NCBI GenBank assembly: GCA_022826515.1
Contig: JAJDUT010000012.1
Span: 1 to 57,631, forward strand
Source of the DNA: Candidatus Latescibacterota bacterium
Lineage (GTDB): Bacteria; Latescibacterota; UBA2968; UBA8231
DNA: 57,631 bases
Direction of reading: 5' to 3'
The position numbers and the translations under genes are program-made. The notes below the pieces were generated by a model. It was not told the origin of the DNA. It did no database searches and saw only the letters and a program-made list of their open reading frames with translations. Of the stretch, positions 1-57,631 are shown piece after piece. How positions within the stretch are numbered: position 1 is the stretch's first letter; each line of letters starts with the position of its first letter.

Positions 1-405
1 CCGTTGCCCGAACATCAGCCGGTGCAAGCCTGGATCAAAGGACTGGATTTCCCCGTCCTACTACTCCGGCAGGTCTTTACACACCAAGATGGCAGCACCG
101 GCACCCTGTATCTGGCCTGCAGCGATCTAACCTGTGAGGGCTCCACCCTCGAAGCAATCTACCAGAAACGGTGGACCGTGGAGATCTTTCATAAAACGCT
201 CAAGTCCCATGCCGCCTTAGCTAAGTCGCCGACGCGACGAGAACGCACCCAAAGCAACCACTGTTTTATGGCCATATATGCCGCCGGGCGCTTGGAGAGC
301 CTGCGCATCAAGCACCAACTCAAGCATTTCGCGTTGCGATCACAACTCTATCTCAAGGCCCTCCGATGTGCCTTTGAGCAGCTACAAACCCTCAAAACTG
401 CGTAA
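1..405 (+). pseudogene. IS4-like transposase, C-terminal part, cut by the window edge
   Basis: The reading frame is open from the window edge to a TAA at 403-405, so the start lies outside or is lost. The visible 134 residues carry the YxxRWxVExFHKxLK signature (YQKRWTVEIFHKTLK) and the following 'AALAKSPTR' and 'TQSNH' blocks. These belong to the C-terminal part of the DDE domain of IS4-type transposases, including the catalytic Glu region. Directly after the stop comes CTGCGTAACATCAGTTA, whose core recurs at 40289, 41335 and 54985 and is probably the right terminus of this IS. Whether the upstream half is intact cannot be told. Confidence 0.75.
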
Positions 406-408
406 CAT

Positions 409-488
409 CAGTTAAGAATTAGGAATTAGGAATTGAGAATTATCCACCACCGCCCAATTCCTAATTCTTAATTCTTAATTCTTAACTG
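409..488. repeat. Long AT-rich inverted repeat (hairpin)
   Basis: Two arms of about 34 bp (starting CAGTTAAGAATTA, ending TAATTCTTAACTG) are near-perfect inverted copies built from a repeated GAATTA unit, with a roughly 12-nt C-rich loop. The hairpin lies between the transposase end and the ribosome binding site of the next gene. It could act as a terminator or be an IS-end derivative. The repeat is plain in the sequence; its role is inference. Confidence 0.7.
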
Positions 489-505
489 ACGGAAGGAGTA
501 CGAAC

Positions 506-1312
506 ATGGCAAAAATCGGCGCAATCCACTACAACTGGCCCGGCTGCGATCTCGAAGGCTTCGCTCGGCGGGCCAGCGAAATCGGCTATCGCCACTGCGA
601 GCTGCAGATCGGCGATATCTGGGATGGCGAGTCCAACAACGGCGAGCAGACGGCCGCAGCCACCCGCGAGTTATTGGCCAAATACGGAATGCAAGCCTCG
701 GCCGTAGCGGCTGGCAACGACTTCCTGCAAGCTGACAGCCGCGACTTGGACGCGCAAATCGAGCGCTACCGCTACGTCTGCCAGATCATCCCCATAACCG
801 GCACCGACATCGTGCGCTCAGACGGCGGCTGGAACCGCAACGACGCGGTGCCAGAAGACCAGTGGGATGCCATGCTGCTCGAAGCCTTCAAGCGCTGCGC
901 CGACTTTCTCGAAGAGTACGACGTGCGGATCGCCCTCGACAATCACGGGACTTCCACCAACGACGGCGACTGGCAACTAAGCCTGATCGAACGGGTAGGC
1001 TCGGACCGACTCGGCGTCAATTTGGACACCATGAACTACCGATGGTTCGGTCACGAGTTGGACCCGATCGACCACTTCTATGAAATACTGGCTCCGCACG
1101 TCTTTCACACCCACATGAAGGACGGAACCGGCTCGCGGCAAAACTACAAGGGGGCAGCATTGGGCGAGGGAGAAATCCATCTCGACCACGCGGTCCAGTG
1201 CCTCAAGGCGGTCGGCTACGATGGAGCTTGGACGGCTGAATACGAGGGGCCGGAGACCGAGGGACAAGTGGGATACGAAAAGTGCTACCAGTGGCTGGTG
1301 GCGAACGTCTGA
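506..1312 (+). CDS. Sugar phosphate isomerase/epimerase (xylose isomerase-like TIM barrel)
   Basis: 268 residues, the usual size for the AP-endonuclease-2/xylose-isomerase-like TIM-barrel family. The metal-binding strand ends are visible: 'ALDNHG' near residue 146, 'NLDTMN' near 177, 'FHTHMKDG' near 200 (His and Asp ligands) and a final 'TAEYEG' near 247 (Glu). Members typically isomerise or epimerise keto-sugars or inositol derivatives in the cytoplasm; the substrate here is unknown. The start ATG follows a strong GGAAGGAG. The gene stands alone, convergent with hrpA, and the long hairpin upstream may insulate it from the IS. Confidence 0.85.
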   Translation: MAKIGAIHYNWPGCDLEGFARRASEIGYRHCELQIGDIWDGESNNGEQTAAATRELLAKYGMQASAVAAGNDFLQADSRDLDAQIERYRYVCQIIPITGTDIVRSDGGWNRNDAVPEDQWDAMLLEAFKRCADFLEEYDVRIALDNHGTSTNDGDWQLSLIERVGSDRLGVNLDTMNYRWFGHELDPIDHFYEILAPHVFHTHMKDGTGSRQNYKGAALGEGEIHLDHAVQCLKAVGYDGAWTAEYEGPETEGQVGYEKCYQWLVANV

Positions 1313-1395
1313 TCGTCGTTCTACGCACGGTTTTTACTGTCCAAAATTCCGGCTAACTTGCGCGGTGTCGCAAAGATCGAAGATCAGGGCGCGGA

Positions 1396-4300
1396 TCACC
1401 GGATTTGGCGAATCTGCTCGATTTTCTTGTCGAGCCGCTTGGGGGAGATTGGGTGGGCAGTGCCCAACTCCTGGGCGAAGACCGAGACGCGATATTCTTC
1501 CAGCATCCAGCGCAATTCCTCGATTTGGGCCGCTCGCTCGGGCGAATTGGTCTCCCCGGCGAGCTTTTCCAACTGATTCTGGTACACCTCAATCAGCTCG
1601 GCCTTCTGCGCGTCCTTGCGCGGGTCAGTCGCGGCGCGCTCGGCGCGCACCTCGACGGCTTTTAGATAGCGGAGCAGGTGACTGAGACGGTGGAAGGGGA
1701 CGCGGGCGAGGAAGTCGTCTGGCAGTAGCCGCTCCAAGTCCGCGTCCAGCCCGCGATAGGACCGGCCTGAGAGGAGAATTTCCCGCCGGGCTTCGAGCAA
1801 GCTATCGACCAAGGAGATGAAGCGCGGGGCCAAGCCGCGCAGCCGCTGCTTGGCTTGCTCCAACACGGCGTCGAAATCTTGTTGGCGCAGGGGTAGGATT
1901 TGCTCGCGGTGGAAGAGATAGCGCTCGAGATGTTCAAATGCTTGGGTGCGCAGTTCTAGCGAACTGCCTTGGTAGCGCGCCTTGAACTGCGCCAGCTCTT
2001 GGAGTTCGCGCCGAAGCCAAGCCAACTCGTCGCGCAACGCCAAGGCGCAGAGGCCCAAGAAACCCTCCCGCGAGCGAGCTTCGGCTTCGGCGCGATTTTT
2101 ATAGAGCCGCAGCGACACGCGGCCTTCATCCCGGCGGAGGCCGGGCCAGCCATAGAGCGGCACCCCGCCCGCTTGGGTCACCTCTATTCGTTCGGGCGGG
2201 TCGCCGAAATCCCACGTAGTTATCCCTTCCCGTTCCCACTGTTGGGCGATCTTTTTCCAAGCGTCGAGTTCGACCGGAGTGTCGTGCTGTTCAAGGCGTT
2301 GGGTCAACTGCTGCAAATCGCGGCCGGCCGCGACGGATTGCTCGTTAGTGCCTTGGATATCGACGCGCATCTTGAGATGGTCGGGCAGGTCGTCGGCGTT
2401 CCAGTCCGACGCTTGGATTTGGATATGGTAGTGCCGACGGATGTGGTCTTGCAGCGACTCCAAAAAGGTGGGATGCGTCGGCTTGAGCGCGGCCGCAATG
2501 CTCTTGGCCTTTGCCGGAATCGGCACCAGTTGCTTGCGGACGGACTTGGGCAATGAGCGCAGCAGGATCGTAATTTTCTCTTCGAGCAGGCCCGGCACCA
2601 GCCATTCGAGTATTTCTGGATCGACGGCGTGAACTAGCTTGTAGGGCACTTTGACGGTGATGCCATCCTCGTCTTGCCCCGGGCGATAGGCGTAGCTGAG
2701 GGCTAGTTTATTGCCATCGAGATCAAGTGCGTCTGGGAAGGTCTGCTGGTCAAAGTCGGTGCGAGTGGTGCCGAGCAAGTCTTCCTCCTGCATCATCAGG
2801 AAGTCGTCGGCTTTGTCTTTGAGGAATCGGTTGAGGTCGGGTAGAGAAGAAACGTCGTCGAGGTACCGGGAGTAAAAGCGGGCCGCGGCCTCTTCGACGT
2901 GGACATCGGCCAAGCCGCGGGCGCGGGTCTGCCAAGTTTCGATCTTCTGACACAGGCGCGTGTTGTGCGCGAGAAACTTGTGCCGAGTATGCACCGTCCC
3001 GGGCACCAACGCCTCGCGGATGAATATCTCGGTGGCCTCGCGGGCGTTGATGCGGCTGTACGGGATGCGGCGGCTGAGTACTTCGAGGCCATAGAGAGTC
3101 TGCTTTTCCCGCACCAGCACTCGCCCCGAACGCGCGTTGAAATAGGGCTGATCGTACGAAGCGCGGCACAGGTGCCTGCCTAGTTCAGCGAGCCATTCGG
3201 GCTGGATGCGAGCGACGGTGCGGGCGAACAGGCGCGAGGTTTCGACGATCTCGGCCGCGACCAGCCAGCCGAGGGGGCCGCCGCTCTCGACTGGCTTCTT
3301 GCCCTTGTTGGAGCGAAACAGTCCCGAGCCGGGGAAAATCATCACCTCGCGGCTGCGCGCTGCCTGATAGATATTGCCCTCCTCTTGACGCGCCACACTC
3401 GAAAGCAGGCCGGTGAGCACTGCGCGGTGAATCGCGTCGTACCCGGCGGGTTTTCGGTTGAAGCGAAAGCCTTTTATCTCATTCAGTGTCTCGCGGATCT
3501 GCGCGTGGATATCGCGCCATTCGCGCATCCGCATGTAGGATAGGTAGTGCGCCTTGCAGAATTTGCGCAACTGGTTCTGCGAGGCGCTTTCCACTTTGTC
3601 GTGGTACGCGTTCCAGATGTTGAGGTAGGCTAGGAAGTCGGAGTTTTTGTCGTGGAACTGGCGGTGCATTTGGTCGGCCGCATCCTGCTCTTCAAGAGGG
3701 CGCTCGCGCGGATCTTGAATGCTGATGGCCGCGGCGATGACGAGCACCTCGGACAGGGCTTGCTCCTCGCGGGCCTGAAGCAGCATCCGCGAAACCGTGG
3801 GGTCAATGGGCAGGCGCGCCATGGCGCGGCCAATGGGAGTGAGCGTGCGGTTTTCGTCGAGGGCGTTGAGCTGGCTCAGGAGCTGAAACCCGCCGGCGAT
3901 AGCGGCTTTTGCCGGGGGGTCGATAAAGGGGAACGCCTCAATGTCCCCTAGCTTGAGATTGATCATCCGCAGGATGACCTCGGCTAGATTGGCGCGCTGA
4001 ATTTCGGGCTGGGTGTATTCGGGCCGCGAGAGAAAATCCTGCTCCGAGTAGAGGCGAATGCACACCCCGTCCGCAACCCGCCCGCAGCGCCCTTCCCGTT
4101 GGCGGGCGCTGCTCTGCGAGATCGGTTCAATGGGCAAGCGCTGGGTGTGCGTGCGGGGATTGTAGCGCGACAGGCGCGCCAAGCCCGTATCTACGACGTA
4201 GCGGATGCGGGGAATGGTCAGCGACGTCTCAGCGATGTTGGTGGCCAACACCACCCGGCGGCGGTCCCCCGGGGCGAATACGCGCTGCTGCTCCCCAGCG

Positions 4301-5280
4301 GTTAGGCGACCAAACAGCGGCAAGATTTCAACGCCGCGCAACTTGCACCCTTCGAGCCGCTCGCGGGTTTCGCGGATATCGCGCTCGGACGGCAGAAAGA
4401 CCAACAGGTCGCCCTCCCGCGACATGCGCAAAATTTCCTCCACCGCGCTGGCGGTCGCATCCAAATACGTGTAATCGCCGCGGTCCTGCAGAATCTCGTC
4501 GAGCGGCCAGTAGCGGACTTCGACCGGGAACATCCGACCCGAAACCTCGATGACCGGGGCGTCGTCAAAGGCCCGAGAGAAGGTTTCGGTGTCGATGGTA
4601 GCCGAGGTGATGATGATCTTGAGATCGGGCCGCTTGCGACGGAGAAGCCGTAGGTAGCCGAGCAAGAAGTCGATGTTGAGACTGCGCTCGTGGGCCTCAT
4701 CCACGATAATGGTGTCGTATTCGAGCAGGTCGGGATCGCCTTGGGTCTCGGCCAGCAGAATGCCGTCAGTCATTACCTTGATGCAGGTCTCGGGCGCAGT
4801 CTGGTCGCGGAAGCGGATTTTGCAGCCGATATCGCGACCGTAGGTCACCTTGAGTTCATCGGCCACGCGCTGAGCAATGGAAAGAGCGGCCACGCGGCGC
4901 GGCTGGGTGACAGCAATGCGGCCGGCCTCGCCCCGGCCAGCCTCCAAGCAGATTTTGGGTAGTTGCGTACTCTTGCCCGAACCGGTCTCGCCAGCGACGA
5001 CGACGACGGGATGCGCCTTGATCGCCGCGAGGATTTCGTCCCTGCGATCGCTGATGGGCAGAGCGGCTGGGTAGGTGGGGATTGGGCGGTTTTTGCGCCG
5101 CCGTTGGCGCAGACGAGCAGAGCTGCGAGCTTGGCCCAAGAAGCGTTCGACTTCTTTCGGATCGAGGCGACCACGACGCCTCAGCCGCCGTTCGATGCGC
5201 ACCCGATCTTGGAGCATGCACTGAGGCAGGAGGGTTTTAAGCGCAGTGATCGGGTGGGGTTTGGTAGGCGATTGATTCAA
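1396..5280 (-). CDS. hrpA: ATP-dependent RNA helicase HrpA (DEAH box)
   Basis: 1294 residues, close to the roughly 1300 of E. coli HrpA, so full length. Visible motifs: Walker A GETGSGKST at 97-105, DEAH at 194-197, SAT at 226-228 and motif VI QREGRCGR at 394-401. Then come the winged-helix/ratchet and OB-like parts and the long HrpA-specific C-terminal region (DUF3418 type). The family unwinds RNA 3'-5' and, in E. coli, rescues stalled or collided ribosomes. The gene is monocistronic. Its start lies only about 15 bp from the duplicated toxin-antitoxin promoter segment, so that insertion may have altered its upstream region. Confidence 0.95.
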   Translation of the reverse strand: MNQSPTKPHPITALKTLLPQCMLQDRVRIERRLRRRGRLDPKEVERFLGQARSSARLRQRRRKNRPIPTYPAALPISDRRDEILAAIKAHPVVVVAGETGSGKSTQLPKICLEAGRGEAGRIAVTQPRRVAALSIAQRVADELKVTYGRDIGCKIRFRDQTAPETCIKVMTDGILLAETQGDPDLLEYDTIIVDEAHERSLNIDFLLGYLRLLRRKRPDLKIIITSATIDTETFSRAFDDAPVIEVSGRMFPVEVRYWPLDEILQDRGDYTYLDATASAVEEILRMSREGDLLVFLPSERDIRETRERLEGCKLRGVEILPLFGRLTAGEQQRVFAPGDRRRVVLATNIAETSLTIPRIRYVVDTGLARLSRYNPRTHTQRLPIEPISQSSARQREGRCGRVADGVCIRLYSEQDFLSRPEYTQPEIQRANLAEVILRMINLKLGDIEAFPFIDPPAKAAIAGGFQLLSQLNALDENRTLTPIGRAMARLPIDPTVSRMLLQAREEQALSEVLVIAAAISIQDPRERPLEEQDAADQMHRQFHDKNSDFLAYLNIWNAYHDKVESASQNQLRKFCKAHYLSYMRMREWRDIHAQIRETLNEIKGFRFNRKPAGYDAIHRAVLTGLLSSVARQEEGNIYQAARSREVMIFPGSGLFRSNKGKKPVESGGPLGWLVAAEIVETSRLFARTVARIQPEWLAELGRHLCRASYDQPYFNARSGRVLVREKQTLYGLEVLSRRIPYSRINAREATEIFIREALVPGTVHTRHKFLAHNTRLCQKIETWQTRARGLADVHVEEAAARFYSRYLDDVSSLPDLNRFLKDKADDFLMMQEEDLLGTTRTDFDQQTFPDALDLDGNKLALSYAYRPGQDEDGITVKVPYKLVHAVDPEILEWLVPGLLEEKITILLRSLPKSVRKQLVPIPAKAKSIAAALKPTHPTFLESLQDHIRRHYHIQIQASDWNADDLPDHLKMRVDIQGTNEQSVAAGRDLQQLTQRLEQHDTPVELDAWKKIAQQWEREGITTWDFGDPPERIEVTQAGGVPLYGWPGLRRDEGRVSLRLYKNRAEAEARSREGFLGLCALALRDELAWLRRELQELAQFKARYQGSSLELRTQAFEHLERYLFHREQILPLRQQDFDAVLEQAKQRLRGLAPRFISLVDSLLEARREILLSGRSYRGLDADLERLLPDDFLARVPFHRLSHLLRYLKAVEVRAERAATDPRKDAQKAELIEVYQNQLEKLAGETNSPERAAQIEELRWMLEEYRVSVFAQELGTAHPISPKRLDKKIEQIRQIR

Positions 5281-5295
5281 AATTTACAAGGAGTT

Positions 5296-5480
5296 ACGGC
5301 GTTTTTGTTGGCACGGAAAATGTACGGCAGGGGCCAGATAGTGGCAAATACAAGATGATCGTGTTTCGCAAAAGGAGTGCAAGGATGTCCCGAATAACGA
5401 GCAAAGGACAGGTGACCATTCCCAAAAATATCCGCCAAGTATTGGGAGTCAAACCAGGCGACCAAATAGAGTATGAGCAG
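5296..5480. repeat. Direct repeat copy A (5' part of an antitoxin locus)
   Basis: Nearly identical to 7763-7980: the leader beginning ACGGCGTTTTTGTTGGCACGG, then the antitoxin RBS and its first ~32 codons. Copy A lacks a ~33-bp stretch containing the 26-bp palindrome present in copy B. The two copies bracket the ABC-exporter island. Confidence 0.9.
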
Positions 5481-5549
5481 AAAAGCCTGATGTTTCACGC
5501 CTTTGTCCGTCTCGTGTGTAGGCTTATCACCTTATTGACTCTCAGCTAA
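5385..5549 (+). pseudogene. Truncated AbrB/SpoVT-type antitoxin (duplicate)
   Basis: Starts MSRITSKGQVTIPKNIRQVL with the same AAAGGAG ribosome binding site as the intact gene at 7885. After 'GDQIEYEQ' homology stops, and the frame runs 23 further unrelated residues to a TAA. Only the N-terminal swapped-hairpin DNA-binding part is kept; the C-terminal toxin-neutralising part is missing. If made, it might still bind the operator, but it is most simply a duplication remnant. Confidence 0.8.
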
Positions 5550-5551
5550 AT

Positions 5552-5728
5552 ACTTGAAAACGACGGGTTTGCCTCAAATCGGGATTTTCTGGGCACACTT
5601 CTCATAGGGAAGCTAGAAGAATACTGATTGAAAATCGGGATTTTCCATTTCCAAAATTTAATCTGTATAACTCGTTGTTGAGCAGTCAGTTATTAAAACA
5701 GTAGGACTGGAACCTGTCGTTTTCAAGT
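5552..5728. mobile_element. MITE-like element, 177 bp with 18-bp terminal inverted repeats
   Basis: The ends are ACTTGAAAACGACGGGTT (5552) and its inverted copy AACCTGTCGTTTTCAAGT (5711-5728), one mismatch. Imperfect symmetry extends outward into GCTAAAT/AAATAGC. The interior is AT-rich, non-coding, and contains two copies of TCGGGATTTTC. It sits between the truncated antitoxin and the ABC exporter stop. A clear target duplication is not visible, so an IS remnant is equally possible. Confidence 0.5.
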
Positions 5729-5736
5729 AAATAGCT

Positions 5737-7538
5737 TCAGTCCGACGCCGAAAACTGATCCCTGTAGAGTCTTTGGTATTCTGTACTTGAATCCAAGAGT
5801 TTTTGATGATTTCCGTCTGCAACGATTCTCCCTTTCTTCATGACGATTATTCTATCCATGTCCTGAATCGATGCGATCTTATGTGCAATAATAATTACGG
5901 TGGAATTTTTGAAGTTGTCTCTGACATTACTAAGAAGCTGTCTTGAGGTCGTACTATCAAGTGATGACGTTGCTTCGTCTAACAGGTAAACTGAACATTG
6001 TCTAAGAAACCCTCGAGCGAGACCGACACGTTGTCTTTCACCGCCTGAGAGCTTGTTCCCATTCTCGCCTACCAAGGTATCTATCCCGTGAGCACTACTA
6101 CCGATCACGGGGCCGAGACATGAAAGCCTAACTGCTCTAGCGACAGCCTCACTAGTTGCGTCAGGCATTCCGAGCAGAATATTGTCTTTGAAGCTAGCGT
6201 TAAAAAGGAAAGGATCCTGAAAAACAATGGTAAGATTCTTGCGTATCAAGTCGAGGGTTTTGTCATTTACGAAACAGCCTCCGATGGACACGATTCCCCT
6301 CTCAGGTTGCAGGATTCCTGAAATAACCTGTGATAGGGTAGTCTTGCCGGATCCAGATCCACCAACGACGGCGACACAAGACCCAGAAGCTATCTCCAGG
6401 CTTACATCGTGCAATACAGGTGGTCCACTCGGGTATTGAAACGTAACACCTTCGAGCCGTATAGTTGGCTCTAGTCGGGCAACGGGGGAAGCATTTTGAA
6501 TAGGATAACGTGGATTGAGAAATAGTCTGTTGAGCCGCTCTATGGATATGCGCGTGCGTAAGATTTCCCGGTAGAAATCGACTGATTGCATCACCGGATC
6601 CGTAAGCATTCCGTTATAATGAATGCTGCAAGGCCCCCAACAGTTAGGTGTCCCCATATAACAAGTACAGCTCCGAAAGTCATAATGAGACCAATTACCG
6701 TCATGTAGAACAGACTGTTGATCGCGTCTGCTCCTTGGTTGAAACGCACATCCCTTATTGTAGCGGCCGCGACCTGTTCGCTTGCTCCATCAAGTTTCCT
6801 ATGTATGGCAGACTCAGCCATATTTGCCCTGATTTCACGCACCCCGCGGATCGTTTCCGAGAATATGCCCCACATCGTTGTTGTAGAATTCCTAGAATCA
6901 GTTGCGAGCACCTTCACTCTTGCAGTTGTGTTTCGCGCGAGAAAAGCCGAGAATATGCCTATAGGGAATACGAAGAGAGTCATGCGCCAGTCGATCGACA
7001 GCATAAATATGAATCCAAACGTAAATTTGGTCACTGACTGGGCAATAAAGAGAACCGGTTTCAGAAACTGCGAAGTTGTAATTTCGGAATCCTTCAAAAC
7101 GTCCGCAGTAACGTCACCGGTCTGGTATGCGGAAAAGAATTCCGGGCGTAGGTGAAGAACATGAGAAAATAATCGACTTCGTAAACGATGTCCGGCTTCA
7201 GCCTCGATTCTCCGATACATCGTATTGAGGAGGTACTGGGCACCGCTCCAAATTACAAAAGTTAGTATGTACAACGCACCACCGGTTAGAATTGGCAAAA
7301 TATCGGACCGACTGTTTGCGTTCACAGCAGAATCGACGATTTGTTCGATTAACTTGATGGGATAAGTTCCGCTGATCGACACAACAAACACGAGCATGAC
7401 GAGCCCAGCCCCTCCCCACCCAGTTTGCAAGATAAGTGCTCCGAAGCTCAACGGTATTGAATTGCTTGTTCCAGATTTTCGACCCACGTCCATATTCTCC
7501 ACAGGAAGTGTAGTTTTCTGATGAGATCTTCCGTTCAA
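5737..7538 (-). pseudogene. ABC exporter (membrane + ATPase domains) with a one-base frameshift
   Basis: Two overlapping frames together encode one half-transporter of the MsbA/HlyB type. Residues 1 to ~305, from the ATG at 7538, form the six-helix ABC membrane domain ('GVREIRANMAE' coupling region). The frame breaks near 6630, in 'GGLAAFI', where one base appears to be missing before 'HYNGMLTDPVMQ'. The second frame carries Walker A GGSGSGKTT, Q-loop 'FQDP', signature LSGGERQR, Walker B 'VYLLDEATSSLD' and the H-loop His. No N-terminal peptidase domain is seen. Base and codon usage is visibly more AT-rich than the neighbours, which suggests transfer. The break could be a real inactivating deletion, an assembly error, or recoding; no strong slippery run is evident. 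Confidence 0.85.
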
Positions 7539-7762
7539 GTACCGGCTACGAAGATTGTGGCCACAATTTTTTATGGTAGCTCAGATAGCCGAGGTGGTAT
7601 ATAAGACATTGAAGCCCAAGACCCAAAAACCATACGCAGTGGTCGGTATGCACCATAGGCGAGAAGACGGGCCTCATCTACCCATGCGTACTGGCGCAAC
7701 ATGACCGAAATCTGGTTCTGCATCATCAGCAACCGTGCCTTACCCGAGGCCAGCTTTACCTC
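7539..7762. other. Non-coding or unassigned stretch upstream of the ABC exporter
   Basis: No recognisable gene. A minus-strand frame of 78 codons (7571-7807) gives no family I recognise and runs into repeat copy B, so I treat it as chance or a gene remnant. The stretch should hold the exporter promoter. Confidence 0.4.
7554..7567. promoter_or_regulatory. 14-bp perfect palindrome ATTGTGGCCACAAT
   Basis: Lies 16 bp upstream of the ABC exporter start codon. It is a plausible operator for a dimeric regulator of the exporter. Only the symmetry is seen; function is inference. Confidence 0.3.
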
Positions 7763-7980
7763 ACGGCGTTTTTGTTGGCACGGAAAATGGTACGGCAGGG
7801 GCCGCATGGTGGCAAATACGAGAGCGAGGTATTACTTTATTAATAAAGTAATACTTGATCGTGTTTCGCAAAAGGAGTGCAAGGATGTCCCGAATAACGA
7901 GCAAAGGACAGGTGACCATTCCCAAAAATATCCGCCAAGTATTGGGAGTCAAACCGGGCGACCAAGTAGAATTTGAACTG
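7763..7980. repeat. Direct repeat copy B (5' part of the intact antitoxin locus)
   Basis: Matches 5296-5480 apart from scattered single-base differences and an extra ~33 bp at about 7819-7854 that holds the palindrome. It covers the leader and first ~32 codons of the antitoxin. Confidence 0.9.
7829..7854. promoter_or_regulatory. 26-bp perfect palindrome upstream of the antitoxin, probable operator
   Basis: GTATTACTTTATT followed directly by its reverse complement, 30 bp before the antitoxin ATG. AbrB/SpoVT-type antitoxins usually repress their own operon at such inverted repeats. The site is absent from the truncated duplicate at 5296-5480. Confidence 0.55.
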
Positions 7981-8112
7981 CTGCCTGATCGGCGAGTGAT
8001 GGTCAAGCCGGTGTTGGCTACCGCTGTATTTGAACGCTACGTCGGCTACTTGGCGACCAAAGACGGTGCAGACCCGGATCTCATCGTCGCCCAGCTCAGG
8101 GACGACGAATGA
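7885..8112 (+). CDS. AbrB/SpoVT (VapB-type) antitoxin
   Basis: 75 residues with an N-terminal SpoVT-AbrB fold: 'SRITSKGQVTIPKNIRQVLGVKPGDQVEF'-like hairpin pattern over residues 2-30. A variable C-terminal part probably wraps the toxin. AAAGGAG lies 8 nt before the ATG; an in-frame ATG ten codons upstream lacks such a site. The stop overlaps the toxin start (ATGA at 8109-8112), so the pair is translationally coupled. Likely autoregulated through the adjacent palindrome. Confidence 0.88.
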   Translation: MSRITSKGQVTIPKNIRQVLGVKPGDQVEFELLPDRRVMVKPVLATAVFERYVGYLATKDGADPDLIVAQLRDDE

Positions 8113-8582
8113 TCACCGCCGTTGATACCAACGTCTTTTTGGATTTGTTGATTCCCAATGCGCGTTTTGTCGATGCGTCTAAGGCCAAACTGAAAAAGGC
8201 CCACGACGAGGGGGGGTTGATTATATGTGAGGTCGTCTGGGCAGAGTTGGCTTCGCAGTTCGTGGAACAAACCGCGATAGAGGCTTTTTTGCGCGATACC
8301 GGGATTCGGCGAGTTCCAGCGACCGAGGACGCCTTATTTACCGCCGGGCTAGCTTGGAAAACCTATCGCAAGCGGAGAGAAGACGGATGGCGCTGTGCGG
8401 CGTGTAGCCGCGTACAGCGCGAAGTGCAATGCGACCAGTGTGGTGCGCGGTTGCGCGGTCGGCAGCACATCGTTAGCGACTTTCTCATCGGTGCCCACGC
8501 CCTGCACCAAGCCGACCGGCTGTTGAGCCGGGATCGCGGGTTTTACGCGACCTACTTTGGGGAATTGACGCTGATGGTCTAA
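8109..8582 (+). CDS. PIN-domain ribonuclease toxin (VapC-type) with a zinc-ribbon-like insert
   Basis: 157 residues. PIN acidic residues: D6 (AVDTNVF), an acidic residue in EVVWAEL (41-47), D124 (SDFLIGAHA) and D142 (SRDRGF). The family cleaves RNA with Mg/Mn. Between residues 94 and 113, just before the third catalytic Asp, sits a CAAC-x8-CDQC block that looks like a zinc ribbon. Most VapC toxins have a short Arg-rich loop there. The insert could bind metal and help recognise RNA. The gene partners the antitoxin at 7885. Confidence 0.85.
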   Translation: MITAVDTNVFLDLLIPNARFVDASKAKLKKAHDEGGLIICEVVWAELASQFVEQTAIEAFLRDTGIRRVPATEDALFTAGLAWKTYRKRREDGWRCAACSRVQREVQCDQCGARLRGRQHIVSDFLIGAHALHQADRLLSRDRGFYATYFGELTLMV

Positions 8583-8587
8583 GAAGC

Positions 8588-9856
8588 TCAGGCCTCGGTA
8601 CGCCACAGGCGCGGTATCGGGTTGGTGGCTTGCTGCTCGGGCAAGTGCCAGTACTCGGCCTCGGGCGGGACCTCTTGCAGGTGCGGACAGGTCATGCCGT
8701 GGCGGTCCCACACCACCTCGCCGGCGCGCAAGGTCAGGGCGCATTCAAGGCGGTGTTGGGCTTCGATGCAGGCCCAGCCGCAGTCGCGAAAGTAGAAGTT
8801 GCCCTCAAGGACGCCGAGCACGGCGATGTCGGCCTCAGAGCCGGGCGTCAAAGTCCCCAACTCGGGCCGGCGGATGGCGCTGGCGGGCGTGACAGTGGAG
8901 CGGTAGATCACTTCCTGTAAGGACATGTTCATGGCCAAGCACTTGGACATGGTGTCGAGCATGGAGTGGACGTGGCCGTTGATATTGCCCATGTGCAGGT
9001 CGGTGCTAATCGAGTCGGGCGGGAAGCCGTCGGCAATGGCCGGCATGGCGGCGCGGTACCAGAAGCTGGCCGCTCCGTGCCCGAGGTCGAAGTGGATGCC
9101 CCTCTCGTGCGCCTCGCGCATGTAGTCGTACACCTCGCCGTCTTCATCGACGACGGGGAACTGACGGGCAAAGACGTGCGTGTGAATATCGCCTGGGCGC
9201 AGGTGCTTGAGGATGAGATCGGGGTAGGAGCGCTCGGGCGGGCGCGGCCAAAAGTCGACCATCACCGGCATTTTGCAGCGCTCACCAGCCTCGACGGCAG
9301 CGTCAACCGAGGCCCAAGGCGGATGCTCGTCGTCAAAGGGCTTGGTGGTCCAATAGTGGGCGGTCTTGATGCCGACGCACACCTCGTCGTGGGCCGCGGC
9401 CATCTCGGCCGCCCGCTGGGGATCGAGGTTGGCGACGATTTGTTCGGGAGGGCCCATGCCTGGGGCGGCGATGTTGACGTAGGCAAACATGCGGATTTTG
9501 GCGTGATCGATCACCGTCTCGCGGAAGTGCTCGAACTCCTCGGCACCGGCTGTGCCCGTATCGACGCAGGTGGTTACACCCTCTTTGAGAAAGTGGGCAT
9601 CGGCGTGGAGACTGCCCACCATCCCGCCGGATTGGCGGGCGCGGGTATGGTACGTATGGACGTGAATGTCGAGCAGGCCCGGCACGACGACGAGGTTGCC
9701 TACGTCGATGACGCGATGGGCGTCCGCTGGAGGAATGTTCTCTTCAACGCGGGCAATGCGGCCGTCGAGTACGCCGATGTCGGCGACGCCGTTGATGTCG
9801 TTGACAGGGTCGATTACGTGGCCGCCTTTGAGCAGCATTTCGAGCTTGCGGGGCAT
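8588..9856 (-). CDS. Amidohydrolase / deacetylase-family metallohydrolase (dihydroorotase-like)
   Basis: 422 residues. Amidohydrolase metal motifs: HVH at 65-67, K164 in 'GIKTAHY' (candidate carbamylated lysine), H225/H227 in 'DIHTHVF', and D286 with H288 in 'STDLHMG'. Position 201 reads 'MVDFW', where relatives often show 'MVH', so one expected His is an Asp. The N- and C-terminal beta-sandwich pieces ('GHVIDPVNDINGVADIGV', 'GSEADIAVL') are present. It probably hydrolyses a cyclic amide or N-acyl substrate in the cytoplasm. It is convergent with the toxin gene, 5 bp away, with no visible terminator between them. Confidence 0.85.
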   Translation of the reverse strand: MPRKLEMLLKGGHVIDPVNDINGVADIGVLDGRIARVEENIPPADAHRVIDVGNLVVVPGLLDIHVHTYHTRARQSGGMVGSLHADAHFLKEGVTTCVDTGTAGAEEFEHFRETVIDHAKIRMFAYVNIAAPGMGPPEQIVANLDPQRAAEMAAAHDEVCVGIKTAHYWTTKPFDDEHPPWASVDAAVEAGERCKMPVMVDFWPRPPERSYPDLILKHLRPGDIHTHVFARQFPVVDEDGEVYDYMREAHERGIHFDLGHGAASFWYRAAMPAIADGFPPDSISTDLHMGNINGHVHSMLDTMSKCLAMNMSLQEVIYRSTVTPASAIRRPELGTLTPGSEADIAVLGVLEGNFYFRDCGWACIEAQHRLECALTLRAGEVVWDRHGMTCPHLQEVPPEAEYWHLPEQQATNPIPRLWRTEA

Positions 9857-9929
9857 GGTTTTTTCGTTTCGGATGTTGTAGTGAGAATCAAAAAGTAGGC
9901 TGGGGCAAAAGGAGGGTCAAATGAGGTTG

Positions 9930-9959
9930 TTGACAATGGTCAGATGCTTAGAGTACAAT
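9930..9959 (+). promoter_or_regulatory. Sigma-70-type promoter for the nfeD-floA operon
   Basis: TTGACA at 9930-9935, an 18-bp spacer and TACAAT at 9954-9959: a perfect -35 and a 5/6 match to the -10. The ATG of the NfeD protein is 30 bp further on, with no good Shine-Dalgarno sequence, so the leader is very short. Confidence 0.65.
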
Positions 9960-9989
9960 TATCGGATTATAGCGTATATTCAATAGCAA

Positions 9990-11309
9990 ATGCGACATCT
10001 TATCTACACACTCTTAATTTTGTCGGCTGGCAGCGCCCAAGCCCAAACCGTCTATCGCGTCCACCTCAAGCTAGAGGGCATGATCGACCCGGGCGTGGCG
10101 GCCTTTGTCGAGCGCGTGATCGTCGAAGCCGACGAGACCGAAGCCGACGCGATCGTCTTTGAGATCGACACCTTTGGCGGGCGCGTCGATGCGGCCACTG
10201 TGATCCGCGACGCCATCCTCGACGCCGAAACCCTGACCATCGCCTTTATCAATAAGCGGGCGATTTCAGCCGGGGCACTCATCTCGCTGGCCTGCGACAA
10301 GATCGTCATGACGCAAGCCTCGACTATGGGTGCGACTACCCCGGTCGATGCCACGGGCGACAAAGCTAGCGACAAAATAACCTCTTATATGCGCGCCGAA
10401 ATGCGCGCCACGGCCGAGCGCACCGGCCGCGACGTCAAGATCGCCGAGGCCATGGTGGACGAGCGCGTCGAGGTGCCGGGCCTGAGCGCCGAAGCGGGCC
10501 GGCCAGCCACCCTGACCACCGAGCAGGCGCTCAACTACCAGATGGCCGACGAGACGGCCGAGACGCTGATCGAGCTGTTGCGCATCTACGATCTAGGCGA
10601 GGCCGAAATCGTGGATGTCGAACTCAATTGGACCGAGCACGTCTTGCGCATGTTGACCCACCCGGTCGTCACTTCGATCTTGCTGGCCGTGGCCATGTTC
10701 GGCTTGATCGCCGAGGTGCGCACTCCCGGTTGGGGCTTGGGCGGCACGCTGGCGCTAGTGGCGCTGGGCCTTTTCTTTGGCAGCCACTTGATCGTCCACC
10801 TAGCAGAGTGGCAGGAACTGGCGCTCTTTGCGGTGGGCGTGACGCTTTTGGTCGTCGAACTGGTGGCCATTCCGGGCTTTGGCATTGTGGGCGTGTTGGG
10901 TATCGGCGCGATGATTGCGAGCGTAGTGATCACCCAATTGGGCGATTTTCAATTGTGGAGTTTCGAGGAAATCGTCTCGGTGATAGGGCGTCTCGCCGGC
11001 TCGATGATCGGCGCGTTTGTACTCTCGCTCATCGTTTTGCGCTCCCTGCCCAAGTTCGCCGCCTTCAACCGCCTAATACTCCACAACGAAATCAAGGCCG
11101 CTGATGGGTACACTTCCTCCTCGCGCACGACCGACGATGAGCTGTTGGGCAAGGAAGGGGTCACGGTTAGCTACCTGCGGCCCTCGGGTATCGCCCTGTT
11201 GGGAGGCAAGCGGCTCACCGTGATCGCCGAGGGCGAGTTCATCGAGGCACAACGGCCCATTAAAGTAGTAGAAGCCCGTGGCAGCCGAGTGGTGGTGAAG
11301 GCACTATGA
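9990..11309 (+). CDS. NfeD-family membrane serine protease (ClpP-class, NfeD1b)
   Basis: 439 residues: signal peptide 1-18 (cut near AQAQ), then a ClpP/crotonase-like protease domain of about 20-235. The candidate catalytic Ser93 is in 'AISAGALIS', and 'FEIDTFGGRVDAA' at 57-69 forms the oxyanion region. Four to five membrane helices follow (about 235-360), then a C-terminal NfeD OB-fold. The family sits with flotillin/SPFH proteins and is thought to process membrane proteins. The stop overlaps the next gene (ATGA), and floA follows, the classic nfeD-floA arrangement. Confidence 0.9.
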   Translation: MRHLIYTLLILSAGSAQAQTVYRVHLKLEGMIDPGVAAFVERVIVEADETEADAIVFEIDTFGGRVDAATVIRDAILDAETLTIAFINKRAISAGALISLACDKIVMTQASTMGATTPVDATGDKASDKITSYMRAEMRATAERTGRDVKIAEAMVDERVEVPGLSAEAGRPATLTTEQALNYQMADETAETLIELLRIYDLGEAEIVDVELNWTEHVLRMLTHPVVTSILLAVAMFGLIAEVRTPGWGLGGTLALVALGLFFGSHLIVHLAEWQELALFAVGVTLLVVELVAIPGFGIVGVLGIGAMIASVVITQLGDFQLWSFEEIVSVIGRLAGSMIGAFVLSLIVLRSLPKFAAFNRLILHNEIKAADGYTSSSRTTDDELLGKEGVTVSYLRPSGIALLGGKRLTVIAEGEFIEAQRPIKVVEARGSRVVVKAL

Positions 11310-11815
11310 ACTTTCTGGGAGGGGAGGTGTTGGAATGGGTTTATTCGCTGGCCCTGCTAGTGCTCGGCTTTGTGCTGGTGCTCTTGGAAATTTTCGTAAT
11401 CCCAGGGCTCAATATCTTCGGCATCGTTGGTTTGCTGACCGCGGTCGCCGGCATTGGCTATGCCTATATGAACATGGGCGGCTTAGCGGCTGGCGTCGTG
11501 GCGGGCTTGGGGCTTGTGGGCACCGCCATTTTGGTGCGGCTGATGCTCAAGGTCCGCGCTTGGAACCGCTTGGTGCTCAACGATGGCATGACGCGCAAGG
11601 CTGGCTACGATTCGGTCAAGCCCGGTCGCGAGGCATTGCTCGGGCAGACGGGCCAAGCAGTTACGACGCTGAGGCCGGCGGGGCGGGCGCAATTTGGCGA
11701 ACGGGTATTCGACGTAGTCAGCGAAGGTGGCTATATTGAGCGTGGTGAGCAGGTCGAGGTATTGAAAGTGGCTGGCAACAGAGTCGTAGTTCAGTCAGTC
11801 CAGTCCGAATCTTAG
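11306..11815 (+). CDS. Short NfeD-family membrane protein
   Basis: 169 residues: two to three membrane helices (about 10-75) followed by an OB-fold C-terminal domain with 'GREALLGQTGQAVTTLRPAGRAQFG' spacing typical of NfeD1a. It overlaps the upstream long NfeD gene by four bases and precedes floA by 24 bp. It probably acts with FloA in ordered membrane domains. Confidence 0.88.
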   Translation: MNFLGGEVLEWVYSLALLVLGFVLVLLEIFVIPGLNIFGIVGLLTAVAGIGYAYMNMGGLAAGVVAGLGLVGTAILVRLMLKVRAWNRLVLNDGMTRKAGYDSVKPGREALLGQTGQAVTTLRPAGRAQFGERVFDVVSEGGYIERGEQVEVLKVAGNRVVVQSVQSES

Positions 11816-11819
11816 TTCA

Positions 11820-11833
11820 CTCCTTTCAAGGAG
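11820..11833 (+). promoter_or_regulatory. Small hairpin that pairs the floA Shine-Dalgarno
   Basis: CTCCTTTCAAGGAG: the SD sequence AAGGAG (11828-11833) can pair with the preceding CTCCTT, leaving a small loop; the ATG is at 11840. Pairing could damp floA initiation unless ribosomes arrive from the upstream gene. Visible symmetry, inferred effect. Confidence 0.3.
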
Positions 11834-11839
11834 CTAATA

Positions 11840-12820
11840 ATGGAAGTCCTATTTTTGGTCTTGGCGCTTTTCGGCATCATCATCTTTTTGTCGCTCTTCA
11901 CCTATTTCATTCCGGTGGGGCTGTGGATTTCGGCCTATTTCGCCGGAGTCAGGGTGGCGATTTTCAAGGACTTGGTGGGTATGCGACTGCGCAAGGTGCC
12001 ACCGCGACAGATCGTCGGCCCCAAAATCAGCGCCGCTAAGGCGGGGCTGGATGTCGGCTTGGAGAGCATGGAAGCTCACTACTTGGCCGGCGGCAATGTC
12101 AACGCGGTGATTTTAGCGCTGATCTCGGCTGACAAGGCCAACATCGACCTGAGCTTTGAGCGGGCCGCGAGCATCGACTTGGCGGGCCGCGACGTGCTCG
12201 ACGCGGTCAAAGTCAGCGTCAATCCCAAGGTGATCAACACGCCCCTGATTGCGGCGATTGCCAAAGACGGCATTCAGGTCAAGGCCACCTGCCGAGTGAC
12301 TGTGCGTGCCAATATCGACCGCTTGGTCGGCGGCGCTGGGGAAGAGACGATCATCGCCCGCGTCGGCGAAGGGATCGTTACCACTATCGGCTCGGCTTCG
12401 ACGCACAAGGAGGTGCTCGAAAATCCCGATCTGATCTCCCGGCGCGTGCTGGAAAAGGGCCTCGACTCGGAGACGGCCTTTGAGATTCTCTCCATCGACA
12501 TCGCCGATGTCGATGTGGGCGAGAATATCGGCGCTAAGTTGCAGACCGATCAGGCGGATGCCGATCTCAAAATCGCCCAAGCCAAGGCCGAGGAACGCCG
12601 GGCCATGGCCCAGGCGCGCGAGCAGGAGATGACGGCCCAAGTCGTGGAAATGGAATCGCGGGTCAAGGAAGCCGAGGCCGAGGTGCCGCGCGCGATGGCC
12701 GAGGCCTTCCGCGAGGGCAACTTGGGTATTATGGACTACTACCGCATGCGCAATATCCAAGCTGACACGGATATGCGCGACTCGATTTCCGAAAGCGGCG
12801 AGGACCGCGACAATAACTAG
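11840..12820 (+). CDS. floA: Flotillin-like protein FloA
   Basis: 326 residues (family about 330). An N-terminal membrane hairpin (residues 1-40) with '[20 protein letters not shown]' spacing is followed by an SPFH-type domain and an Ala/Glu-rich helical region about 225-300 ('[17 protein letters not shown]') that forms oligomeric rods. The ATG has AAGGAG seven bases upstream. It scaffolds membrane microdomains and is encoded directly after its two NfeD partners. Confidence 0.93.
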
Positions 12821-12823
12821 TCC

Positions 12824-13321
12824 ATGGAACTCCTACTCTTTGCCCTCGCCATACTGTTCAGCATATTTTCGGCGCTGATGGAGCGTCGCAAGCGCCGCAA
12901 ACGGCTTGAAGAGGCCCAACAACAGCACGCCGAGATCGAACAGCAGCACGCCGAGGTCAATCCGGCCACGCCTGTTGTCGTCGAGGAGAAGAAGGAAGAA
13001 GAGCCCAGCTTTGGGTGGCCTTTTGACGGCGATCCCTTTGAGGAGCCGGTTCTCGCCGAGGTCGATCCGGCCGAGGCTGAGCGGCAGGCGCTAGAAGCCG
13101 AGCGGCAGGCTATAGAGGCCGAGCGGCGCGCCGTGGCGGCTGAGAAGCTGGCCATGGAGCGACTGGCAGAGGCCAAGCCCGAGGCTTCACGCACGGAGCG
13201 ACGGGAGCAGCGACCTCGTCGCTCACAGAATCGCTGGTTTCTCACCCCTCAGACGGCGCGCGATGCGATCGTCTATATGGAAATCCTCGGCAAGCCGAAG
13301 AGCGAACGAGAGGAGTGGTAG
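12824..13321 (+). CDS. Small membrane-anchored coiled-coil protein, unknown function
   Basis: 165 residues. One N-terminal membrane helix (about 1-18) is followed by basic 'RRKRRKR', a Gln/His/Glu-rich stretch, and a heptad-like repeat 'ERQALEAERQAIEAERRAV' at about 86-110. The C-terminus 'FLTPQTARDAIVYMEILGKPKS' looks ordered. It begins 3 bp after floA, so it belongs to the same operon and may be a FloA accessory. No family recognised. Confidence 0.75.
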   Translation: MELLLFALAILFSIFSALMERRKRRKRLEEAQQQHAEIEQQHAEVNPATPVVVEEKKEEEPSFGWPFDGDPFEEPVLAEVDPAEAERQALEAERQAIEAERRAVAAEKLAMERLAEAKPEASRTERREQRPRRSQNRWFLTPQTARDAIVYMEILGKPKSEREEW

Positions 13322-13328
13322 TGGTATA

Positions 13329-13415
13329 GCCGGAGTGGCGGAATTGGTAGACGCGCTGGATTCAAAATCCTGTATCCGCAAGGGTGTGTGGGTTCGAGTC
13401 CCACCTCCGGCACCA
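13329..13415 (+). tRNA. tRNA-Leu (anticodon CAA)
   Basis: 87 nt including an encoded CCA. Acceptor GCCGGAG pairs with CTCCGGC; D-loop GAATTGGTAGAC; anticodon loop TTCAAAA gives CAA; a long class-II variable arm; T-loop GGTTCGAGTCC. The anticodon stem has one U-U mismatch. A T5 run follows the CCA. It starts 8 bp after the floA-operon coiled-coil gene. Confidence 0.95.
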
Positions 13416-13432
13416 TTTTTTCACCGTTGCAC

Positions 13433-13464
13433 GCTAGCGATGCGAATGGCTTCGCATCGCTAGC
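13433..13464. repeat. Strong 14-bp hairpin after the tRNA
   Basis: GCTAGCGATGCGAA and its exact inverted copy around a TGGC loop, with no T-run after it. It may protect or separate transcripts, or be a dispersed palindromic element. Confidence 0.6.
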
Positions 13465-13597
13465 TCCATCTGTTCCCTTTGTACCCCTATGGGCTGCGTA
13501 ATTTTATCTCCCCTTTTCTTTCCCCTGTGTCGAAAGCTCAATTAACCTTCTCCCCATCTTTCGCACGTCCCCAAGTCCCGAAAGGAGATAAACTATC

Positions 13598-13756
13598 GTG
13601 ACATCTCCGGAAATAAGACGCCTTTTCGACATCGTCTCGGTACTCGTTCTGCTGATTGTAGTTCCGGCGTACATCTTCTGTCGCTTGGGACTCATTCTGC
13701 TGATTGCAGTTCCGACAGCTTACATCTTCTGCCGTCTGAGGTCGCACGCTGACTAA
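13598..13756 (+). CDS. Small membrane protein made of two tandem hydrophobic repeats (52 aa)
   Basis: GTG start preceded by AAAGGAGATA at a good distance. The 52-residue product has two near-identical hydrophobic segments, 'VLLIVVPAYIFCRL' and 'ILLIAVPTAYIFCRL', each long enough for a membrane helix and each ending in Cys-Arg. The duplication is visible at DNA level (CTGCTGATTG-AGTTCCG twice). No family recognised. The well-placed SD favours this strand over the antisense frames. Confidence 0.55.
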   Translation: MTSPEIRRLFDIVSVLVLLIVVPAYIFCRLGLILLIAVPTAYIFCRLRSHAD

Positions 13757-13768
13757 CGGGACGAGACC

Positions 13769-15559
13769 GTGCAAACGCTAAAAGGCCAAGCGCGCACTGC
13801 GCCGCCGCTATGGGCGGTCTTGCAGCGGCGACTGATCGACGCGATTGACGAGGCGGCACCGATTTTCCTCGAAAAGTACACCCGCCCCGGTGGCAGCCTG
13901 ATCTGGAAGGAAGAATACCCCGGCGACGGGGTCTGGGCCGACGACCTGTACGAGGCATTCTTCAACTGGCCTCACTACTATGCCCTAGGCGGCAGCGAGT
14001 ACACAGGCGTCAAGGCCCTAGAGGAGTGGAACGCCATTACCCGGCAGCTAGAGCACGACTACGGCCGCGTCACCCGCGAGTTTATCAACGACGACGACTG
14101 GTTCCACAACGCGGAAAACTACATCTACTTCTATCACTTGGGGATGGCCGACCCGGCCAACGCCGAGACGCGCCGCCGGGCGCAGCGCTTTGCCGGATTT
14201 TACTTGAACGACGACCCGGCCGTGCCCAACTACGACCCCGAGCACCGCATCGTGCGCTCGCCCTGTAGCGGCAGCAAGGGGCCGCTCTTGCAAATGCGGC
14301 GCGGCGAAATCCACTACGACCTCACCCACGATCACGCCACGCTGGGGCCGAACTTTGATTTGCCCGCCAACTGGTGGGAGGACCCCGAGACCAAACGCCG
14401 CGTTGAGGAGCAATTCGATCAAGTGGTCATGCAGGGCGATGTGACCGTCAACTTAGGCGTCGTGGCGCTGGTGGCGACGGCCTTTCTCCACACCGGCGAG
14501 GCGCGGTACCGGGAGTGGATTGAGGAATACGTGGGAGCCTGGATAGAGCGCACCGAGGCCAACGGCGGCATCGTCCCGGACAACATCGGCCCCAACGGCA
14601 TCGTCGGCGAGATGCGCCAAGGGCAGTGGTGGGGCGGGCTGTACGGCTGGACCGGGCGCTATGGACACAACATGATGGCCCATTCGATCACCGCGGCGGT
14701 GGAAGCCGCGCTGTTGGTCACGGGCGAGACCCGCTACTTGGACTTGCTCCGCATGCACGTGGATGCGCTAGTCGCGCACGGCCGCGAGGAAGGAGGGCGG
14801 CTGCTCGTGCCCTACAAGCACACGGACGAGGGTTGGACCGACTTCAATCCCATCAATTCCAATGCGCCGATCCACTTGTGGGCCGCGTCCATGGAGGAGC
14901 GAGACTGGCAGCGGCTGGAGACCTTGCGCCGAGGAGCCGAAGACGAGTGGAAGCAGGTGGGGCAGCGCGGGCCGCGCTCGCTCGACGACCGCGCCTGGAC
15001 CCGCTTTCTCGCCGGCGAGTCCCCGGATTACCCCGAGCGCATCTTGCAGGCCAACTACCGCGAAGTCTGCGACCGCATCGCCAAGGTCATCAACGACGAA
15101 CAGGACCTGACCCGACTCGACGTACACTGGTGGCAGCAAGTCAACCCGGTGGTCACCGAAGCCTTGGTGCAGCTAACGACCGGCGCGCCGCAGACCATCT
15201 ACTGGGGCGGGTTGGCGCAAGGGCGGGTGCGCTATTTCGACGGCGAGCAGCAGCGACCGGGTTTGCCCCAAGATGTTGCAGCCTTAGTAACCAGCCTCAG
15301 CGGCGAGGATGCGGAGCTGACGTTGGTCAACTTGAGCACGAGCCGCACCCGGCAGGTGATCGTCGGCGCTGGCAGCTTTGGCTCGCACTGCTTTGGCCGG
15401 GTGCGAGTTGGCGACGAGGGACTCGACGTAGATGGCACTTATTTCCAAGTTGAATTGGCACCGGCCAGTCAAATCGAATTGTCGCTCGCCATGCGGCGTT
15501 ACAGCCAGCAGCCCAGCTTTCGCCTGCCTTGGCACGGCGACGGGATTCCCTACCGATAG
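13769..15559 (+). CDS. Hypothetical protein, probable (alpha/alpha) toroid carbohydrate-active enzyme
   Basis: 596 residues from a GTG start. Regular aromatic-rich helical pairs ('FFNWPHYYALGG', 'WGGLYGWTGRYGHNMMAHSITAAVEAALL', 'DEGWTDFNPINSNAPIHLW') resemble six-hairpin glycosidases and polysaccharide lyases. The last ~110 residues look like a beta-sandwich. No signal peptide, so cytoplasmic. Acidic residues suited to catalysis (DDDWFHN near 110, DEGW near 351) are present, but I cannot name a mechanism. It is followed by a terminator and dioxygenase genes. Confidence 0.7.
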   Translation: MQTLKGQARTAPPLWAVLQRRLIDAIDEAAPIFLEKYTRPGGSLIWKEEYPGDGVWADDLYEAFFNWPHYYALGGSEYTGVKALEEWNAITRQLEHDYGRVTREFINDDDWFHNAENYIYFYHLGMADPANAETRRRAQRFAGFYLNDDPAVPNYDPEHRIVRSPCSGSKGPLLQMRRGEIHYDLTHDHATLGPNFDLPANWWEDPETKRRVEEQFDQVVMQGDVTVNLGVVALVATAFLHTGEARYREWIEEYVGAWIERTEANGGIVPDNIGPNGIVGEMRQGQWWGGLYGWTGRYGHNMMAHSITAAVEAALLVTGETRYLDLLRMHVDALVAHGREEGGRLLVPYKHTDEGWTDFNPINSNAPIHLWAASMEERDWQRLETLRRGAEDEWKQVGQRGPRSLDDRAWTRFLAGESPDYPERILQANYREVCDRIAKVINDEQDLTRLDVHWWQQVNPVVTEALVQLTTGAPQTIYWGGLAQGRVRYFDGEQQRPGLPQDVAALVTSLSGEDAELTLVNLSTSRTRQVIVGAGSFGSHCFGRVRVGDEGLDVDGTYFQVELAPASQIELSLAMRRYSQQPSFRLPWHGDGIPYR

Positions 15560-15565
15560 GATTGA

Positions 15566-15592
15566 CCGACGTCTCTGGCGTCGGCCATTTTT
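15566..15592 (+). terminator. Rho-independent terminator after the 596-aa gene
   Basis: CCGACG-TCTCTGG-CGTCGG stem followed by CCATTTTT. Confidence 0.6.
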
Positions 15593-15646
15593 CGATTGTA
15601 GGTGCAATCCTTGTGGTTGCCCTCCTTCCAATCAGGAGATAAAGCG

Positions 15647-16393
15647 ATGGACCAAGCCGACCGCGATTTCTTTGCCGCAAACGGCTATCTCAACCTAGGG
15701 CAGGTGCTCGACAAAGACGACGTGCAATACTTCCGCGCCATGTTCGATGGGGACATGGAAAAGTATCCCTACTTCTGGCACCGCTACGGCTACCATCAGC
15801 ACGCCAATTACGAGGCATTGATCACCTCGCCGCAGTTCGACGAACTGATCCGCCACCCGAAAATATATCCGACGATTGAGGCGCTGATGGGCGGGCCGCT
15901 CTGCTTTGGCGAGATCGGGCTGCGGATGATGCGGGCCTACGACGGCTCATTGCACCAAGGTTGGCACCGCGACAGGCCGCATTGGGACGATCATCCATTC
16001 CGCATGGACTACATCCAACTCATGGTCTATCTGTCCGATGTGGACGAGGGGACGCATTGCTTTTCGCTGTCCCCAGAAGCAGTAAGCCAGCCGGTGCTCG
16101 AAGATAAGGAAGAGCAACTCAAGCGGGGCGGTGAGTACCACTTGCACGGTCCCGCTGGGACCTGCGCGCTATTTAACGTGGCCGTGCTGCACACGGCGAC
16201 GACGCGGCCCACGCAGGCCGAGCGGCGGACCGTGCAGATTTACTACGGGCATCGCTACCGGGCACCGCTGGCGAACGATTCGACTATTCCGGCGGCGTTT
16301 TGGCGGGATAGCGCAGATGCAGAGACGCGGGCTTTTTACGGAGTTTTGAACGAGCGCACCAAGGTGTATTTGGCGGCGTTCCCCGGAGCTTGA
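15647..16393 (+). CDS. Phytanoyl-CoA dioxygenase (PhyH)-family Fe(II)/2-oxoglutarate oxygenase
   Basis: 248 residues from the ATG with AGGAGATAAAG upstream; a longer frame lacks an RBS. Iron facial triad: H107 and D109 ('GWHRDRP') and H182 ('VLHTATT'). A downstream Arg ('ERRTVQIYY') probably binds 2-oxoglutarate. The family hydroxylates small organic acids, amino acids or natural products. Substrate unknown; one of five such genes here. Confidence 0.88.
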   Translation: MDQADRDFFAANGYLNLGQVLDKDDVQYFRAMFDGDMEKYPYFWHRYGYHQHANYEALITSPQFDELIRHPKIYPTIEALMGGPLCFGEIGLRMMRAYDGSLHQGWHRDRPHWDDHPFRMDYIQLMVYLSDVDEGTHCFSLSPEAVSQPVLEDKEEQLKRGGEYHLHGPAGTCALFNVAVLHTATTRPTQAERRTVQIYYGHRYRAPLANDSTIPAAFWRDSADAETRAFYGVLNERTKVYLAAFPGA

Positions 16394-16426
16394 CCCATTC
16401 CCTTCCTGTAGGGGAGAGATACCACT

Positions 16427-17593
16427 TTGTACACACCCCTGTTGGACATCGCACCCACCGATCTGGTAGATATTGCAGTCGTCGGTTTGCTGCTTTGGGC
16501 TCTAGTAGCTTGGACCCGCCGAGTACATACGCGAATGGCCCTACTCGGCTTGGCTTTTCTGGGCGTCTTCTACCTGATAGCACAGCAATTCAGGTTGCAG
16601 CTAACGGTCTGGATTTTCCAGGGCTTTTTCGCGGCGCTAGTGGTGGTGCTAGTAGTGGTGTTCCAAGATGATTTGCGCCGGCTCTTTGAACAGATCGCCA
16701 CGCTCGGTCTGCGCCGCAAGGCTCCGCGCCCGGATCCCTCCAGTTTGGGAACGCTGACTAGGGGGTTGTGCAATTTGTCCAAGCAAAGACGTGGGGCCTT
16801 GGTGGTCCTGCCGGGACGCCATCCGGTAGAGCGGCATTTTTTGCAGCATGGGGTCCCTTTGGATGCAGAGATCAGCGAAGAACTCCTCGACAGCCTTTTC
16901 GATCCCGGTTCGGCTGGGCACGACGGCGCGCTGGTGATGCAGAATAATAGAGTCAAGGAGTTTGGAGTGCATTTGCCGCTTTCCGAAAATAGGGATGAAC
17001 TGAAGGGAGGCGGTACGCGGCACGCGGCCGCCCTGGGCCTGGCCGAACGCAGCGATGCCCTATGTCTGGTGGTCTCAGAGGAGCGCGGCACCATTGGGAT
17101 CGCAACGCGGGGGCAACTCGAGATTCTGGACAATCCGGACGCGGGCAAACTGGCGAACAGGATCAGAAGCTACTTGCAGCGTACGGGGACCCAAGTGAAC
17201 GCACGCCGAGTCGAGTGGCGTCGGTGGGGACGGCGTTTAGTGGAAGGTCTTTTGTCCTTCGCCTTGGCCTTGGGCGCGTGGCTAGCCTTCGTACCGGGTG
17301 CAACGCTTGAGGAAGCAGTGCTCCAAGTGTCCGTAGCCGTAGAGAACATGCCCGAAGGATATGCGCTCAAGGACGTTAAACCTCCAGAGGTGGAGATCGC
17401 GGTAGCGGGACCGCGACGGGACATGTTTTTGGCGAGCAATGCGGATTTCCAAGTCGTCATTGACGCCGATCTCGTCAGGTTCGGGCGACGAACTTTCGAG
17501 GTGGCCGCCCAGTCCGTGCGCCATGCAACCGGGTTAGAGATCAAAAGCATCAAGCCAGACAAGGTAAAACTAACCGTGCAAGGAAGGCGATGA
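16427..17593 (+). CDS. cdaA: Diadenylate cyclase (CdaA type) fused to a YbbR (CdaR-like) domain
   Basis: 388 residues from a TTG start with GGGGAGAG eight bases upstream. Three membrane helices (about 11-80) precede a DAC domain (about 105-255) with the DGA motif at 166-168 ('GHDGALV') and 'GTRHAAALGL' at 196-205. A further membrane helix (about 273-290) leads to one YbbR-like beta domain (about 298-386). DAC enzymes make cyclic di-AMP; CdaR/YbbR is normally a separate regulator encoded next to cdaA. The usual RHR triplet reads RHA here (R200 replaced by Ala), which may lower activity. Confidence 0.88.
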   Translation: MYTPLLDIAPTDLVDIAVVGLLLWALVAWTRRVHTRMALLGLAFLGVFYLIAQQFRLQLTVWIFQGFFAALVVVLVVVFQDDLRRLFEQIATLGLRRKAPRPDPSSLGTLTRGLCNLSKQRRGALVVLPGRHPVERHFLQHGVPLDAEISEELLDSLFDPGSAGHDGALVMQNNRVKEFGVHLPLSENRDELKGGGTRHAAALGLAERSDALCLVVSEERGTIGIATRGQLEILDNPDAGKLANRIRSYLQRTGTQVNARRVEWRRWGRRLVEGLLSFALALGAWLAFVPGATLEEAVLQVSVAVENMPEGYALKDVKPPEVEIAVAGPRRDMFLASNADFQVVIDADLVRFGRRTFEVAAQSVRHATGLEIKSIKPDKVKLTVQGRR

Positions 17594-17615
17594 AAATCGC
17601 CGTGAGAGGAGCGAC

Positions 17616-18350
17616 ATGGCACTGAGCGAGCAACAGATCGCGTTTTTTAAGCAGCAGGGGTATTTGATTCTGGAAAACTTCATCGCGCCTGAGCAGATGG
17701 CCGCTTGGCGCGGTCAGTTCTGGAATCACGTAGGTGCCGATCCAACCGACCCGGCTAGTTGGCCCGATAGCTATGTGGTCGACGGGTTTGCGGTTGAACC
17801 GACCTTTGGTCAGCTTCCGCAGATGCAGGAGGTGGTCGAGGCGCTGGGTGGCGGGCAGTTTAGCGGCGGCGGCGGGTCCATGCTGGTGCAGTGGCCGCGC
17901 TTGGGGGAGGCGTGGGACTGGCCGGGCCAAGGGCATATCGACGGCTACGGACCGGGGGGCTGGAGCGGCGGTTTTATGCTGGGGGCGACCGCTTACTTAG
18001 ACGATGTGGAAGCAAACGGCGGGGCCTTTGTTTACTGGCCGCAGAGCCATCTGCCGACCCACGCGTACTTCCGCGCGCATCCCGCCCACATCGACGGCAG
18101 TTTTCGCGATCGCGAGGATTGGGATCCGCGCCAATGGGGGTTGTTTTCAGACCGCTCGCCCCACGGGCCGGAGCAATTTGTGGCGCGGGCCGGGGACGTA
18201 ATTTTCTGGCACTGCTTTCTGTGTCACACCGGCTCGGTCAACATCCGCTCCAAGCCTCGGCTGGGGCTTTTCGCCCGCTGGCACTACACCGAGCGCGAGA
18301 CGATGCGCTATGAGGTGCCGGAGGACTTGTGGAAGTATTGGGCGATCTAA
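17616..18350 (+). CDS. PhyH-family Fe(II)/2-oxoglutarate oxygenase
   Basis: 244 residues. Iron ligands H107 and D109 ('GHIDGYG') and H204 ('LCHTGS'). GAGAGGAG lies just before the ATG, and the gene begins 22 bp after the diadenylate cyclase, so co-transcription is possible. Gly-rich loop 'GWSGGFMLGATAYL' follows the first ligands. Substrate unknown. Confidence 0.88.
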   Translation: MALSEQQIAFFKQQGYLILENFIAPEQMAAWRGQFWNHVGADPTDPASWPDSYVVDGFAVEPTFGQLPQMQEVVEALGGGQFSGGGGSMLVQWPRLGEAWDWPGQGHIDGYGPGGWSGGFMLGATAYLDDVEANGGAFVYWPQSHLPTHAYFRAHPAHIDGSFRDREDWDPRQWGLFSDRSPHGPEQFVARAGDVIFWHCFLCHTGSVNIRSKPRLGLFARWHYTERETMRYEVPEDLWKYWAI

Positions 18351-18474
18351 AACGCCCTGCTGTTGAGCCGTTCGGCCACCCGTGCGAGTTGCCCGTTTCG
18401 GAAAAATCGCATAATTTTTATGGTTTTGTAACATTATGCCCGCCCTCATTCACCTTTCATCCTCGGGAGCTACA

Positions 18475-18720
18475 ATGGCCAAGTCGATGTTTTCTCGGGA
18501 AGTCGCCCTCAAGCTGGAAGGCGAAATCAATGCCTTTCAAGCCTGTCGCAGCCTGTCGCAGCGTGCGCGAGACATTAACTCAGAGCGCAAACTGAGAGAA
18601 ACCGAAAGCGCAACTTCCGAGGAAGAGTTGCCCAATTCGTCGGCCAGTGCCATGCTGGATTTTGCCGAGGGGCGCATTACCCTCGCGTCAGAAGAGGATG
18701 CGGACTCAGACGAGCTCTGA
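18475..18720 (+). CDS. Small acidic protein resembling RNA polymerase omega
   Basis: 81 residues with GGGAG six bases before the ATG. The pattern 'AFQACRSLSQRARDIN ... SSASAMLDFAEGRITL' follows the omega layout (hydrophobic helix, SKRARQL-like block, then an A(L)xEIxxGKI-like helix), with a Ser/Glu-rich middle and acidic tail. The match is by eye and weak. If right, this is the housekeeping rpoZ or a partner of the unusual polymerase 31 kb away. Otherwise a hypothetical small protein. Confidence 0.4.
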   Translation: MAKSMFSREVALKLEGEINAFQACRSLSQRARDINSERKLRETESATSEEELPNSSASAMLDFAEGRITLASEEDADSDEL

Positions 18721-18922
18721 ATCGCCCGCCGCTAGCGATAGCCCATCTACGCTCTTTGTGGGCCCGTCGCCAACGAAAAAGCCAATACATAGCCGTCGCG
18801 CCGTCGGTCGCGTAACTTTTTGCGCTGACCGAGAGGAGGCGGATTTTGCGTTTTCGGCCCTCGGCGCATAGTACTTTCATCCTCTGTCATAGCGCGGATA
18901 AACGCCCTCTAAAGGAGGCGTC

Positions 18923-19858
18923 ATGGGCCTAGAGAAAAGCTGTCCCCGCCGCCGCTGGGGCAAAACCGAGCTTTCCATACCCGTAATCCCATTCGGGACG
19001 CAAGGCTTTGGCGGCCACTTCGGGCCGGTTGACGACGAGGAGGCCATGGCCCTGATGCGCCGAGCCGTCGATTTGGGCGTCAATCACTTCGACTGCGCCC
19101 GCTGCTACGGCGACTCGCTGCGCAAGCTGGGCCGCGCGATCAAGGAAGGCGTCATCGCTCGCCGCGAGATCATCATCAGCGGCCGCGTATGCTGCCACAG
19201 TGCCGCTAAATGGGGCGGCTACGGCGAGGGGCGGCCCGACTACTCGGCGGCGCGGGTCTTGGCCGATGCCGAAGATCAGCTAGAAATTCTGGGAATCGAG
19301 AAGTTCGACGTGCTCTTCCTCCACGACCCGCCCGAGATAGAACCAACCCTTGAGGCGGGCGGCGCGCTCGAAGGGCTGGAACAAGTGCGCCAGCGGGGTG
19401 CCGTAGATTTCATCGGCTATGGCATGAACCCCCACGCCTTTCATCTCGCGCACATTGTGTCGGGCCGCACCGACGCGATGCTGTGCTTCAGCGATTACAA
19501 CTTGCTCCGGCAGGGCGCTGCCAACGCCATCCTGCCAGCGGCCGCAGCCGCCGACCTCGGAGTACTCAACGGCTGGTCGATCATGCGCGGCTGGCTGACG
19601 GGCGTGCCCGTGGAGCGCTTTATACCGCGCGACAAGTGGGGCGAAGACCAGCATCGGGCCGAGGCCATGCGCTTGTGGTGCAACGAGCAGGGCATCGACA
19701 TGCTGGAACTGACGTTGCAATTTTGCCTGCGCGAGGAACGCATCCACGGCAACCCCATCGGCTCGCTGAACATCGAGCAGCTAGAGCGGAATGTCGCGGC
19801 CGCCATGGCGGTCGTCTCCGACGAAACAATCGCCGCTTTTGTCGCAACGGGACTCTAA
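18923..19858 (+). CDS. Aldo/keto reductase-family protein with altered catalytic lysine
   Basis: 311 residues, TIM-barrel AKR layout. D57 and Y62 of the tetrad are present ('HFDCARCYG') and H134 ('FLHDPP'). The strand that should give Lys ('ISTKV' in relatives) reads 'ISGRV', so Arg88 stands where the Lys belongs. No Cys-rich ferredoxin tail. RBS AAAGGAGGCG before the ATG. It heads a same-strand run of sugar and one-carbon-type genes. It may be a weak reductase or a lyase/epimerase variant. Confidence 0.82.
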   Translation: MGLEKSCPRRRWGKTELSIPVIPFGTQGFGGHFGPVDDEEAMALMRRAVDLGVNHFDCARCYGDSLRKLGRAIKEGVIARREIIISGRVCCHSAAKWGGYGEGRPDYSAARVLADAEDQLEILGIEKFDVLFLHDPPEIEPTLEAGGALEGLEQVRQRGAVDFIGYGMNPHAFHLAHIVSGRTDAMLCFSDYNLLRQGAANAILPAAAAADLGVLNGWSIMRGWLTGVPVERFIPRDKWGEDQHRAEAMRLWCNEQGIDMLELTLQFCLREERIHGNPIGSLNIEQLERNVAAAMAVVSDETIAAFVATGL

Positions 19859-19934
19859 GTTTGACGCCCCTTGGGGGTGTTCCGTACTTTCCGCCCGCCG
19901 GACCCTATAACTCAATTACCATCAAAGGAGGGGC

Positions 19935-20705
19935 ATGAGCGCTGCAGAAGATTATTACGCGCAGACGATCGAACTGTTGCAACGTCTGCGCGATACGCAA
20001 ATGGACGCTATCGACCAAGCCGCGGCAATCTGCACCGAGAGCATTGCCAACGGCGGCTTGGTCTTTCTCTTTGGCGCAGGGCACTCGCGCATGATGTGCG
20101 AGGAGATGACGCCGCGCCAAGGATGTTTTGTGGGCTTTTTTGCCTTGGTCGAGCTAGCGGTATCGAACCACGCGTCGATCGTCGGCACCAACGGGTTGCG
20201 CGGGCCGCTTTTTCTGGAAAAGTACGAAGGCTACGCCGAGGAGATTCTCCAAGGGTTCGAATTCGGACCACACGATGCCTTTATCTTGATTTCGACCAGC
20301 GGCATTCGGCCCCTAATCGTCGAGATGGCCATGGGTGCTAAGGCGCGGGGCTTGCCCGTAATCGCCATGCTGTCGAAACCGCACGGCGACCAATCGCCGC
20401 CAGCGCACTCGTCGGGCCAGAAGCTGATGGACGTGGCCGATGTCGTCCTCGACAACCAGTGTCCTCCGGGGGACTGCGTGCTCGAACTAGAGGGGTTGGA
20501 GTGGCGGACTGGGCCGGTATCGACAGTGACCGGCGCGATGATGATGAATATGCTGCGCTGCGAGGTCGCCGAGCGATTGTTGGCGCGGGGGATCAAGCCA
20601 GAGCTATTGCCGAGCCATCAGTTTGTCGGCAATGTAAGCGCGGAAGAGCAGTTAGAGCGATTTTACGAGGGCTACCGCAAGAGCCTCAAGCATTTGTACG
20701 AGTAG
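19935..20705 (+). CDS. SIS-domain sugar isomerase-like protein (UPF0309 type)
   Basis: 256 residues. The SIS fold binds phosphosugars: 'LVFLFGAGHSRMMCEEM' near 42-58, 'FILISTSGIRPLIVEMA' near 116 and 'GLPVIAMLSKPH' near 138. The closest type is the UPF0309/sugar isomerase domain group encoded with ROK kinases and Gfo/Idh enzymes in sugar operons. AAAGGAGG precedes the ATG. A 9-bp GC hairpin (about 20706-20726) follows the stop without a T-run. Confidence 0.85.
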   Translation: MSAAEDYYAQTIELLQRLRDTQMDAIDQAAAICTESIANGGLVFLFGAGHSRMMCEEMTPRQGCFVGFFALVELAVSNHASIVGTNGLRGPLFLEKYEGYAEEILQGFEFGPHDAFILISTSGIRPLIVEMAMGAKARGLPVIAMLSKPHGDQSPPAHSSGQKLMDVADVVLDNQCPPGDCVLELEGLEWRTGPVSTVTGAMMMNMLRCEVAERLLARGIKPELLPSHQFVGNVSAEEQLERFYEGYRKSLKHLYE

Positions 20706-20739
20706 GGGCGGCCCTTAGGGTCGCCCGCACCCGTCCCTA

Positions 20740-21546
20740 TTGACCCAATTCCAACCCAACCACATCGTGGGTACGCTCGACAACAAGGTTTGTCTAATTA
20801 CCGGCTCTACCGGCATCGCCGAGGCCACGGCTCTGCACGCAGCCGAGGAGGGGGCCAACGTATTTGTTACTTCGCGGACAGAAGCAAACTGTCGGGCCTT
20901 GGCCGAGAAGCTGGGAAAGCAGGGGGCGCACCGGGCAGCCGATCTGACGCAGCAGGAACAGGTCGCCGATGTCGTGCAGGCCTGTGTCGGAAAGTGGGGG
21001 CGGATCGACGGGTTGTTCAACGTAGCGGGGATCAGTGGGCGGCGCTTTGGCGATGGGCCGCTGCACGAGTGTACTGAGGAGGGGTGGGATGCGACGATGG
21101 ACGCCAACGCGAAAAGCATGTTTTTGGTCTGCCGCGCTACGTTGCAACAGATGTTGACCCAGGAACTGCGCGAAGACGGAGCGCGCGGGGCGATTCTCAA
21201 CATGGCCAGTGTGTTGGCCTTTGCGCCGGAGCGGAAGTTTTTTGCCTCGCACGCCTATGCGGCCAGCAAGGGGGCCATTGTGTCGCTGAGCAAGGCCATG
21301 GCCAGCTACTACGCGCCGCACGGGATTCGGGTCAATGCCATTGCGCCGGCGCTGGTGGAGACGCCGATGAGCAAGCGGGCTGGAGAAAATGCAGAGATTA
21401 TGGCGTTTATGCGCGACAAGCAGCCGCTCGGGGAGATGATGAGCGCGACGGATGTGGCCGGGATGGCGGTCTTTTTACTGGGAGACCGAGCGCGGGCGAT
21501 TACCGGAACGGTGGTAACCGTGGATGCAGGTTGGTGCGTTAGTTGA
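20740..21546 (+). CDS. Short-chain dehydrogenase/reductase
   Basis: 268 residues if the TTG at 20740 is the start; no SD is visible, so the exact start is uncertain. Cofactor motif TGSTGIAEA (residues 21-29; the usual GIG reads GIA), 'NVAGISG' near 94, Ser in 'NMASVL', and YAASK (Tyr/Lys pair) near 172. The 'DVAGMAVFLLGDRARAITGTVVTVDAGW' C-terminus is typical. It probably oxidises or reduces a sugar or polyol with NAD(P). The next gene starts 14 bp after its stop. Confidence 0.85.
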   Translation: MTQFQPNHIVGTLDNKVCLITGSTGIAEATALHAAEEGANVFVTSRTEANCRALAEKLGKQGAHRAADLTQQEQVADVVQACVGKWGRIDGLFNVAGISGRRFGDGPLHECTEEGWDATMDANAKSMFLVCRATLQQMLTQELREDGARGAILNMASVLAFAPERKFFASHAYAASKGAIVSLSKAMASYYAPHGIRVNAIAPALVETPMSKRAGENAEIMAFMRDKQPLGEMMSATDVAGMAVFLLGDRARAITGTVVTVDAGWCVS

Positions 21547-21560
21547 CGCAAGGAGGACGC

Positions 21561-22538
21561 ATGAAAGACTATGTCATTGGCTTTGACGTGGGCGGCACCC
21601 GAGCCAAAAGCGGCGCGGTGACACGGGGCGGGCGGATGCTGGCACCGGGCATCAATCCGTCGGGGTTTGCGCTGGGCATGGGCAATTTGCTCAAGACGCT
21701 CAAAAGTGAAGTCGCGCGGATTTCCCAGAAGTTGGGCGGCAAGCCGCAGGCCATTGGCCTGGGCTTTCCCGGGGCCGTAGATCCCGAGGTCGGCGTGGTG
21801 TACATGCCGGGAAAAATTAAAGGGCTTGAAGGGTATCCGATCGTCGAGCGGCTGGCCAAGGTTACGGATCTGCCGGTCGTCGCCGACAACGACGGCCGCA
21901 TCTCCATCTACGCCGAGCGGTACTACGGTCTAGCGCGGGATGTGGAATGGGCGGTGACGATCACCTTGGGCACTGGCGTCGGCTCCGGGGTCTTGCTCGA
22001 CGGCAAAATTCTGCGCGATCCGCATCTTCAATTCGGGACCCAGATGAGCCACATCGTCATGCAGGCCCTCGGCGGGCGGCTGTGCCTGACCAACGCGCGG
22101 GGCACGGCTGAGATGATGTGCTCGGCCACGGCCCTGACGCAGCAGGTGCGGGACGGGCTGGCGCGCGGCATTCCCTCGGTCTTGAGCGACCAATACTTCA
22201 AAGATCCCAACGCCATCGACTTCAAGGCGGTGATCCGCGGCGTGAAGCGCCAAGACCGGCTCTGCGTTGACGAGCTGGAGCACTGGACCCGCAATTTGGG
22301 CTGGCTGCTGGTGAGTGCGGTACACGTGTATGCTCCCCAGCGCATTATCCTCAGCGGCGGGGCGACCAATGCAGCCGAGCACTTTCTCGAACCCCTGCAA
22401 AAGCAAGTGAACGAACATTTATTCCGCCATCCAGCGGGCGCCGGCGTGCCGGTCGTGCTGTCCAAGCTGCGCGACCACGCCGGCGTTTTGGGGGCCGCGG
22501 CAATTGCTTGGGAAAAAGTCGATGGAGGCCAACCGTGA
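21561..22538 (+). CDS. ROK-family sugar kinase lacking the zinc motif
   Basis: 325 residues from the ATG with AAGGAGGACG before it. ATP-binding 'GFDVGGTRAK' at 5-14, catalytic Asp in 'VVADNDGRIS' near 112-121, and 'TLGTGVGSGVLL' near 135. The ROK zinc site (CxCGxxGC) is replaced by 'GRLCLTNARGTAEMMCS', losing the Cys cluster. Probably a cytoplasmic hexose or amino-sugar kinase; the stop overlaps the next GTG start. Confidence 0.87.
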   Translation: MKDYVIGFDVGGTRAKSGAVTRGGRMLAPGINPSGFALGMGNLLKTLKSEVARISQKLGGKPQAIGLGFPGAVDPEVGVVYMPGKIKGLEGYPIVERLAKVTDLPVVADNDGRISIYAERYYGLARDVEWAVTITLGTGVGSGVLLDGKILRDPHLQFGTQMSHIVMQALGGRLCLTNARGTAEMMCSATALTQQVRDGLARGIPSVLSDQYFKDPNAIDFKAVIRGVKRQDRLCVDELEHWTRNLGWLLVSAVHVYAPQRIILSGGATNAAEHFLEPLQKQVNEHLFRHPAGAGVPVVLSKLRDHAGVLGAAAIAWEKVDGGQP

Positions 22539-23563
22539 AAGACCATCCCCTGCGCACCACTGTTATCGGCTCTTACCCCTTCCCGAGCTGGCTCGAACAC
22601 GCGGCTGAACACCTCGACGCCTTCGGGCCGGACGATATTGCCGAGATACAGGACGACGCGGTCGTTGCCGCGCTCGGCGACCAAGTGCGCGCCGGGTTGG
22701 ACGTGGTCACCGACGGCGAGCAGACCCGCTTTGATTTTAACCTCTCCTTTTACGGCTATCTCGAAGGCATTGATCTAGAGTCCGCACCACCCAGACACTT
22801 CGGCCCCCCCGCCCACGACCAGCGCGGTCGCCACGCAATCACTGGACCACTGCAAGCGCCGCACGGCTTGGGCGCGGTGGAGGAGTTTGCGCGGCTCAAG
22901 CGGCTGGCACCCGCAGGGCCGACACTCAAGGCCAGCGTGCCGGGTCCCTACACGTTGAGCGGCCGACTGGTGCCCAACGACCAATACCCGGACCGCTGGG
23001 CCGTGACCGAGGCCCTGTTGCCAATTGTGCGGATCGAGTTGGAGGCGCTCTGCGCAGCGGGCTGCACGGAGCTGACCGTTGATGAGCCGTCGATGAGTTG
23101 CTATGCCCACCGCGAGGAGCCAGCGCGCTTCGTCGATATCTTCAACCGCACGGTCGAATCCGTCGCGGGCAGGTGCCGGCTCTCGACCCACCTGTGCTTT
23201 GGCAACTTCAAGGGCCGCGCCGTGGGGCTGCGCCGCTACGCGCCCATGTTCCCGGCCTTCTTGGACATGCAGGTTGATGAGATGCACGTCGAAATGGCCA
23301 GCCGCGAGTTCGCCGAACTGGAGATCATCAGCCAGATCGCCGCGAAGATGGATGCGGCCGTGGGGATCGTCGATGTGAAGAGCTACTATATTGAAACCGT
23401 AGCGGACATTGAGGCGAGGGTGGAGGCGTGCTTGGAGTACGCTCCAGCCGACAAGCTCTCCTTTGCGCCCGATTGCGGGCTGAGCCAAACGGCGCGCTGG
23501 GCAGCAAAGCAGAAGCTGGAGAACATGGTCGCCGGGGTGAGAGCCGTGCGAGAAAAGCTGTGA
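22535..23563 (+). CDS. Cobalamin-independent methionine synthase-like (MetE C-terminal/UROD fold) methyltransferase
   Basis: 342 residues, the C-terminal catalytic barrel alone. GTG start overlapping the ROK stop, with GGAGG upstream. Zinc ligands: H219 and C221 ('STHLCFGN'), E253 ('HVEM') and C314 ('APDCGL'). N-terminal 'TTVIGSYPFPSWL' and 'VTDGEQTRFDF' are family marks. Stand-alone versions transfer methyl groups from unusual donors to homocysteine or another thiol. The neighbourhood hints at methylated small-molecule breakdown (inference). Confidence 0.85.
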   Translation: MKDHPLRTTVIGSYPFPSWLEHAAEHLDAFGPDDIAEIQDDAVVAALGDQVRAGLDVVTDGEQTRFDFNLSFYGYLEGIDLESAPPRHFGPPAHDQRGRHAITGPLQAPHGLGAVEEFARLKRLAPAGPTLKASVPGPYTLSGRLVPNDQYPDRWAVTEALLPIVRIELEALCAAGCTELTVDEPSMSCYAHREEPARFVDIFNRTVESVAGRCRLSTHLCFGNFKGRAVGLRRYAPMFPAFLDMQVDEMHVEMASREFAELEIISQIAAKMDAAVGIVDVKSYYIETVADIEARVEACLEYAPADKLSFAPDCGLSQTARWAAKQKLENMVAGVRAVREKL

Positions 23564-23588
23564 GAGGATTGCCAACGCGGAGGGAATA

Positions 23589-24566
23589 ATGAGCTACAAA
23601 CCAGTGGCCGACCAGCGGCCCGATCGCTACAAAGTCTCCACGGCCGAATACGCCCAGTATCAGAAACAGGGGTTCCTAGTCGTCGAGCGCTTGGTCGATT
23701 TGGACGAAGTGGAAGAACTCAAAGCGCACGTCATGGCCATGCTCAAGGGCCAAATCGACGTTCCGGGTCAAGAGCCGCCGTCTCCTGAGGCGACGGAAGA
23801 GGAGCTAGTGCAGCGTTTCACGCGGGTGCATCAACTGCACCGCTGGGACGCCACTTGCGAGCGCTTTTTGTTGCACCCGCGCATCTTGGACGTTTTGGAG
23901 GCGCTCATCGGACCGGATGTGTTGGCTTTGCAGACCATGCAGTTTTTCAATGCGCCGGGCACGGGCGGCCAAGGTTGGCACCAAGATTCCTATTACATCA
24001 CGACGTACCCGGACACCCTCATCGGCGCTTGGTTGGCCTTGGAGCGGGCCGACGAGGAAAATGGCTGTCTGTGGGTCGCGCCCGGCTCAAACCACGAGCC
24101 TATTTATCCCGACGAATGCCGGGGGCACCTGGTCCACGCCGAGGGAGCCTTTGACGAGATTGAAACTGTAGAGGGCATTAGCCAACTCGACGACGAGGTC
24201 AATACGCTGTCAAGAGTGGCGCGGCGCTACGGTGACGCAGTGCCGGTAGTGGTGGAGGCCGGCGATGTCGTGTTCTTCCATCCGCACCTCCTGCACCGTT
24301 CCCATCCCAATCAGTCGCCCGACCGCTGGCGTCGGGCTTTTGTCAGCCACTATTGCAACGCTCGCTCCTGGGTGCCGTGGAATCACGGAGCACCCTATGA
24401 GGGGCCAGCAGCTAATTACAAGCACATTCTGGCGCGGGGGCGAACCCATCTGCCCTTTGCCCGCCCCGAGTTCGGCACGCCGTGCGCAGCGTTAGCAGCC
24501 GATGCGAATGGCGCTCCCGAGCGCATGGTGGCGAGTGAGGGCGATATGGAGAAGCAGGAGGGGTGA
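23589..24566 (+). CDS. PhyH-family Fe(II)/2-oxoglutarate oxygenase (long form)
   Basis: 325 residues. H131 and D133 ('GWHQDSYY') and H236 ('LLHRSHPN') form the iron triad; 'GCLWVAPGSNHEP' near 159 is the classic PhyH strand. It follows the MetE-like gene by 25 bp with AGGGAA before the ATG, so it is probably in the same operon. It may hydroxylate the substrate that the flanking FAD oxidase or methyltransferase also acts on. Confidence 0.9.
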   Translation: MSYKPVADQRPDRYKVSTAEYAQYQKQGFLVVERLVDLDEVEELKAHVMAMLKGQIDVPGQEPPSPEATEEELVQRFTRVHQLHRWDATCERFLLHPRILDVLEALIGPDVLALQTMQFFNAPGTGGQGWHQDSYYITTYPDTLIGAWLALERADEENGCLWVAPGSNHEPIYPDECRGHLVHAEGAFDEIETVEGISQLDDEVNTLSRVARRYGDAVPVVVEAGDVVFFHPHLLHRSHPNQSPDRWRRAFVSHYCNARSWVPWNHGAPYEGPAANYKHILARGRTHLPFARPEFGTPCAALAADANGAPERMVASEGDMEKQEG

Positions 24567-24636
24567 AGGCGATCCATCGACGGATCCGCGCAACTGACGG
24601 CGATCTCAGAGTAGCCAACCTTACCTTGGAGGCCTT

Positions 24637-25758
24637 ATGACCGTATCTAAATGGCAAGAAGTATCCGCGCCGCTGCAGGCCGAACACGACGATGTGGTAA
24701 TCGGTGCCGGCATCGTCGGCTCGTACGCAGCCACCCTGCTGCATCAGCGGGGCCGCGACGTCGCCCTAGTCGACGCCCGCTTTGCAGCTTCTGGTGCCTC
24801 GGGCCGCAACGCCGGCTTTGTGCTGACCTCGCAGCGCGAGACGTACCCCACCCTCATCGCCCAAGTAGGCCGCCCAGCCGCCCGCCAAATCCTCGACATG
24901 GTGCTCGACAACGTCGCCCGCATGCGCGCCTTGGCCAAGCAGTACGAAGTGCCCTGGGAAGAGGGTGCCATCCACCTAGCTGAAACCCAAGCCGACGCCC
25001 GCGAGCTGGAAGAGTGGGCCCGCGCCTTTGCCGCCGACGGCGTTGAAGTCGAGTTTGCCCACAGCGATCCCTATGGCGCTGGGTACGCGGCATCTCTACA
25101 GGTGGAAGGCGATTTCATGGTGCAGCCAGCGCGCCTCACCGAGGCCATTGCCGCCGCCTCTGGGGGCACCTTTTACGACCACAATGAGGTCTATCGCATC
25201 GAACCAGAGGGCCAGGGCCTGATAGTGCGCGGGCGGCGAGCCCATATCCGCTGCCGCAAGGTGTACATCGCCACCAATGGGTACGGCTGCGATATGCACC
25301 CGCATTTGCGCCGCATCGTGCGCCCAGTGCGCGGCCAGATCCTCATCACTACCCCAGTTGAACCTCTGATTCAAGTCGCCGGCATCACGGAGTACGATTA
25401 CTTCCGCCAGCTTGAAGATGGGCGTTTGATGATAGGCGGTGCCCGGGCTTTTTTTGAGGAGCAGGAGTACACCGCCGAGGACGCCGTCACCCCAAATCTG
25501 ATACAGCACCTCGAGGCCTATTTGCGCCACTGGTTCCCGGGCATCTCCTTTGAAGTCGAGCGCTACTGGGCTGGCATCCACGGCTTCACCCCGGATCGCC
25601 GAGCGGCTGTCGGCGCGCTCCCGGACCTGCCCGACGCGGTCTTTGCCCTCGGTTTTAGCGGCTACGGCAACTCCATTGGCCTGCTGGCCGCCGAGCGCAT
25701 GGTGGAACTGGCTCTGGATGGACGCGACCCCGGGCCGCTGTCAGCAGCGCGCTTTTAG
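24637..25758 (+). CDS. FAD-dependent amine/amino-acid oxidoreductase (DAO family)
   Basis: 373 residues. An N-terminal dinucleotide-binding motif 'VVIGAGIVGSYAATLL' (about 20-35) ends in 'ALVDARF', followed by 'ASGRNAGFV'. The C-terminal 'YWAGIHGFTPDRRAAVGALPD' and 'ALGFSGYGNSIGLLAAERM' are typical of glycine/sarcosine/gamma-glutamylputrescine oxidases. It oxidises secondary amines or amino acids with FAD. Preceded by TTGGAGG. Convergent with the next gene. Confidence 0.88.
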   Translation: MTVSKWQEVSAPLQAEHDDVVIGAGIVGSYAATLLHQRGRDVALVDARFAASGASGRNAGFVLTSQRETYPTLIAQVGRPAARQILDMVLDNVARMRALAKQYEVPWEEGAIHLAETQADARELEEWARAFAADGVEVEFAHSDPYGAGYAASLQVEGDFMVQPARLTEAIAAASGGTFYDHNEVYRIEPEGQGLIVRGRRAHIRCRKVYIATNGYGCDMHPHLRRIVRPVRGQILITTPVEPLIQVAGITEYDYFRQLEDGRLMIGGARAFFEEQEYTAEDAVTPNLIQHLEAYLRHWFPGISFEVERYWAGIHGFTPDRRAAVGALPDLPDAVFALGFSGYGNSIGLLAAERMVELALDGRDPGPLSAARF

Positions 25759-25811
25759 TTGGAAATTCATAACCTTCGATTGCGTCTGCCAGCTTCGATC
25801 GGCTTGGACGC

Positions 25812-26618
25812 CTAGGGTTTATGATCCGTATCGACGGGCGCTTCGTCGTTGTCTAGGAAGCGCTCAGTGGTATTGTGGGTCGCTGGGTTGGTGCGGAAAT
25901 CGGCGATCCAAGGCTGGCGGAAGTAAGCCTGCTTTTCGCGCGGCAGGCTGTGCAGCACCACCGGGGGGATCTTCAGCCGGTGCCAGTGGGTAGCCAAATG
26001 CGAATAGGCGTTTAATACGGTGACGCGCGGGGTGTCGCGACGCCACACTGGCCCGGCGTGGCACAAGTTCTCGGTAAAAAAGACCGCGCTGCCGGCCGGG
26101 CAGGCGTACGTGGTGAGGAAGGGACTGCGCTTGCCTTCTTCCAGCGACAGATGGTCTTCGTGGATGGGGAATTCCGACTTGTGGCTGCCGATTAAGAAAT
26201 GGGTGCTCTGGTCTTCTAGCGCGATATCGGTCAATTCAAAAATAACCCGCACCATACCGGCGTGGATGCGCCCGTTTTTCACCCGGTAGCCAAAAATGGG
26301 ATCGGCTTGCCCAGGGCCGCCCCCGTGCAGCCCGCCGTGTTCCTCGCCTTTTTTGCGCCAGACGCAGCTACAGCCTTCCAATCTTATATCGGGACCAATT
26401 ATCTCCCGAATCACATCGACCACTTGGGGATGATCGATCAGCACGCTGGCCGGGCCGCCGGGCACGTCGCGGTGTTCGGGCGGGAGCGATTCGGGGTCGT
26501 GTTTGATGCGATCAATCTGATCGACGATGGCGGCGACTTCGTCGGGCGTCAAGATGGCGGGACGCACTAAAAAGCCGGTGAGGTCAAAGCGGAAGCGTTC
26601 TTCTTCGGTCATAGCCAT
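25812..26618 (-). CDS. PhyH-like oxygenase with HxG in place of HxD
   Basis: 268 residues. Where other members have HxD, this one reads H98-G-G100 ('GGLHGGGPG'); the distal His is H187 ('LCHAGP') and the PhyH strand is 'STHFLIGSHKSEFP'. Loss of the Asp ligand is the change seen in Fe/2-oxoglutarate halogenases (HxG or HxA), where chloride takes the place. It may equally mark a non-halogenating PhyH subgroup. GGAGA precedes the ATG. Confidence 0.82.
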   Translation of the reverse strand: MAMTEEERFRFDLTGFLVRPAILTPDEVAAIVDQIDRIKHDPESLPPEHRDVPGGPASVLIDHPQVVDVIREIIGPDIRLEGCSCVWRKKGEEHGGLHGGGPGQADPIFGYRVKNGRIHAGMVRVIFELTDIALEDQSTHFLIGSHKSEFPIHEDHLSLEEGKRSPFLTTYACPAGSAVFFTENLCHAGPVWRRDTPRVTVLNAYSHLATHWHRLKIPPVVLHSLPREKQAYFRQPWIADFRTNPATHNTTERFLDNDEAPVDTDHKP

Positions 26619-26670
26619 GGGAAATCTCCAAGGAAGCGTTTTTCTGGTGGGTTTTGGGGGACAGCCGACC

Positions 26671-27804
26671 TCAGTTGACCCCCTGCATAAGGCGTTGGGT
26701 GATGGAGCCTTCCTGGGTCAGGGCATAGACGATCACGTTGACCGCCATCTGATTGTAGCGCGGGTTGCTGCCCCAGCCTACGTTGTCGATGCCGACCATC
26801 CGGTCGCGGATGAAGTACCCGTTGACGATGTCCCGCCAGTCAACTAGGCCCCCAGTGCCACCTTTCAGCGCGAAAAAAGCATTGAAAACCGGATGGTCCA
26901 AAGGCAGGCGTTCTTTCCAAAAATCATACCCATCTACTAAGCCGCCGTACTTTACCAAGGCTTCGCGATGATAGCCTCCCAACACGAAGCCCCCAGACAG
27001 CATATAGCGGGCATAGTTTTCCATTTCGCCCTCGTTGAGGGATCCCTGGGGGATGAGAATAGGCAGTTCAAGCAGGCGTCTGTCGTCGTAAGTAATCGTG
27101 CCGATAAACTTGGCTTCAAGTCCGGTGTATTCATTGATGACGTCGCACAAAGCATCGATTGAGCGCAGATTCAAATTGCTGTAGCCCTGTATTTGATCGG
27201 TGACAGCGCGGGCCGAAATCACATGGGCTATTTTGACGAAGCCCTTGATCGCCTGAGGATCGCCGGCGTCCTGGACGACCATGGCCCGGTAGCGGCCGGT
27301 GTCCATGCTGTTGACATCGAGCATCTCCAAGGCCATGTCGATTTTGTGCTCCGGCATCCGCGTGCTAGTCACCGAGGTGGAGACGAGCTTGGGCTCGAGT
27401 GCAAAGCTGTTCGTAGCGTTATCGGTAATCGACTTGAACAAGCTAATACCCGAGTTGCCGACGTGGCTGGAAATCAACGAGCGAACATTGAAGTTGGTCG
27501 TGGCCTGCACTTGATCTAGGCGGGCGGCGGCCAAGTGGACTTGGCGGCGGGCTAGCTGGCGCTTGGGCTTGGGGATCTTGCGCAGTTCTAAGGGCTTGGT
27601 CAAGCGGGGCTCGCGTTTGATGAATTTAGTGGTGAGAGGCCGAGGGGCTTTGATCTCGACTTGTCGAAAGGGGTTGAGGGCAACGAGGACTAAGGTGAGG
27701 CCGACGGCTAGCGCCAAAGACAGGAGAAGGCCTCGGCGCAAGCGACCAACTAATTCGGCGAGATCGAAATCAGAAGCGGGAGACTTAAAGCGGGAAGAAC
27801 TCAT
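26671..27804 (-). CDS. Membrane-anchored DUF4159-like protein with TonB-like linker
   Basis: 377 residues. An N-terminal membrane helix (about 25-43) is followed by a Pro/Lys/Arg-rich periplasmic linker (50-90, 'PRPLTTKFIKREPRL', 'IPKPKRQ') as in TonB/GltG-type proteins. The C-terminal part (about 200-377) resembles DUF4159: 'ILIPQGSLNEGEMENYARYMLSGGF', 'LPLDHPVFNAFF', 'GYFIRDRMVGI' and a final 'NVIVYALTQEGSI'. DUF4159 proteins usually sit near MoxR/BatA or TonB systems, absent here. Function unknown. Confidence 0.6.
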   Translation of the reverse strand: MSSSRFKSPASDFDLAELVGRLRRGLLLSLALAVGLTLVLVALNPFRQVEIKAPRPLTTKFIKREPRLTKPLELRKIPKPKRQLARRQVHLAAARLDQVQATTNFNVRSLISSHVGNSGISLFKSITDNATNSFALEPKLVSTSVTSTRMPEHKIDMALEMLDVNSMDTGRYRAMVVQDAGDPQAIKGFVKIAHVISARAVTDQIQGYSNLNLRSIDALCDVINEYTGLEAKFIGTITYDDRRLLELPILIPQGSLNEGEMENYARYMLSGGFVLGGYHREALVKYGGLVDGYDFWKERLPLDHPVFNAFFALKGGTGGLVDWRDIVNGYFIRDRMVGIDNVGWGSNPRYNQMAVNVIVYALTQEGSITQRLMQGVN

Positions 27805-28075
27805 CGCGGCCCCCAGAATGGAGGTTGAGGAGATCAGCCGACAAATCGGTGCTCAAGATACCCCAATCGCCCGCTGCAATCAAGCACGGCTCATTCCTGA
27901 GTGCAGAACATAATCTGGTCATTAAGGAAAGGACTTGTGAAACTGGCTCGGGTCAATAACAAGCGGTAGTAGCTCATGGTGTGATAGTCTTCTCTTCGTT
28001 AGGTTTCCGGTGAATTTGCCCCAATAAACTATGCAGCGCAGCCTGCCGGACCAACTTAACGCGCTGGAGGAAACT

Positions 28076-29644
28076 ATGGCAGAGCGAACGGCCGCGCCTA
28101 ACTACGGCATTGTGTACAACTGGGACGGTGCGCCCCACGGGTACAGCGAGTACCCCCAATCGCTGGCCCAATTCCTCGACAAGGTGTACGCGCCCTTAGC
28201 CGATACGCAGGTGGGAGCCTTGTGCTGGTGCGTGGGCGTCCACGAAGTGCCTTGGCCGTCGCAACAATTGGATGTGGTCGGCACATCGACCGAGCGGCAC
28301 TACGATTCCGTGCAGACTATGCGCCACACCGAGAATATCCGCGCCTTTTTCGAGCGGGGGGACGATCTGTACGGAGCGCTGGTGCAGCGCGGGCGCGAAC
28401 TGGGCATGGCGGTGCTGCCGTCGCTGCGCATGAACGACAACCACTTCTGGGATTTGCGCCCGGGCGATCTGGGCGGCTTGCAACGGTCCGAACTGACGCC
28501 AATGCGGCAACAGCACCCCGAGTGGCTCTTGGGCGAGGAGCAGGCACCGGGCTGGGCCTCGACTTCGTGGAATATGGCCATCCCCCAAGTGCGAGCGTAC
28601 ATCTTACAGCGCGTCGTCGAAGCCTGCCGCTTGGCCGATTGGGACGGCGTCGAATTGGATTGGCAGCGGCACGCCTTTCACCTGCCAGCCGACGATGCGT
28701 ACCGCCTGCGCTACGTTTTGACCGATCTCATGCGGGCCGTGAGGGCGCAGACCGACCAGATCGCCGAGGAGCGAGGACGGCCCTTTCACGTGGCCGTGCG
28801 GGTGGCCACGACCTTTGAAGCCTGCCGCCGCATTGGCTACGAGGTCGAGACTTGGGTGCGAGATGGATTGTGCGATGTGGTGATCAGCGGCGGCAATTCG
28901 GGGACCGATCCAGGGGCCGAGGTCGAGCGTTTTGTCGAACTGTGCCGTCCCCACGGCGTGCGCTTCTACGCTGGCTTTGACTCGGACGGGCGGCAACAGG
29001 CGCGACGCTTGCGGCCCCCCGGGGCGTGGCGAGTGGATTGGTTTCGCGGCTTGGCGCAGGATCAGCTAGTGCGCGGGGCGGACGGCGTGTACGTATTCAA
29101 CTGGCACGGCCACGCCCAGACGCACCGACCGCTGCTCACTACTATGGGGTCGGCGGAAACACTGGCTGGCCTAGACAAAGTGTACACCGCCCTGCACCGC
29201 AGCATTGGCCCCAAGACCGGGAACCGAGTGGATGCCGAGCGCGACGATCGTTTGTACGGCGAGGTGCCGGTGACGCTGTATCCCACGCTAACGGACTGTG
29301 GGCCGATTTTCCACGTTCGCGTCGGCGACGAAGTCGAGACCGAAGGAGCGTTGACAAGTGCCGAGTTGCAAATCGAAATGGCCCACTGGTCGCCCGCCGA
29401 TCAGATCGAGGTGGCGTTGGACGGAGTCGCGCTGCCAGCGCCAGAGGTGCGCGATGCCGCAGCCGAAGATGCGGCCGATCCAAGCGATGTGTCAGAGAAC
29501 GCTTGGCTCTGTTGGAACTTAACCGCAGCACAAGTGAGGCGCGGCGTGCACCAAGTCCGGGTGCAGGTACTAGAGCGGGATGGGCGGTTGCAGGTGCCCT
29601 TGTGGGTCGAGCAGGTGGAAATCTATTTGCAGTACCTCCGATAG
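28076..29644 (+). CDS. Glycosyl-hydrolase-like TIM-barrel protein (GH10-like type), paralogue of the gene at 37826
   Basis: 522 residues from the ATG with GGAGGAAACT upstream; an earlier ATG lacks an RBS. The order of motifs suits a TIM barrel with a C-terminal beta domain: 'LGMAVLPSLRMNDNHFWD' near 110, 'WDGVELDWQRHAFHLP' near 186 (acidic pair), 'DVVISGGNSGTDPGAEVERFVEL' near 265 and 'ADGVYVFNWHGH'. No signal peptide. Same plan as 37826-39397 ('LGIQVYPLL', 'GFELQLNQMPYFF', 'VDGLYVSEWFHLWPYE'). Confidence 0.7.
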   Translation: MAERTAAPNYGIVYNWDGAPHGYSEYPQSLAQFLDKVYAPLADTQVGALCWCVGVHEVPWPSQQLDVVGTSTERHYDSVQTMRHTENIRAFFERGDDLYGALVQRGRELGMAVLPSLRMNDNHFWDLRPGDLGGLQRSELTPMRQQHPEWLLGEEQAPGWASTSWNMAIPQVRAYILQRVVEACRLADWDGVELDWQRHAFHLPADDAYRLRYVLTDLMRAVRAQTDQIAEERGRPFHVAVRVATTFEACRRIGYEVETWVRDGLCDVVISGGNSGTDPGAEVERFVELCRPHGVRFYAGFDSDGRQQARRLRPPGAWRVDWFRGLAQDQLVRGADGVYVFNWHGHAQTHRPLLTTMGSAETLAGLDKVYTALHRSIGPKTGNRVDAERDDRLYGEVPVTLYPTLTDCGPIFHVRVGDEVETEGALTSAELQIEMAHWSPADQIEVALDGVALPAPEVRDAAAEDAADPSDVSENAWLCWNLTAAQVRRGVHQVRVQVLERDGRLQVPLWVEQVEIYLQYLR

Positions 29645-29668
29645 TCTTCGCTTTCATATATTATGTCC

Positions 29669-29752
29669 ATGGAATTCGAATGGGATAAAAACAAAGCAGA
29701 AGCTAATCTGTCGAAACACCGGGTCTCATTTGACAAAAGGAAAGAGAAAATT
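29669..29752 (+). pseudogene. BrnT-type toxin remnant (N-terminal ~22 codons)
   Basis: MEFEWDKNKAEANLSKHRVSF is the conserved start of BrnT ribonuclease toxins. The remaining ~60 residues, including the catalytic core, are missing, and the frame runs straight into the antitoxin gene. An internal deletion is the simplest reading. Confidence 0.7.
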
Positions 29753-29986
29753 ATGAACAAGGCTGAGACTGAGATGGACGACGACCTGCGTTCGGAGTAC
29801 GATCTGAAGGGCTTGCGGGTGAGAAAGGTCGGTCCTAAACGGGAGAACTTCAGGGGACGATCTGTTCATTTGGAACCCGATGTCGCTGAGATTTTCCCGG
29901 ATTCTGGGTCCGTGAACGAGGCACTGCGATTTCTAATTCGAGTGACCCAAGACGGCAAACCCGCACTCACTAACGCGCCGCAATAA
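29753..29986 (+). CDS. Orphan antitoxin-like protein (BrnA-like)
   Basis: 77 residues. 'DDDLRSEYDLKGLRVRKVGPKRENF', 'VHLEPDVAEIFPDSGSVNEALRFLIRV' is a common antitoxin-type sequence with a ribbon-helix-helix-like C-terminus. AAAGGAAAGAG precedes its ATG, so it can be translated separately from the toxin scrap. With the toxin gone it may persist as an anti-addiction or regulatory remnant. Confidence 0.65.
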   Translation: MNKAETEMDDDLRSEYDLKGLRVRKVGPKRENFRGRSVHLEPDVAEIFPDSGSVNEALRFLIRVTQDGKPALTNAPQ

Positions 29987-30004
29987 CAGCGGCTAGACCT
30001 TTTG

Positions 30005-32356
30005 ATGCTAAGAATAGCTATATCCGTCGTCCTGTTCATGGGCCAAGCGCCGCCAGCACACGCCCAAATTGAAAAGAGCGACCTCCACATCGGCCTATTG
30101 CTCGATTTTAGGGTCGAGGCAACCAATGCCGATAGCAACCTAGTACTCCTGCAGGAGGAAATTCACAAGGTGCTAGGGGGCAATACGTCGGTCCATTTTC
30201 TCCCCGAACACCTGCGTTTTGCCGCCGGGCCAGCCGATTATCGGTCCTTGGCCAACGACCCGGCGGTCGATCTAATTATTGCCGCCGGGCCGGCCAGCGC
30301 CGCGATGCTGGCCACCCAAGGCAACCTGCCCAAGCCGACGATCGCCGTGGGGATACTGGACGTGGAATTACAGCAGATGCCCCTCGTCGAACCCGGCGTC
30401 TCCGGGGTGCAGAATTTTACCTACCTGCTCAGCAGTCACTCGATCCAAAAGGAGTGGGACGCCTTCTATCGCATCCATCCTTTTGCCCATCTGGCCGTCA
30501 TCCTCAGTGCAAACCTGCAAGGCAAGCTGGATTTTGAGCGCTTCTTCGACCGCCTTGCCGCGCCGTACGGCAGCGAGGTGGAGTTGGTCTTTTGGGAGCC
30601 GGAAGGGCCGCTCCCGGTGCTGAGCGACGCGGTTGACGCGGTCTATTTGGCGACGGCCTTTGAGCGTCCACCCGAGGAGGTCTCCTTGCTGGCCGAGGCC
30701 CTCGCCGAGCGCAAGCTGCCTTCCTTTGCCATGAGCCGACATTATGTGGATGCGGGAATGATGGCCTGTATCGGCGACGAGAACAGCCGCGACCAGATTT
30801 TCCGCAACCTAGCCCTAATCGTCGAGGGAGTTGTACTGGGCGAAGCGCTGGCGGCCATGCCCGTGCAGCGCAATTTTGACGAGCAATGGGTGCTGAATGC
30901 CGCAACCGTCCGGCGCATCGGTTTCGACCTCTCGTTTGAAACGCTGTTTTCCGCCCGCTTCCTCAAGGCCGACGAACCCACTAGCGATCGACGCTTGAGC
31001 TTGCCGGAAATCATCGCCGAAGGCTTGCAGAGCAACCTCGACCTGCGCATCGAAAAGCGCAACGTCGATTTGGCCAGCCAAAATATGCGCCAAGCCAAAT
31101 CGTCCCTATTACCCACCGTAGAGACCTCGACCACCCTGTTGCAGGTGGATCCAAATGCCGCCGAGCGCGCTTTCGGTCAACAGCCCGAGCGCACCGGCAT
31201 GGGCACTGGGACCGTGCAGCAGGTGTTGTTTTCCGAGCCGGTTTTGGCCAACGTCAAAATCCAGCAGTACTTGGCCGAGGCCGCCCGCCATCGCACCGAT
31301 CTAGTCGCACTCGACGTGGTGCTAAACTTGTCAACGGCTTATTTCGACATCCTGCTGGCCAAAACCGGAGGGCGCATCCAAGATGAGAATCTCGATGCTT
31401 CGCGCCGCAATCTGAAGATCGCCCGCACCCGCAATGCCGTTGGCTATGCTGGCGTCGCCGATGTATTCCGCTGGGAGAGCGAAGTGGCCCGCGCCACCCA
31501 AGCCTCGATTGAGGCTTTCAACGCCCTCTATCTGGCCAAAGTGCAGCTCAACCGCTTGCTCAACCGGGCAGATATCGGCGAGGAGTTTGAAGTGGAGGAC
31601 GCCCAGCTTTCCGACGAACTCTTTAGCCGTTTTGACCCGGCCCGCCTCGGGTCTCTGATCGACCGCGCCGGCGATGTGGAGATTCTGACCGATTTTCTCA
31701 TCGCCGAGGCCCTGCAAAACATGCCTTCGCTCAAGCAGCTAAAAGCGAATATGAAAGCAGCCGAACGCCAGCAGCAGATGAATCGTCGGCGCTACTACCT
31801 GCCTACGGTGGCTTTGCGCGGGCAGGCCGACTACACCTTCTGGCGCACCGGCAAGGGAATGCCGCCGGCCTCCTCCGATCCGCTCGACGGCACTTGGAAT
31901 TTGGCCCTCCACTTCACTTATCCCCTCTTTCAGGGCAATCAACGCCAGATCGCCATCAACCAGACCGCGATCCAGCAGCAGCAGCTCCGCCTCCAAGAGG
32001 AGAGCTTGCGCCAGCAACTCACCCAAGCCGTCCGCGTGCGGGCAACCAACTTGGTGTCCAAGCGCACCAACATACACTTTGCCGCAGTGGCGGCTACCAG
32101 CGCACAAAAGAACTTTGTTTTGGTGCAGGACGCCTATCAAAAGGGCCAACTGGCAATCACCCAACTGGTGGATGCCCAACGCGCCGCCCTTTCCGCTCGC
32201 CAAGCCGAGGCCGGAGCCGTTTATGAATACTTGGTCAGCTATCTCCAGTTGGAAAACAGCATCGGAGGCTACACCATGTTCATGACTCCAGAGGAGCAGG
32301 AGGCCCTTGTCGGGCGTTTGACGGCCTTCTTTTCCAAAAGAAAGAAGGCACCGTGA
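30005..32356 (+). CDS. ABC substrate-binding-like domain fused to a TolC-type outer-membrane efflux protein
   Basis: 783 residues. Signal peptide about 1-21 (ends AHAQ). Residues about 25-320 look like a two-lobed TrpX/peripla-BP domain ('AVDLIIAAGPASAAMLA', 'FAHLAVILSANL', 'AVYLATAFERPPEEV'). From about 335, two OEP repeats of TolC follow ('LSLPEIIAEGLQSNLDLRIEKRNVDLA', 'QLTQAVRVRA', 'AYQKGQLAITQLVDAQR'). The next two genes encode the adaptor and RND pump, so the TolC half completes a tripartite efflux system. The sensor-like N-terminal domain could gate export by ligand. Confidence 0.83.
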   Translation: MLRIAISVVLFMGQAPPAHAQIEKSDLHIGLLLDFRVEATNADSNLVLLQEEIHKVLGGNTSVHFLPEHLRFAAGPADYRSLANDPAVDLIIAAGPASAAMLATQGNLPKPTIAVGILDVELQQMPLVEPGVSGVQNFTYLLSSHSIQKEWDAFYRIHPFAHLAVILSANLQGKLDFERFFDRLAAPYGSEVELVFWEPEGPLPVLSDAVDAVYLATAFERPPEEVSLLAEALAERKLPSFAMSRHYVDAGMMACIGDENSRDQIFRNLALIVEGVVLGEALAAMPVQRNFDEQWVLNAATVRRIGFDLSFETLFSARFLKADEPTSDRRLSLPEIIAEGLQSNLDLRIEKRNVDLASQNMRQAKSSLLPTVETSTTLLQVDPNAAERAFGQQPERTGMGTGTVQQVLFSEPVLANVKIQQYLAEAARHRTDLVALDVVLNLSTAYFDILLAKTGGRIQDENLDASRRNLKIARTRNAVGYAGVADVFRWESEVARATQASIEAFNALYLAKVQLNRLLNRADIGEEFEVEDAQLSDELFSRFDPARLGSLIDRAGDVEILTDFLIAEALQNMPSLKQLKANMKAAERQQQMNRRRYYLPTVALRGQADYTFWRTGKGMPPASSDPLDGTWNLALHFTYPLFQGNQRQIAINQTAIQQQQLRLQEESLRQQLTQAVRVRATNLVSKRTNIHFAAVAATSAQKNFVLVQDAYQKGQLAITQLVDAQRAALSARQAEAGAVYEYLVSYLQLENSIGGYTMFMTPEEQEALVGRLTAFFSKRKKAP

Positions 32357-32367
32357 AGCGAGGTATT

Positions 32368-33456
32368 ATGAAGCGAACTTTCGCAGTCGTCGGGGTCCAC
32401 ATTTTGGCGACGGGCCTGTGGGTTGGCTGCGGCGACGAACCACAGGTCGCCGAACCCATTCGCCCGGTAAAATACGCCGAAGTCCATCCCGCCAGCGCCG
32501 TCCAGAGCCAGCGTTTTGCCGGCACGGCCAAAGCTGGCATCGAAGCCAAACTCAGCTTTAGAACGGGTGGGCTTATCGAATCGATCGGCGTAAAGGTGGG
32601 CGACCAAGTCGAAGCGGGTCAGCGCCTTGCCACACTCGACAACCGGGATGCGATCCTCGCGCATCAACGGGCCAAGGCCGCGCTAGAAAACGCCCGCGTG
32701 CAAAAGGCCAATGCCCAGTCCATGCTCATTCGCGTGCGGCAGCTCTACCAAGCCAACAACGTTTCCCTCGCCGAGTACGAACAGGCCAAAAATGGCCTTG
32801 CCTCGGCCACGTCCAGTTACGAATCAGCGCAAAAGAGCTTGGACTTGCAGGAGCGCCAGCTAGGCTACAACGCGATATACGCCCCGGTCGCCGGTGTCGT
32901 CACCGCGGTCCACAACGAGGTCAACGAAGTGATTCCAGCCGGCGCACCGCTAGTGGAGCTGAGCGCGGGCGAGGACATCGAAATGGAGGTAGGGGTGCCC
33001 GAAGGGTATATCGCCCAAATCCAGACTGGACAGCCAGTGCGCGTGCGTTTTTCCGCGTTGCCCGGCCTAGATTTTGCCGCCCAAGTGCGCGAGATCGCCT
33101 ACGCACTCGACGTTTCCAGCACGTATCCGGTCATCGTGCGACTCGACGCTCCTGCTCCGTCTATCCGGCCCGGCATGGCCGGCGAGGTGGAATTTCGCTT
33201 TGGCACCAGCGGGGCATCGGATCCGCTGGTGGTGCCGGTCAAGGCGGTGGGGGAAGACGCCAAGGGCCAATACGTCTTTGTCGTAGAGGCGATTGACAAG
33301 GGTTTGGGGACGGTCCACCGCCGATCAATTCGCATCGGCCAACTGTTGGCGGACGGTTTTGTCGTGGAAGAAGGGCTAGCCGACCAAGAATTAGTCGCCA
33401 CCGCCGGCCTCAGATCGCTCTTGGACGGGATGACCGTGCGCCTTTTGGCCGAGTGA
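32368..33456 (+). CDS. RND periplasmic adaptor (HlyD/MFP family), probable lipoprotein
   Basis: 362 residues from the ATG at 32368; a GTG fifteen bases upstream overlaps the TolC gene. Lipobox WVGC near residue 18. Lipoyl-like halves 'GGLIESIGVKVGDQVEAGQRLATLDN' and 'YAPVAGVVTAVHNEVNEVIPAGAPLVEL' flank a coiled-coil hairpin, then barrel domain 'QPVRVRFSALPGLDFAAQV'. It links the inner-membrane pump to the TolC-like channel. Starts 11 bp after its upstream neighbour. Confidence 0.92.
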   Translation: MKRTFAVVGVHILATGLWVGCGDEPQVAEPIRPVKYAEVHPASAVQSQRFAGTAKAGIEAKLSFRTGGLIESIGVKVGDQVEAGQRLATLDNRDAILAHQRAKAALENARVQKANAQSMLIRVRQLYQANNVSLAEYEQAKNGLASATSSYESAQKSLDLQERQLGYNAIYAPVAGVVTAVHNEVNEVIPAGAPLVELSAGEDIEMEVGVPEGYIAQIQTGQPVRVRFSALPGLDFAAQVREIAYALDVSSTYPVIVRLDAPAPSIRPGMAGEVEFRFGTSGASDPLVVPVKAVGEDAKGQYVFVVEAIDKGLGTVHRRSIRIGQLLADGFVVEEGLADQELVATAGLRSLLDGMTVRLLAE

Positions 33457-33462
33457 GACCCT

Positions 33463-36400
33463 ATGAACCTCACCCAAATCGCCCTAGAAAATAACCGCGT
33501 CACCATCGTGGTCTTGCTCGTCGTCGTGCTGTTGGGCTTGGTCGGCTATCAGACGATGCCGCGCGACAGTATGCCCCCGTACACCGTCCGCGTCGCTTCG
33601 GTGGTGACGGGCTTTTCCGGTGCTGGTCCCGAGCGGGTCGAAGCCCTGATTACCAGCAAAATCGAAGAAGTCGCGCAAGAATTGCCCGAGCTGAAAACCG
33701 TCACCAGCGAGTCGCGCACTGGTCTGTCGATAGTTTCAGTCGAACTCAAGCAGGAAGTCCCGCCGGACGCACTCCAAGCGGTATGGGACCGATTGCGCCG
33801 CAAAATCGACACCATTCGCTCGGACTTGCCCGAAGGCATCTACGGCCCGGAAGTCAAGGACGATGGGCTCGGAGTGGTGTACGGCATTGCAATCGGCCTG
33901 ACCGGGGATGGTTTCACCTTTGCCGAACTCGAGACCTATGCCAAAGACCTGCGCGACGACCTGATCAAGCTGCCCGACGCGTCCGAAGTGAAAATAAGCG
34001 GCATCCAAAAGGAACGGATCTACCTGCAATTCAACGACGCTCGGCTGGCCGAACTGGGCCTTTCAGCGCAAAAGATCAAAAACAGCATCGCCAGTACCAA
34101 CATCGTCTTTTCCGGCGGCGAGGTCAGCCTAGAGGATGAGCGCTTAGTGCTCGAACCGACCGGCAGCTACACCGACCTAGGCGATCTGGGGAGGACGTTG
34201 ATCGCGGTGGGCAAGGGCGGTAGCGTGTACCTCGGCGATATAACCCGCATCGTGCGGGACTACGAAACGCCCCAACAGCGCCTAGTCAAAATCAACGGTC
34301 AGCCGGGGCTGGCGCTTTCGGTGGCGCTCAGCGAAGGAGCCAACATCATCAAGTTGGGTACGGAAATCGACCAACTAGTCGCCCTCCATCAAGCGCGGCT
34401 GCCGCTGGGCATAACCTTCAACAGAGTGGCCTCCCAAGATTTCGAGGTAGAAAAATCGGTTGCCGATTTCACCGGCAATCTCCTGCAAAGCGTCGCTATC
34501 GTGCTGTTGTCCATGCTGCTCTTTTTAGGACTGCGCACTGGCCTAGTCGTGGCCAGCCTCATTCCCATGACCATTGTCGCGACCCTTTTTACTATGGGCC
34601 TGCTCGATATTGGTCTCAACCAAGTGTCGCTGGCGGCGTTGATTATGGCGCTGGGCATGTTGGTGGATAATGCCATCGTGGTGTCCGAAGCGATTGTGGT
34701 CAAAATGGAAAAGGGCACCGCCGCCAAAGAAGCCGCCATCGAATCGGCTCAGGAGCTGGCCGTGCCGCTGCTGGTCTCTTCGCTGACCACTTCAGCCGCC
34801 TTTTTATCCTTCTTTCTCGCCGAATCTACCATGGGCGAGATCGTGGGGCCGCTTTTCAGTGTGATCTCCATATCCTTGCTCTCTTCTTGGTTGCTCTCCC
34901 TGACGATGGTCGCGTTGTTGGCGGTTTTCTTCATCCGGGTGAAACGGCAAGAATCCTCGTCCGAGCAAAGCACTTTTATCGATCGCTGCAACGGCTATTA
35001 CAAGGGGTTGCTCCTCAAGGCCCTAGCGCGGCCCTTTTCATTTTCGGCGATCATCGTCGGCTTATTTGTCTCGTCGCTTTTCGGCTTTGGTTCCTTGCCG
35101 TTTATCTTCTTTCCCGACAGCGAGCGCAACCTAGTAACGGTCGATCTGAATTTGCCTTTGGGCACCAAAATTGAGACCACCACCGCCCGGGTGGAGCAGC
35201 TCGAAGCGTATATCGCAGATAGCCTCTTGGTGAGCGAAAATCGCCAACGCGGGGTAACAGACTGGGCGACCTTTATCGGCGAGGGGCCACCCTCTTACGA
35301 CTTAGGTTATCAGCCGGGTGAAGCTAATGCGGGTTATGCTCACATGTTGATCAACACCCGTTCGGGCGACGATAATCAATGGGTAATTGACCGCCTAGAC
35401 GCCTTTTGCTTTCGCTCCTTTCCAGACGCCGAGATACGGGTTGCGCGGTTGGCCGGGGGCGGCGGGGGTGGTGCGGATGTGGCGGTGCGGATAACCGGGC
35501 CAGACCCCAATGAACTGTTCGGCCTCGCCGAGCGCATCAAGCAACAACTCAGCAAAATACCCAGTGCGCAGAATATCGGCGACGATTGGGGGCCAAAAAT
35601 CAAAAAAATCGCCGTTGCCATTGACCAGTCCAAGACCCAAAACGCCGGCCTGACCAATCAGGATATCGCCCTTTCGTTGCAGACGGCGCTCACCGGGTTC
35701 AATACGGGTGCTTTCCGCGAGGGCGACCAAAGTATCCCCATTGTCCTGCGCAACGAAAGCAGTCAGGATGTCGATGTACGCCAACTGGAGAGCATCAACA
35801 TCTACGCCCAAGGGTCGGGCAAAAACGTGCCCTTGGGACAAGTGGCGCAGATTGTGCCTCAGTGGCAATTTGCCAAGATCAAACGACGCGATCTGTACCG
35901 CACCTTGACCGTGTCCTGCGACGCTAAAAGCGGTTTTACCGCGCAAGATATCACCGACGCGCTCGTCCCTTGGCTCGAAGCAAACAGCGAATCGTGGCAG
36001 CCGGGCTATCGCTACGAGTTGGGCGGCGAGTCCGAGCAGAGCGGCGAGTCTATGGGCGCGGTCCTCGCCAAGCTGCCGCTGTCCGGCTTTATCATTCTGG
36101 CGCTGCTGATCGTTCAGTTCAACTCCTTCCGCAAGACCTTTATCGTCCTGAGCACCATTCCGCTCGGCCTGATCGGGGTCATCGTCGGGTTGCTGATTTT
36201 CCGCTCGTTTTTTGGTTTTTTCGCCTTCCTCGGCTTGATCGCGCTGGTTGGTATTGTCATCAACAACGCGATCGTGCTCATAGATCGCATACAAATCGAA
36301 TTGAACCAATCTGGGCGGGCGTCTATTGAGGCGATCGTCGCCGCGGCGCAGCAGCGTTTTCGCCCCATATTGCTGACCACCTGCACGACGACGTTGGGGC

Positions 36401-36540
36401 TTATTCCCCTCTATTTGGGCGGTGGATTGATGTGGGAGCCGATGGCGGTGGCCATCATGGCGGGTTTGCTTTTTGCCACGGTGATTACCTTGCTTTTTGT
36501 GCCGGTGCTCTACAAAATTCTCTTTGCAGTCGAGGACTGA
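33463..36540 (+). CDS. RND multidrug/metabolite efflux pump (AcrB/MexB-like)
   Basis: 1025 residues, the full AcrB-family length, six bases after the adaptor gene. Twelve membrane helices with two large periplasmic loops. The TM4 proton-relay region reads 'ALGMLVDNAIVVSEAI' (one Asp, Asn where many pumps have a second Asp), and the second half repeats it as 'LIALVGIVINNAIVLIDRI'. 'DFEVEKSVADFTGNLLQSVAIVLLSMLLFLG' marks the first helix bundle. A Gly-run ('AGGGGGGADV') lies in the second loop. Exports unknown compounds by proton motive force. Confidence 0.93.
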   Translation: MNLTQIALENNRVTIVVLLVVVLLGLVGYQTMPRDSMPPYTVRVASVVTGFSGAGPERVEALITSKIEEVAQELPELKTVTSESRTGLSIVSVELKQEVPPDALQAVWDRLRRKIDTIRSDLPEGIYGPEVKDDGLGVVYGIAIGLTGDGFTFAELETYAKDLRDDLIKLPDASEVKISGIQKERIYLQFNDARLAELGLSAQKIKNSIASTNIVFSGGEVSLEDERLVLEPTGSYTDLGDLGRTLIAVGKGGSVYLGDITRIVRDYETPQQRLVKINGQPGLALSVALSEGANIIKLGTEIDQLVALHQARLPLGITFNRVASQDFEVEKSVADFTGNLLQSVAIVLLSMLLFLGLRTGLVVASLIPMTIVATLFTMGLLDIGLNQVSLAALIMALGMLVDNAIVVSEAIVVKMEKGTAAKEAAIESAQELAVPLLVSSLTTSAAFLSFFLAESTMGEIVGPLFSVISISLLSSWLLSLTMVALLAVFFIRVKRQESSSEQSTFIDRCNGYYKGLLLKALARPFSFSAIIVGLFVSSLFGFGSLPFIFFPDSERNLVTVDLNLPLGTKIETTTARVEQLEAYIADSLLVSENRQRGVTDWATFIGEGPPSYDLGYQPGEANAGYAHMLINTRSGDDNQWVIDRLDAFCFRSFPDAEIRVARLAGGGGGGADVAVRITGPDPNELFGLAERIKQQLSKIPSAQNIGDDWGPKIKKIAVAIDQSKTQNAGLTNQDIALSLQTALTGFNTGAFREGDQSIPIVLRNESSQDVDVRQLESINIYAQGSGKNVPLGQVAQIVPQWQFAKIKRRDLYRTLTVSCDAKSGFTAQDITDALVPWLEANSESWQPGYRYELGGESEQSGESMGAVLAKLPLSGFIILALLIVQFNSFRKTFIVLSTIPLGLIGVIVGLLIFRSFFGFFAFLGLIALVGIVINNAIVLIDRIQIELNQSGRASIEAIVAAAQQRFRPILLTTCTTTLGLIPLYLGGGLMWEPMAVAIMAGLLFATVITLLFVPVLYKILFAVED

Positions 36541-36576
36541 TCGGCGGTTTTTAACGACCAACCAATAGGAGGCGTC

Positions 36577-37818
36577 GTGAAAGTTACTGAGATAGAAGTC
36601 CACGAAATCAGCCTAGAGTACCAAGACTGGATCGCCTATCCGGTCAGCCACTACCAAGGCGTGACTCGGCGCACGGTGTACGTAGCCCACACCGATACCG
36701 GCCTGATCGGCCTCGGCGAGAGCGGCCGCACCGAGCCGCAGGAAGTAATCGACCAGTATGTGGGCAGTAATCCCTTCGAATGGATGGGCGACGAAGTCTC
36801 CATCGGGCTAGGCACGGCCATGTACGATTTGATGGGCCAAGCCGCAGGCGTGCCGGTGTACAAGCTCTTCGGCCAGAAGTACCGCTCGTGGGTGCCGGTA
36901 GGCAGTTGGACTGTGTCGAGCGCCCCCAGCCACATGGCCGAGGCCGTAGAGAACTACGCCGCCCAGGGTTACACTTGGCTCAAGTTCCACCTGTCGCCCT
37001 TTGAGAACGTCTTCGACCAGACCGAGGCCATGCAGGCCGTGGCTCCGCCCGGATTCAAGATCCACTACGATTTCACCGGCGGCGGCACCGATGACTACAT
37101 GCCGGATCTGCTGGCTAGGTTGGCCCAGTATCCCATCGCCGGCTGCTTTGAAGACTCGATCAATGTCGGCGACACCTTGGCGTCGATTGACTTACGCCGG
37201 CGCATTCCCCTGCCCATCGTGCGCCATCAAGCGCCGCTGAATGCCACGTACGAGGTGCTAATGGGGGCGGGAGACGTGTACATGCGCGGCCACCAGAAAT
37301 TTGGCGATGCGATCCGCGCCGCCGGTCTGTTCGCCGCTGGCAATATACCGTTCATGCTGCAAAACGTGGGCGGCACGATCACCCGGGCCATGGTTTGCCA
37401 CATGATGGCGACCTTTCCCTCGGCCACCTTCCACTTTATCGACAGCAGCGAAATTCTCAAAGACGAGGTGGTGCGCGAGCGTCTAGAGCCGATCAATGGA
37501 CTCATTCGAGTGCCGGAAAAACCGGGCTTGGGGTTGACCTTGGACCGCGACGAATTGGAGCGGCTAGCGAACCGGGAATTGCCGCCGATCAATCCGTGGA
37601 TCGTCAAATCGCAATTCGCCAATGGGACGCGGATGTACAATAGATACGATCCCCTGACGACGCGCCATTTCCTGATCCGGCCCGACTGGACCCGGGGCGG
37701 GATGCCCCACAGCTACGCCGCGCCGATTGAGACCGAGTACTGGGACGACGACGGGACGCCTGAGTTTGCTCAGATGATGGCGCGCTTGGTGGACGAGGGG
37801 ACGGTGTTGGAGCGATGA
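36577..37818 (+). CDS. Mandelate racemase/muconate lactonizing enzyme-family (enolase superfamily) dehydratase-like
   Basis: 413 residues from a GTG start behind AGGAGGCG. N-terminal capping domain, then the barrel with 'YTWLKFHLSPF' (Lys-x-His), 'KIHYDFTGGGT' (Asp ligand) and 'AGCFEDSIN' (Glu ligand). The third metal ligand position reads 'IVRHQAPL', unlike the usual Asp/Glu. Members abstract a proton alpha to a carboxylate of sugar acids. Next to a TIM-barrel protein on the other strand (8 bp apart, convergent). Confidence 0.85.
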   Translation: MKVTEIEVHEISLEYQDWIAYPVSHYQGVTRRTVYVAHTDTGLIGLGESGRTEPQEVIDQYVGSNPFEWMGDEVSIGLGTAMYDLMGQAAGVPVYKLFGQKYRSWVPVGSWTVSSAPSHMAEAVENYAAQGYTWLKFHLSPFENVFDQTEAMQAVAPPGFKIHYDFTGGGTDDYMPDLLARLAQYPIAGCFEDSINVGDTLASIDLRRRIPLPIVRHQAPLNATYEVLMGAGDVYMRGHQKFGDAIRAAGLFAAGNIPFMLQNVGGTITRAMVCHMMATFPSATFHFIDSSEILKDEVVRERLEPINGLIRVPEKPGLGLTLDRDELERLANRELPPINPWIVKSQFANGTRMYNRYDPLTTRHFLIRPDWTRGGMPHSYAAPIETEYWDDDGTPEFAQMMARLVDEGTVLER

Positions 37819-37825
37819 GCGGTTG

Positions 37826-39397
37826 TCAGGACCGGTGTTGGTAGGGTCCCAAGTCTGGATCGACATAAGCGCGATGGAAGTTCCTACCCTTCAGATACTT
37901 GGTCTCCAGCTCCACATCGGTCAGCGTACAGAAGGGATCGGCTAAATCCGCGTCGCGCTCCAACAGCGTCACTTCAATGCGGTTTTTGCCTCGCACCGGC
38001 CAGTGGGCCGCGTCCAATTTGAAAATGTGCCAGTACCCGCCCATCACCCGATAGCGCGGGCCGTCCATGTTGTAGAGCGAATTGATCTTGCGCCGCAGGT
38101 CGTCGGGCAGGATTTGGCCGTTGAGCGCAAACTGAATGCGATCGGTCTCGACATTGCCGTGGATGCGGAAGCGCAGCAAAACTTCGTGGACGCGGTCGGC
38201 CTCCCCCCATTTTTGTAGATCGTCGGCAATGGTCAATTCCAATTCGACGGGTTGGTCCAGATCCAATTGGTGCGGTAGTGGATTGGGCCGACTGACCGCG
38301 GGTCCGTCTTGGGTGTTAGTGAGCAGGAAGTAGTATTTGTCCTTGGCTGCCATAATGCTGGGGTAGGGCAATTCTCTGAGCTTTTCGTAAAAGGACGCCT
38401 CGTACGGCCACAGGTGGAACCACTCGGAAACATAAAGGCCGTCAACGCCTTGATCCCAAAAATTGCAGGCCGCGGCCCGCAGCATGGACAGGGGCGCGTC
38501 GAGCAGGCGGTCGGAAAAAACCATGCCGTTTAGGGGGGCCAATAGGCGGCAGGGCGTCCCTTGGGTGAGGCCGAGGAATTCGGCGAAGTCGGCCTGCATT
38601 TTCAGGCGGTAGTTCTCGCCGAAATTTTCCGCGACGATCACATCGACCAGACCCCGTTTGACCCACTCCTCCGGGTCGAGTCCGGCGCGGGCGCAATCTT
38701 CCAAGCGGTCGGGAATATGCACCACCAGCTCTTTGTCGGTGCCGCTTCGTTTCACCGCTTCGTGGACGCGGCCGATCCAGTCGGTCATCAGGGCGCGGCC
38801 AGCGTCAATTTCGTTGGGGTGGAAGAAATAGGGCATTTGGTTGAGCTGTAGTTCAAAGCCATCGGATGGATACTCGCCCATCACTTCTTCGACAATGGCA
38901 AAGCGCTCGTCGCGGACCGCTGGGTGCTTGAAGTCGAGGCCGTCTAAGCCGGGGTAGTCCGGGTCGAGATCGCCTGCCGCGCCAATTTCGAGGTGCTGGT
39001 TCTCAATGCGGAAATTGGAGCAGCGAACCGAGGTGTGGTCAACGCCGCCGCGTTGTACGATCAGGAGGGGATAAACCTGAATGCCCAACTCGTGGGCCCG
39101 GTCGCAGACCAAGCGCAAGGGATCGTGGCCAGCATCGATGAGGGACTTGGCGTTTTGCCAAGCGCGGCGAAAGACGTAGTGATCCCAGACCTCGACGTTG
39201 TGCCCCATCAACTCGCTGGCCTGAGTGTCGTGCAGCATGGTGCGGCCCTCGCCCAAGCAGAAGGCGATGGCTTCGACCGTGGTGCCAGCCAATTCATCGA
39301 CCAAGGCGATGTATTCCTCGGGAGCCATGGGCGGCTCGTAGCGGTAGATGTGGGGATGCCGGCCGTCGTGGTAGTACATGATTTTGGGTTGGTTCAT
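37826..39397 (-). CDS. Glycosyl-hydrolase-like TIM-barrel protein, paralogue of the gene at 28076
   Basis: 523 residues. Barrel pieces 'AHELGIQVYPLLIVQRGG' near 107, 'DGFELQLNQMPYFFHPNE' near 186, 'RGLVDVIVAENFGENYRLK' near 257 and 'GVDGLYVSEWFHLWPYE' near 330, then a beta-sandwich with 'LTIADDLQKWGEADRVHEVLLRFRIHG'. No signal peptide. Start ATG preceded by AAAGGATCGC. Probably acts on a glycoside; no catalytic residues assigned with certainty. Confidence 0.7.
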   Translation of the reverse strand: MNQPKIMYYHDGRHPHIYRYEPPMAPEEYIALVDELAGTTVEAIAFCLGEGRTMLHDTQASELMGHNVEVWDHYVFRRAWQNAKSLIDAGHDPLRLVCDRAHELGIQVYPLLIVQRGGVDHTSVRCSNFRIENQHLEIGAAGDLDPDYPGLDGLDFKHPAVRDERFAIVEEVMGEYPSDGFELQLNQMPYFFHPNEIDAGRALMTDWIGRVHEAVKRSGTDKELVVHIPDRLEDCARAGLDPEEWVKRGLVDVIVAENFGENYRLKMQADFAEFLGLTQGTPCRLLAPLNGMVFSDRLLDAPLSMLRAAACNFWDQGVDGLYVSEWFHLWPYEASFYEKLRELPYPSIMAAKDKYYFLLTNTQDGPAVSRPNPLPHQLDLDQPVELELTIADDLQKWGEADRVHEVLLRFRIHGNVETDRIQFALNGQILPDDLRRKINSLYNMDGPRYRVMGGYWHIFKLDAAHWPVRGKNRIEVTLLERDADLADPFCTLTDVELETKYLKGRNFHRAYVDPDLGPYQHRS

Positions 39398-39555
39398 GGC
39401 GCGATCCTTTTTGTTGTTGATGCCCTGCCTCGCGTGGATGAGGACGGCCTTGGATCTTTTTGACGTACAGTTTTGGGACCATATTATAGGGCCCCTCTCA
39501 GGTGCGTACAGTACCTGTGCCCCAATTTAACATTTTGACGAGGAGTGAAACGCGG

Positions 39556-40245
39556 ATGAGACGGCATGCGATCATACTATTGTCCTTGATGTTTCTTGGT
39601 TCTTGTGGTGAAAGTCCAACCGCGTCCAATCCCGTCGCGCCCAACAAGAATCTCGTCGGTACGTGGGTTCTCGACGATACCGACATGATCGACATCATGA
39701 TCGCAGGCTTGCGCACTCAAAGAGGAAAGGAACTCTTCCGCGAATACTTACGCTTCCAGATAGATGAGGAATACATACGCGAAGACGCAAGTAAACACCT
39801 ACGCGATCAGGGAGTTGATCGAGCCACTATAGACGAGATTATAGATGAGATGATCAACGAGATAGATATAGACGAGATAATCAACCAATATATAGACGAG
39901 ATGATCAACCATAGAGATGAGTGGCACACCGCTTGGATGGCTGATCTCCGATTTCGACCGACTATTAGATTCAACGCCGACGGATCGTGGGAGGACAACT
40001 CGGGCGAAGGTGGCACATGGCGAGTTGAAAGTAATTCCTTAATCTTCGTTGAGGATGGCGATGAAGAAAGTATTAAGTATTTTGTCGATGGCGATGATCT
40101 CACCCTAATTTTTTCGTCCGAACCGTTTCTGGAGACGGTCCGTAATGATGAAGACTTAACCAATGAAGAGGTCGCATTATTCCGATTCCTAGAGGCTGTC
40201 TTTGATGAGGACACTAACATTCGCTTTTTATATAAGCGCAAATAG
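39556..40245 (+). CDS. Putative lipoprotein with lipocalin-like domain
   Basis: 229 residues from the ATG with GAGGAG upstream. Lipobox LGSC (Cys17). 'NKNLVGTWVLDD' begins a lipocalin-type beta domain that resumes at 'FRPTIRFNADGSWEDNSGEGGTWRVESN'. An inserted acidic, helix-like low-complexity stretch, 'IDEIIDEMINEIDIDEIINQY', lies near 112-132. AT-richer than neighbours. Function unknown; outer-membrane or periplasmic surface. Confidence 0.7.
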   Translation: MRRHAIILLSLMFLGSCGESPTASNPVAPNKNLVGTWVLDDTDMIDIMIAGLRTQRGKELFREYLRFQIDEEYIREDASKHLRDQGVDRATIDEIIDEMINEIDIDEIINQYIDEMINHRDEWHTAWMADLRFRPTIRFNADGSWEDNSGEGGTWRVESNSLIFVEDGDEESIKYFVDGDDLTLIFSSEPFLETVRNDEDLTNEEVALFRFLEAVFDEDTNIRFLYKRK

Positions 40246-40288
40246 TTGACTACAACCGCATCGGCTCTATCTAACAACACCTTGAGTA

Positions 40289-41350
40289 ACTGACATTACG
40301 CGGCGACCCTACTCATCGGCGTCTAACAGGTTGCTAAAGGCTCCGAGGTTGGGCATCTGTATAGCCGCCCGAAACAACTGCTTGAGTCGCTGCACATCGT
40401 CAATGGCCCCAATGCGAGCGGCCAACGGATCCGATGCGGCTAGCCCAAAGCGAATCTCTAACACGTCGAGCAGATATTCAACGGCGCGTTCTCTGCTACC
40501 TTGCTCAATACCCTGCTTTATGCCCTTTTCCGTGAAATACTGCACTACCGACGATTCGTACATGGTCTCCTCCGAAATGATGGTCATAATCGTCTCTAAG
40601 TTATACACCAACCCGCTCAAAATGGCAAGATCGGCCAAGTAATTGGCCTTGAGGGTCTCGTCCATCGGTACTGCTTGCGCCCGGTTTACGCACTGGCGCA
40701 ACCACGCCTCGGCCTCCATACCCGCTGGCTGTTGCATCAACGGTGCAAACGGAATTAAGCCCGAATGCGCCGCGTCGAGTATGCGTTGTCCGTCTAGTTG
40801 ACTCAGCCGAATCACTTGGTATTGCACCAACACGCGGAAGCCGTGCCGCTCTTGAAGATAGTATCCCGGATCATTCCGGCCGGCGTCGGGACGCAGATAG
40901 AGGATGCTGGAGTAGGTCGGTAGGCCGTAGCGCTCGATCAGGTAGCCGATGTAGCCGGCCATGCGCCGTGGCATGGGCGGATCGGTGCTATCGGTGGTTT
41001 GAAACTCGTGATGCACCAACACCTCCTCACCGCCGACGCGCACGCGGAGGAGGCTATCGGTGCGGCGGACCGTAGGTTGCTCGGTATCGAGTACCTCGAC
41101 GACTTCGATATCGTCGCGCTGGAGGGCGAAGCGGGCGAAATCGTAGGGGTAGGTGTGGATGAGATGTTTGGCGATGGTATCGAATTCGGCCATGAGCCCT
41201 GCCTTGGGTTGCGGGTGCGGTGGTATCCGCAACGGGCAAGAATCGTGCCACGGCGGCGGCTCAGAGAGCAGGAGGGGATCGGAGGCGCTGGAGTGTAGCG
41301 GAAAGGTTACAGGGATGGGAAGTTAGGGACAAAAGCTGCGTAACGTCAGT
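40289..41350. mobile_element. IS-like inverted repeats flanking the Rpn-type gene
   Basis: ACTGACATTACGCGGC at 40289-40304 and GCTGCGTAACGTCAGT at 41335-41350 are inverted copies (14 of 16). They share the core GCGTAAyrTCAGT with the right end of the IS4-like transposase at the window start (CTGCGTAACATCAGT) and with 54985-54999. They frame a gene without a transposase, as a passenger element would. No target duplication was recognised. Confidence 0.4.
40309..41193 (-). CDS. Rpn/YhgA-like PD-(D/E)XK nuclease family protein
   Basis: 294 residues from 'MAEFDTIAKHLI'; a 13-codon longer frame lacks support. 'TDSLLRVRVGGEEVLVHHEFQTTDS' holds the D-(E)x(Q) nuclease core, and 'MPRRMAGYIGYLIERYGLPTYSSILYLRP' is family-typical. 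Such proteins are recombination-promoting nucleases, often multicopy and annotated as putative transposases. It lies between IS-like inverted repeats. Confidence 0.8.
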   Translation of the reverse strand: MAEFDTIAKHLIHTYPYDFARFALQRDDIEVVEVLDTEQPTVRRTDSLLRVRVGGEEVLVHHEFQTTDSTDPPMPRRMAGYIGYLIERYGLPTYSSILYLRPDAGRNDPGYYLQERHGFRVLVQYQVIRLSQLDGQRILDAAHSGLIPFAPLMQQPAGMEAEAWLRQCVNRAQAVPMDETLKANYLADLAILSGLVYNLETIMTIISEETMYESSVVQYFTEKGIKQGIEQGSRERAVEYLLDVLEIRFGLAASDPLAARIGAIDDVQRLKQLFRAAIQMPNLGAFSNLLDADE

Positions 41351-41406
41351 GAGTAATCCGGGCTGTTTTGTAGAGTTGGTGAACTTAGAAGAAACGGGCC
41401 GACCCC

Positions 41407-42280
41407 TCAACGGACCTCCACGCCCACCTTTTGCGCCAACTCGTGAATGTAACTGTGCGCCCGCGTGTTTTCCCAGTCCGTGTCGGGGTAGTTGACGTAC
41501 ACCGGCGAGGCAACCGTGCCCGAAACGCCGACATCTCGGTAGTGCTCTATGGTGAGCAGCACGTCCGCGTCCAATGCACCCAAACGTCTCAGATAGGTCT
41601 CGTAGTCGAGTTGGCCCATTCCCAAGGGCACTTCGTCGAGTTTGGTCACCCAGTGGGAAGTATCCAAAGACACATCCTTGGCGTGGGCCGCGATAATGTC
41701 CGGGCCTAGCAAATCGAAGGCGTAGTCGAGAAAGGCCGTAGTATTGTAATAGGTCCGGTGGGTAGTCATATTGACCGGGTCGAGGATCACCTTGAACCTC
41801 GGCGAGGCCACGTCGTCGAGCAGGCGGCGCAGTTGCGCGGGCGCATCGAGCGGGCCGCGATTGCCGGGGTGGACGCCCAAATCGACGCCTAGGTTCTCGG
41901 CCTCAGCCGCCACTTCAGCCATGCCCTGTACCAGTCGGAGCCAGACCTCATCGGCCCACAAGTCTCCTTCTTCGGGACCATTGGCAATGACGCTGACGCC
42001 GACGCAGTGGGCGTTGAGAGCACGGGCGTGGGACAGGGATTCGCTGGCTTCTCGGCGAATATCGGGATCGTAGAGGCCAGCCACAGTGGTACAGGGTAAC
42101 TTCGCCGATAAAGCAGCCCTGCGCTTCGACTGCGTCTCGGCACCGCTGCAACTGTTCTGGGTGCCAATCGTGCGCGGCGATATGGCCGAGTCCTTTGACG
42201 CCTATACGAGCTAGGCGCTGCAAGGTGCTGTCGATGTTGTCGGGGTTGACGCCGCTCCAGAATCCCACGCCCAAGCGCAT
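41407..42280 (-). pseudogene. Sugar phosphate isomerase/epimerase with frameshift
   Basis: The start MRLGVGFWSG at 42280 has GGGAG upstream and runs about 65 codons ('GEVTLYHCG'). Then the frame must shift by +1 near 42085 to continue as 'AGLYDPDIRREASESLSHARALN' to the stop at 41407. The second part holds the metal strands 'DLGVHPGNRG', 'KVILDPVNM', 'AAHAKDVS' and a late 'TIEHYRD'. Together they match a full TIM-barrel epimerase. A real lesion or a sequencing error; not separable here. Confidence 0.8.
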
Positions 42281-42543
42281 AGTTGTACTCCCTGTTGGAA
42301 TTGGGCCTAATATTGGGTGATTGACAGTCGGGGACAAGCCGGGTGGGGGAGCGCCTATTTGCTTCCAGTGCGACTGCGACCAAGAGATCGCGGCGTTTGA
42401 CTTTCTGCGCGAAAATATCTTGAATACCGGATTGCCCTCAGCGCACTAGATGCTCTGCGGACAATGGGTAGCCTGCGTGGTTGCCCAACATCTAGGAACT
42501 ATCGCACCAAAAAATCCAGCTCAGAAAAGGAGGATTGAATCCC

Positions 42544-43383
42544 ATGAGCGAGTCGAAGAGCGATGCAACATATACGATGGGACGCACCCAAGGGGAGGAA
42601 GAGCGTCTGATTCAGCAGTCGCAACTGTACGACGCTGTGACGCGGCGCTTTTTTACAGAAGCGGGCATCAGCAGCGGGATGAAGGTGCTCGACATTGGCA
42701 GCGGCCCTGGAGATGTGGCTCTGACAGCCGCCGAGTTGGTCGGTCCAGAAGGGGCCGTCGTGGGCGTGGATGTAAATCCGGAGATTCTCGAAACGGCGCG
42801 GGCACGGGCGCAGGCGGCTGGGTTCACCAACGTCGAATTCGTCGCGGGGGACGCCCGGACCTTGGAGTTGGGAAACGATTTCGACGCCGTAACTGGTCGG
42901 CTGGTCCTCATGTACATGGCCGATCCCGCCGACGCCTTGAAGCAGCTAGCAACTCGCTTGCGCCCGGGGGGGATCGTGGCGTTTCAGGAGGCTGATTTTA
43001 CCCCCTATCAGCAAATGCCGCACTCGCCAGATACCCCCCTCGCCAACGAACTGGTCGGTTGGGTCCTCGCAGTATTCGAGCGGTCTGGAGCGCATATCGA
43101 CATGGGCTTCAGCCTGTATCGCGCTTTCGTCGAGGCTGGCCTGCCCGAGCCGTACATGCACTGCGAGTATCCGGTCGGCGGGCCGGATGGTTGGGCTGGG
43201 TATTCATACGCGGCCAACAGCTTGCGCAGCGTCCTCCCACTCCTTGAACAGTACGGGATCACCACCGCGGAAGAACTTGACGTAGATACCCTAGCCGAGC
43301 GGATTCGGCAAGAAGTGATCGCGTCGAAACGCCCGATACGCTTAGTGCCCCACGTAACCGCTTGGGCGCAGCTTGCGAGCTAA
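42544..43383 (+). CDS. Class I SAM-dependent methyltransferase
   Basis: 279 residues from the ATG; AAAGGAGG lies 12 bases upstream. Motif I 'VLDIGSGPGDVALT', then 'VVGVDVNPEILE', 'FVAGDARTLEL' and 'FDAVTGRLVLMYMADP' are the UbiE/COQ5-like pattern. It methylates a small molecule, substrate unknown. The dehydrogenase gene starts five bases after the stop. Confidence 0.85.
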   Translation: MSESKSDATYTMGRTQGEEERLIQQSQLYDAVTRRFFTEAGISSGMKVLDIGSGPGDVALTAAELVGPEGAVVGVDVNPEILETARARAQAAGFTNVEFVAGDARTLELGNDFDAVTGRLVLMYMADPADALKQLATRLRPGGIVAFQEADFTPYQQMPHSPDTPLANELVGWVLAVFERSGAHIDMGFSLYRAFVEAGLPEPYMHCEYPVGGPDGWAGYSYAANSLRSVLPLLEQYGITTAEELDVDTLAERIRQEVIASKRPIRLVPHVTAWAQLAS

Positions 43384-43387
43384 GACC

Positions 43388-44464
43388 ATGAGCAAGTGGA
43401 AAATCGCCGGGATCAACTTCGACCATCTGCACATGGGCGACAATTTGCGCATGGCCTCTGAGCACCCAGACGTCGAAATCGTCGGCATCTGCGACGAGCA
43501 GCCCGAGCGCATGAAACAGGCGTGTGAGGATTTCGCCATTCCAGCCGACCGGGTTTTCACCGACTACCGGGAATGTCTGGAAAAGACCCAGCCCGACATC
43601 GTCCTGTTGTGCCCGGCTACCGCTGAACACGGGGCGTGGACCGAAAAGGTCGCGCCCTTCGGCGTACACATCATCATGGAAAAACCCTTCGCCGCCACCC
43701 TCGCCGAGGCGGACCAGATGCAGCGGGCCATGGCGGGGACGGGCAAGCTGTTGGCGATCAACTGGCCGCTAGCTTGGTATCCGCCGCACCGCACGGCGCG
43801 GCGGTTCATTGCCGAAGGCGAGATCGGCAAGGTGATCGAAGTCCACTACTACGACGGCAACCGAGGGCCGCTGTGGCACCTCGCCGACAAAGTGGAGCGC
43901 ACCGCCGATGTCGTCGAGCGGGAAAAGCCCACGAGTTGGTTTTACAAAAAGGCGGCGGGCGGCGGCTCTCTGCTGGACTATCTAGGGTACGGCACCACAT
44001 TGGGTACCTGGTACATGGACGGCCGGGCACCTATTGAAGTGACGGCCACCGTAGATCAGCCCCAAGGGCTCGAAGTAGATGAACACTGCATTGCGGTAGC
44101 GCGCTACGAGCGGGGCCTGTCGAAATTCGAGACGCGCTGGGGCACCTTTACCGATCCTTGGACCCTGCAACCCCAGCCCAAGTGCGGCTTTGTCATCGTC
44201 GGCAGCGAGGGCACGATCAGTTCCTACGACTACGAGGAGGTGATCCGCGTGCAGACGCGGGCGCAGCCAGCAACCGAGGAACGGCCGGTAGATGTGCTCG
44301 AACCGCCTTTCCAGAATCCCGTCCAGTACGTGATTCACTGCATTGAAGAGGACCAACCCATCGAGGGGCCGCTCTCGCCGGCACTGTGCCGCATCGGCCA
44401 ACAGATTGTCGATACTGCTTACCAGAGCGCCGCACAGAAGCGCACGTTACCGCTGATTCAATAG
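43388..44464 (+). CDS. Gfo/Idh/MocA-family oxidoreductase
   Basis: 358 residues from the ATG four bases after the methyltransferase stop. The N-terminal Rossmann fold is atypical at its start ('KIAGINFDHLHMGDNLRMA' instead of GxGxxG). 'IMEKPFAAT' at about 99 is the EKP motif. The C-terminal alpha/beta domain has 'GSLLDYLGYGTTLGTWYM'. It oxidises or isomerises a sugar using NAD(P). In a run with a second family member. Confidence 0.87.
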   Translation: MSKWKIAGINFDHLHMGDNLRMASEHPDVEIVGICDEQPERMKQACEDFAIPADRVFTDYRECLEKTQPDIVLLCPATAEHGAWTEKVAPFGVHIIMEKPFAATLAEADQMQRAMAGTGKLLAINWPLAWYPPHRTARRFIAEGEIGKVIEVHYYDGNRGPLWHLADKVERTADVVEREKPTSWFYKKAAGGGSLLDYLGYGTTLGTWYMDGRAPIEVTATVDQPQGLEVDEHCIAVARYERGLSKFETRWGTFTDPWTLQPQPKCGFVIVGSEGTISSYDYEEVIRVQTRAQPATEERPVDVLEPPFQNPVQYVIHCIEEDQPIEGPLSPALCRIGQQIVDTAYQSAAQKRTLPLIQ

Positions 44465-44467
44465 CTC

Positions 44468-45586
44468 ATGGCAGAAAGCCAAGACAGCGGCTACGGCCGA
44501 GGCAAGACTGGATCAGAAGCCGCAATACCAGCCCCAGCCTTGCCCTACCAGCCGCGCGATCCAGCGACCTATCGTCCGCAGATCGGCCTGATCGGCTGCG
44601 GCGGCATCTCCGAGATGCACTTGCGGGCCTATAAAAACGCCGGCTATGAGGTGGCGGCTCTGTGCAGCCGCGATCGGGGGCGCGTCGAGCAGCGGCAGCG
44701 GGAGTTCTACCCCGAGGCCGACACATACCTCGACTATCGGGATTTGCTCGCTCGCGACGATATCGAAGTGGTGGACGTTACGCCCCATCCGCAGGAGCGG
44801 CTGCCGATCCTCGAAGCGGCCATTGACGCGGGTAAACACGTCCTCAGCCAGAAGCCTTTTGTGCTCGACTTGGACGTGGGCGAGGCGCTCATTGCCCGGG
44901 CCGAGCGGCGCGGCGTGCAACTCGCCGTCAATCAGAATGGCCGCTGGGCACCGCATTTTAGCTACATGCGCCACGCTGTGGCCGCTAACTTGGTCGGCCA
45001 AGTGCAGAGCGTCGAGTTCGCCGTGCACTGGGACCACAACTGGATCGCTGGTTCGGCCTTTGACGCGGTGGAAGATCTGATACTCTACGACTTTGGGATG
45101 CACTGGTTCGATATGGCGGCGGTACTCTTAGGCGACGAGACGCCGCAACGAGTCCACGCTTCCGCTCGGCACACAGCCGGTCAGGACGCCAAGCCGCCGC
45201 TTTTGGCCCAAGCGGCGATTGAGTGCGCGGGCGCGCAGGCGACGATCTTCTTTAATGGCAACACTCGCCAAGGGCAACAGGACCGCACGTATCTCGTCGG
45301 CACGGAGGGCACCATAGGGGCCAGCGGCGTGGATTTGACGGAGCAAGAAGTCGTCTTGTACACCGCAGCAGGTGTGGCCCGGCCGCAGCTTGTGGGGACG
45401 TGGTTTGAGCAGGGGTTTCACGGGACCATGGCCGAACTGCTCTGCGCCGTCGAAGAGAGCCGCGAGCCTAGTAACAGTGCCCGTGCCAATCTCGCGAGTT
45501 TGGCGCTGTGTTTTGCGGCCGTGGCGAGTGCTCACCGTGGCGAGCCGGTGGTGCCGGGGGCGGTGCGGCGATTGCCCGGCCATTGA
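44468..45586 (+). CDS. Gfo/Idh/MocA-family oxidoreductase
   Basis: 372 residues with a 35-residue leader before 'IGLIGCGGISEMHL' (NAD(P)-binding GxGxxG). 'VLSQKPFVLD' is the EKP equivalent (Gln for Glu), and 'YDFGMHWFDMAAVLLG' carries the catalytic Asp/His pair. It begins three bases after the previous dehydrogenase, so the two are co-transcribed and may act on successive sugar intermediates. Confidence 0.88.
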   Translation: MAESQDSGYGRGKTGSEAAIPAPALPYQPRDPATYRPQIGLIGCGGISEMHLRAYKNAGYEVAALCSRDRGRVEQRQREFYPEADTYLDYRDLLARDDIEVVDVTPHPQERLPILEAAIDAGKHVLSQKPFVLDLDVGEALIARAERRGVQLAVNQNGRWAPHFSYMRHAVAANLVGQVQSVEFAVHWDHNWIAGSAFDAVEDLILYDFGMHWFDMAAVLLGDETPQRVHASARHTAGQDAKPPLLAQAAIECAGAQATIFFNGNTRQGQQDRTYLVGTEGTIGASGVDLTEQEVVLYTAAGVARPQLVGTWFEQGFHGTMAELLCAVEESREPSNSARANLASLALCFAAVASAHRGEPVVPGAVRRLPGH

Positions 45587-45634
45587 GCCGCCTACAACTT
45601 TGCCGACAAACGGCAATCCGCTTGGAGGTTTTCT

Positions 45635-46483
45635 ATGGATACAACCTGCCTGCAATATACTTTGACCGAGGAGGAGCGCCGTCAGTTTGAGGAGGACGGC
45701 TTCTTCATCGTCCGCGATGTGCTGCCCTTGGATTTGGTAGCCCAGCTCATTCCCATCGTCGATCGCCTCGACGCCGAGGCCCGGCGGCAAAAGGGGCTGG
45801 AAAAGCACCAGATGCACAACTTTTTCGACTTTATCGGCAAAGACGAACTCTTTCTGGAGTTGCTCGACTGGCCAAAGACGTTCGCCAAGGTCTTCGGGAT
45901 TTTGGGCTGGCACATTCAGCTCTACCACTCGCACTTGATCGTCACTCCGCCTTTAGACGGCGTCGTGCCCGCGCGCAAGCGGCTGGGCTGGCACCAAGAC
46001 AGCGGGCGACTCAACATCGACATGGAGACTGAGCCCCGACCGAGGGTCTCGCTCAAGGTGGCGTACTTTCTCACGGACTGCACCGAGACCAATCGCGGCA
46101 ACTTCCACGCAGTACCCGGCTCGCACCTAAAAAACAAGCTGGAAATGCCAGCGGACGAAGACTTAGATCCAGTGGGCACAACGCCGATCCAAGTAGCGGC
46201 GGGTGACGCGGTGTTTTTCGACCGGCGCATCTGGCACGCGGCCGGCCACAACTCCTCGCCCTACGCACGCCGGGCGCTGTTTTACGGCTATAGCTACCGC
46301 TGGTTGCGGCCGCGCGACGACATGACGGTGGAGCACTTGATGGACCGCTGCGATCCGATCCGGCAGCAGCTATTAGGTGCTGGTCCGAGCGGCGGGCACG
46401 GCTACACCTCGCCGAAGGAAGAAGACGTGCCGCTGAAAGCGTGGATCCGCGAGCATTTGGGTGACGAAGCGGTGGTGGAGTAA
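45635..46483 (+). CDS. PhyH-family Fe(II)/2-oxoglutarate oxygenase
   Basis: 282 residues; GGAGG precedes the ATG at ideal spacing. H120 and D122 ('LGWHQDSG') and H201 ('IWHAAGHN') form the iron triad; 'NFHAVPGSHLKNKL' near 156. Same strand as and 48 bp after the two dehydrogenases. A remnant of the RNA polymerase-like gene begins 8 bp after its stop on the other strand. Confidence 0.9.
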   Translation: MDTTCLQYTLTEEERRQFEEDGFFIVRDVLPLDLVAQLIPIVDRLDAEARRQKGLEKHQMHNFFDFIGKDELFLELLDWPKTFAKVFGILGWHIQLYHSHLIVTPPLDGVVPARKRLGWHQDSGRLNIDMETEPRPRVSLKVAYFLTDCTETNRGNFHAVPGSHLKNKLEMPADEDLDPVGTTPIQVAAGDAVFFDRRIWHAAGHNSSPYARRALFYGYSYRWLRPRDDMTVEHLMDRCDPIRQQLLGAGPSGGHGYTSPKEEDVPLKAWIREHLGDEAVVE

Positions 46484-46491
46484 AGGACCCT

Positions 46492-46584
46492 GTCGTCGAA
46501 ATCGGCCTGCTCGTAGAAAGCCGCCACCAACTCATCGTTGTACGCGAGCGGATAGCGGATTTCATGCGCTAGGAGACGGCTCAC
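46492..46584 (-). pseudogene. Remnant of a second copy of the single-chain RNA polymerase gene
   Basis: 46492-46544 matches 49418-49470 (about 45 of 53 bases). In frame it encodes 'YNDELVAAFYEQADFDD', against 'YGDELVAAFYQQADFDD' (residues 926-942) in the polymerase. Most differences are at third codon positions, so the fragment diverged as a coding gene before breaking. The upstream part (to 46584) reads 'SRLLAHEIRYPLA', unlike the local copy. Only this scrap remains. Confidence 0.65.
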
Positions 46585-46601
46585 ACCGGCAGGTATTCAG
46601 A

Positions 46602-48959
46602 TCAGTAAACTATTGAGACCAACTCGACAGCCAGCTCGGTGCGCCCATCCCCTTTGACCTTCAACCGCGCTATATAATTGCCCGGCGGCACTTGCCCTCC
46701 CGTCCCAGTGCGCCCGTCCCACGTCAACCGTAGCGGTCCGGCCGTACCCATCGACTCTACACCGGCCACGCGCCGTCCCGCCAAATCGAAAATTTCCAAC
46801 TGCACGGGCCGCGCCGTCAAAACATCGACCAGATCCAGTGCGACGACCAACTCGTCGTTGACCCCGTCGCCATTGGGCGTCAACACGCTGGGGGCAATGG
46901 ACATATTGGCCCACAAGGATCGCCCCAGCGGCAAGCGCACCACATTGGTGCTGCTTTCCACCGACTCCGCAGCATCCCCTGGTTCGACCCGCTGGCGCAC
47001 GGGCTCGGCCAAGCGGCTGTCCTCTAGGAACAGCTCAAAGCGAGTGGCGTCGAGGAATATGGCCGCGGCAAAATCCACTTCCACCAACTGTCCCGAGCGC
47101 ACGGGCTGCGGCAATTGCACGACAAAACCATCCTCCACTACGGCCACTGCCGCTTCCCGCACCACCCCATCCACCCGCACCTGGTCGAACTGCAAATCCG
47201 TCGAGGCCTGCACCAATAGTCGGTCAAAGCCGTTGCGCGTGCGCTCGGGCCGCACATAGTACGTGAAGATCTCCTGTCGGCCCGGTTGCACCAGGACGGG
47301 TGCTAGTTCTGCGGCTACCTGCTGGGCCAGGGGCTCGGAAAAATCCAGCACCACCCAATCCAGTTGCGCCCCCACTGACGGATCGTCGGAGACTAACCGC
47401 CCTTCCAACTGCACATAGCGCCGCATGGAGGGCGACTGGAAGGGCTGGTCCGGCTCCAAGTACACCGGACTCCACGGACTCCAATCCGCCCCCGGCACAA
47501 AGACCGTGTCAATGGGCCCGCGAAAAGAGGGGATGCGCCGCTCCCACTGCCGCTGAGTGATTTCCTTGCCCTCTGGATCGCGGTATATCACCTCGGCGTC
47601 GAGCGTATTGCCCGAGCGGCTGCGCAGCTCCAGACGCGTGCCCCCTGGGGTCTGACCGCCCCAGCGCAAGGCATTGATATTCTTTGGTCCCTGTAAATCC
47701 AAAATGGGAGATCGCAGATCTACCTGAACCGGCGCGCCGCGGCCAAAGACTTGGAATTCGGAGATAGTACCAGAAGCTCCGCAGCCGCGCGCAGCCTCGC
47801 TGCCGAACTCGTCGCCGCAGTTGGCGTCCCACGTCTTCCACCTGATGCGCACAAAGCGGACCGGAAGACTGGTAAAACGGTGATCGGCCAAACCTTGGAT
47901 CCGGTTGAGCTGGCTACCCCAACCGGAAAAGTGCTTGGTCCAGCGCAGCGAGCCGTCCGGGGCCAGCGAACCGTCCGAGGTCAATACCTCGTAGAAATTG
48001 AACCAGAACCCGCGGTACTGGCGGGAAAAGGTGAGCAGCCGCACTAGGTCAACCCAGTAAACAGCCCCCAGATCCATGGTGATCTGGGCAATCACATCGG
48101 TATCGGCCCGGGTCGCCCGGATATTGGACCAGACTGTGCTGATGCGGCCGTCCATCAACTGCAAGGCATTGGCCAGATTCGGGATATCGGGATTCTTGGT
48201 ATCGACTCCCACGACAATGTCAACGCTGCCGCCGCGCTCGATGGCTCCCTGTACCAGATTGTCGCCAAAGGCCTCCACCTCAATCTCGACCAGTCGCGCC
48301 TCGGGTGCCGCTTTCAGGACCTCTACCCGCACGAAGTGCACTGGGAAGGGCGCGTCCGGGTTCAATTCATAGGTGATCCGGCGGCGGTCCTCGGTAAAGC
48401 GCTCTTTAATCCGGTATGCTAGGGTGCCTTCTATCTGCGTGCGGGTCTCGTCGCGGAACTGTTCGCCAGTAGAAAGCAGCAGATCGAAAATCTCAAAGGG
48501 AGGCCCTCGCGCGGAAAAAATTAGATGCACCCGATGGGCCGAAACCACCCGGCCTAGATCTACTTCGACAAACCAGTCCTCGGCCCGCTCGTCCAAATCC
48601 GGCCCCCAGCCCGTGCTCTCGTCCCCGTCCATCACCCCCGATGCCGCTAGGGCATTGGAACCTACCCGGCTGATCCCGCCGCCAAAGGCCACCGCGTCCA
48701 GGACCGCATTGTTGTTCCGGCGCACTGCCACCGGTCGAATGATCCCCTCCCGCGTCAGTTCCACTGCCCCGAGGGGCAACTCCCACTGGCGCCACTGGGC
48801 CGCTGTTGCAAAGCGCAACTCATCGCCAGCGCCCTTTTGCCAAGGGACCAACAGAATGCCGATGGCGAGCAAAAACGCCCGGCTTGAATCCATTGCCGCA
48901 CGACGGAAAATGCCTCCACTCGCCGCTGCATCCCGGCAGATTTCTACTCCCTGCTCCAT
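46602..48959 (-). CDS. Secreted discoidin-domain protein with FlgD-like C-terminal domain
   Basis: 785 residues. A signal-like hydrophobic segment sits at about 27-40 (an inner ATG at 48893 would make it a standard signal peptide, but the first ATG has GAGGAG upstream). Two F5/8C-like carbohydrate/surface-binding domains lie near 95-235 ('GDESTGWGPDLDERAEDWFVEVDLG') and 240-410 ('DGRISTVWSNIRAT', 'ITMDLGAVYWVDLVRLL'). A beta-rich middle follows, and a final FlgD/gliding-type domain with 'SVLTPNGDGVNDELVV' near 715 and 'LTWDGRTGTGGQVPPGNYIARL'. Probably cell-surface. It follows the polymerase operon but behind a terminator. Confidence 0.8.
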   Translation of the reverse strand: MEQGVEICRDAAASGGIFRRAAMDSSRAFLLAIGILLVPWQKGAGDELRFATAAQWRQWELPLGAVELTREGIIRPVAVRRNNNAVLDAVAFGGGISRVGSNALAASGVMDGDESTGWGPDLDERAEDWFVEVDLGRVVSAHRVHLIFSARGPPFEIFDLLLSTGEQFRDETRTQIEGTLAYRIKERFTEDRRRITYELNPDAPFPVHFVRVEVLKAAPEARLVEIEVEAFGDNLVQGAIERGGSVDIVVGVDTKNPDIPNLANALQLMDGRISTVWSNIRATRADTDVIAQITMDLGAVYWVDLVRLLTFSRQYRGFWFNFYEVLTSDGSLAPDGSLRWTKHFSGWGSQLNRIQGLADHRFTSLPVRFVRIRWKTWDANCGDEFGSEAARGCGASGTISEFQVFGRGAPVQVDLRSPILDLQGPKNINALRWGGQTPGGTRLELRSRSGNTLDAEVIYRDPEGKEITQRQWERRIPSFRGPIDTVFVPGADWSPWSPVYLEPDQPFQSPSMRRYVQLEGRLVSDDPSVGAQLDWVVLDFSEPLAQQVAAELAPVLVQPGRQEIFTYYVRPERTRNGFDRLLVQASTDLQFDQVRVDGVVREAAVAVVEDGFVVQLPQPVRSGQLVEVDFAAAIFLDATRFELFLEDSRLAEPVRQRVEPGDAAESVESSTNVVRLPLGRSLWANMSIAPSVLTPNGDGVNDELVVALDLVDVLTARPVQLEIFDLAGRRVAGVESMGTAGPLRLTWDGRTGTGGQVPPGNYIARLKVKGDGRTELAVELVSIVY

Positions 48960-49007
48960 CGATACCCACTTCTCCTCTGACAGAGTTTGTGGATATCTAT
49001 ACTACAT

Positions 49008-49028
49008 AAAAAGCGACGTATGCGTCGC
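49008..49028 (-). terminator. Rho-independent terminator of the sigma/polymerase operon
   Basis: On the minus strand GCGACG-CATA-CGTCGC followed by TTTTT, beginning two bases after the polymerase stop codon. Confidence 0.85.
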
Positions 49029-49030
49029 CC

Positions 49031-52000
49031 CTAGGCTGGTAGCCCTGCAAAGAGCCGGCTGAACAGGCTGGTCAGCGGATCGGTCTCGCCGCGCTCAGCC
49101 GCCCTCGCAAAGACTACGCCCGGCTGCGAGGCCCTAGCGGCCCGGCCCAAAACGTGGTAATCGGCACGAGCGGGCTGTTGGGCCGCTTCCCGTGCCTCGC
49201 TCCAGCCCTGGTTGGTGGCGGCCAGACCCCACCATAAGGCACGCGGGGCCCGCACCTTGGTTTCCTCTACCGACAGGCCGTCGCGCCAACAACCGCGCTG
49301 GGCGAATAGGCCGCCATCTTCCCGATAGATTAACCCACCGCCCACGTATTGAATCAACTGCTGTTGGTTGCCCCGCGCCCCCGACAGCGACAACAAGGCC
49401 AAGGGCCCCAAGTCGTTGTCGTCGAAATCGGCCTGCTGGTAGAAAGCCGCCACTAACTCGTCGCCATACATTTGCCACTCGTCCAAATCGGCTTCCTCGG
49501 GTTGTTCAGGCCACTCCTTGCTTGAACCTAGGAAGGGATTGAAGGAGGCCCCCGACTGCTTGCAGACCTCAAAGCCGCGCCGCGTCAACTGGTCGAGTAC
49601 CTCCAGCGCTCGCTCTAGGCCCTCGCGCTGCAGCACCTGAGCTAGCAAGCGGTTGAGATCGTGCTTGGAAAATAGCCGACTGCCATCCACGGCCACTCCG
49701 GTCAATTCCTCCACTTCAGCGCGGCCTTCCTCCGTGCGGCATAGCTGCGCCAAGCCCCATATCATGCCGTGATAATTGTCGGTCACGTAGCGCCATATAT
49801 CCGCATCGCGCTGTATGTGCCCGGCCACCGACAGCGCGGTTTCGGCTTCGACCTGGGCTTCCTCAGTGAGGGGCAAAAACACCTCGATCTGATCGCCGTC
49901 GAAATCTAGCTCCATCAGTCGGCAAACGCGCGGATGGACGCGCACGGCGGCCCCGGCCAAACGCCGCGGACGAAAGGCCACCATCGCGGTGGACGCCGGG
50001 CCATCGTCAACCAGCACCCGCTGGGCGCTGTACAGCAGCACCCACGAGCGCCCCATGAGCGCGTCCAGAACCTCAGTCGCTCGGGGCGAACGCCGCGCCA
50101 CTTCCTCGGCGTGGCCTATCTCCCGCTCTACCTGAGGCCCGAACAAAGCCCAAACCATTGCCTCGGGTAGGCCCACTTGGTCGAGCTCCAACTCAAAACC
50201 AGAGACAAGCGCGGCCCGGCCGCTAAACAGCGGTCTTGCTTGAAAGTGGAGGTGCTCCGGGCGCAACAACGCGATAAAAAAATCCTCCACCCGTTGGGTC
50301 ACCTGTGCCACTGCTGGCCCGACCAGAGCCTCGGGCGCTTCGCTATCGATGATGCGCTGCAAACGCGTATTAGCTTCGACCAAATCCTCGTAGCAGCCTC
50401 GAATCGGGTCGAACTCGATCCCCGTAGGCAAAGCGCCGGGATCTCCCACCGTCCCCACTTGGCGTCCCGGTGCCCACGGGTGCGGCACGGGGCGAGCCAA
50501 GGTCAATCCCTCCGGCTCGGCAAAGGAAAAGCGCAACTCCCCGCCCGCTAACTCGGCCCGTACCCCGGCCACACCCAACAACTGCTGCAACAGGGCAAAG
50601 CGCGGAGACGGAGGCGGGGACGGGGATATTGGGCCAGAAGCCAAGCGCTGGCCAAGCCCATCGGCGTCGGGCCGCTCAGCCGCGGCCGTGTTGAACAAAG
50701 CGTGGATATTGGCTACGGCCCCGGCCTCGCACAAAGCTCCGTAGGCCATCATGTCGAGCGCTGGTCCGCCGACTCCTGTCACCGCGGTTTCCAAGTGCTC
50801 GGCCGCGGTGTGGGCCGCCAAGCGGCCCCAGTACACCCAACCCACGGTACTGCGATAGGGCAGCTTTGCGCCTTTGAGGGTCAGTTGCTCCATGCCGTCT
50901 TCGGGCAGTTTCGCCTCGACTAGACGCGCTTTCAACACTTTTTCGCTGGGTGCTTGGAAAGGCGGCACCACCGCCGGAGTCCCTTCGGCTTGGGCAATGC
51001 GACCCATGACCACCTCGCGCTGCTGGCCGAAGTTGAGCCGCGAGACCATACTGGTCGGACTCAAGATGAGCTCTACCGGCGTACCGTCGGGCAACTGCGG
51101 CATGTCGGCGTCGGGCAAGATGCGCGTCACCACTCCCTTGGCACCGTGGCGGTTGCTTAGTTTGTCGCCCACCCCCACTGCGGCGGGGAAATCCATTCGC
51201 GCCGCGGCCGATTCGCTAATGACTAAGCCATCCTCAAACGTGTCCCCATCCCACATGACGAAGGCGGTCAGCAGATTGTACCCGCCCCAAAAGTCGGCGG
51301 CTTCGGGCTCGTATCCCGTCTGCACTAGGGCCGGCTCGGGTTTGTGGCCCTTGGAGGCCAAGCGCTGGTCGTACTGCTGGCGGAACCAACCCGTGTCGTG
51401 AATCGGTGCCGCGGTATCGGCGGCGCTCGTCCATTGGCGCATCATATTGATGCCCATCAGAGCGCGATTGGTATCGTCGTGTTCGAGAAAGGGCACCATG
51501 GAGGCCGAAAAACCCAAGATGCTGTCGGGCGCTTCGACTTCGGCGAGCTCGGTTCGGCTGAGCTCACCGTCGAAGCCAGCCGAGCCGTCAATCCGTTCGA
51601 GCTTGCCGTCGCAGATGCGGGCACCGCGGGCTACTTCCAGGATTCGGCCGATATTGGGGCCCTCGGGGATGCAGTAGGGGCACACTAGGCCGTATTGGCT
51701 GTCGGGGAAAACGCCTCGGTCGACAAAAGGCTCGCCAACGATGGGGATCAAAGTCAGCCGCCGCAGATGGGTATAGCGGTCAAGCCAGTTGGTCGCTTGG
51801 AGGTACTGGGAAGTTGTCTCCAAGTGGAAGTCGCGCATCCAGGCGTCTAAGGGCAGCCAATTCCGCACCAAGTCGCCATCCCAAGCCAATTGCTCGGGAG
51901 CCGCTTCCAATCTTTGGTCAATAAAGTCATAGAGCTGTTCGCCTACACAGAGAATGCGCGCTTGATCGAGTTCGCGCCGGTCGGGATAGGGGACCACGAC

Positions 52001-52243
52001 CCGATAGTTACCTTCAATGCGGAAAAGACCATCGCGGTCGGGCCGAGGCAAATCTCGATACTCAACCTCGACCGGGGCATCGCCGAGTCCCAAGCCCAGT
52101 TTAATGGAAAAAGTATAGGAGCCCTGTTGTTCGACTTGATAATCGGCCAGCGGCAAGCGCTCACCCAAAAGCCGGGGCAGTCGCTGGTAGATGAAAAGGT
52201 CAAAGGACTCCCTATGCCAAGGTACGTCGAGATTCAATGTCAT
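49031..52243 (-). CDS. Single-chain minimal RNA polymerase: fused beta and beta-prime cores
   Basis: 1070 residues against roughly 2700 for bacterial beta plus beta-prime. Beta half (1 to ~520): 'DGLFRIEGNYRVVV' (71-84), Rif region 'SQYLQATNWLDRYTHLRRLT' (145-164), 'VCPYCIPEGPNIG' (187-199), 'DTNRALMGINMMRQ' (257-270), 'TFEDGLVISE' (335-344; E337, D338), 'GDKLSNRHGAKG' with K361 and K369, and 'SRLNFGQ' (R402). A Pro-rich linker lies near 535-550. Beta-prime half: clamp helices 'EANTRLQRIIDSEAP' (623-637) that bind sigma region 2 in known enzymes, 'FSGRAALVSG', 'GLPEAMVWALF', catalytic DFDGD (780-784), 'PLTEEAQVEA', 'SGASFNPF', 'SGARGNQQQ' (954-962), 'WRDGL' (986-990) and a C-terminal block like beta-prime region H (1042-1070). 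Missing: zinc finger, 'NRAPTLHR', the trigger-loop His, the 'GEPGTQLTMRTFH' block and most lobes. Start ATG overlaps the sigma stop; GGAGG seven bases upstream lies inside the sigma gene. Confidence 0.9.
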   Translation of the reverse strand: MTLNLDVPWHRESFDLFIYQRLPRLLGERLPLADYQVEQQGSYTFSIKLGLGLGDAPVEVEYRDLPRPDRDGLFRIEGNYRVVVPYPDRRELDQARILCVGEQLYDFIDQRLEAAPEQLAWDGDLVRNWLPLDAWMRDFHLETTSQYLQATNWLDRYTHLRRLTLIPIVGEPFVDRGVFPDSQYGLVCPYCIPEGPNIGRILEVARGARICDGKLERIDGSAGFDGELSRTELAEVEAPDSILGFSASMVPFLEHDDTNRALMGINMMRQWTSAADTAAPIHDTGWFRQQYDQRLASKGHKPEPALVQTGYEPEAADFWGGYNLLTAFVMWDGDTFEDGLVISESAAARMDFPAAVGVGDKLSNRHGAKGVVTRILPDADMPQLPDGTPVELILSPTSMVSRLNFGQQREVVMGRIAQAEGTPAVVPPFQAPSEKVLKARLVEAKLPEDGMEQLTLKGAKLPYRSTVGWVYWGRLAAHTAAEHLETAVTGVGGPALDMMAYGALCEAGAVANIHALFNTAAAERPDADGLGQRLASGPISPSPPPSPRFALLQQLLGVAGVRAELAGGELRFSFAEPEGLTLARPVPHPWAPGRQVGTVGDPGALPTGIEFDPIRGCYEDLVEANTRLQRIIDSEAPEALVGPAVAQVTQRVEDFFIALLRPEHLHFQARPLFSGRAALVSGFELELDQVGLPEAMVWALFGPQVEREIGHAEEVARRSPRATEVLDALMGRSWVLLYSAQRVLVDDGPASTAMVAFRPRRLAGAAVRVHPRVCRLMELDFDGDQIEVFLPLTEEAQVEAETALSVAGHIQRDADIWRYVTDNYHGMIWGLAQLCRTEEGRAEVEELTGVAVDGSRLFSKHDLNRLLAQVLQREGLERALEVLDQLTRRGFEVCKQSGASFNPFLGSSKEWPEQPEEADLDEWQMYGDELVAAFYQQADFDDNDLGPLALLSLSGARGNQQQLIQYVGGGLIYREDGGLFAQRGCWRDGLSVEETKVRAPRALWWGLAATNQGWSEAREAAQQPARADYHVLGRAARASQPGVVFARAAERGETDPLTSLFSRLFAGLPA

Positions 52244-52839
52244 TCATGTTCCTCCGGGTTATGGATGGCCTGCCAGGCCCGTGAGAGTTGGCGGCGGCCG
52301 TGGTGCAGCCGCGACTTTACGGTGCCTTCGGGAATGCCCAAGCGTGCGGCCGCGTCCCGCACTTCGACTTGGGCGTCGTAGATCAGACGGAAAACCTCGC
52401 GCTTGTCCTCGGATAGTTCTTGTACTTGTCGCCGCAGCCAGCGTTGCTGGTCGGCCCTTTCCACTTGGGCGTCGGGGCGCTCGGACGCCGCCTCAATCAT
52501 CCATTCGGGCACTTGCTGCGTCTCCTGCTCCACGATTTCAGACAGCATTTCCAGCCGCTGCTCTCGCCGCCTCTGCACAGTGCGCAGGTGAGTCCGGGAA
52601 AGATGAGTGGCAATGCTAAACAGCCAAGCAGCTACAGATCCTCGACCACTCCATTGACCAGCCCGGTTCCACACCCGCAAGAAAACCTCCTGCACTACAT
52701 CGTTGGCACTCGCATCGTCGCGAACGATGCGGCGCACATGGCGGAGGAGCTGCTCTCGATAGCGTTCAAAGAACTGCTGGAATGCGCATGCATCGCGTTC
52801 TTTTATTTGCGCTATGAGTTGTGGGTCCGGTATCTGCAT
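52240..52839 (-). CDS. ECF-type sigma factor paired with the minimal RNA polymerase
   Basis: 199 residues from 'MQIPDPQLIAQIKERD'. Sigma-2 at about 17-87 ('AFQQFFERYREQLLRHVRRIV', 'DVVQEVFLRVWNRAGQW', 'SVAAWLFSIATHL'), sigma-4 at about 137-190 with helix-turn-helix 'VRDAAARLGIPEGTVKSRLHHGR'. A start at 52917 would add 26 residues and has a stronger AAGGAGG but at 13-base spacing, so the start is uncertain. No anti-sigma gene adjoins it. The last codons form the SD and an ATGA overlap for the polymerase, so both proteins are made together. Confidence 0.88.
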   Translation of the reverse strand: MQIPDPQLIAQIKERDACAFQQFFERYREQLLRHVRRIVRDDASANDVVQEVFLRVWNRAGQWSGRGSVAAWLFSIATHLSRTHLRTVQRRREQRLEMLSEIVEQETQQVPEWMIEAASERPDAQVERADQQRWLRRQVQELSEDKREVFRLIYDAQVEVRDAAARLGIPEGTVKSRLHHGRRQLSRAWQAIHNPEEHE

Positions 52840-53082
52840 CAAGGCTCTCTGCAAGTAAAGACGCCGCCCGGAAAGTACAGGTTCAAAGACGAAGGTGAAA
52901 AAGCTCAGAAATCTCATTGAAGGCCGGCTTCCTCCTTGAGTTGACCCACTAGTCGAGCATGGTATCTTACAGCAGTCCTGAATGACTTGAACGATTCGAT
53001 AGGTGGATCGTCTTGTGAGTACTATTCTGCGTCCTTCTGCGTCCTTCTGCGGATCACCTTGTAAACGATGTAGAATTGCCCT
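52840..53082. promoter_or_regulatory. Divergent control region of the sigma/polymerase operon
   Basis: Between the sigma gene and an AspA-like gene. Holds AAGGAGG at 52931-52937 (minus strand) for the possible longer sigma start and a 10-bp tandem repeat TTCTGCGTCC (2.8 copies, 53025-53052). On the minus strand a weak TTCAAG-16 bp-TAAGAT pair lies upstream of that SD. No clear bipartite ECF promoter identified by eye. Confidence 0.35.
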
Positions 53083-54003
53083 ATGACTCCGACAATCACC
53101 CTGCAAAAGAAAGTAATAGAAGGCATCCAAAAAGGTCCCAACCTGCTGATCCTAGGCGGCGTCCACGGCGACGAGTTCGAGTCTATGGCGGCCATTCGCC
53201 GCCTGCTGGACCACCTCGATCCAACGGACCTGCGGGGCCGTCTCACCGCTATCCCCGTAGTCAACGAAGCCGCTTATTGGCGCGGCCAGCGCACGGCCGA
53301 GGACGAGCTGGACTTGGCCCGAACCTGCCCGGGCCGTCCCGACGGTTCGATCACTGAGCGCACGGCCCACGCCGTCAGCGAGGAAATCCGCCGGGCCGAC
53401 TATCTCATCGACCTGCACAGTGGCGGGATAGTCATGGAATTTTACCCTACCGTGGGGTACACCCTGCATCCCGACAAGTCCATCCTCGACGTGCAGCGGC
53501 GCATGGCCCGCGCACTGAATATGCCCATCATCTGGGGCACCTCAGCCCGCCTCGACGGACGCACGCTCTCAGTGGCCCGCGACGCCAACGTGCCAGCCAT
53601 CTACGCCGAGTGGATGGGCGGTGGCACGTGCGACCCCGAGGGCGCGGATGCTTATTTCGAGGGCTGCTTGAACGTCCTAGCCGAACTGGACATGATCGAC
53701 CGCATCCTGCCACCCCTGCGAACCGAGTACACCATAGAGGACGACCGAGACAACTCTGGTCACATACAGATCAATTACCCAGCGCCCTTTGCCGGTTATT
53801 TCGAACCTCAGATAACATTGAAAGCACCCGTGCAACCGGGCGATGTAATCGGCACAGTGGTCGATCATCTGGGGCAGCGACGCGAGGAAGTGGTATCGAC
53901 TCAAGCGGGTTTGATCCTGTGTCTGCGAGTCTTCAACCGCGTCCACCAGGGCGACAGCTTGGCTGCGGTGTTGGAACTCGATCCGGCCCAAACGAGGGAG
54001 TAA
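53083..54003 (+). CDS. Succinylglutamate desuccinylase/aspartoacylase-family deacylase
   Basis: 306 residues. M14-like zinc site: H28 and E31 in 'GGVHGDEFESM' and H112 in 'LIDLHSGG'. 'IPVVNEAAYWRGQRTAEDELDLART' follows the family pattern, and the C-terminal barrel-like part 'FAGYFEPQITLKAPVQPGDVIGTV' is usual. It removes an acyl group from an N-acyl amino acid or similar. No good SD; three bases before the HisG-HisE fusion, so probably one transcript. Confidence 0.88.
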   Translation: MTPTITLQKKVIEGIQKGPNLLILGGVHGDEFESMAAIRRLLDHLDPTDLRGRLTAIPVVNEAAYWRGQRTAEDELDLARTCPGRPDGSITERTAHAVSEEIRRADYLIDLHSGGIVMEFYPTVGYTLHPDKSILDVQRRMARALNMPIIWGTSARLDGRTLSVARDANVPAIYAEWMGGGTCDPEGADAYFEGCLNVLAELDMIDRILPPLRTEYTIEDDRDNSGHIQINYPAPFAGYFEPQITLKAPVQPGDVIGTVVDHLGQRREEVVSTQAGLILCLRVFNRVHQGDSLAAVLELDPAQTRE

Positions 54004-54006
54004 CAA

Positions 54007-54936
54007 ATGTTTCGCGAAGCAATCGGTTTATTCATCCCTGAACCAAAGGCCAAACTCTACATCCCCAAGAACAGTGGTCTGCATGAGTATGTGAACAATC
54101 TATTGAGTGAGATTGGCGTCAGCGACGGAGGCGAATTCACCCGAGCTGACGAGAGCATGGGGACCCTCGAAATAATCCCAGCGCGGGGGGAGGATGTGCC
54201 CCAACGGGTTGACGATTGTCTCCTACGGGGAGAAGTCGCGTATGGCCTCACCGGAGACGATCTCTTCGACGAGTACATGTTGGGCGCGGACGATTCTCCT
54301 CTTGGAGTCCTCAATACCTACGATTGGTTCGATCCAAATGCTCAGTTCTATCGGCCAGCCCTTTGTCTGTTGAACCGCGAAGGGCTAATTCCAGATTCGT
54401 CCGCAATGGTATCCATTGCCGTGAACAAGAAATACGAACTGTCCTCTCGCCAGTTCCTGTCGCAGCGCTTCCAAGCCATCAAGCTGCAGATCAGTATTGC
54501 TGCTTATGCTGGCGACACGGAAAACACAGTAGCAGAGGGCACGCACGACTGGTGCATTGAGGTGGTGTATCGCGGGGAACGCTCGCCCGCAAGCGCGATG
54601 TCCAAGACTGGCCTCAAAGTCGCCGAAGTCGTCCGCTTTAGCGACATTTCATTGATTGGACGGGAAATCGTCAATCCATGGGAAGAGGAGTACCGGAGAA
54701 TATACACAGTCGCGCAAAAACCCACCGGCTCCAATACGTCAAAGCTCCTTGCAGACAGCAATGAGATTTGCAAGAAAGTCGGCGAGGAATCGGCTGAGTT
54801 TGTGAGGGCGTTTACGCAAGAAACCGGGATTCCAGAGGAGTTCAACGGCGTCGTGTATGCGTTGATGGTCGCAGCCGCAAAACTGCAAGTCCCCTGGCAG
54901 GAAATTGAGGCGGACCTGAAGTCTAGGTGGTCGTGA
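54007..54936 (+). CDS. Fusion of HisG-like phosphoribosyltransferase and HisE-like pyrophosphatase
   Basis: 309 residues. Residues 15-225 follow HisG: 'AKLYIPKNSGLHE' start, 'RVDDCLLRGEVAYGLTGDDLFDEY' near 67-90, and the phosphate-binding region 'GTHDWCIEVVYRGE' with 'TGLKVAEVVRFSDISLIG' near 178-218. Residues 237-309 follow HisE: 'PTGSNTSKLLADSNEICKKVGEESAEF' with the GEExxE metal residues at 259-264. HisG couples ATP to PRPP; HisE removes pyrophosphate from phosphoribosyl-ATP. No other his genes are nearby, so it may be the genome's histidine enzyme or serve another adenylated pathway. Confidence 0.78.
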   Translation: MFREAIGLFIPEPKAKLYIPKNSGLHEYVNNLLSEIGVSDGGEFTRADESMGTLEIIPARGEDVPQRVDDCLLRGEVAYGLTGDDLFDEYMLGADDSPLGVLNTYDWFDPNAQFYRPALCLLNREGLIPDSSAMVSIAVNKKYELSSRQFLSQRFQAIKLQISIAAYAGDTENTVAEGTHDWCIEVVYRGERSPASAMSKTGLKVAEVVRFSDISLIGREIVNPWEEEYRRIYTVAQKPTGSNTSKLLADSNEICKKVGEESAEFVRAFTQETGIPEEFNGVVYALMVAAAKLQVPWQEIEADLKSRWS

Positions 54937-55144
54937 TCGGGGCACCAAAAGGAACGCCCCTACAACTTCCGGTTCGGTGTCGATGTGTAACATCAGTTAT
55001 TCGCCCTTGTGGCCCCCAAAAGGCGTCCTAATTTAGTTGTGCTCCGCGCTGGTGCTGTTGACGCACCCGCAGACTGTACAACTATCATCACGATCTGCGT
55101 CCTCCCGCTGGGCTGACGCAGACAACGGCGAAAGGAGATTTCTA

Positions 55145-55636
55145 ATGGCCGTTATCAATGAACTGCTCGAAAACAACGCCCGCTATGTCGAAAACTTCGA
55201 TAAGGGCGATCTGCCCCTGCCTCCAAGGCTGAACCTAGCGGTGGTGGCCTGTATGGACGCGCGCATCGACGTTCACGGTCTGCTGGGGATCGCCGAAGGG
55301 GACGCGCACGTAATCCGGAATGCGGGCGGCGTAATAACCGACGACGCTATTCGTTCGCTGACGATCTCGCAACGGCTGTTGGGCACGACTTCGATCATGC
55401 TCATCCACCACACGGACTGTGGCATGCTGACATTCCGCGACGACGACGTGAAGGACGCGATCACAGCCGATACCGGCATCCGGCCGGCCTTCGCCCTAGA
55501 GGCGTTCGGCGATCTCGCGGAGGATGTACGGCAGTCGATCGCCCGCATTCAGGCCAGCCCGTTCATCCCGAACAAGGACGATGTGCGGGGGTTCGTCTAT
55601 GACTGCGCCACCGGAAAGCTGGACGAAGTCACCTGA
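55145..55636 (+). CDS. Beta-class carbonic anhydrase
   Basis: 163 residues from the ATG with AAAGGAG upstream; a longer frame lacks an RBS. Zinc and catalytic residues C36, D38, R40 ('ACMDAR') and H89, C92 ('HHTDCGM') are complete. Small beta-CA type found in many bacteria, interconverting CO2 and bicarbonate. Two bases separate it from the next gene's start. Confidence 0.92.
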   Translation: MAVINELLENNARYVENFDKGDLPLPPRLNLAVVACMDARIDVHGLLGIAEGDAHVIRNAGGVITDDAIRSLTISQRLLGTTSIMLIHHTDCGMLTFRDDDVKDAITADTGIRPAFALEAFGDLAEDVRQSIARIQASPFIPNKDDVRGFVYDCATGKLDEVT

Positions 55637-55638
55637 AC

Positions 55639-56175
55639 TTGTTGCTGATTAGACATTGCCAATCATCAGGTCAAGACCCGGATGCGACACTGACAGATAT
55701 TGGACGAAAACAGGCGGAAGCACTCGCTGAGTTCTTGTCCGACTACCCGATCGACATAATCGTCTCCAGTTCCTACACGCGGGCACAGCAAAGCATTGAA
55801 CCGTTTGCTGCCAAAGTGGGATTGCCCGTTCACTTGGATCGCCGTCTAATTGAACGGACGCTTTCAGGGAGTCCGATTGACAATTGGCGCGAGGTGGTCC
55901 GCGATTCATTCGAAGACTTGGAATTGCGGGTACCGGGAGGCGAGTCGGCAGGCGAAGTGTTGGAACGCGGCTGGGCCGCCATCACTACGCTGATCGACGG
56001 GGGTTATCAGTTCCCAATTGCGGTAACCCATGGCAATCTCTTGAGTCTGATCCTGAACTCACTGGATTCTAATTTCGGCTACGCTGGATGGGAATCTCTA
56101 TCAAATCCAGACGTATTCGCACTGAAAGAAGCTAGCGACGGGCGCTTGGTACTTGAGAGAGTCTGGTCTGAATAG
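55639..56175 (+). CDS. Histidine phosphatase (phosphoglycerate mutase-like)
   Basis: 178 residues from a TTG start just after the carbonic anhydrase stop. 'LLIRHCQ' holds the phosphohistidine (RHC in place of the common RHG/RHA), 'LTDIGRKQAEALAEFL', 'SSSYTRAQQ', a Glu in 'LIERTLSG' and the second His in 'VTHGN'. Dephosphorylates a small metabolite. Translationally linked to its upstream neighbour. Confidence 0.87.
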   Translation: MLLIRHCQSSGQDPDATLTDIGRKQAEALAEFLSDYPIDIIVSSSYTRAQQSIEPFAAKVGLPVHLDRRLIERTLSGSPIDNWREVVRDSFEDLELRVPGGESAGEVLERGWAAITTLIDGGYQFPIAVTHGNLLSLILNSLDSNFGYAGWESLSNPDVFALKEASDGRLVLERVWSE

Positions 56176-56240
56176 GTGCCACTAGCAACGCAGTTTGAGT
56201 ACAAATGATTTTTGAGGTTGAAATATGAGGAGTACGTAAA

Positions 56241-56687
56241 ATGATACGGGCCATCACATCAGAGGACTTGCGAGATTGTGCGCGTCTATTTGTGCAGTTT
56301 TTCTCCGAATGGCCGTACGAGGAATCGTGGAGTGTCACCCAAGCCCACCACTACCTCAGTCGATTCTGGAAGTTCGATCCCGAGCATTGCCTTCTCGTGC
56401 TCGACAAAGATGACGTGATCGGAGCGATGTTCGGATACTGCTATCCTTGGCAAGACCGAATTAACTATTACATGCAGGAACTTTTTATCGAGTCTGATCG
56501 AAGGCGGTCAGGCCACGGACGAAGACTGGTGCGTCATCTTCTCGACAAACTCGGGGAATCAAAAGTATCCATGTCCCTAATTGCCAATGAAGCAACGCCG
56601 GCAGCCGCGTTTTACGAGGAGCTTGGATTGCGGCAGCATAGATACTACAAGTTCTATTGTGGTACCGTGAAAACGGGCGTGGACTAG
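56241..56687 (+). CDS. GNAT-family N-acetyltransferase
   Basis: 148 residues. Acetyl-CoA-binding motif A 'LFIESDRRRSGHGRRLVRHLL' (about 83-103; R/QxxGxG/A read as RSGHGR) after 'YYMQE', and motif B 'NEATPAAAFYEELGLRQ'. Starts MIRAITSEDL. Substrate unknown. Weak AGGAG upstream. Flanked by genes that look laterally acquired. Confidence 0.85.
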   Translation: MIRAITSEDLRDCARLFVQFFSEWPYEESWSVTQAHHYLSRFWKFDPEHCLLVLDKDDVIGAMFGYCYPWQDRINYYMQELFIESDRRRSGHGRRLVRHLLDKLGESKVSMSLIANEATPAAAFYEELGLRQHRYYKFYCGTVKTGVD

Positions 56688-56733
56688 TCCATCGTATAAC
56701 ACAGCGGTTTTCGCTCGGTGGAAAGGTGATTCA

Positions 56734-57528
56734 ATGCCCACGTTCTCTCTCGAATCAATCGACATTGGTTCTCATCTATATCTTACAGCGGCACCCGGTA
56801 TCGAGGTTGGAACCTGTCTAAGAGGCGGCCACTTCAGAGATACTGTCGAGCAAGGTGTTGTGCCCAATCATAGTTCTATTCTGGAAATCGCGTGGGAATT
56901 GGTTCGCATGCGCGAATTCTCATCGCGGCCATGCCGATTCAATGCGCTCTTTCTTTGGCCAGATGAGGTAAGAGCGCGGGCATGGCATTACCGACAAGGC
57001 ATTTTCGATTCCGAAACAAGCTCACAGCGCGGACTGTACCAAGTTGAGGTGGAAAGGATTTGTCGAATCTGGGCCGCCGACATGAATTTGATCAGTTACA
57101 TCCACGATGGCGAAACAGTTGGGGCACTGATGCAGCGTGCGCGTCAATACTGGGAATCGGCTCCTAGTGAGCGCACTCCAGAGATTCTTCTACACGGTCA
57201 GGTACGCGTTCGCAAGAACCTACGTGAATTGGGCATAGAGCAAATTGTTCCCATACAAGATGCAAGTGTTGATGCACTTATACGCGAACGTCTTTGGTCC
57301 GATTTGTCAGGCCATTCATGTTTGCAGTCGCAGAGCGACAACTCTCGTTACCTACTGAGTCTGCAAATGACCGTGACAACTGATCTACCAACGCCGCTGG
57401 CTGGCTGGATCGGGTTGGAAATCGAAGGGCTCAGTGAGGTGTTGAGGCCGAGGCGAGGAACGGAGCCGATTCTTGTGACCGGACATGCGCCAGTTATAGC
57501 AACCGCAAAACAAATTCTGATGTTTTGA
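56734..57528 (+). CDS. DUF2441-like protein
   Basis: 264 residues; GGAAAGG before the ATG. 'ILEIAWELVRMREFSSRPCRFNALFLWPDEVRARAW' near 50-85 follows the DUF2441 pattern (Glu/Arg helix, PSR-like turn, aromatic strand), then 'YQVEVERICRIWAADMNLI'. DUF2441 proteins resemble ADP-ribosyltransferase-type folds and occur near mobile DNA; a toxin role is possible but unproven. Next to an IS at the right edge. Confidence 0.5.
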   Translation: MPTFSLESIDIGSHLYLTAAPGIEVGTCLRGGHFRDTVEQGVVPNHSSILEIAWELVRMREFSSRPCRFNALFLWPDEVRARAWHYRQGIFDSETSSQRGLYQVEVERICRIWAADMNLISYIHDGETVGALMQRARQYWESAPSERTPEILLHGQVRVRKNLRELGIEQIVPIQDASVDALIRERLWSDLSGHSCLQSQSDNSRYLLSLQMTVTTDLPTPLAGWIGLEIEGLSEVLRPRRGTEPILVTGHAPVIATAKQILMF

Positions 57529-57543
57529 TTGAGCCATCCCGCC

Positions 57544-57631
57544 ATGATTCATGTAACGCTTACTCCGACGGAGCGCCGAGTACTTATCACTCATTCTAAG
57601 CAGGGAGCTAATGATCTAATTCGCTCACGAG
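57544..57631 (+). CDS. Probable IS630-like transposase, N-terminal part, cut by the window edge
   Basis: The frame from the ATG reads 'MIHVTLTPTERRVLITHSKQ' then about nine more residues, ending at the window edge. The 'LTPxER' start and following Arg-rich helix match the helix-turn-helix N-terminus of IS630-family transposases. Too short for certainty. Confidence 0.45.
   Translation, partial: MIHVTLTPTERRVLITHSKQGANDLIRSR

What the first reader, a model, noticed from the sequence alone, without database searches (positions are those of the whole stretch)
49031..52243. Chromosomal single-chain RNA polymerase with miniature beta and beta-prime halves
Seen: one 1070-residue chain carries, in rpoB-rpoC order, the beta motifs (Rif region, PEGPNIG, RALMG, FED, both active-site lysines K361/K369) and the beta-prime motifs (clamp helices, SGR, DFDGD at 780-784, SGARG, WRDGL, a region-H-like tail). 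Known: bacterial beta plus beta-prime total about 2700 residues; compact single chains with both double-psi barrels are known from phages (SPbeta YonO, crAss-like phage polymerase) and yeast killer plasmids. Inference: this is an active, drastically reduced DNA-dependent RNA polymerase. I know of no described chromosomal version with this architecture.
Basis: partly seen in the sequence, partly recalled or inferred. Interest (0 to 1): 0.97.

Follow-up and report, generated by a model that had tools for sequence, protein, structure and literature searches.

The report
Pocket-sized second bacterial RNA polymerase
Beside an ordinary RNA polymerase, bacteria of several mostly uncultured lineages carry a one-piece miniature relative of it, encoded next to its own sigma factor and a conserved promoter-like sequence, which together likely form a second, self-contained transcription system whose targets are still unknown.

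Summary
Real, and larger than the finding says. The minus-strand ORF (1,070 aa) joins reduced beta and beta-prime halves (profile-profile E 2.6e-64 and 1.4e-44; confident AlphaFold model) and keeps both catalytic lysines and the Asp triad. A promoter-like element (GAAC-N14-CGGYGTC or close) precedes the sigma gene in 35 of 39 windows, against 8 of 6,222 control windows, and in 8 of 8 loci not used to define it. The module is usually single copy, beside canonical rpoB in 21 of 21 genomes, patchy over at least six phyla (by MAG label), and under purifying selection. The flap and probably the trigger loop are missing; 18 of 75 sampled members have a changed catalytic residue; no second target promoter was found. 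Most likely a minimal sigma-plus-core holoenzyme that activates its own operon. Main rival: the sigma uses the host core and only switches the mini-polymerase on. It is not YonO-like; my searches found no description. Activity is untested.

The parts
49031..52243 (-). single-chain RNA polymerase gene, 1,070 aa (scRNAP)
52240..52839 (-). ECF-type sigma factor gene, 199 aa from the likely ATG at 52839 (the listed ORF 52240-53130 starts further upstream at a TTG); its TGA overlaps the polymerase ATG by 4 bp
   Evidence: Sigma70_r2 2e-15, Sigma70_r4_2 6.1e-13
52860..52884 (-). ECF-like promoter element GAACCTGTACTTTCCGGGCGGCGTC (GAAC = -35-like, GGCGTC = -10-like), 20 bp before the likely sigma ATG
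   Evidence: conserved over phyla
50534..52243 (-). beta-like half (aa about 1-570): protrusion start, Rif/fork region, double-psi barrel with K361/K369
49034..50533 (-). beta-prime-like half (aa about 571-1070)
51137..51163 (-). catalytic lysines K361 and K369 (GDKLSNRHGAKG)
49892..49906 (-). catalytic DFDGD, aa 780-784
50267..50410 (-). clamp helices (aa about 612-659), the sigma-binding coiled coil of canonical beta'
51188..51199 (-). place of the missing flap domain (aa 349-352; E. coli beta 825 is followed by 1056 but for two single aligned residues)
49181..49270 (-). bridge-helix equivalent, predicted helix aa 992-1021
49043..49153 (-). region-H-like C-terminal tail (aa 1031-1067), shortly after the bridge helix; no trigger loop recognised between
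   Evidence: weak by sequence

Best explanation
The window carries two overlapping genes, an ECF-type sigma factor and a 1,070-residue chain that joins reduced beta and beta-prime RNA polymerase halves with the catalytic lysines and aspartates intact, and the two proteins likely assemble into a minimal second RNA polymerase holoenzyme that would start transcription at the operon's own conserved ECF-like promoter. Shown: homology to both large subunits, the catalytic residues, the predicted fold, the strict sigma-polymerase gene pairing, the promoter-like element at a near-constant place before the sigma gene, its company with a canonical rpoB in the same genomes, and purifying selection. Inferred: that it polymerises RNA on DNA; that sigma region 2 docks on the retained clamp helices; that the sigma reads the -35-like GAAC and -10-like CGGYGTC elements; that the host polymerase makes the first transcripts and the pair then amplifies its own expression. 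Unknown: which other genes it transcribes. If the trigger loop is indeed gone, it would catalyse in a simpler, possibly less accurate way, as reported for YonO. Without a flap, sigma region 4 would have to be held at the -35 element by other contacts or by DNA alone.
Against: No activity, expression or interaction data. Flap missing, the usual anchor of sigma region 4 (its role is recalled). Trigger loop not found: 0 of 75 members match a trigger-loop HMM at 1e-3, but the test is blunt, since a region-H and a bridge-region HMM also find 0 of 75 and the clamp HMM 5 of 75. Canonical sigma-contact positions of the clamp helices differ (E. coli R275 is A or V in 68 of 75, E295 is A in 55, A302 is R in 60), although N276 and R278 are kept (that these positions touch sigma is recalled), while the sigma keeps a generic ECF D-x-x-Q-E-x-F-L-R-x-W stretch, which would also fit the host core. 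18 of 75 members have a changed catalytic residue, 8 of them an aspartate; 13 of the 18 are among the window's closer relatives (49-86% identity). Genome scans show no second target promoter: 12 non-self matches against 14 control matches in 32 genomes. One genome keeps only a 51-codon remnant and one has a frame-broken copy, so the module is dispensable. The sigma-polymerase correlation could come from shared inheritance alone.
Confidence: 0.55

Rival explanations
1. The sigma factor works with the host's canonical core RNA polymerase and serves only to switch the operon on; the mini-polymerase then acts without a sigma factor, with its own start rule or none, on templates not yet known.
For: The promoter element has the shape of an ordinary ECF promoter, and the sigma keeps generic ECF motifs in regions 2 and 4. 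The mini-polymerase lacks the flap, and its clamp-helix contact residues are changed. No other target promoter is seen.
Against: It leaves the mini-polymerase without any known start signal. Strict gene pairing, the 4-bp overlap in the window and coupled divergence fit partner proteins better, though co-inheritance alone could give the same correlation.
Confidence: 0.27
2. The protein is a non-catalytic or vestigial relative of RNA polymerase, for example a sigma sink or a regulator that competes with the host enzyme.
For: Trigger loop not found; 18 of 75 members with a changed catalytic residue, including DFDGN and YFDGD; L008 has a changed active site and is the only one of 39 windows without any recognisable promoter element; a remnant and a broken copy exist.
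Against: 57 of 75 keep all five catalytic residues; the window protein is intact; dN/dS about 0.16 over the whole gene; the overall architecture is predicted with high confidence.
Confidence: 0.12
3. A phage or plasmid RNA polymerase that happens to be integrated.
For: Single-chain two-barrel polymerases are known mainly from phages and linear plasmids (PMC7281927 Table 1, passage seen).
Against: No relative among IMG/VR contigs by the pattern scan; no phage or plasmid record matched over 80% of the query; mostly metabolic and transport neighbours; Poribacteria form one clade (99) and the Latescibacterota-type MAGs another (100), though Chloroflexota and Armatimonadota do not each form one group; not similar to YonO.
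Confidence: 0.04
4. A degenerate paralogue of each host's own rpoBC, arisen repeatedly.
For: Closer to bacterial than to eukaryal or archaeal large subunits in sequence (29-32% against 20-26% identity over the aligned part).
Against: All 23 sampled members form one clade (100) apart from 19 canonical sequences, 17 of them from genomes searched here as carriers, on a stem of 1.86 changes per site (the two groups also differ in length and composition, and the tree warns of long branches).
Confidence: 0.02

Closest known systems
Canonical bacterial RNA polymerase beta/beta' (rpoB, rpoC; also natural fusions, e.g. Wolinella, named in PMC11515920, passage seen)
   Same: Order, both double-psi barrels, catalytic residues, Rif/fork region, clamp helices, bridge helix, likely region H
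   Different: 1,070 residues against 2,749 in E. coli (1,342 + 1,407); no flap, no trigger loop recognised, no counterpart of beta' 1-99; scores far below NCBIfam equivalog cut-offs (159 against 801 bits); its own sigma in the operon
YonO-like single-chain RNA polymerases (SPbeta prophage and relatives)
   Same: Both barrels in one chain; no recognisable trigger loop; YonO-like genes also reported in bacterial main genomes (PMC5467207, passages seen)
   Different: No detectable similarity beyond a DxDGD match (HHalign E 0.3); YonO has homology to only a few residues of cellular enzymes and no partner sigma was known there
P23-45 gp64/gp96 and crAss-like phi14:2 gp66 phage RNA polymerases
   Same: Single-chain two-barrel RNA polymerases (PMC10770324, passages and sections 12-13 seen)
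   Different: Phage genes; that paper puts diverse phage single-chain enzymes in a clade apart from cellular ones, while this protein matches bacterial beta and beta' along most of its length; not compared directly
Yeast linear-plasmid (VLE/killer) RNA polymerase
   Same: Reduced two-barrel polymerase with fused large-subunit parts (PMC7281927 passage; details recalled)
   Different: Described as two-subunit and similar to poxviral enzymes (PMC6211774 abstract); not compared here by sequence
ECF sigma factors with autoregulated GAAC/CGTC-type promoters
   Same: Sigma regions 2 and 4 only, 199 aa; ECF-like element before its own gene
   Different: Operon partner is an RNA polymerase, no conserved anti-sigma neighbour; linker motif P-x-W-[ML] in 35 of 40; scores a class apart from the same genomes' other ECF sigmas

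Membership tests
Bacterial multisubunit RNA polymerase (beta + beta') | beta double-psi barrel with the two catalytic lysines | tested here: met
   K361/K369 = K1065/K1073; both lysines in 60 of 75 members
Bacterial multisubunit RNA polymerase (beta + beta') | beta' barrel with the NADFDGD-type Asp triad | tested here: met
   D780/782/784 = D460/462/464; all three in 67 of 75 members
Bacterial multisubunit RNA polymerase (beta + beta') | flap domain | tested here: not met
   aa 349-352 bridge E. coli beta 825 to 1056
Bacterial multisubunit RNA polymerase (beta + beta') | trigger loop | tested here: inconclusive
   Probably absent: 0 of 75 match a trigger-loop HMM at E 1e-3 (best 0.31), about 49 residues remain after the bridge helix and the structural range ends at region H; but HMMs of parts that are present were also weak (region H 0, bridge 0, clamp 5 of 75)
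Bacterial multisubunit RNA polymerase (beta + beta') | curated rpoB / rpoC equivalog score | tested here: not met
   TIGR02013 159 of 801 bits, TIGR02386 87 of 964
Bacterial multisubunit RNA polymerase (beta + beta') | assembly with alpha and omega subunits | not testable with these tools
   no complex prediction or biochemistry available
YonO-like RNA polymerases | both barrels in a single chain | tested here: met
YonO-like RNA polymerases | sequence relationship to YonO | tested here: not met
   BLASTP E 2.8, HHalign E 0.3 (YonO as a single sequence)
YonO-like RNA polymerases | carried by a prophage or phage | tested here: not met
   (PMC5467207 reports chromosomal YonO-like genes too, so this feature is not strict)
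P23-45 / crAss-like phage RNA polymerases | structural relationship closer than to cellular enzymes | tested here: inconclusive
   the 50 rows listed are cellular, plastid or large-DNA-virus polymerases; absence from a list excludes nothing
ECF sigma factors | sigma regions 2 and 4 without regions 1.1 and 3 | tested here: met
   Pfam regions 2 and 4 only; 199 aa
ECF sigma factors | ECF-like promoter before its own gene | tested here: met
   35 of 39, new loci 8 of 8; recognition by the sigma itself untested
ECF sigma factors | cognate anti-sigma gene next door (common, not universal) | tested here: not met
   no neighbour family conserved over divergent loci other than sigma and polymerase
RNA-dependent RNA polymerases of the QDE-1 type | RNA template use | not testable with these tools
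   -

The most novel reading that the evidence does not exclude
Bacteria of at least six phyla run two independent cellular-type transcription machines: the universal multisubunit enzyme, and an ancient, chromosomal, two-gene mini-holoenzyme (one chain of 1,000-1,100 residues plus a dedicated ECF-type sigma) with its own promoter code, conserved across phyla and used first of all to amplify its own expression. This breaks the rule that a bacterial cell has one core RNA polymerase.
Probability: 0.5. Interest if true: 0.97.

Novelty: new variant of a known kind. Interest (0 to 1): 0.92.

Why it matters
Textbook bacteria have one core RNA polymerase and swap sigma factors. A second, chromosomal, bacterial-type polymerase with its own sigma and promoter would be a natural orthogonal transcription system and a test of how much of the 400-kDa core is needed: it drops the flap, apparently the trigger loop, and most insertions, yet keeps the barrels, the bridge helix and the sigma-docking helices. 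It makes testable which parts are essential for sigma-dependent initiation, and whether a cell can run a private transcription circuit. It could also give synthetic biology a compact sigma-programmable polymerase.

Tried and rejected
Phage origin: the viral-contig scan with alignment A1 found 26 pattern matches, none a relative; phage collection 46 records and plasmid collection 67 records, none covering 80%; a divergent member gave 39 phage records, none covering 80%. Of the rows listed, those with annotation are rpoB/rpoC or phage beta/beta' genes; many rows have none. Foldseek against predicted viral proteins gave phage and giant-virus polymerase subunits, best E 5.9e-17, against 2.2e-22 in the PDB.

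Other partners: all-against-all comparison of neighbouring ORFs within 8 kb gave no family conserved over divergent loci apart from ORFs lying over the sigma gene and some local synteny. By a simple longest-ORF call the next gene downstream is convergent in 30 of 41 loci, so there is no common cargo. PADLOC: no match for polymerase, sigma or the downstream gene.

Regulon: pattern scans of 5, 32, 32 and 13 genomes. With the consensus GAACYTTY-N10-CGGTGTC there are 12 exact matches in 32 genomes: 10 before the genome's known sigma gene, one (G065) before the start of another such sigma at a contig end, one (G018, contig 1) elsewhere. With TGAAC-N13-GCGGYGTC 31 matches: 19 self, 12 others, 14 in the control. 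In one search (up to 3 mismatches) G011 and G020 show 10 matches against 3 control matches each, G002 and G003 show no excess. In one search the seven genomes of the second Latescibacterota clade show 15 non-self matches against 1 in the control; these are 7 different sequences, 4 of them shared between genomes, and all 7 lie inside long open frames, so they look like coding sequence. No regulon is claimed, and a looser code is not excluded.

Trigger loop in the tail: by eye the C-terminus could be read as trigger loop or as region H. Profiles put it weakly on region H, HMMs support neither at 1e-3, and the structural range ends at E. coli 1356, so region H is preferred, not proven.

Control limits: the pattern was widened after looking at the same loci; the clean test is. 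Of its 12 loci, L107, L112, L092 and L056 are the same places as L024, L029, L027 and L008; the other 8 are new and all 8 have sigma and element. The four misses: L003 has the site with one mismatch, L023 and L032 have looser forms, L008 has none. L022 was left out because its sigma is cut by the contig end. The 75-row alignment A2 used 57 of the 120 proteins listed, 17 of the 47 loci and the window, picked for diversity; it is not a census.

Literature: ten answered searches (listings only) found no description of this family. Passages of PMC8195603, PMC11515920 and PMC7824862 do not mention it. PMC10770324 speaks of fused derivatives within the multisubunit clade; its supplement was not read, so an entry there is not excluded. 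No preprint server and few subscription papers are held.
Full report

WHAT IS MISSING. Between aa 349 and 352 the chain jumps from E. coli beta 825 to 1056: the flap is gone. After the bridge-helix equivalent (predicted helix 992-1021) about 49 residues remain, with a region-H-like tail. A trigger-loop HMM finds 0 of 75 members at 1e-3, but the test is blunt: region H and the bridge region, which are present or likely present, also give 0 of 75, and the clamp helices 5 of 75. The first hundred residues of beta' (zinc part) have no counterpart between the end of the beta half (aa 567 = beta 1341) and aa 575 (= beta' 100). The clamp helices are kept (E 2e-6), with N276 and R278 conserved, but E. 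coli R275, E295 and A302 are replaced by mostly A, A and R.

THE SIGMA GENE. Upstream, overlapping by 4 bp (ATGA), is a gene for a sigma factor with regions 2 and 4. A pattern scan of 84,980 species genomes gave 47 loci. 39 have a homologous sigma on the same strand upstream, within 2.04 kb; the other 8 lack the polymerase's 5' end (L034, L035, L039, L042, L043 at contig ends; L031, L045, L046 fragments). In three loci (L014, L018, L020) another gene lies between the two. No other neighbour family is conserved over divergent loci. In the Latescibacterota group (64 genomes) this sigma type stands apart from the other ECF sigmas (158-325 bits, next 123): 24 genomes have it, 22 have the polymerase, 21 have both. 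The exceptions G056, G070 and G064 are contig ends; G059 is a sigma fragment without polymerase. Pairwise distances of sigma and polymerase correlate at 0.91, and at 0.79 after correction for host rpoB (16 genomes, Mantel p 0.0005); shared inheritance alone could contribute to this.

THE PROMOTER. Alignment of the DNA before the sigma gene within three clades showed the same spaced element, GAAC-N13-GCGGYGTC. A relaxed pattern is found in 35 of 39 windows before the sigma domain, 32 of them 85-114 bp ahead of one fixed protein position, and in 8 of 6,222 control windows of the same loci. Because that pattern was tuned on these loci, the cleaner test is the 8 new loci among 12 fetched later: sigma adjacent in 8 of 8, element in 8 of 8. 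In the window it lies at 52860-52884, 20 bp before the likely sigma ATG. It resembles ECF promoters (GAAC at -35, CGTC at -10; recalled). In whole genomes the near-consensus element is almost always the operon's own: non-self matches do not exceed reversed-pattern controls, and the excess seen in one clade (15 against 1) lies inside long open frames; one search shows a small excess in two of five genomes that was not followed up.

DISTRIBUTION AND ORIGIN. Relatives with sigma occur in MAGs labelled Latescibacterota, Poribacteria, Hydrogenedentota, Chloroflexota, Armatimonadota and Myxococcota (and Gemmatimonadota, a label the tree and the genome groups do not bear out), with fragments labelled Bacillota and Phycisphaerae and names such as Planctomycetota in protein records. 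Surveys around a carrier genome: 22 of 64 genomes in the phylum of G002, 11 of 84 in that of G018, 17 of 291 in that of G013, 5 of 400 in that of G012; only the best few candidates per genome were scored (2), so these are lower bounds. 20 of 21 genomes have one full-length copy, the 21st a 51-codon remnant; all 21 have canonical rpoB over the cut-off. Exceptions to single copy: G062 has one full and two partial copies and two sigmas, and G065 has a second sigma start; mixed bins are possible. Four copies are on single contigs labelled chromosome (L003, L004, L020, L041). The tree of 37 members groups Poribacteria (99) and the Latescibacterota-type MAGs (100), but not Chloroflexota or Armatimonadota as one group each: old descent with many losses, some transfer, or weak resolution. 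With 19 canonical sequences the family is one clade (100) on a long stem; archaeal and eukaryotic sequences were not in that tree, so the root is open. dN/dS is 0.15-0.17 for the polymerase and 0.11-0.16 for the sigma ORFs. The window's neighbourhood is ordinary chromosomal metabolism and transport where families are recognised; its own genome is not held.

RESULTS AGAINST. 18 of 75 members have a changed catalytic residue: K361 is not K in 13, K369 not K in 7, an aspartate is lost in 8. 13 of the 18 are among the window's closer relatives (49-86% identity). One of these, P0063 at L008, also lacks the promoter element. A Chloroflexota-group genome on one 8.9-Mb contig has a copy with two frame changes, pseudogene or assembly error. 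So the module is dispensable, and some members may be inactive. Nothing here shows transcription by the protein, binding of sigma, or use of the promoter.

HOW IT MOST LIKELY WORKS. Host RNA polymerase, or leaky transcription, makes some sigma and mini-polymerase, coupled by the overlapping genes; the two assemble, sigma region 2 on the clamp helices; the holoenzyme reads the element before its own operon and amplifies itself; further targets carry weaker sites not seen here. All of this is inference. The rival that the sigma serves the host core is the next best, because the flap is missing and the promoter is of the ordinary ECF type. Experiments with purified parts would settle it.

NOVELTY. 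Single-chain two-barrel polymerases are known from phages and linear fungal plasmids (PMC7281927 Table 1 passage; PMC10770324 passages and sections 12-13), and YonO-like ones were also noted in bacterial main genomes (PMC5467207 passages). This family is not YonO-like, keeps far more of the cellular enzyme, and is the only one I found that is coupled to a dedicated sigma factor and a promoter element conserved over phyla. My literature searches found no description; the supplement of PMC10770324 and preprints were not seen. I therefore file it as a new variant of a known kind (RNA polymerase), outside YonO-like enzymes and the canonical subunit families, with the phage and plasmid families not fully tested.

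Noticed in passing
L014:2683-4476, L018:8165-9958: An ABC exporter gene (ABC_membrane + ABC_tran, 597 aa; Pfam run on L014) sits between the sigma and polymerase genes in part of the second Latescibacterota clade; L020 has another ORF there.
   Followed up: partly
L009:7404-8357 and 8306-9277; same pair in L014, L016, L018, L020, L040: Two co-directional genes ahead of the sigma gene in six loci; in L009 one has an N-terminal DksA/TraR-type zinc finger. Possible link to RNA polymerase regulation, or plain synteny.
   Followed up: partly
L016:13301-15465, L040:13670-16069: BlaI-like repressor (L016) and BlaR1-like M56 peptidase with TonB C-terminal domains (L016, L040), close downstream of the polymerase in one clade.
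   Followed up: no
window 46602-48959 (-): 72 bp downstream of the polymerase, same strand: 785-aa protein with F5/8 type C domain and a CHU_C/FlgD-like C-terminal domain; a 785-aa ORF stands at the same place in L003, not in the other near relatives.
   Followed up: partly
window 54007-54936 (+): One ORF with a HisG-like N-terminal part (below cut-off) and a phosphoribosyl-ATP pyrophosphohydrolase domain: a possible HisG-HisE fusion.
   Followed up: no
window 15602-16393, 17616-18350, 23589-24566, 25812-26618, 45635-46483: Five phytanoyl-CoA dioxygenase (PhyH) family genes in about 31 kb.
   Followed up: no
   Followed up: partly
L008:1501-5360, and L126 (G065 contig 139): L008 carries a member with both lysines changed to R and YFDGD and no recognisable promoter element; the same genome (G065) has, at the end of another contig, a consensus element followed after 20 bp by the start of a second such sigma: decay of one copy beside another, or a new role.
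   Followed up: partly
sigma proteins, linker between regions 2 and 4 (window 52495-52509): Conserved motif P-x-W-[ML] in 35 of 40 sigmas, candidate contact with the mini-polymerase.
   Followed up: partly
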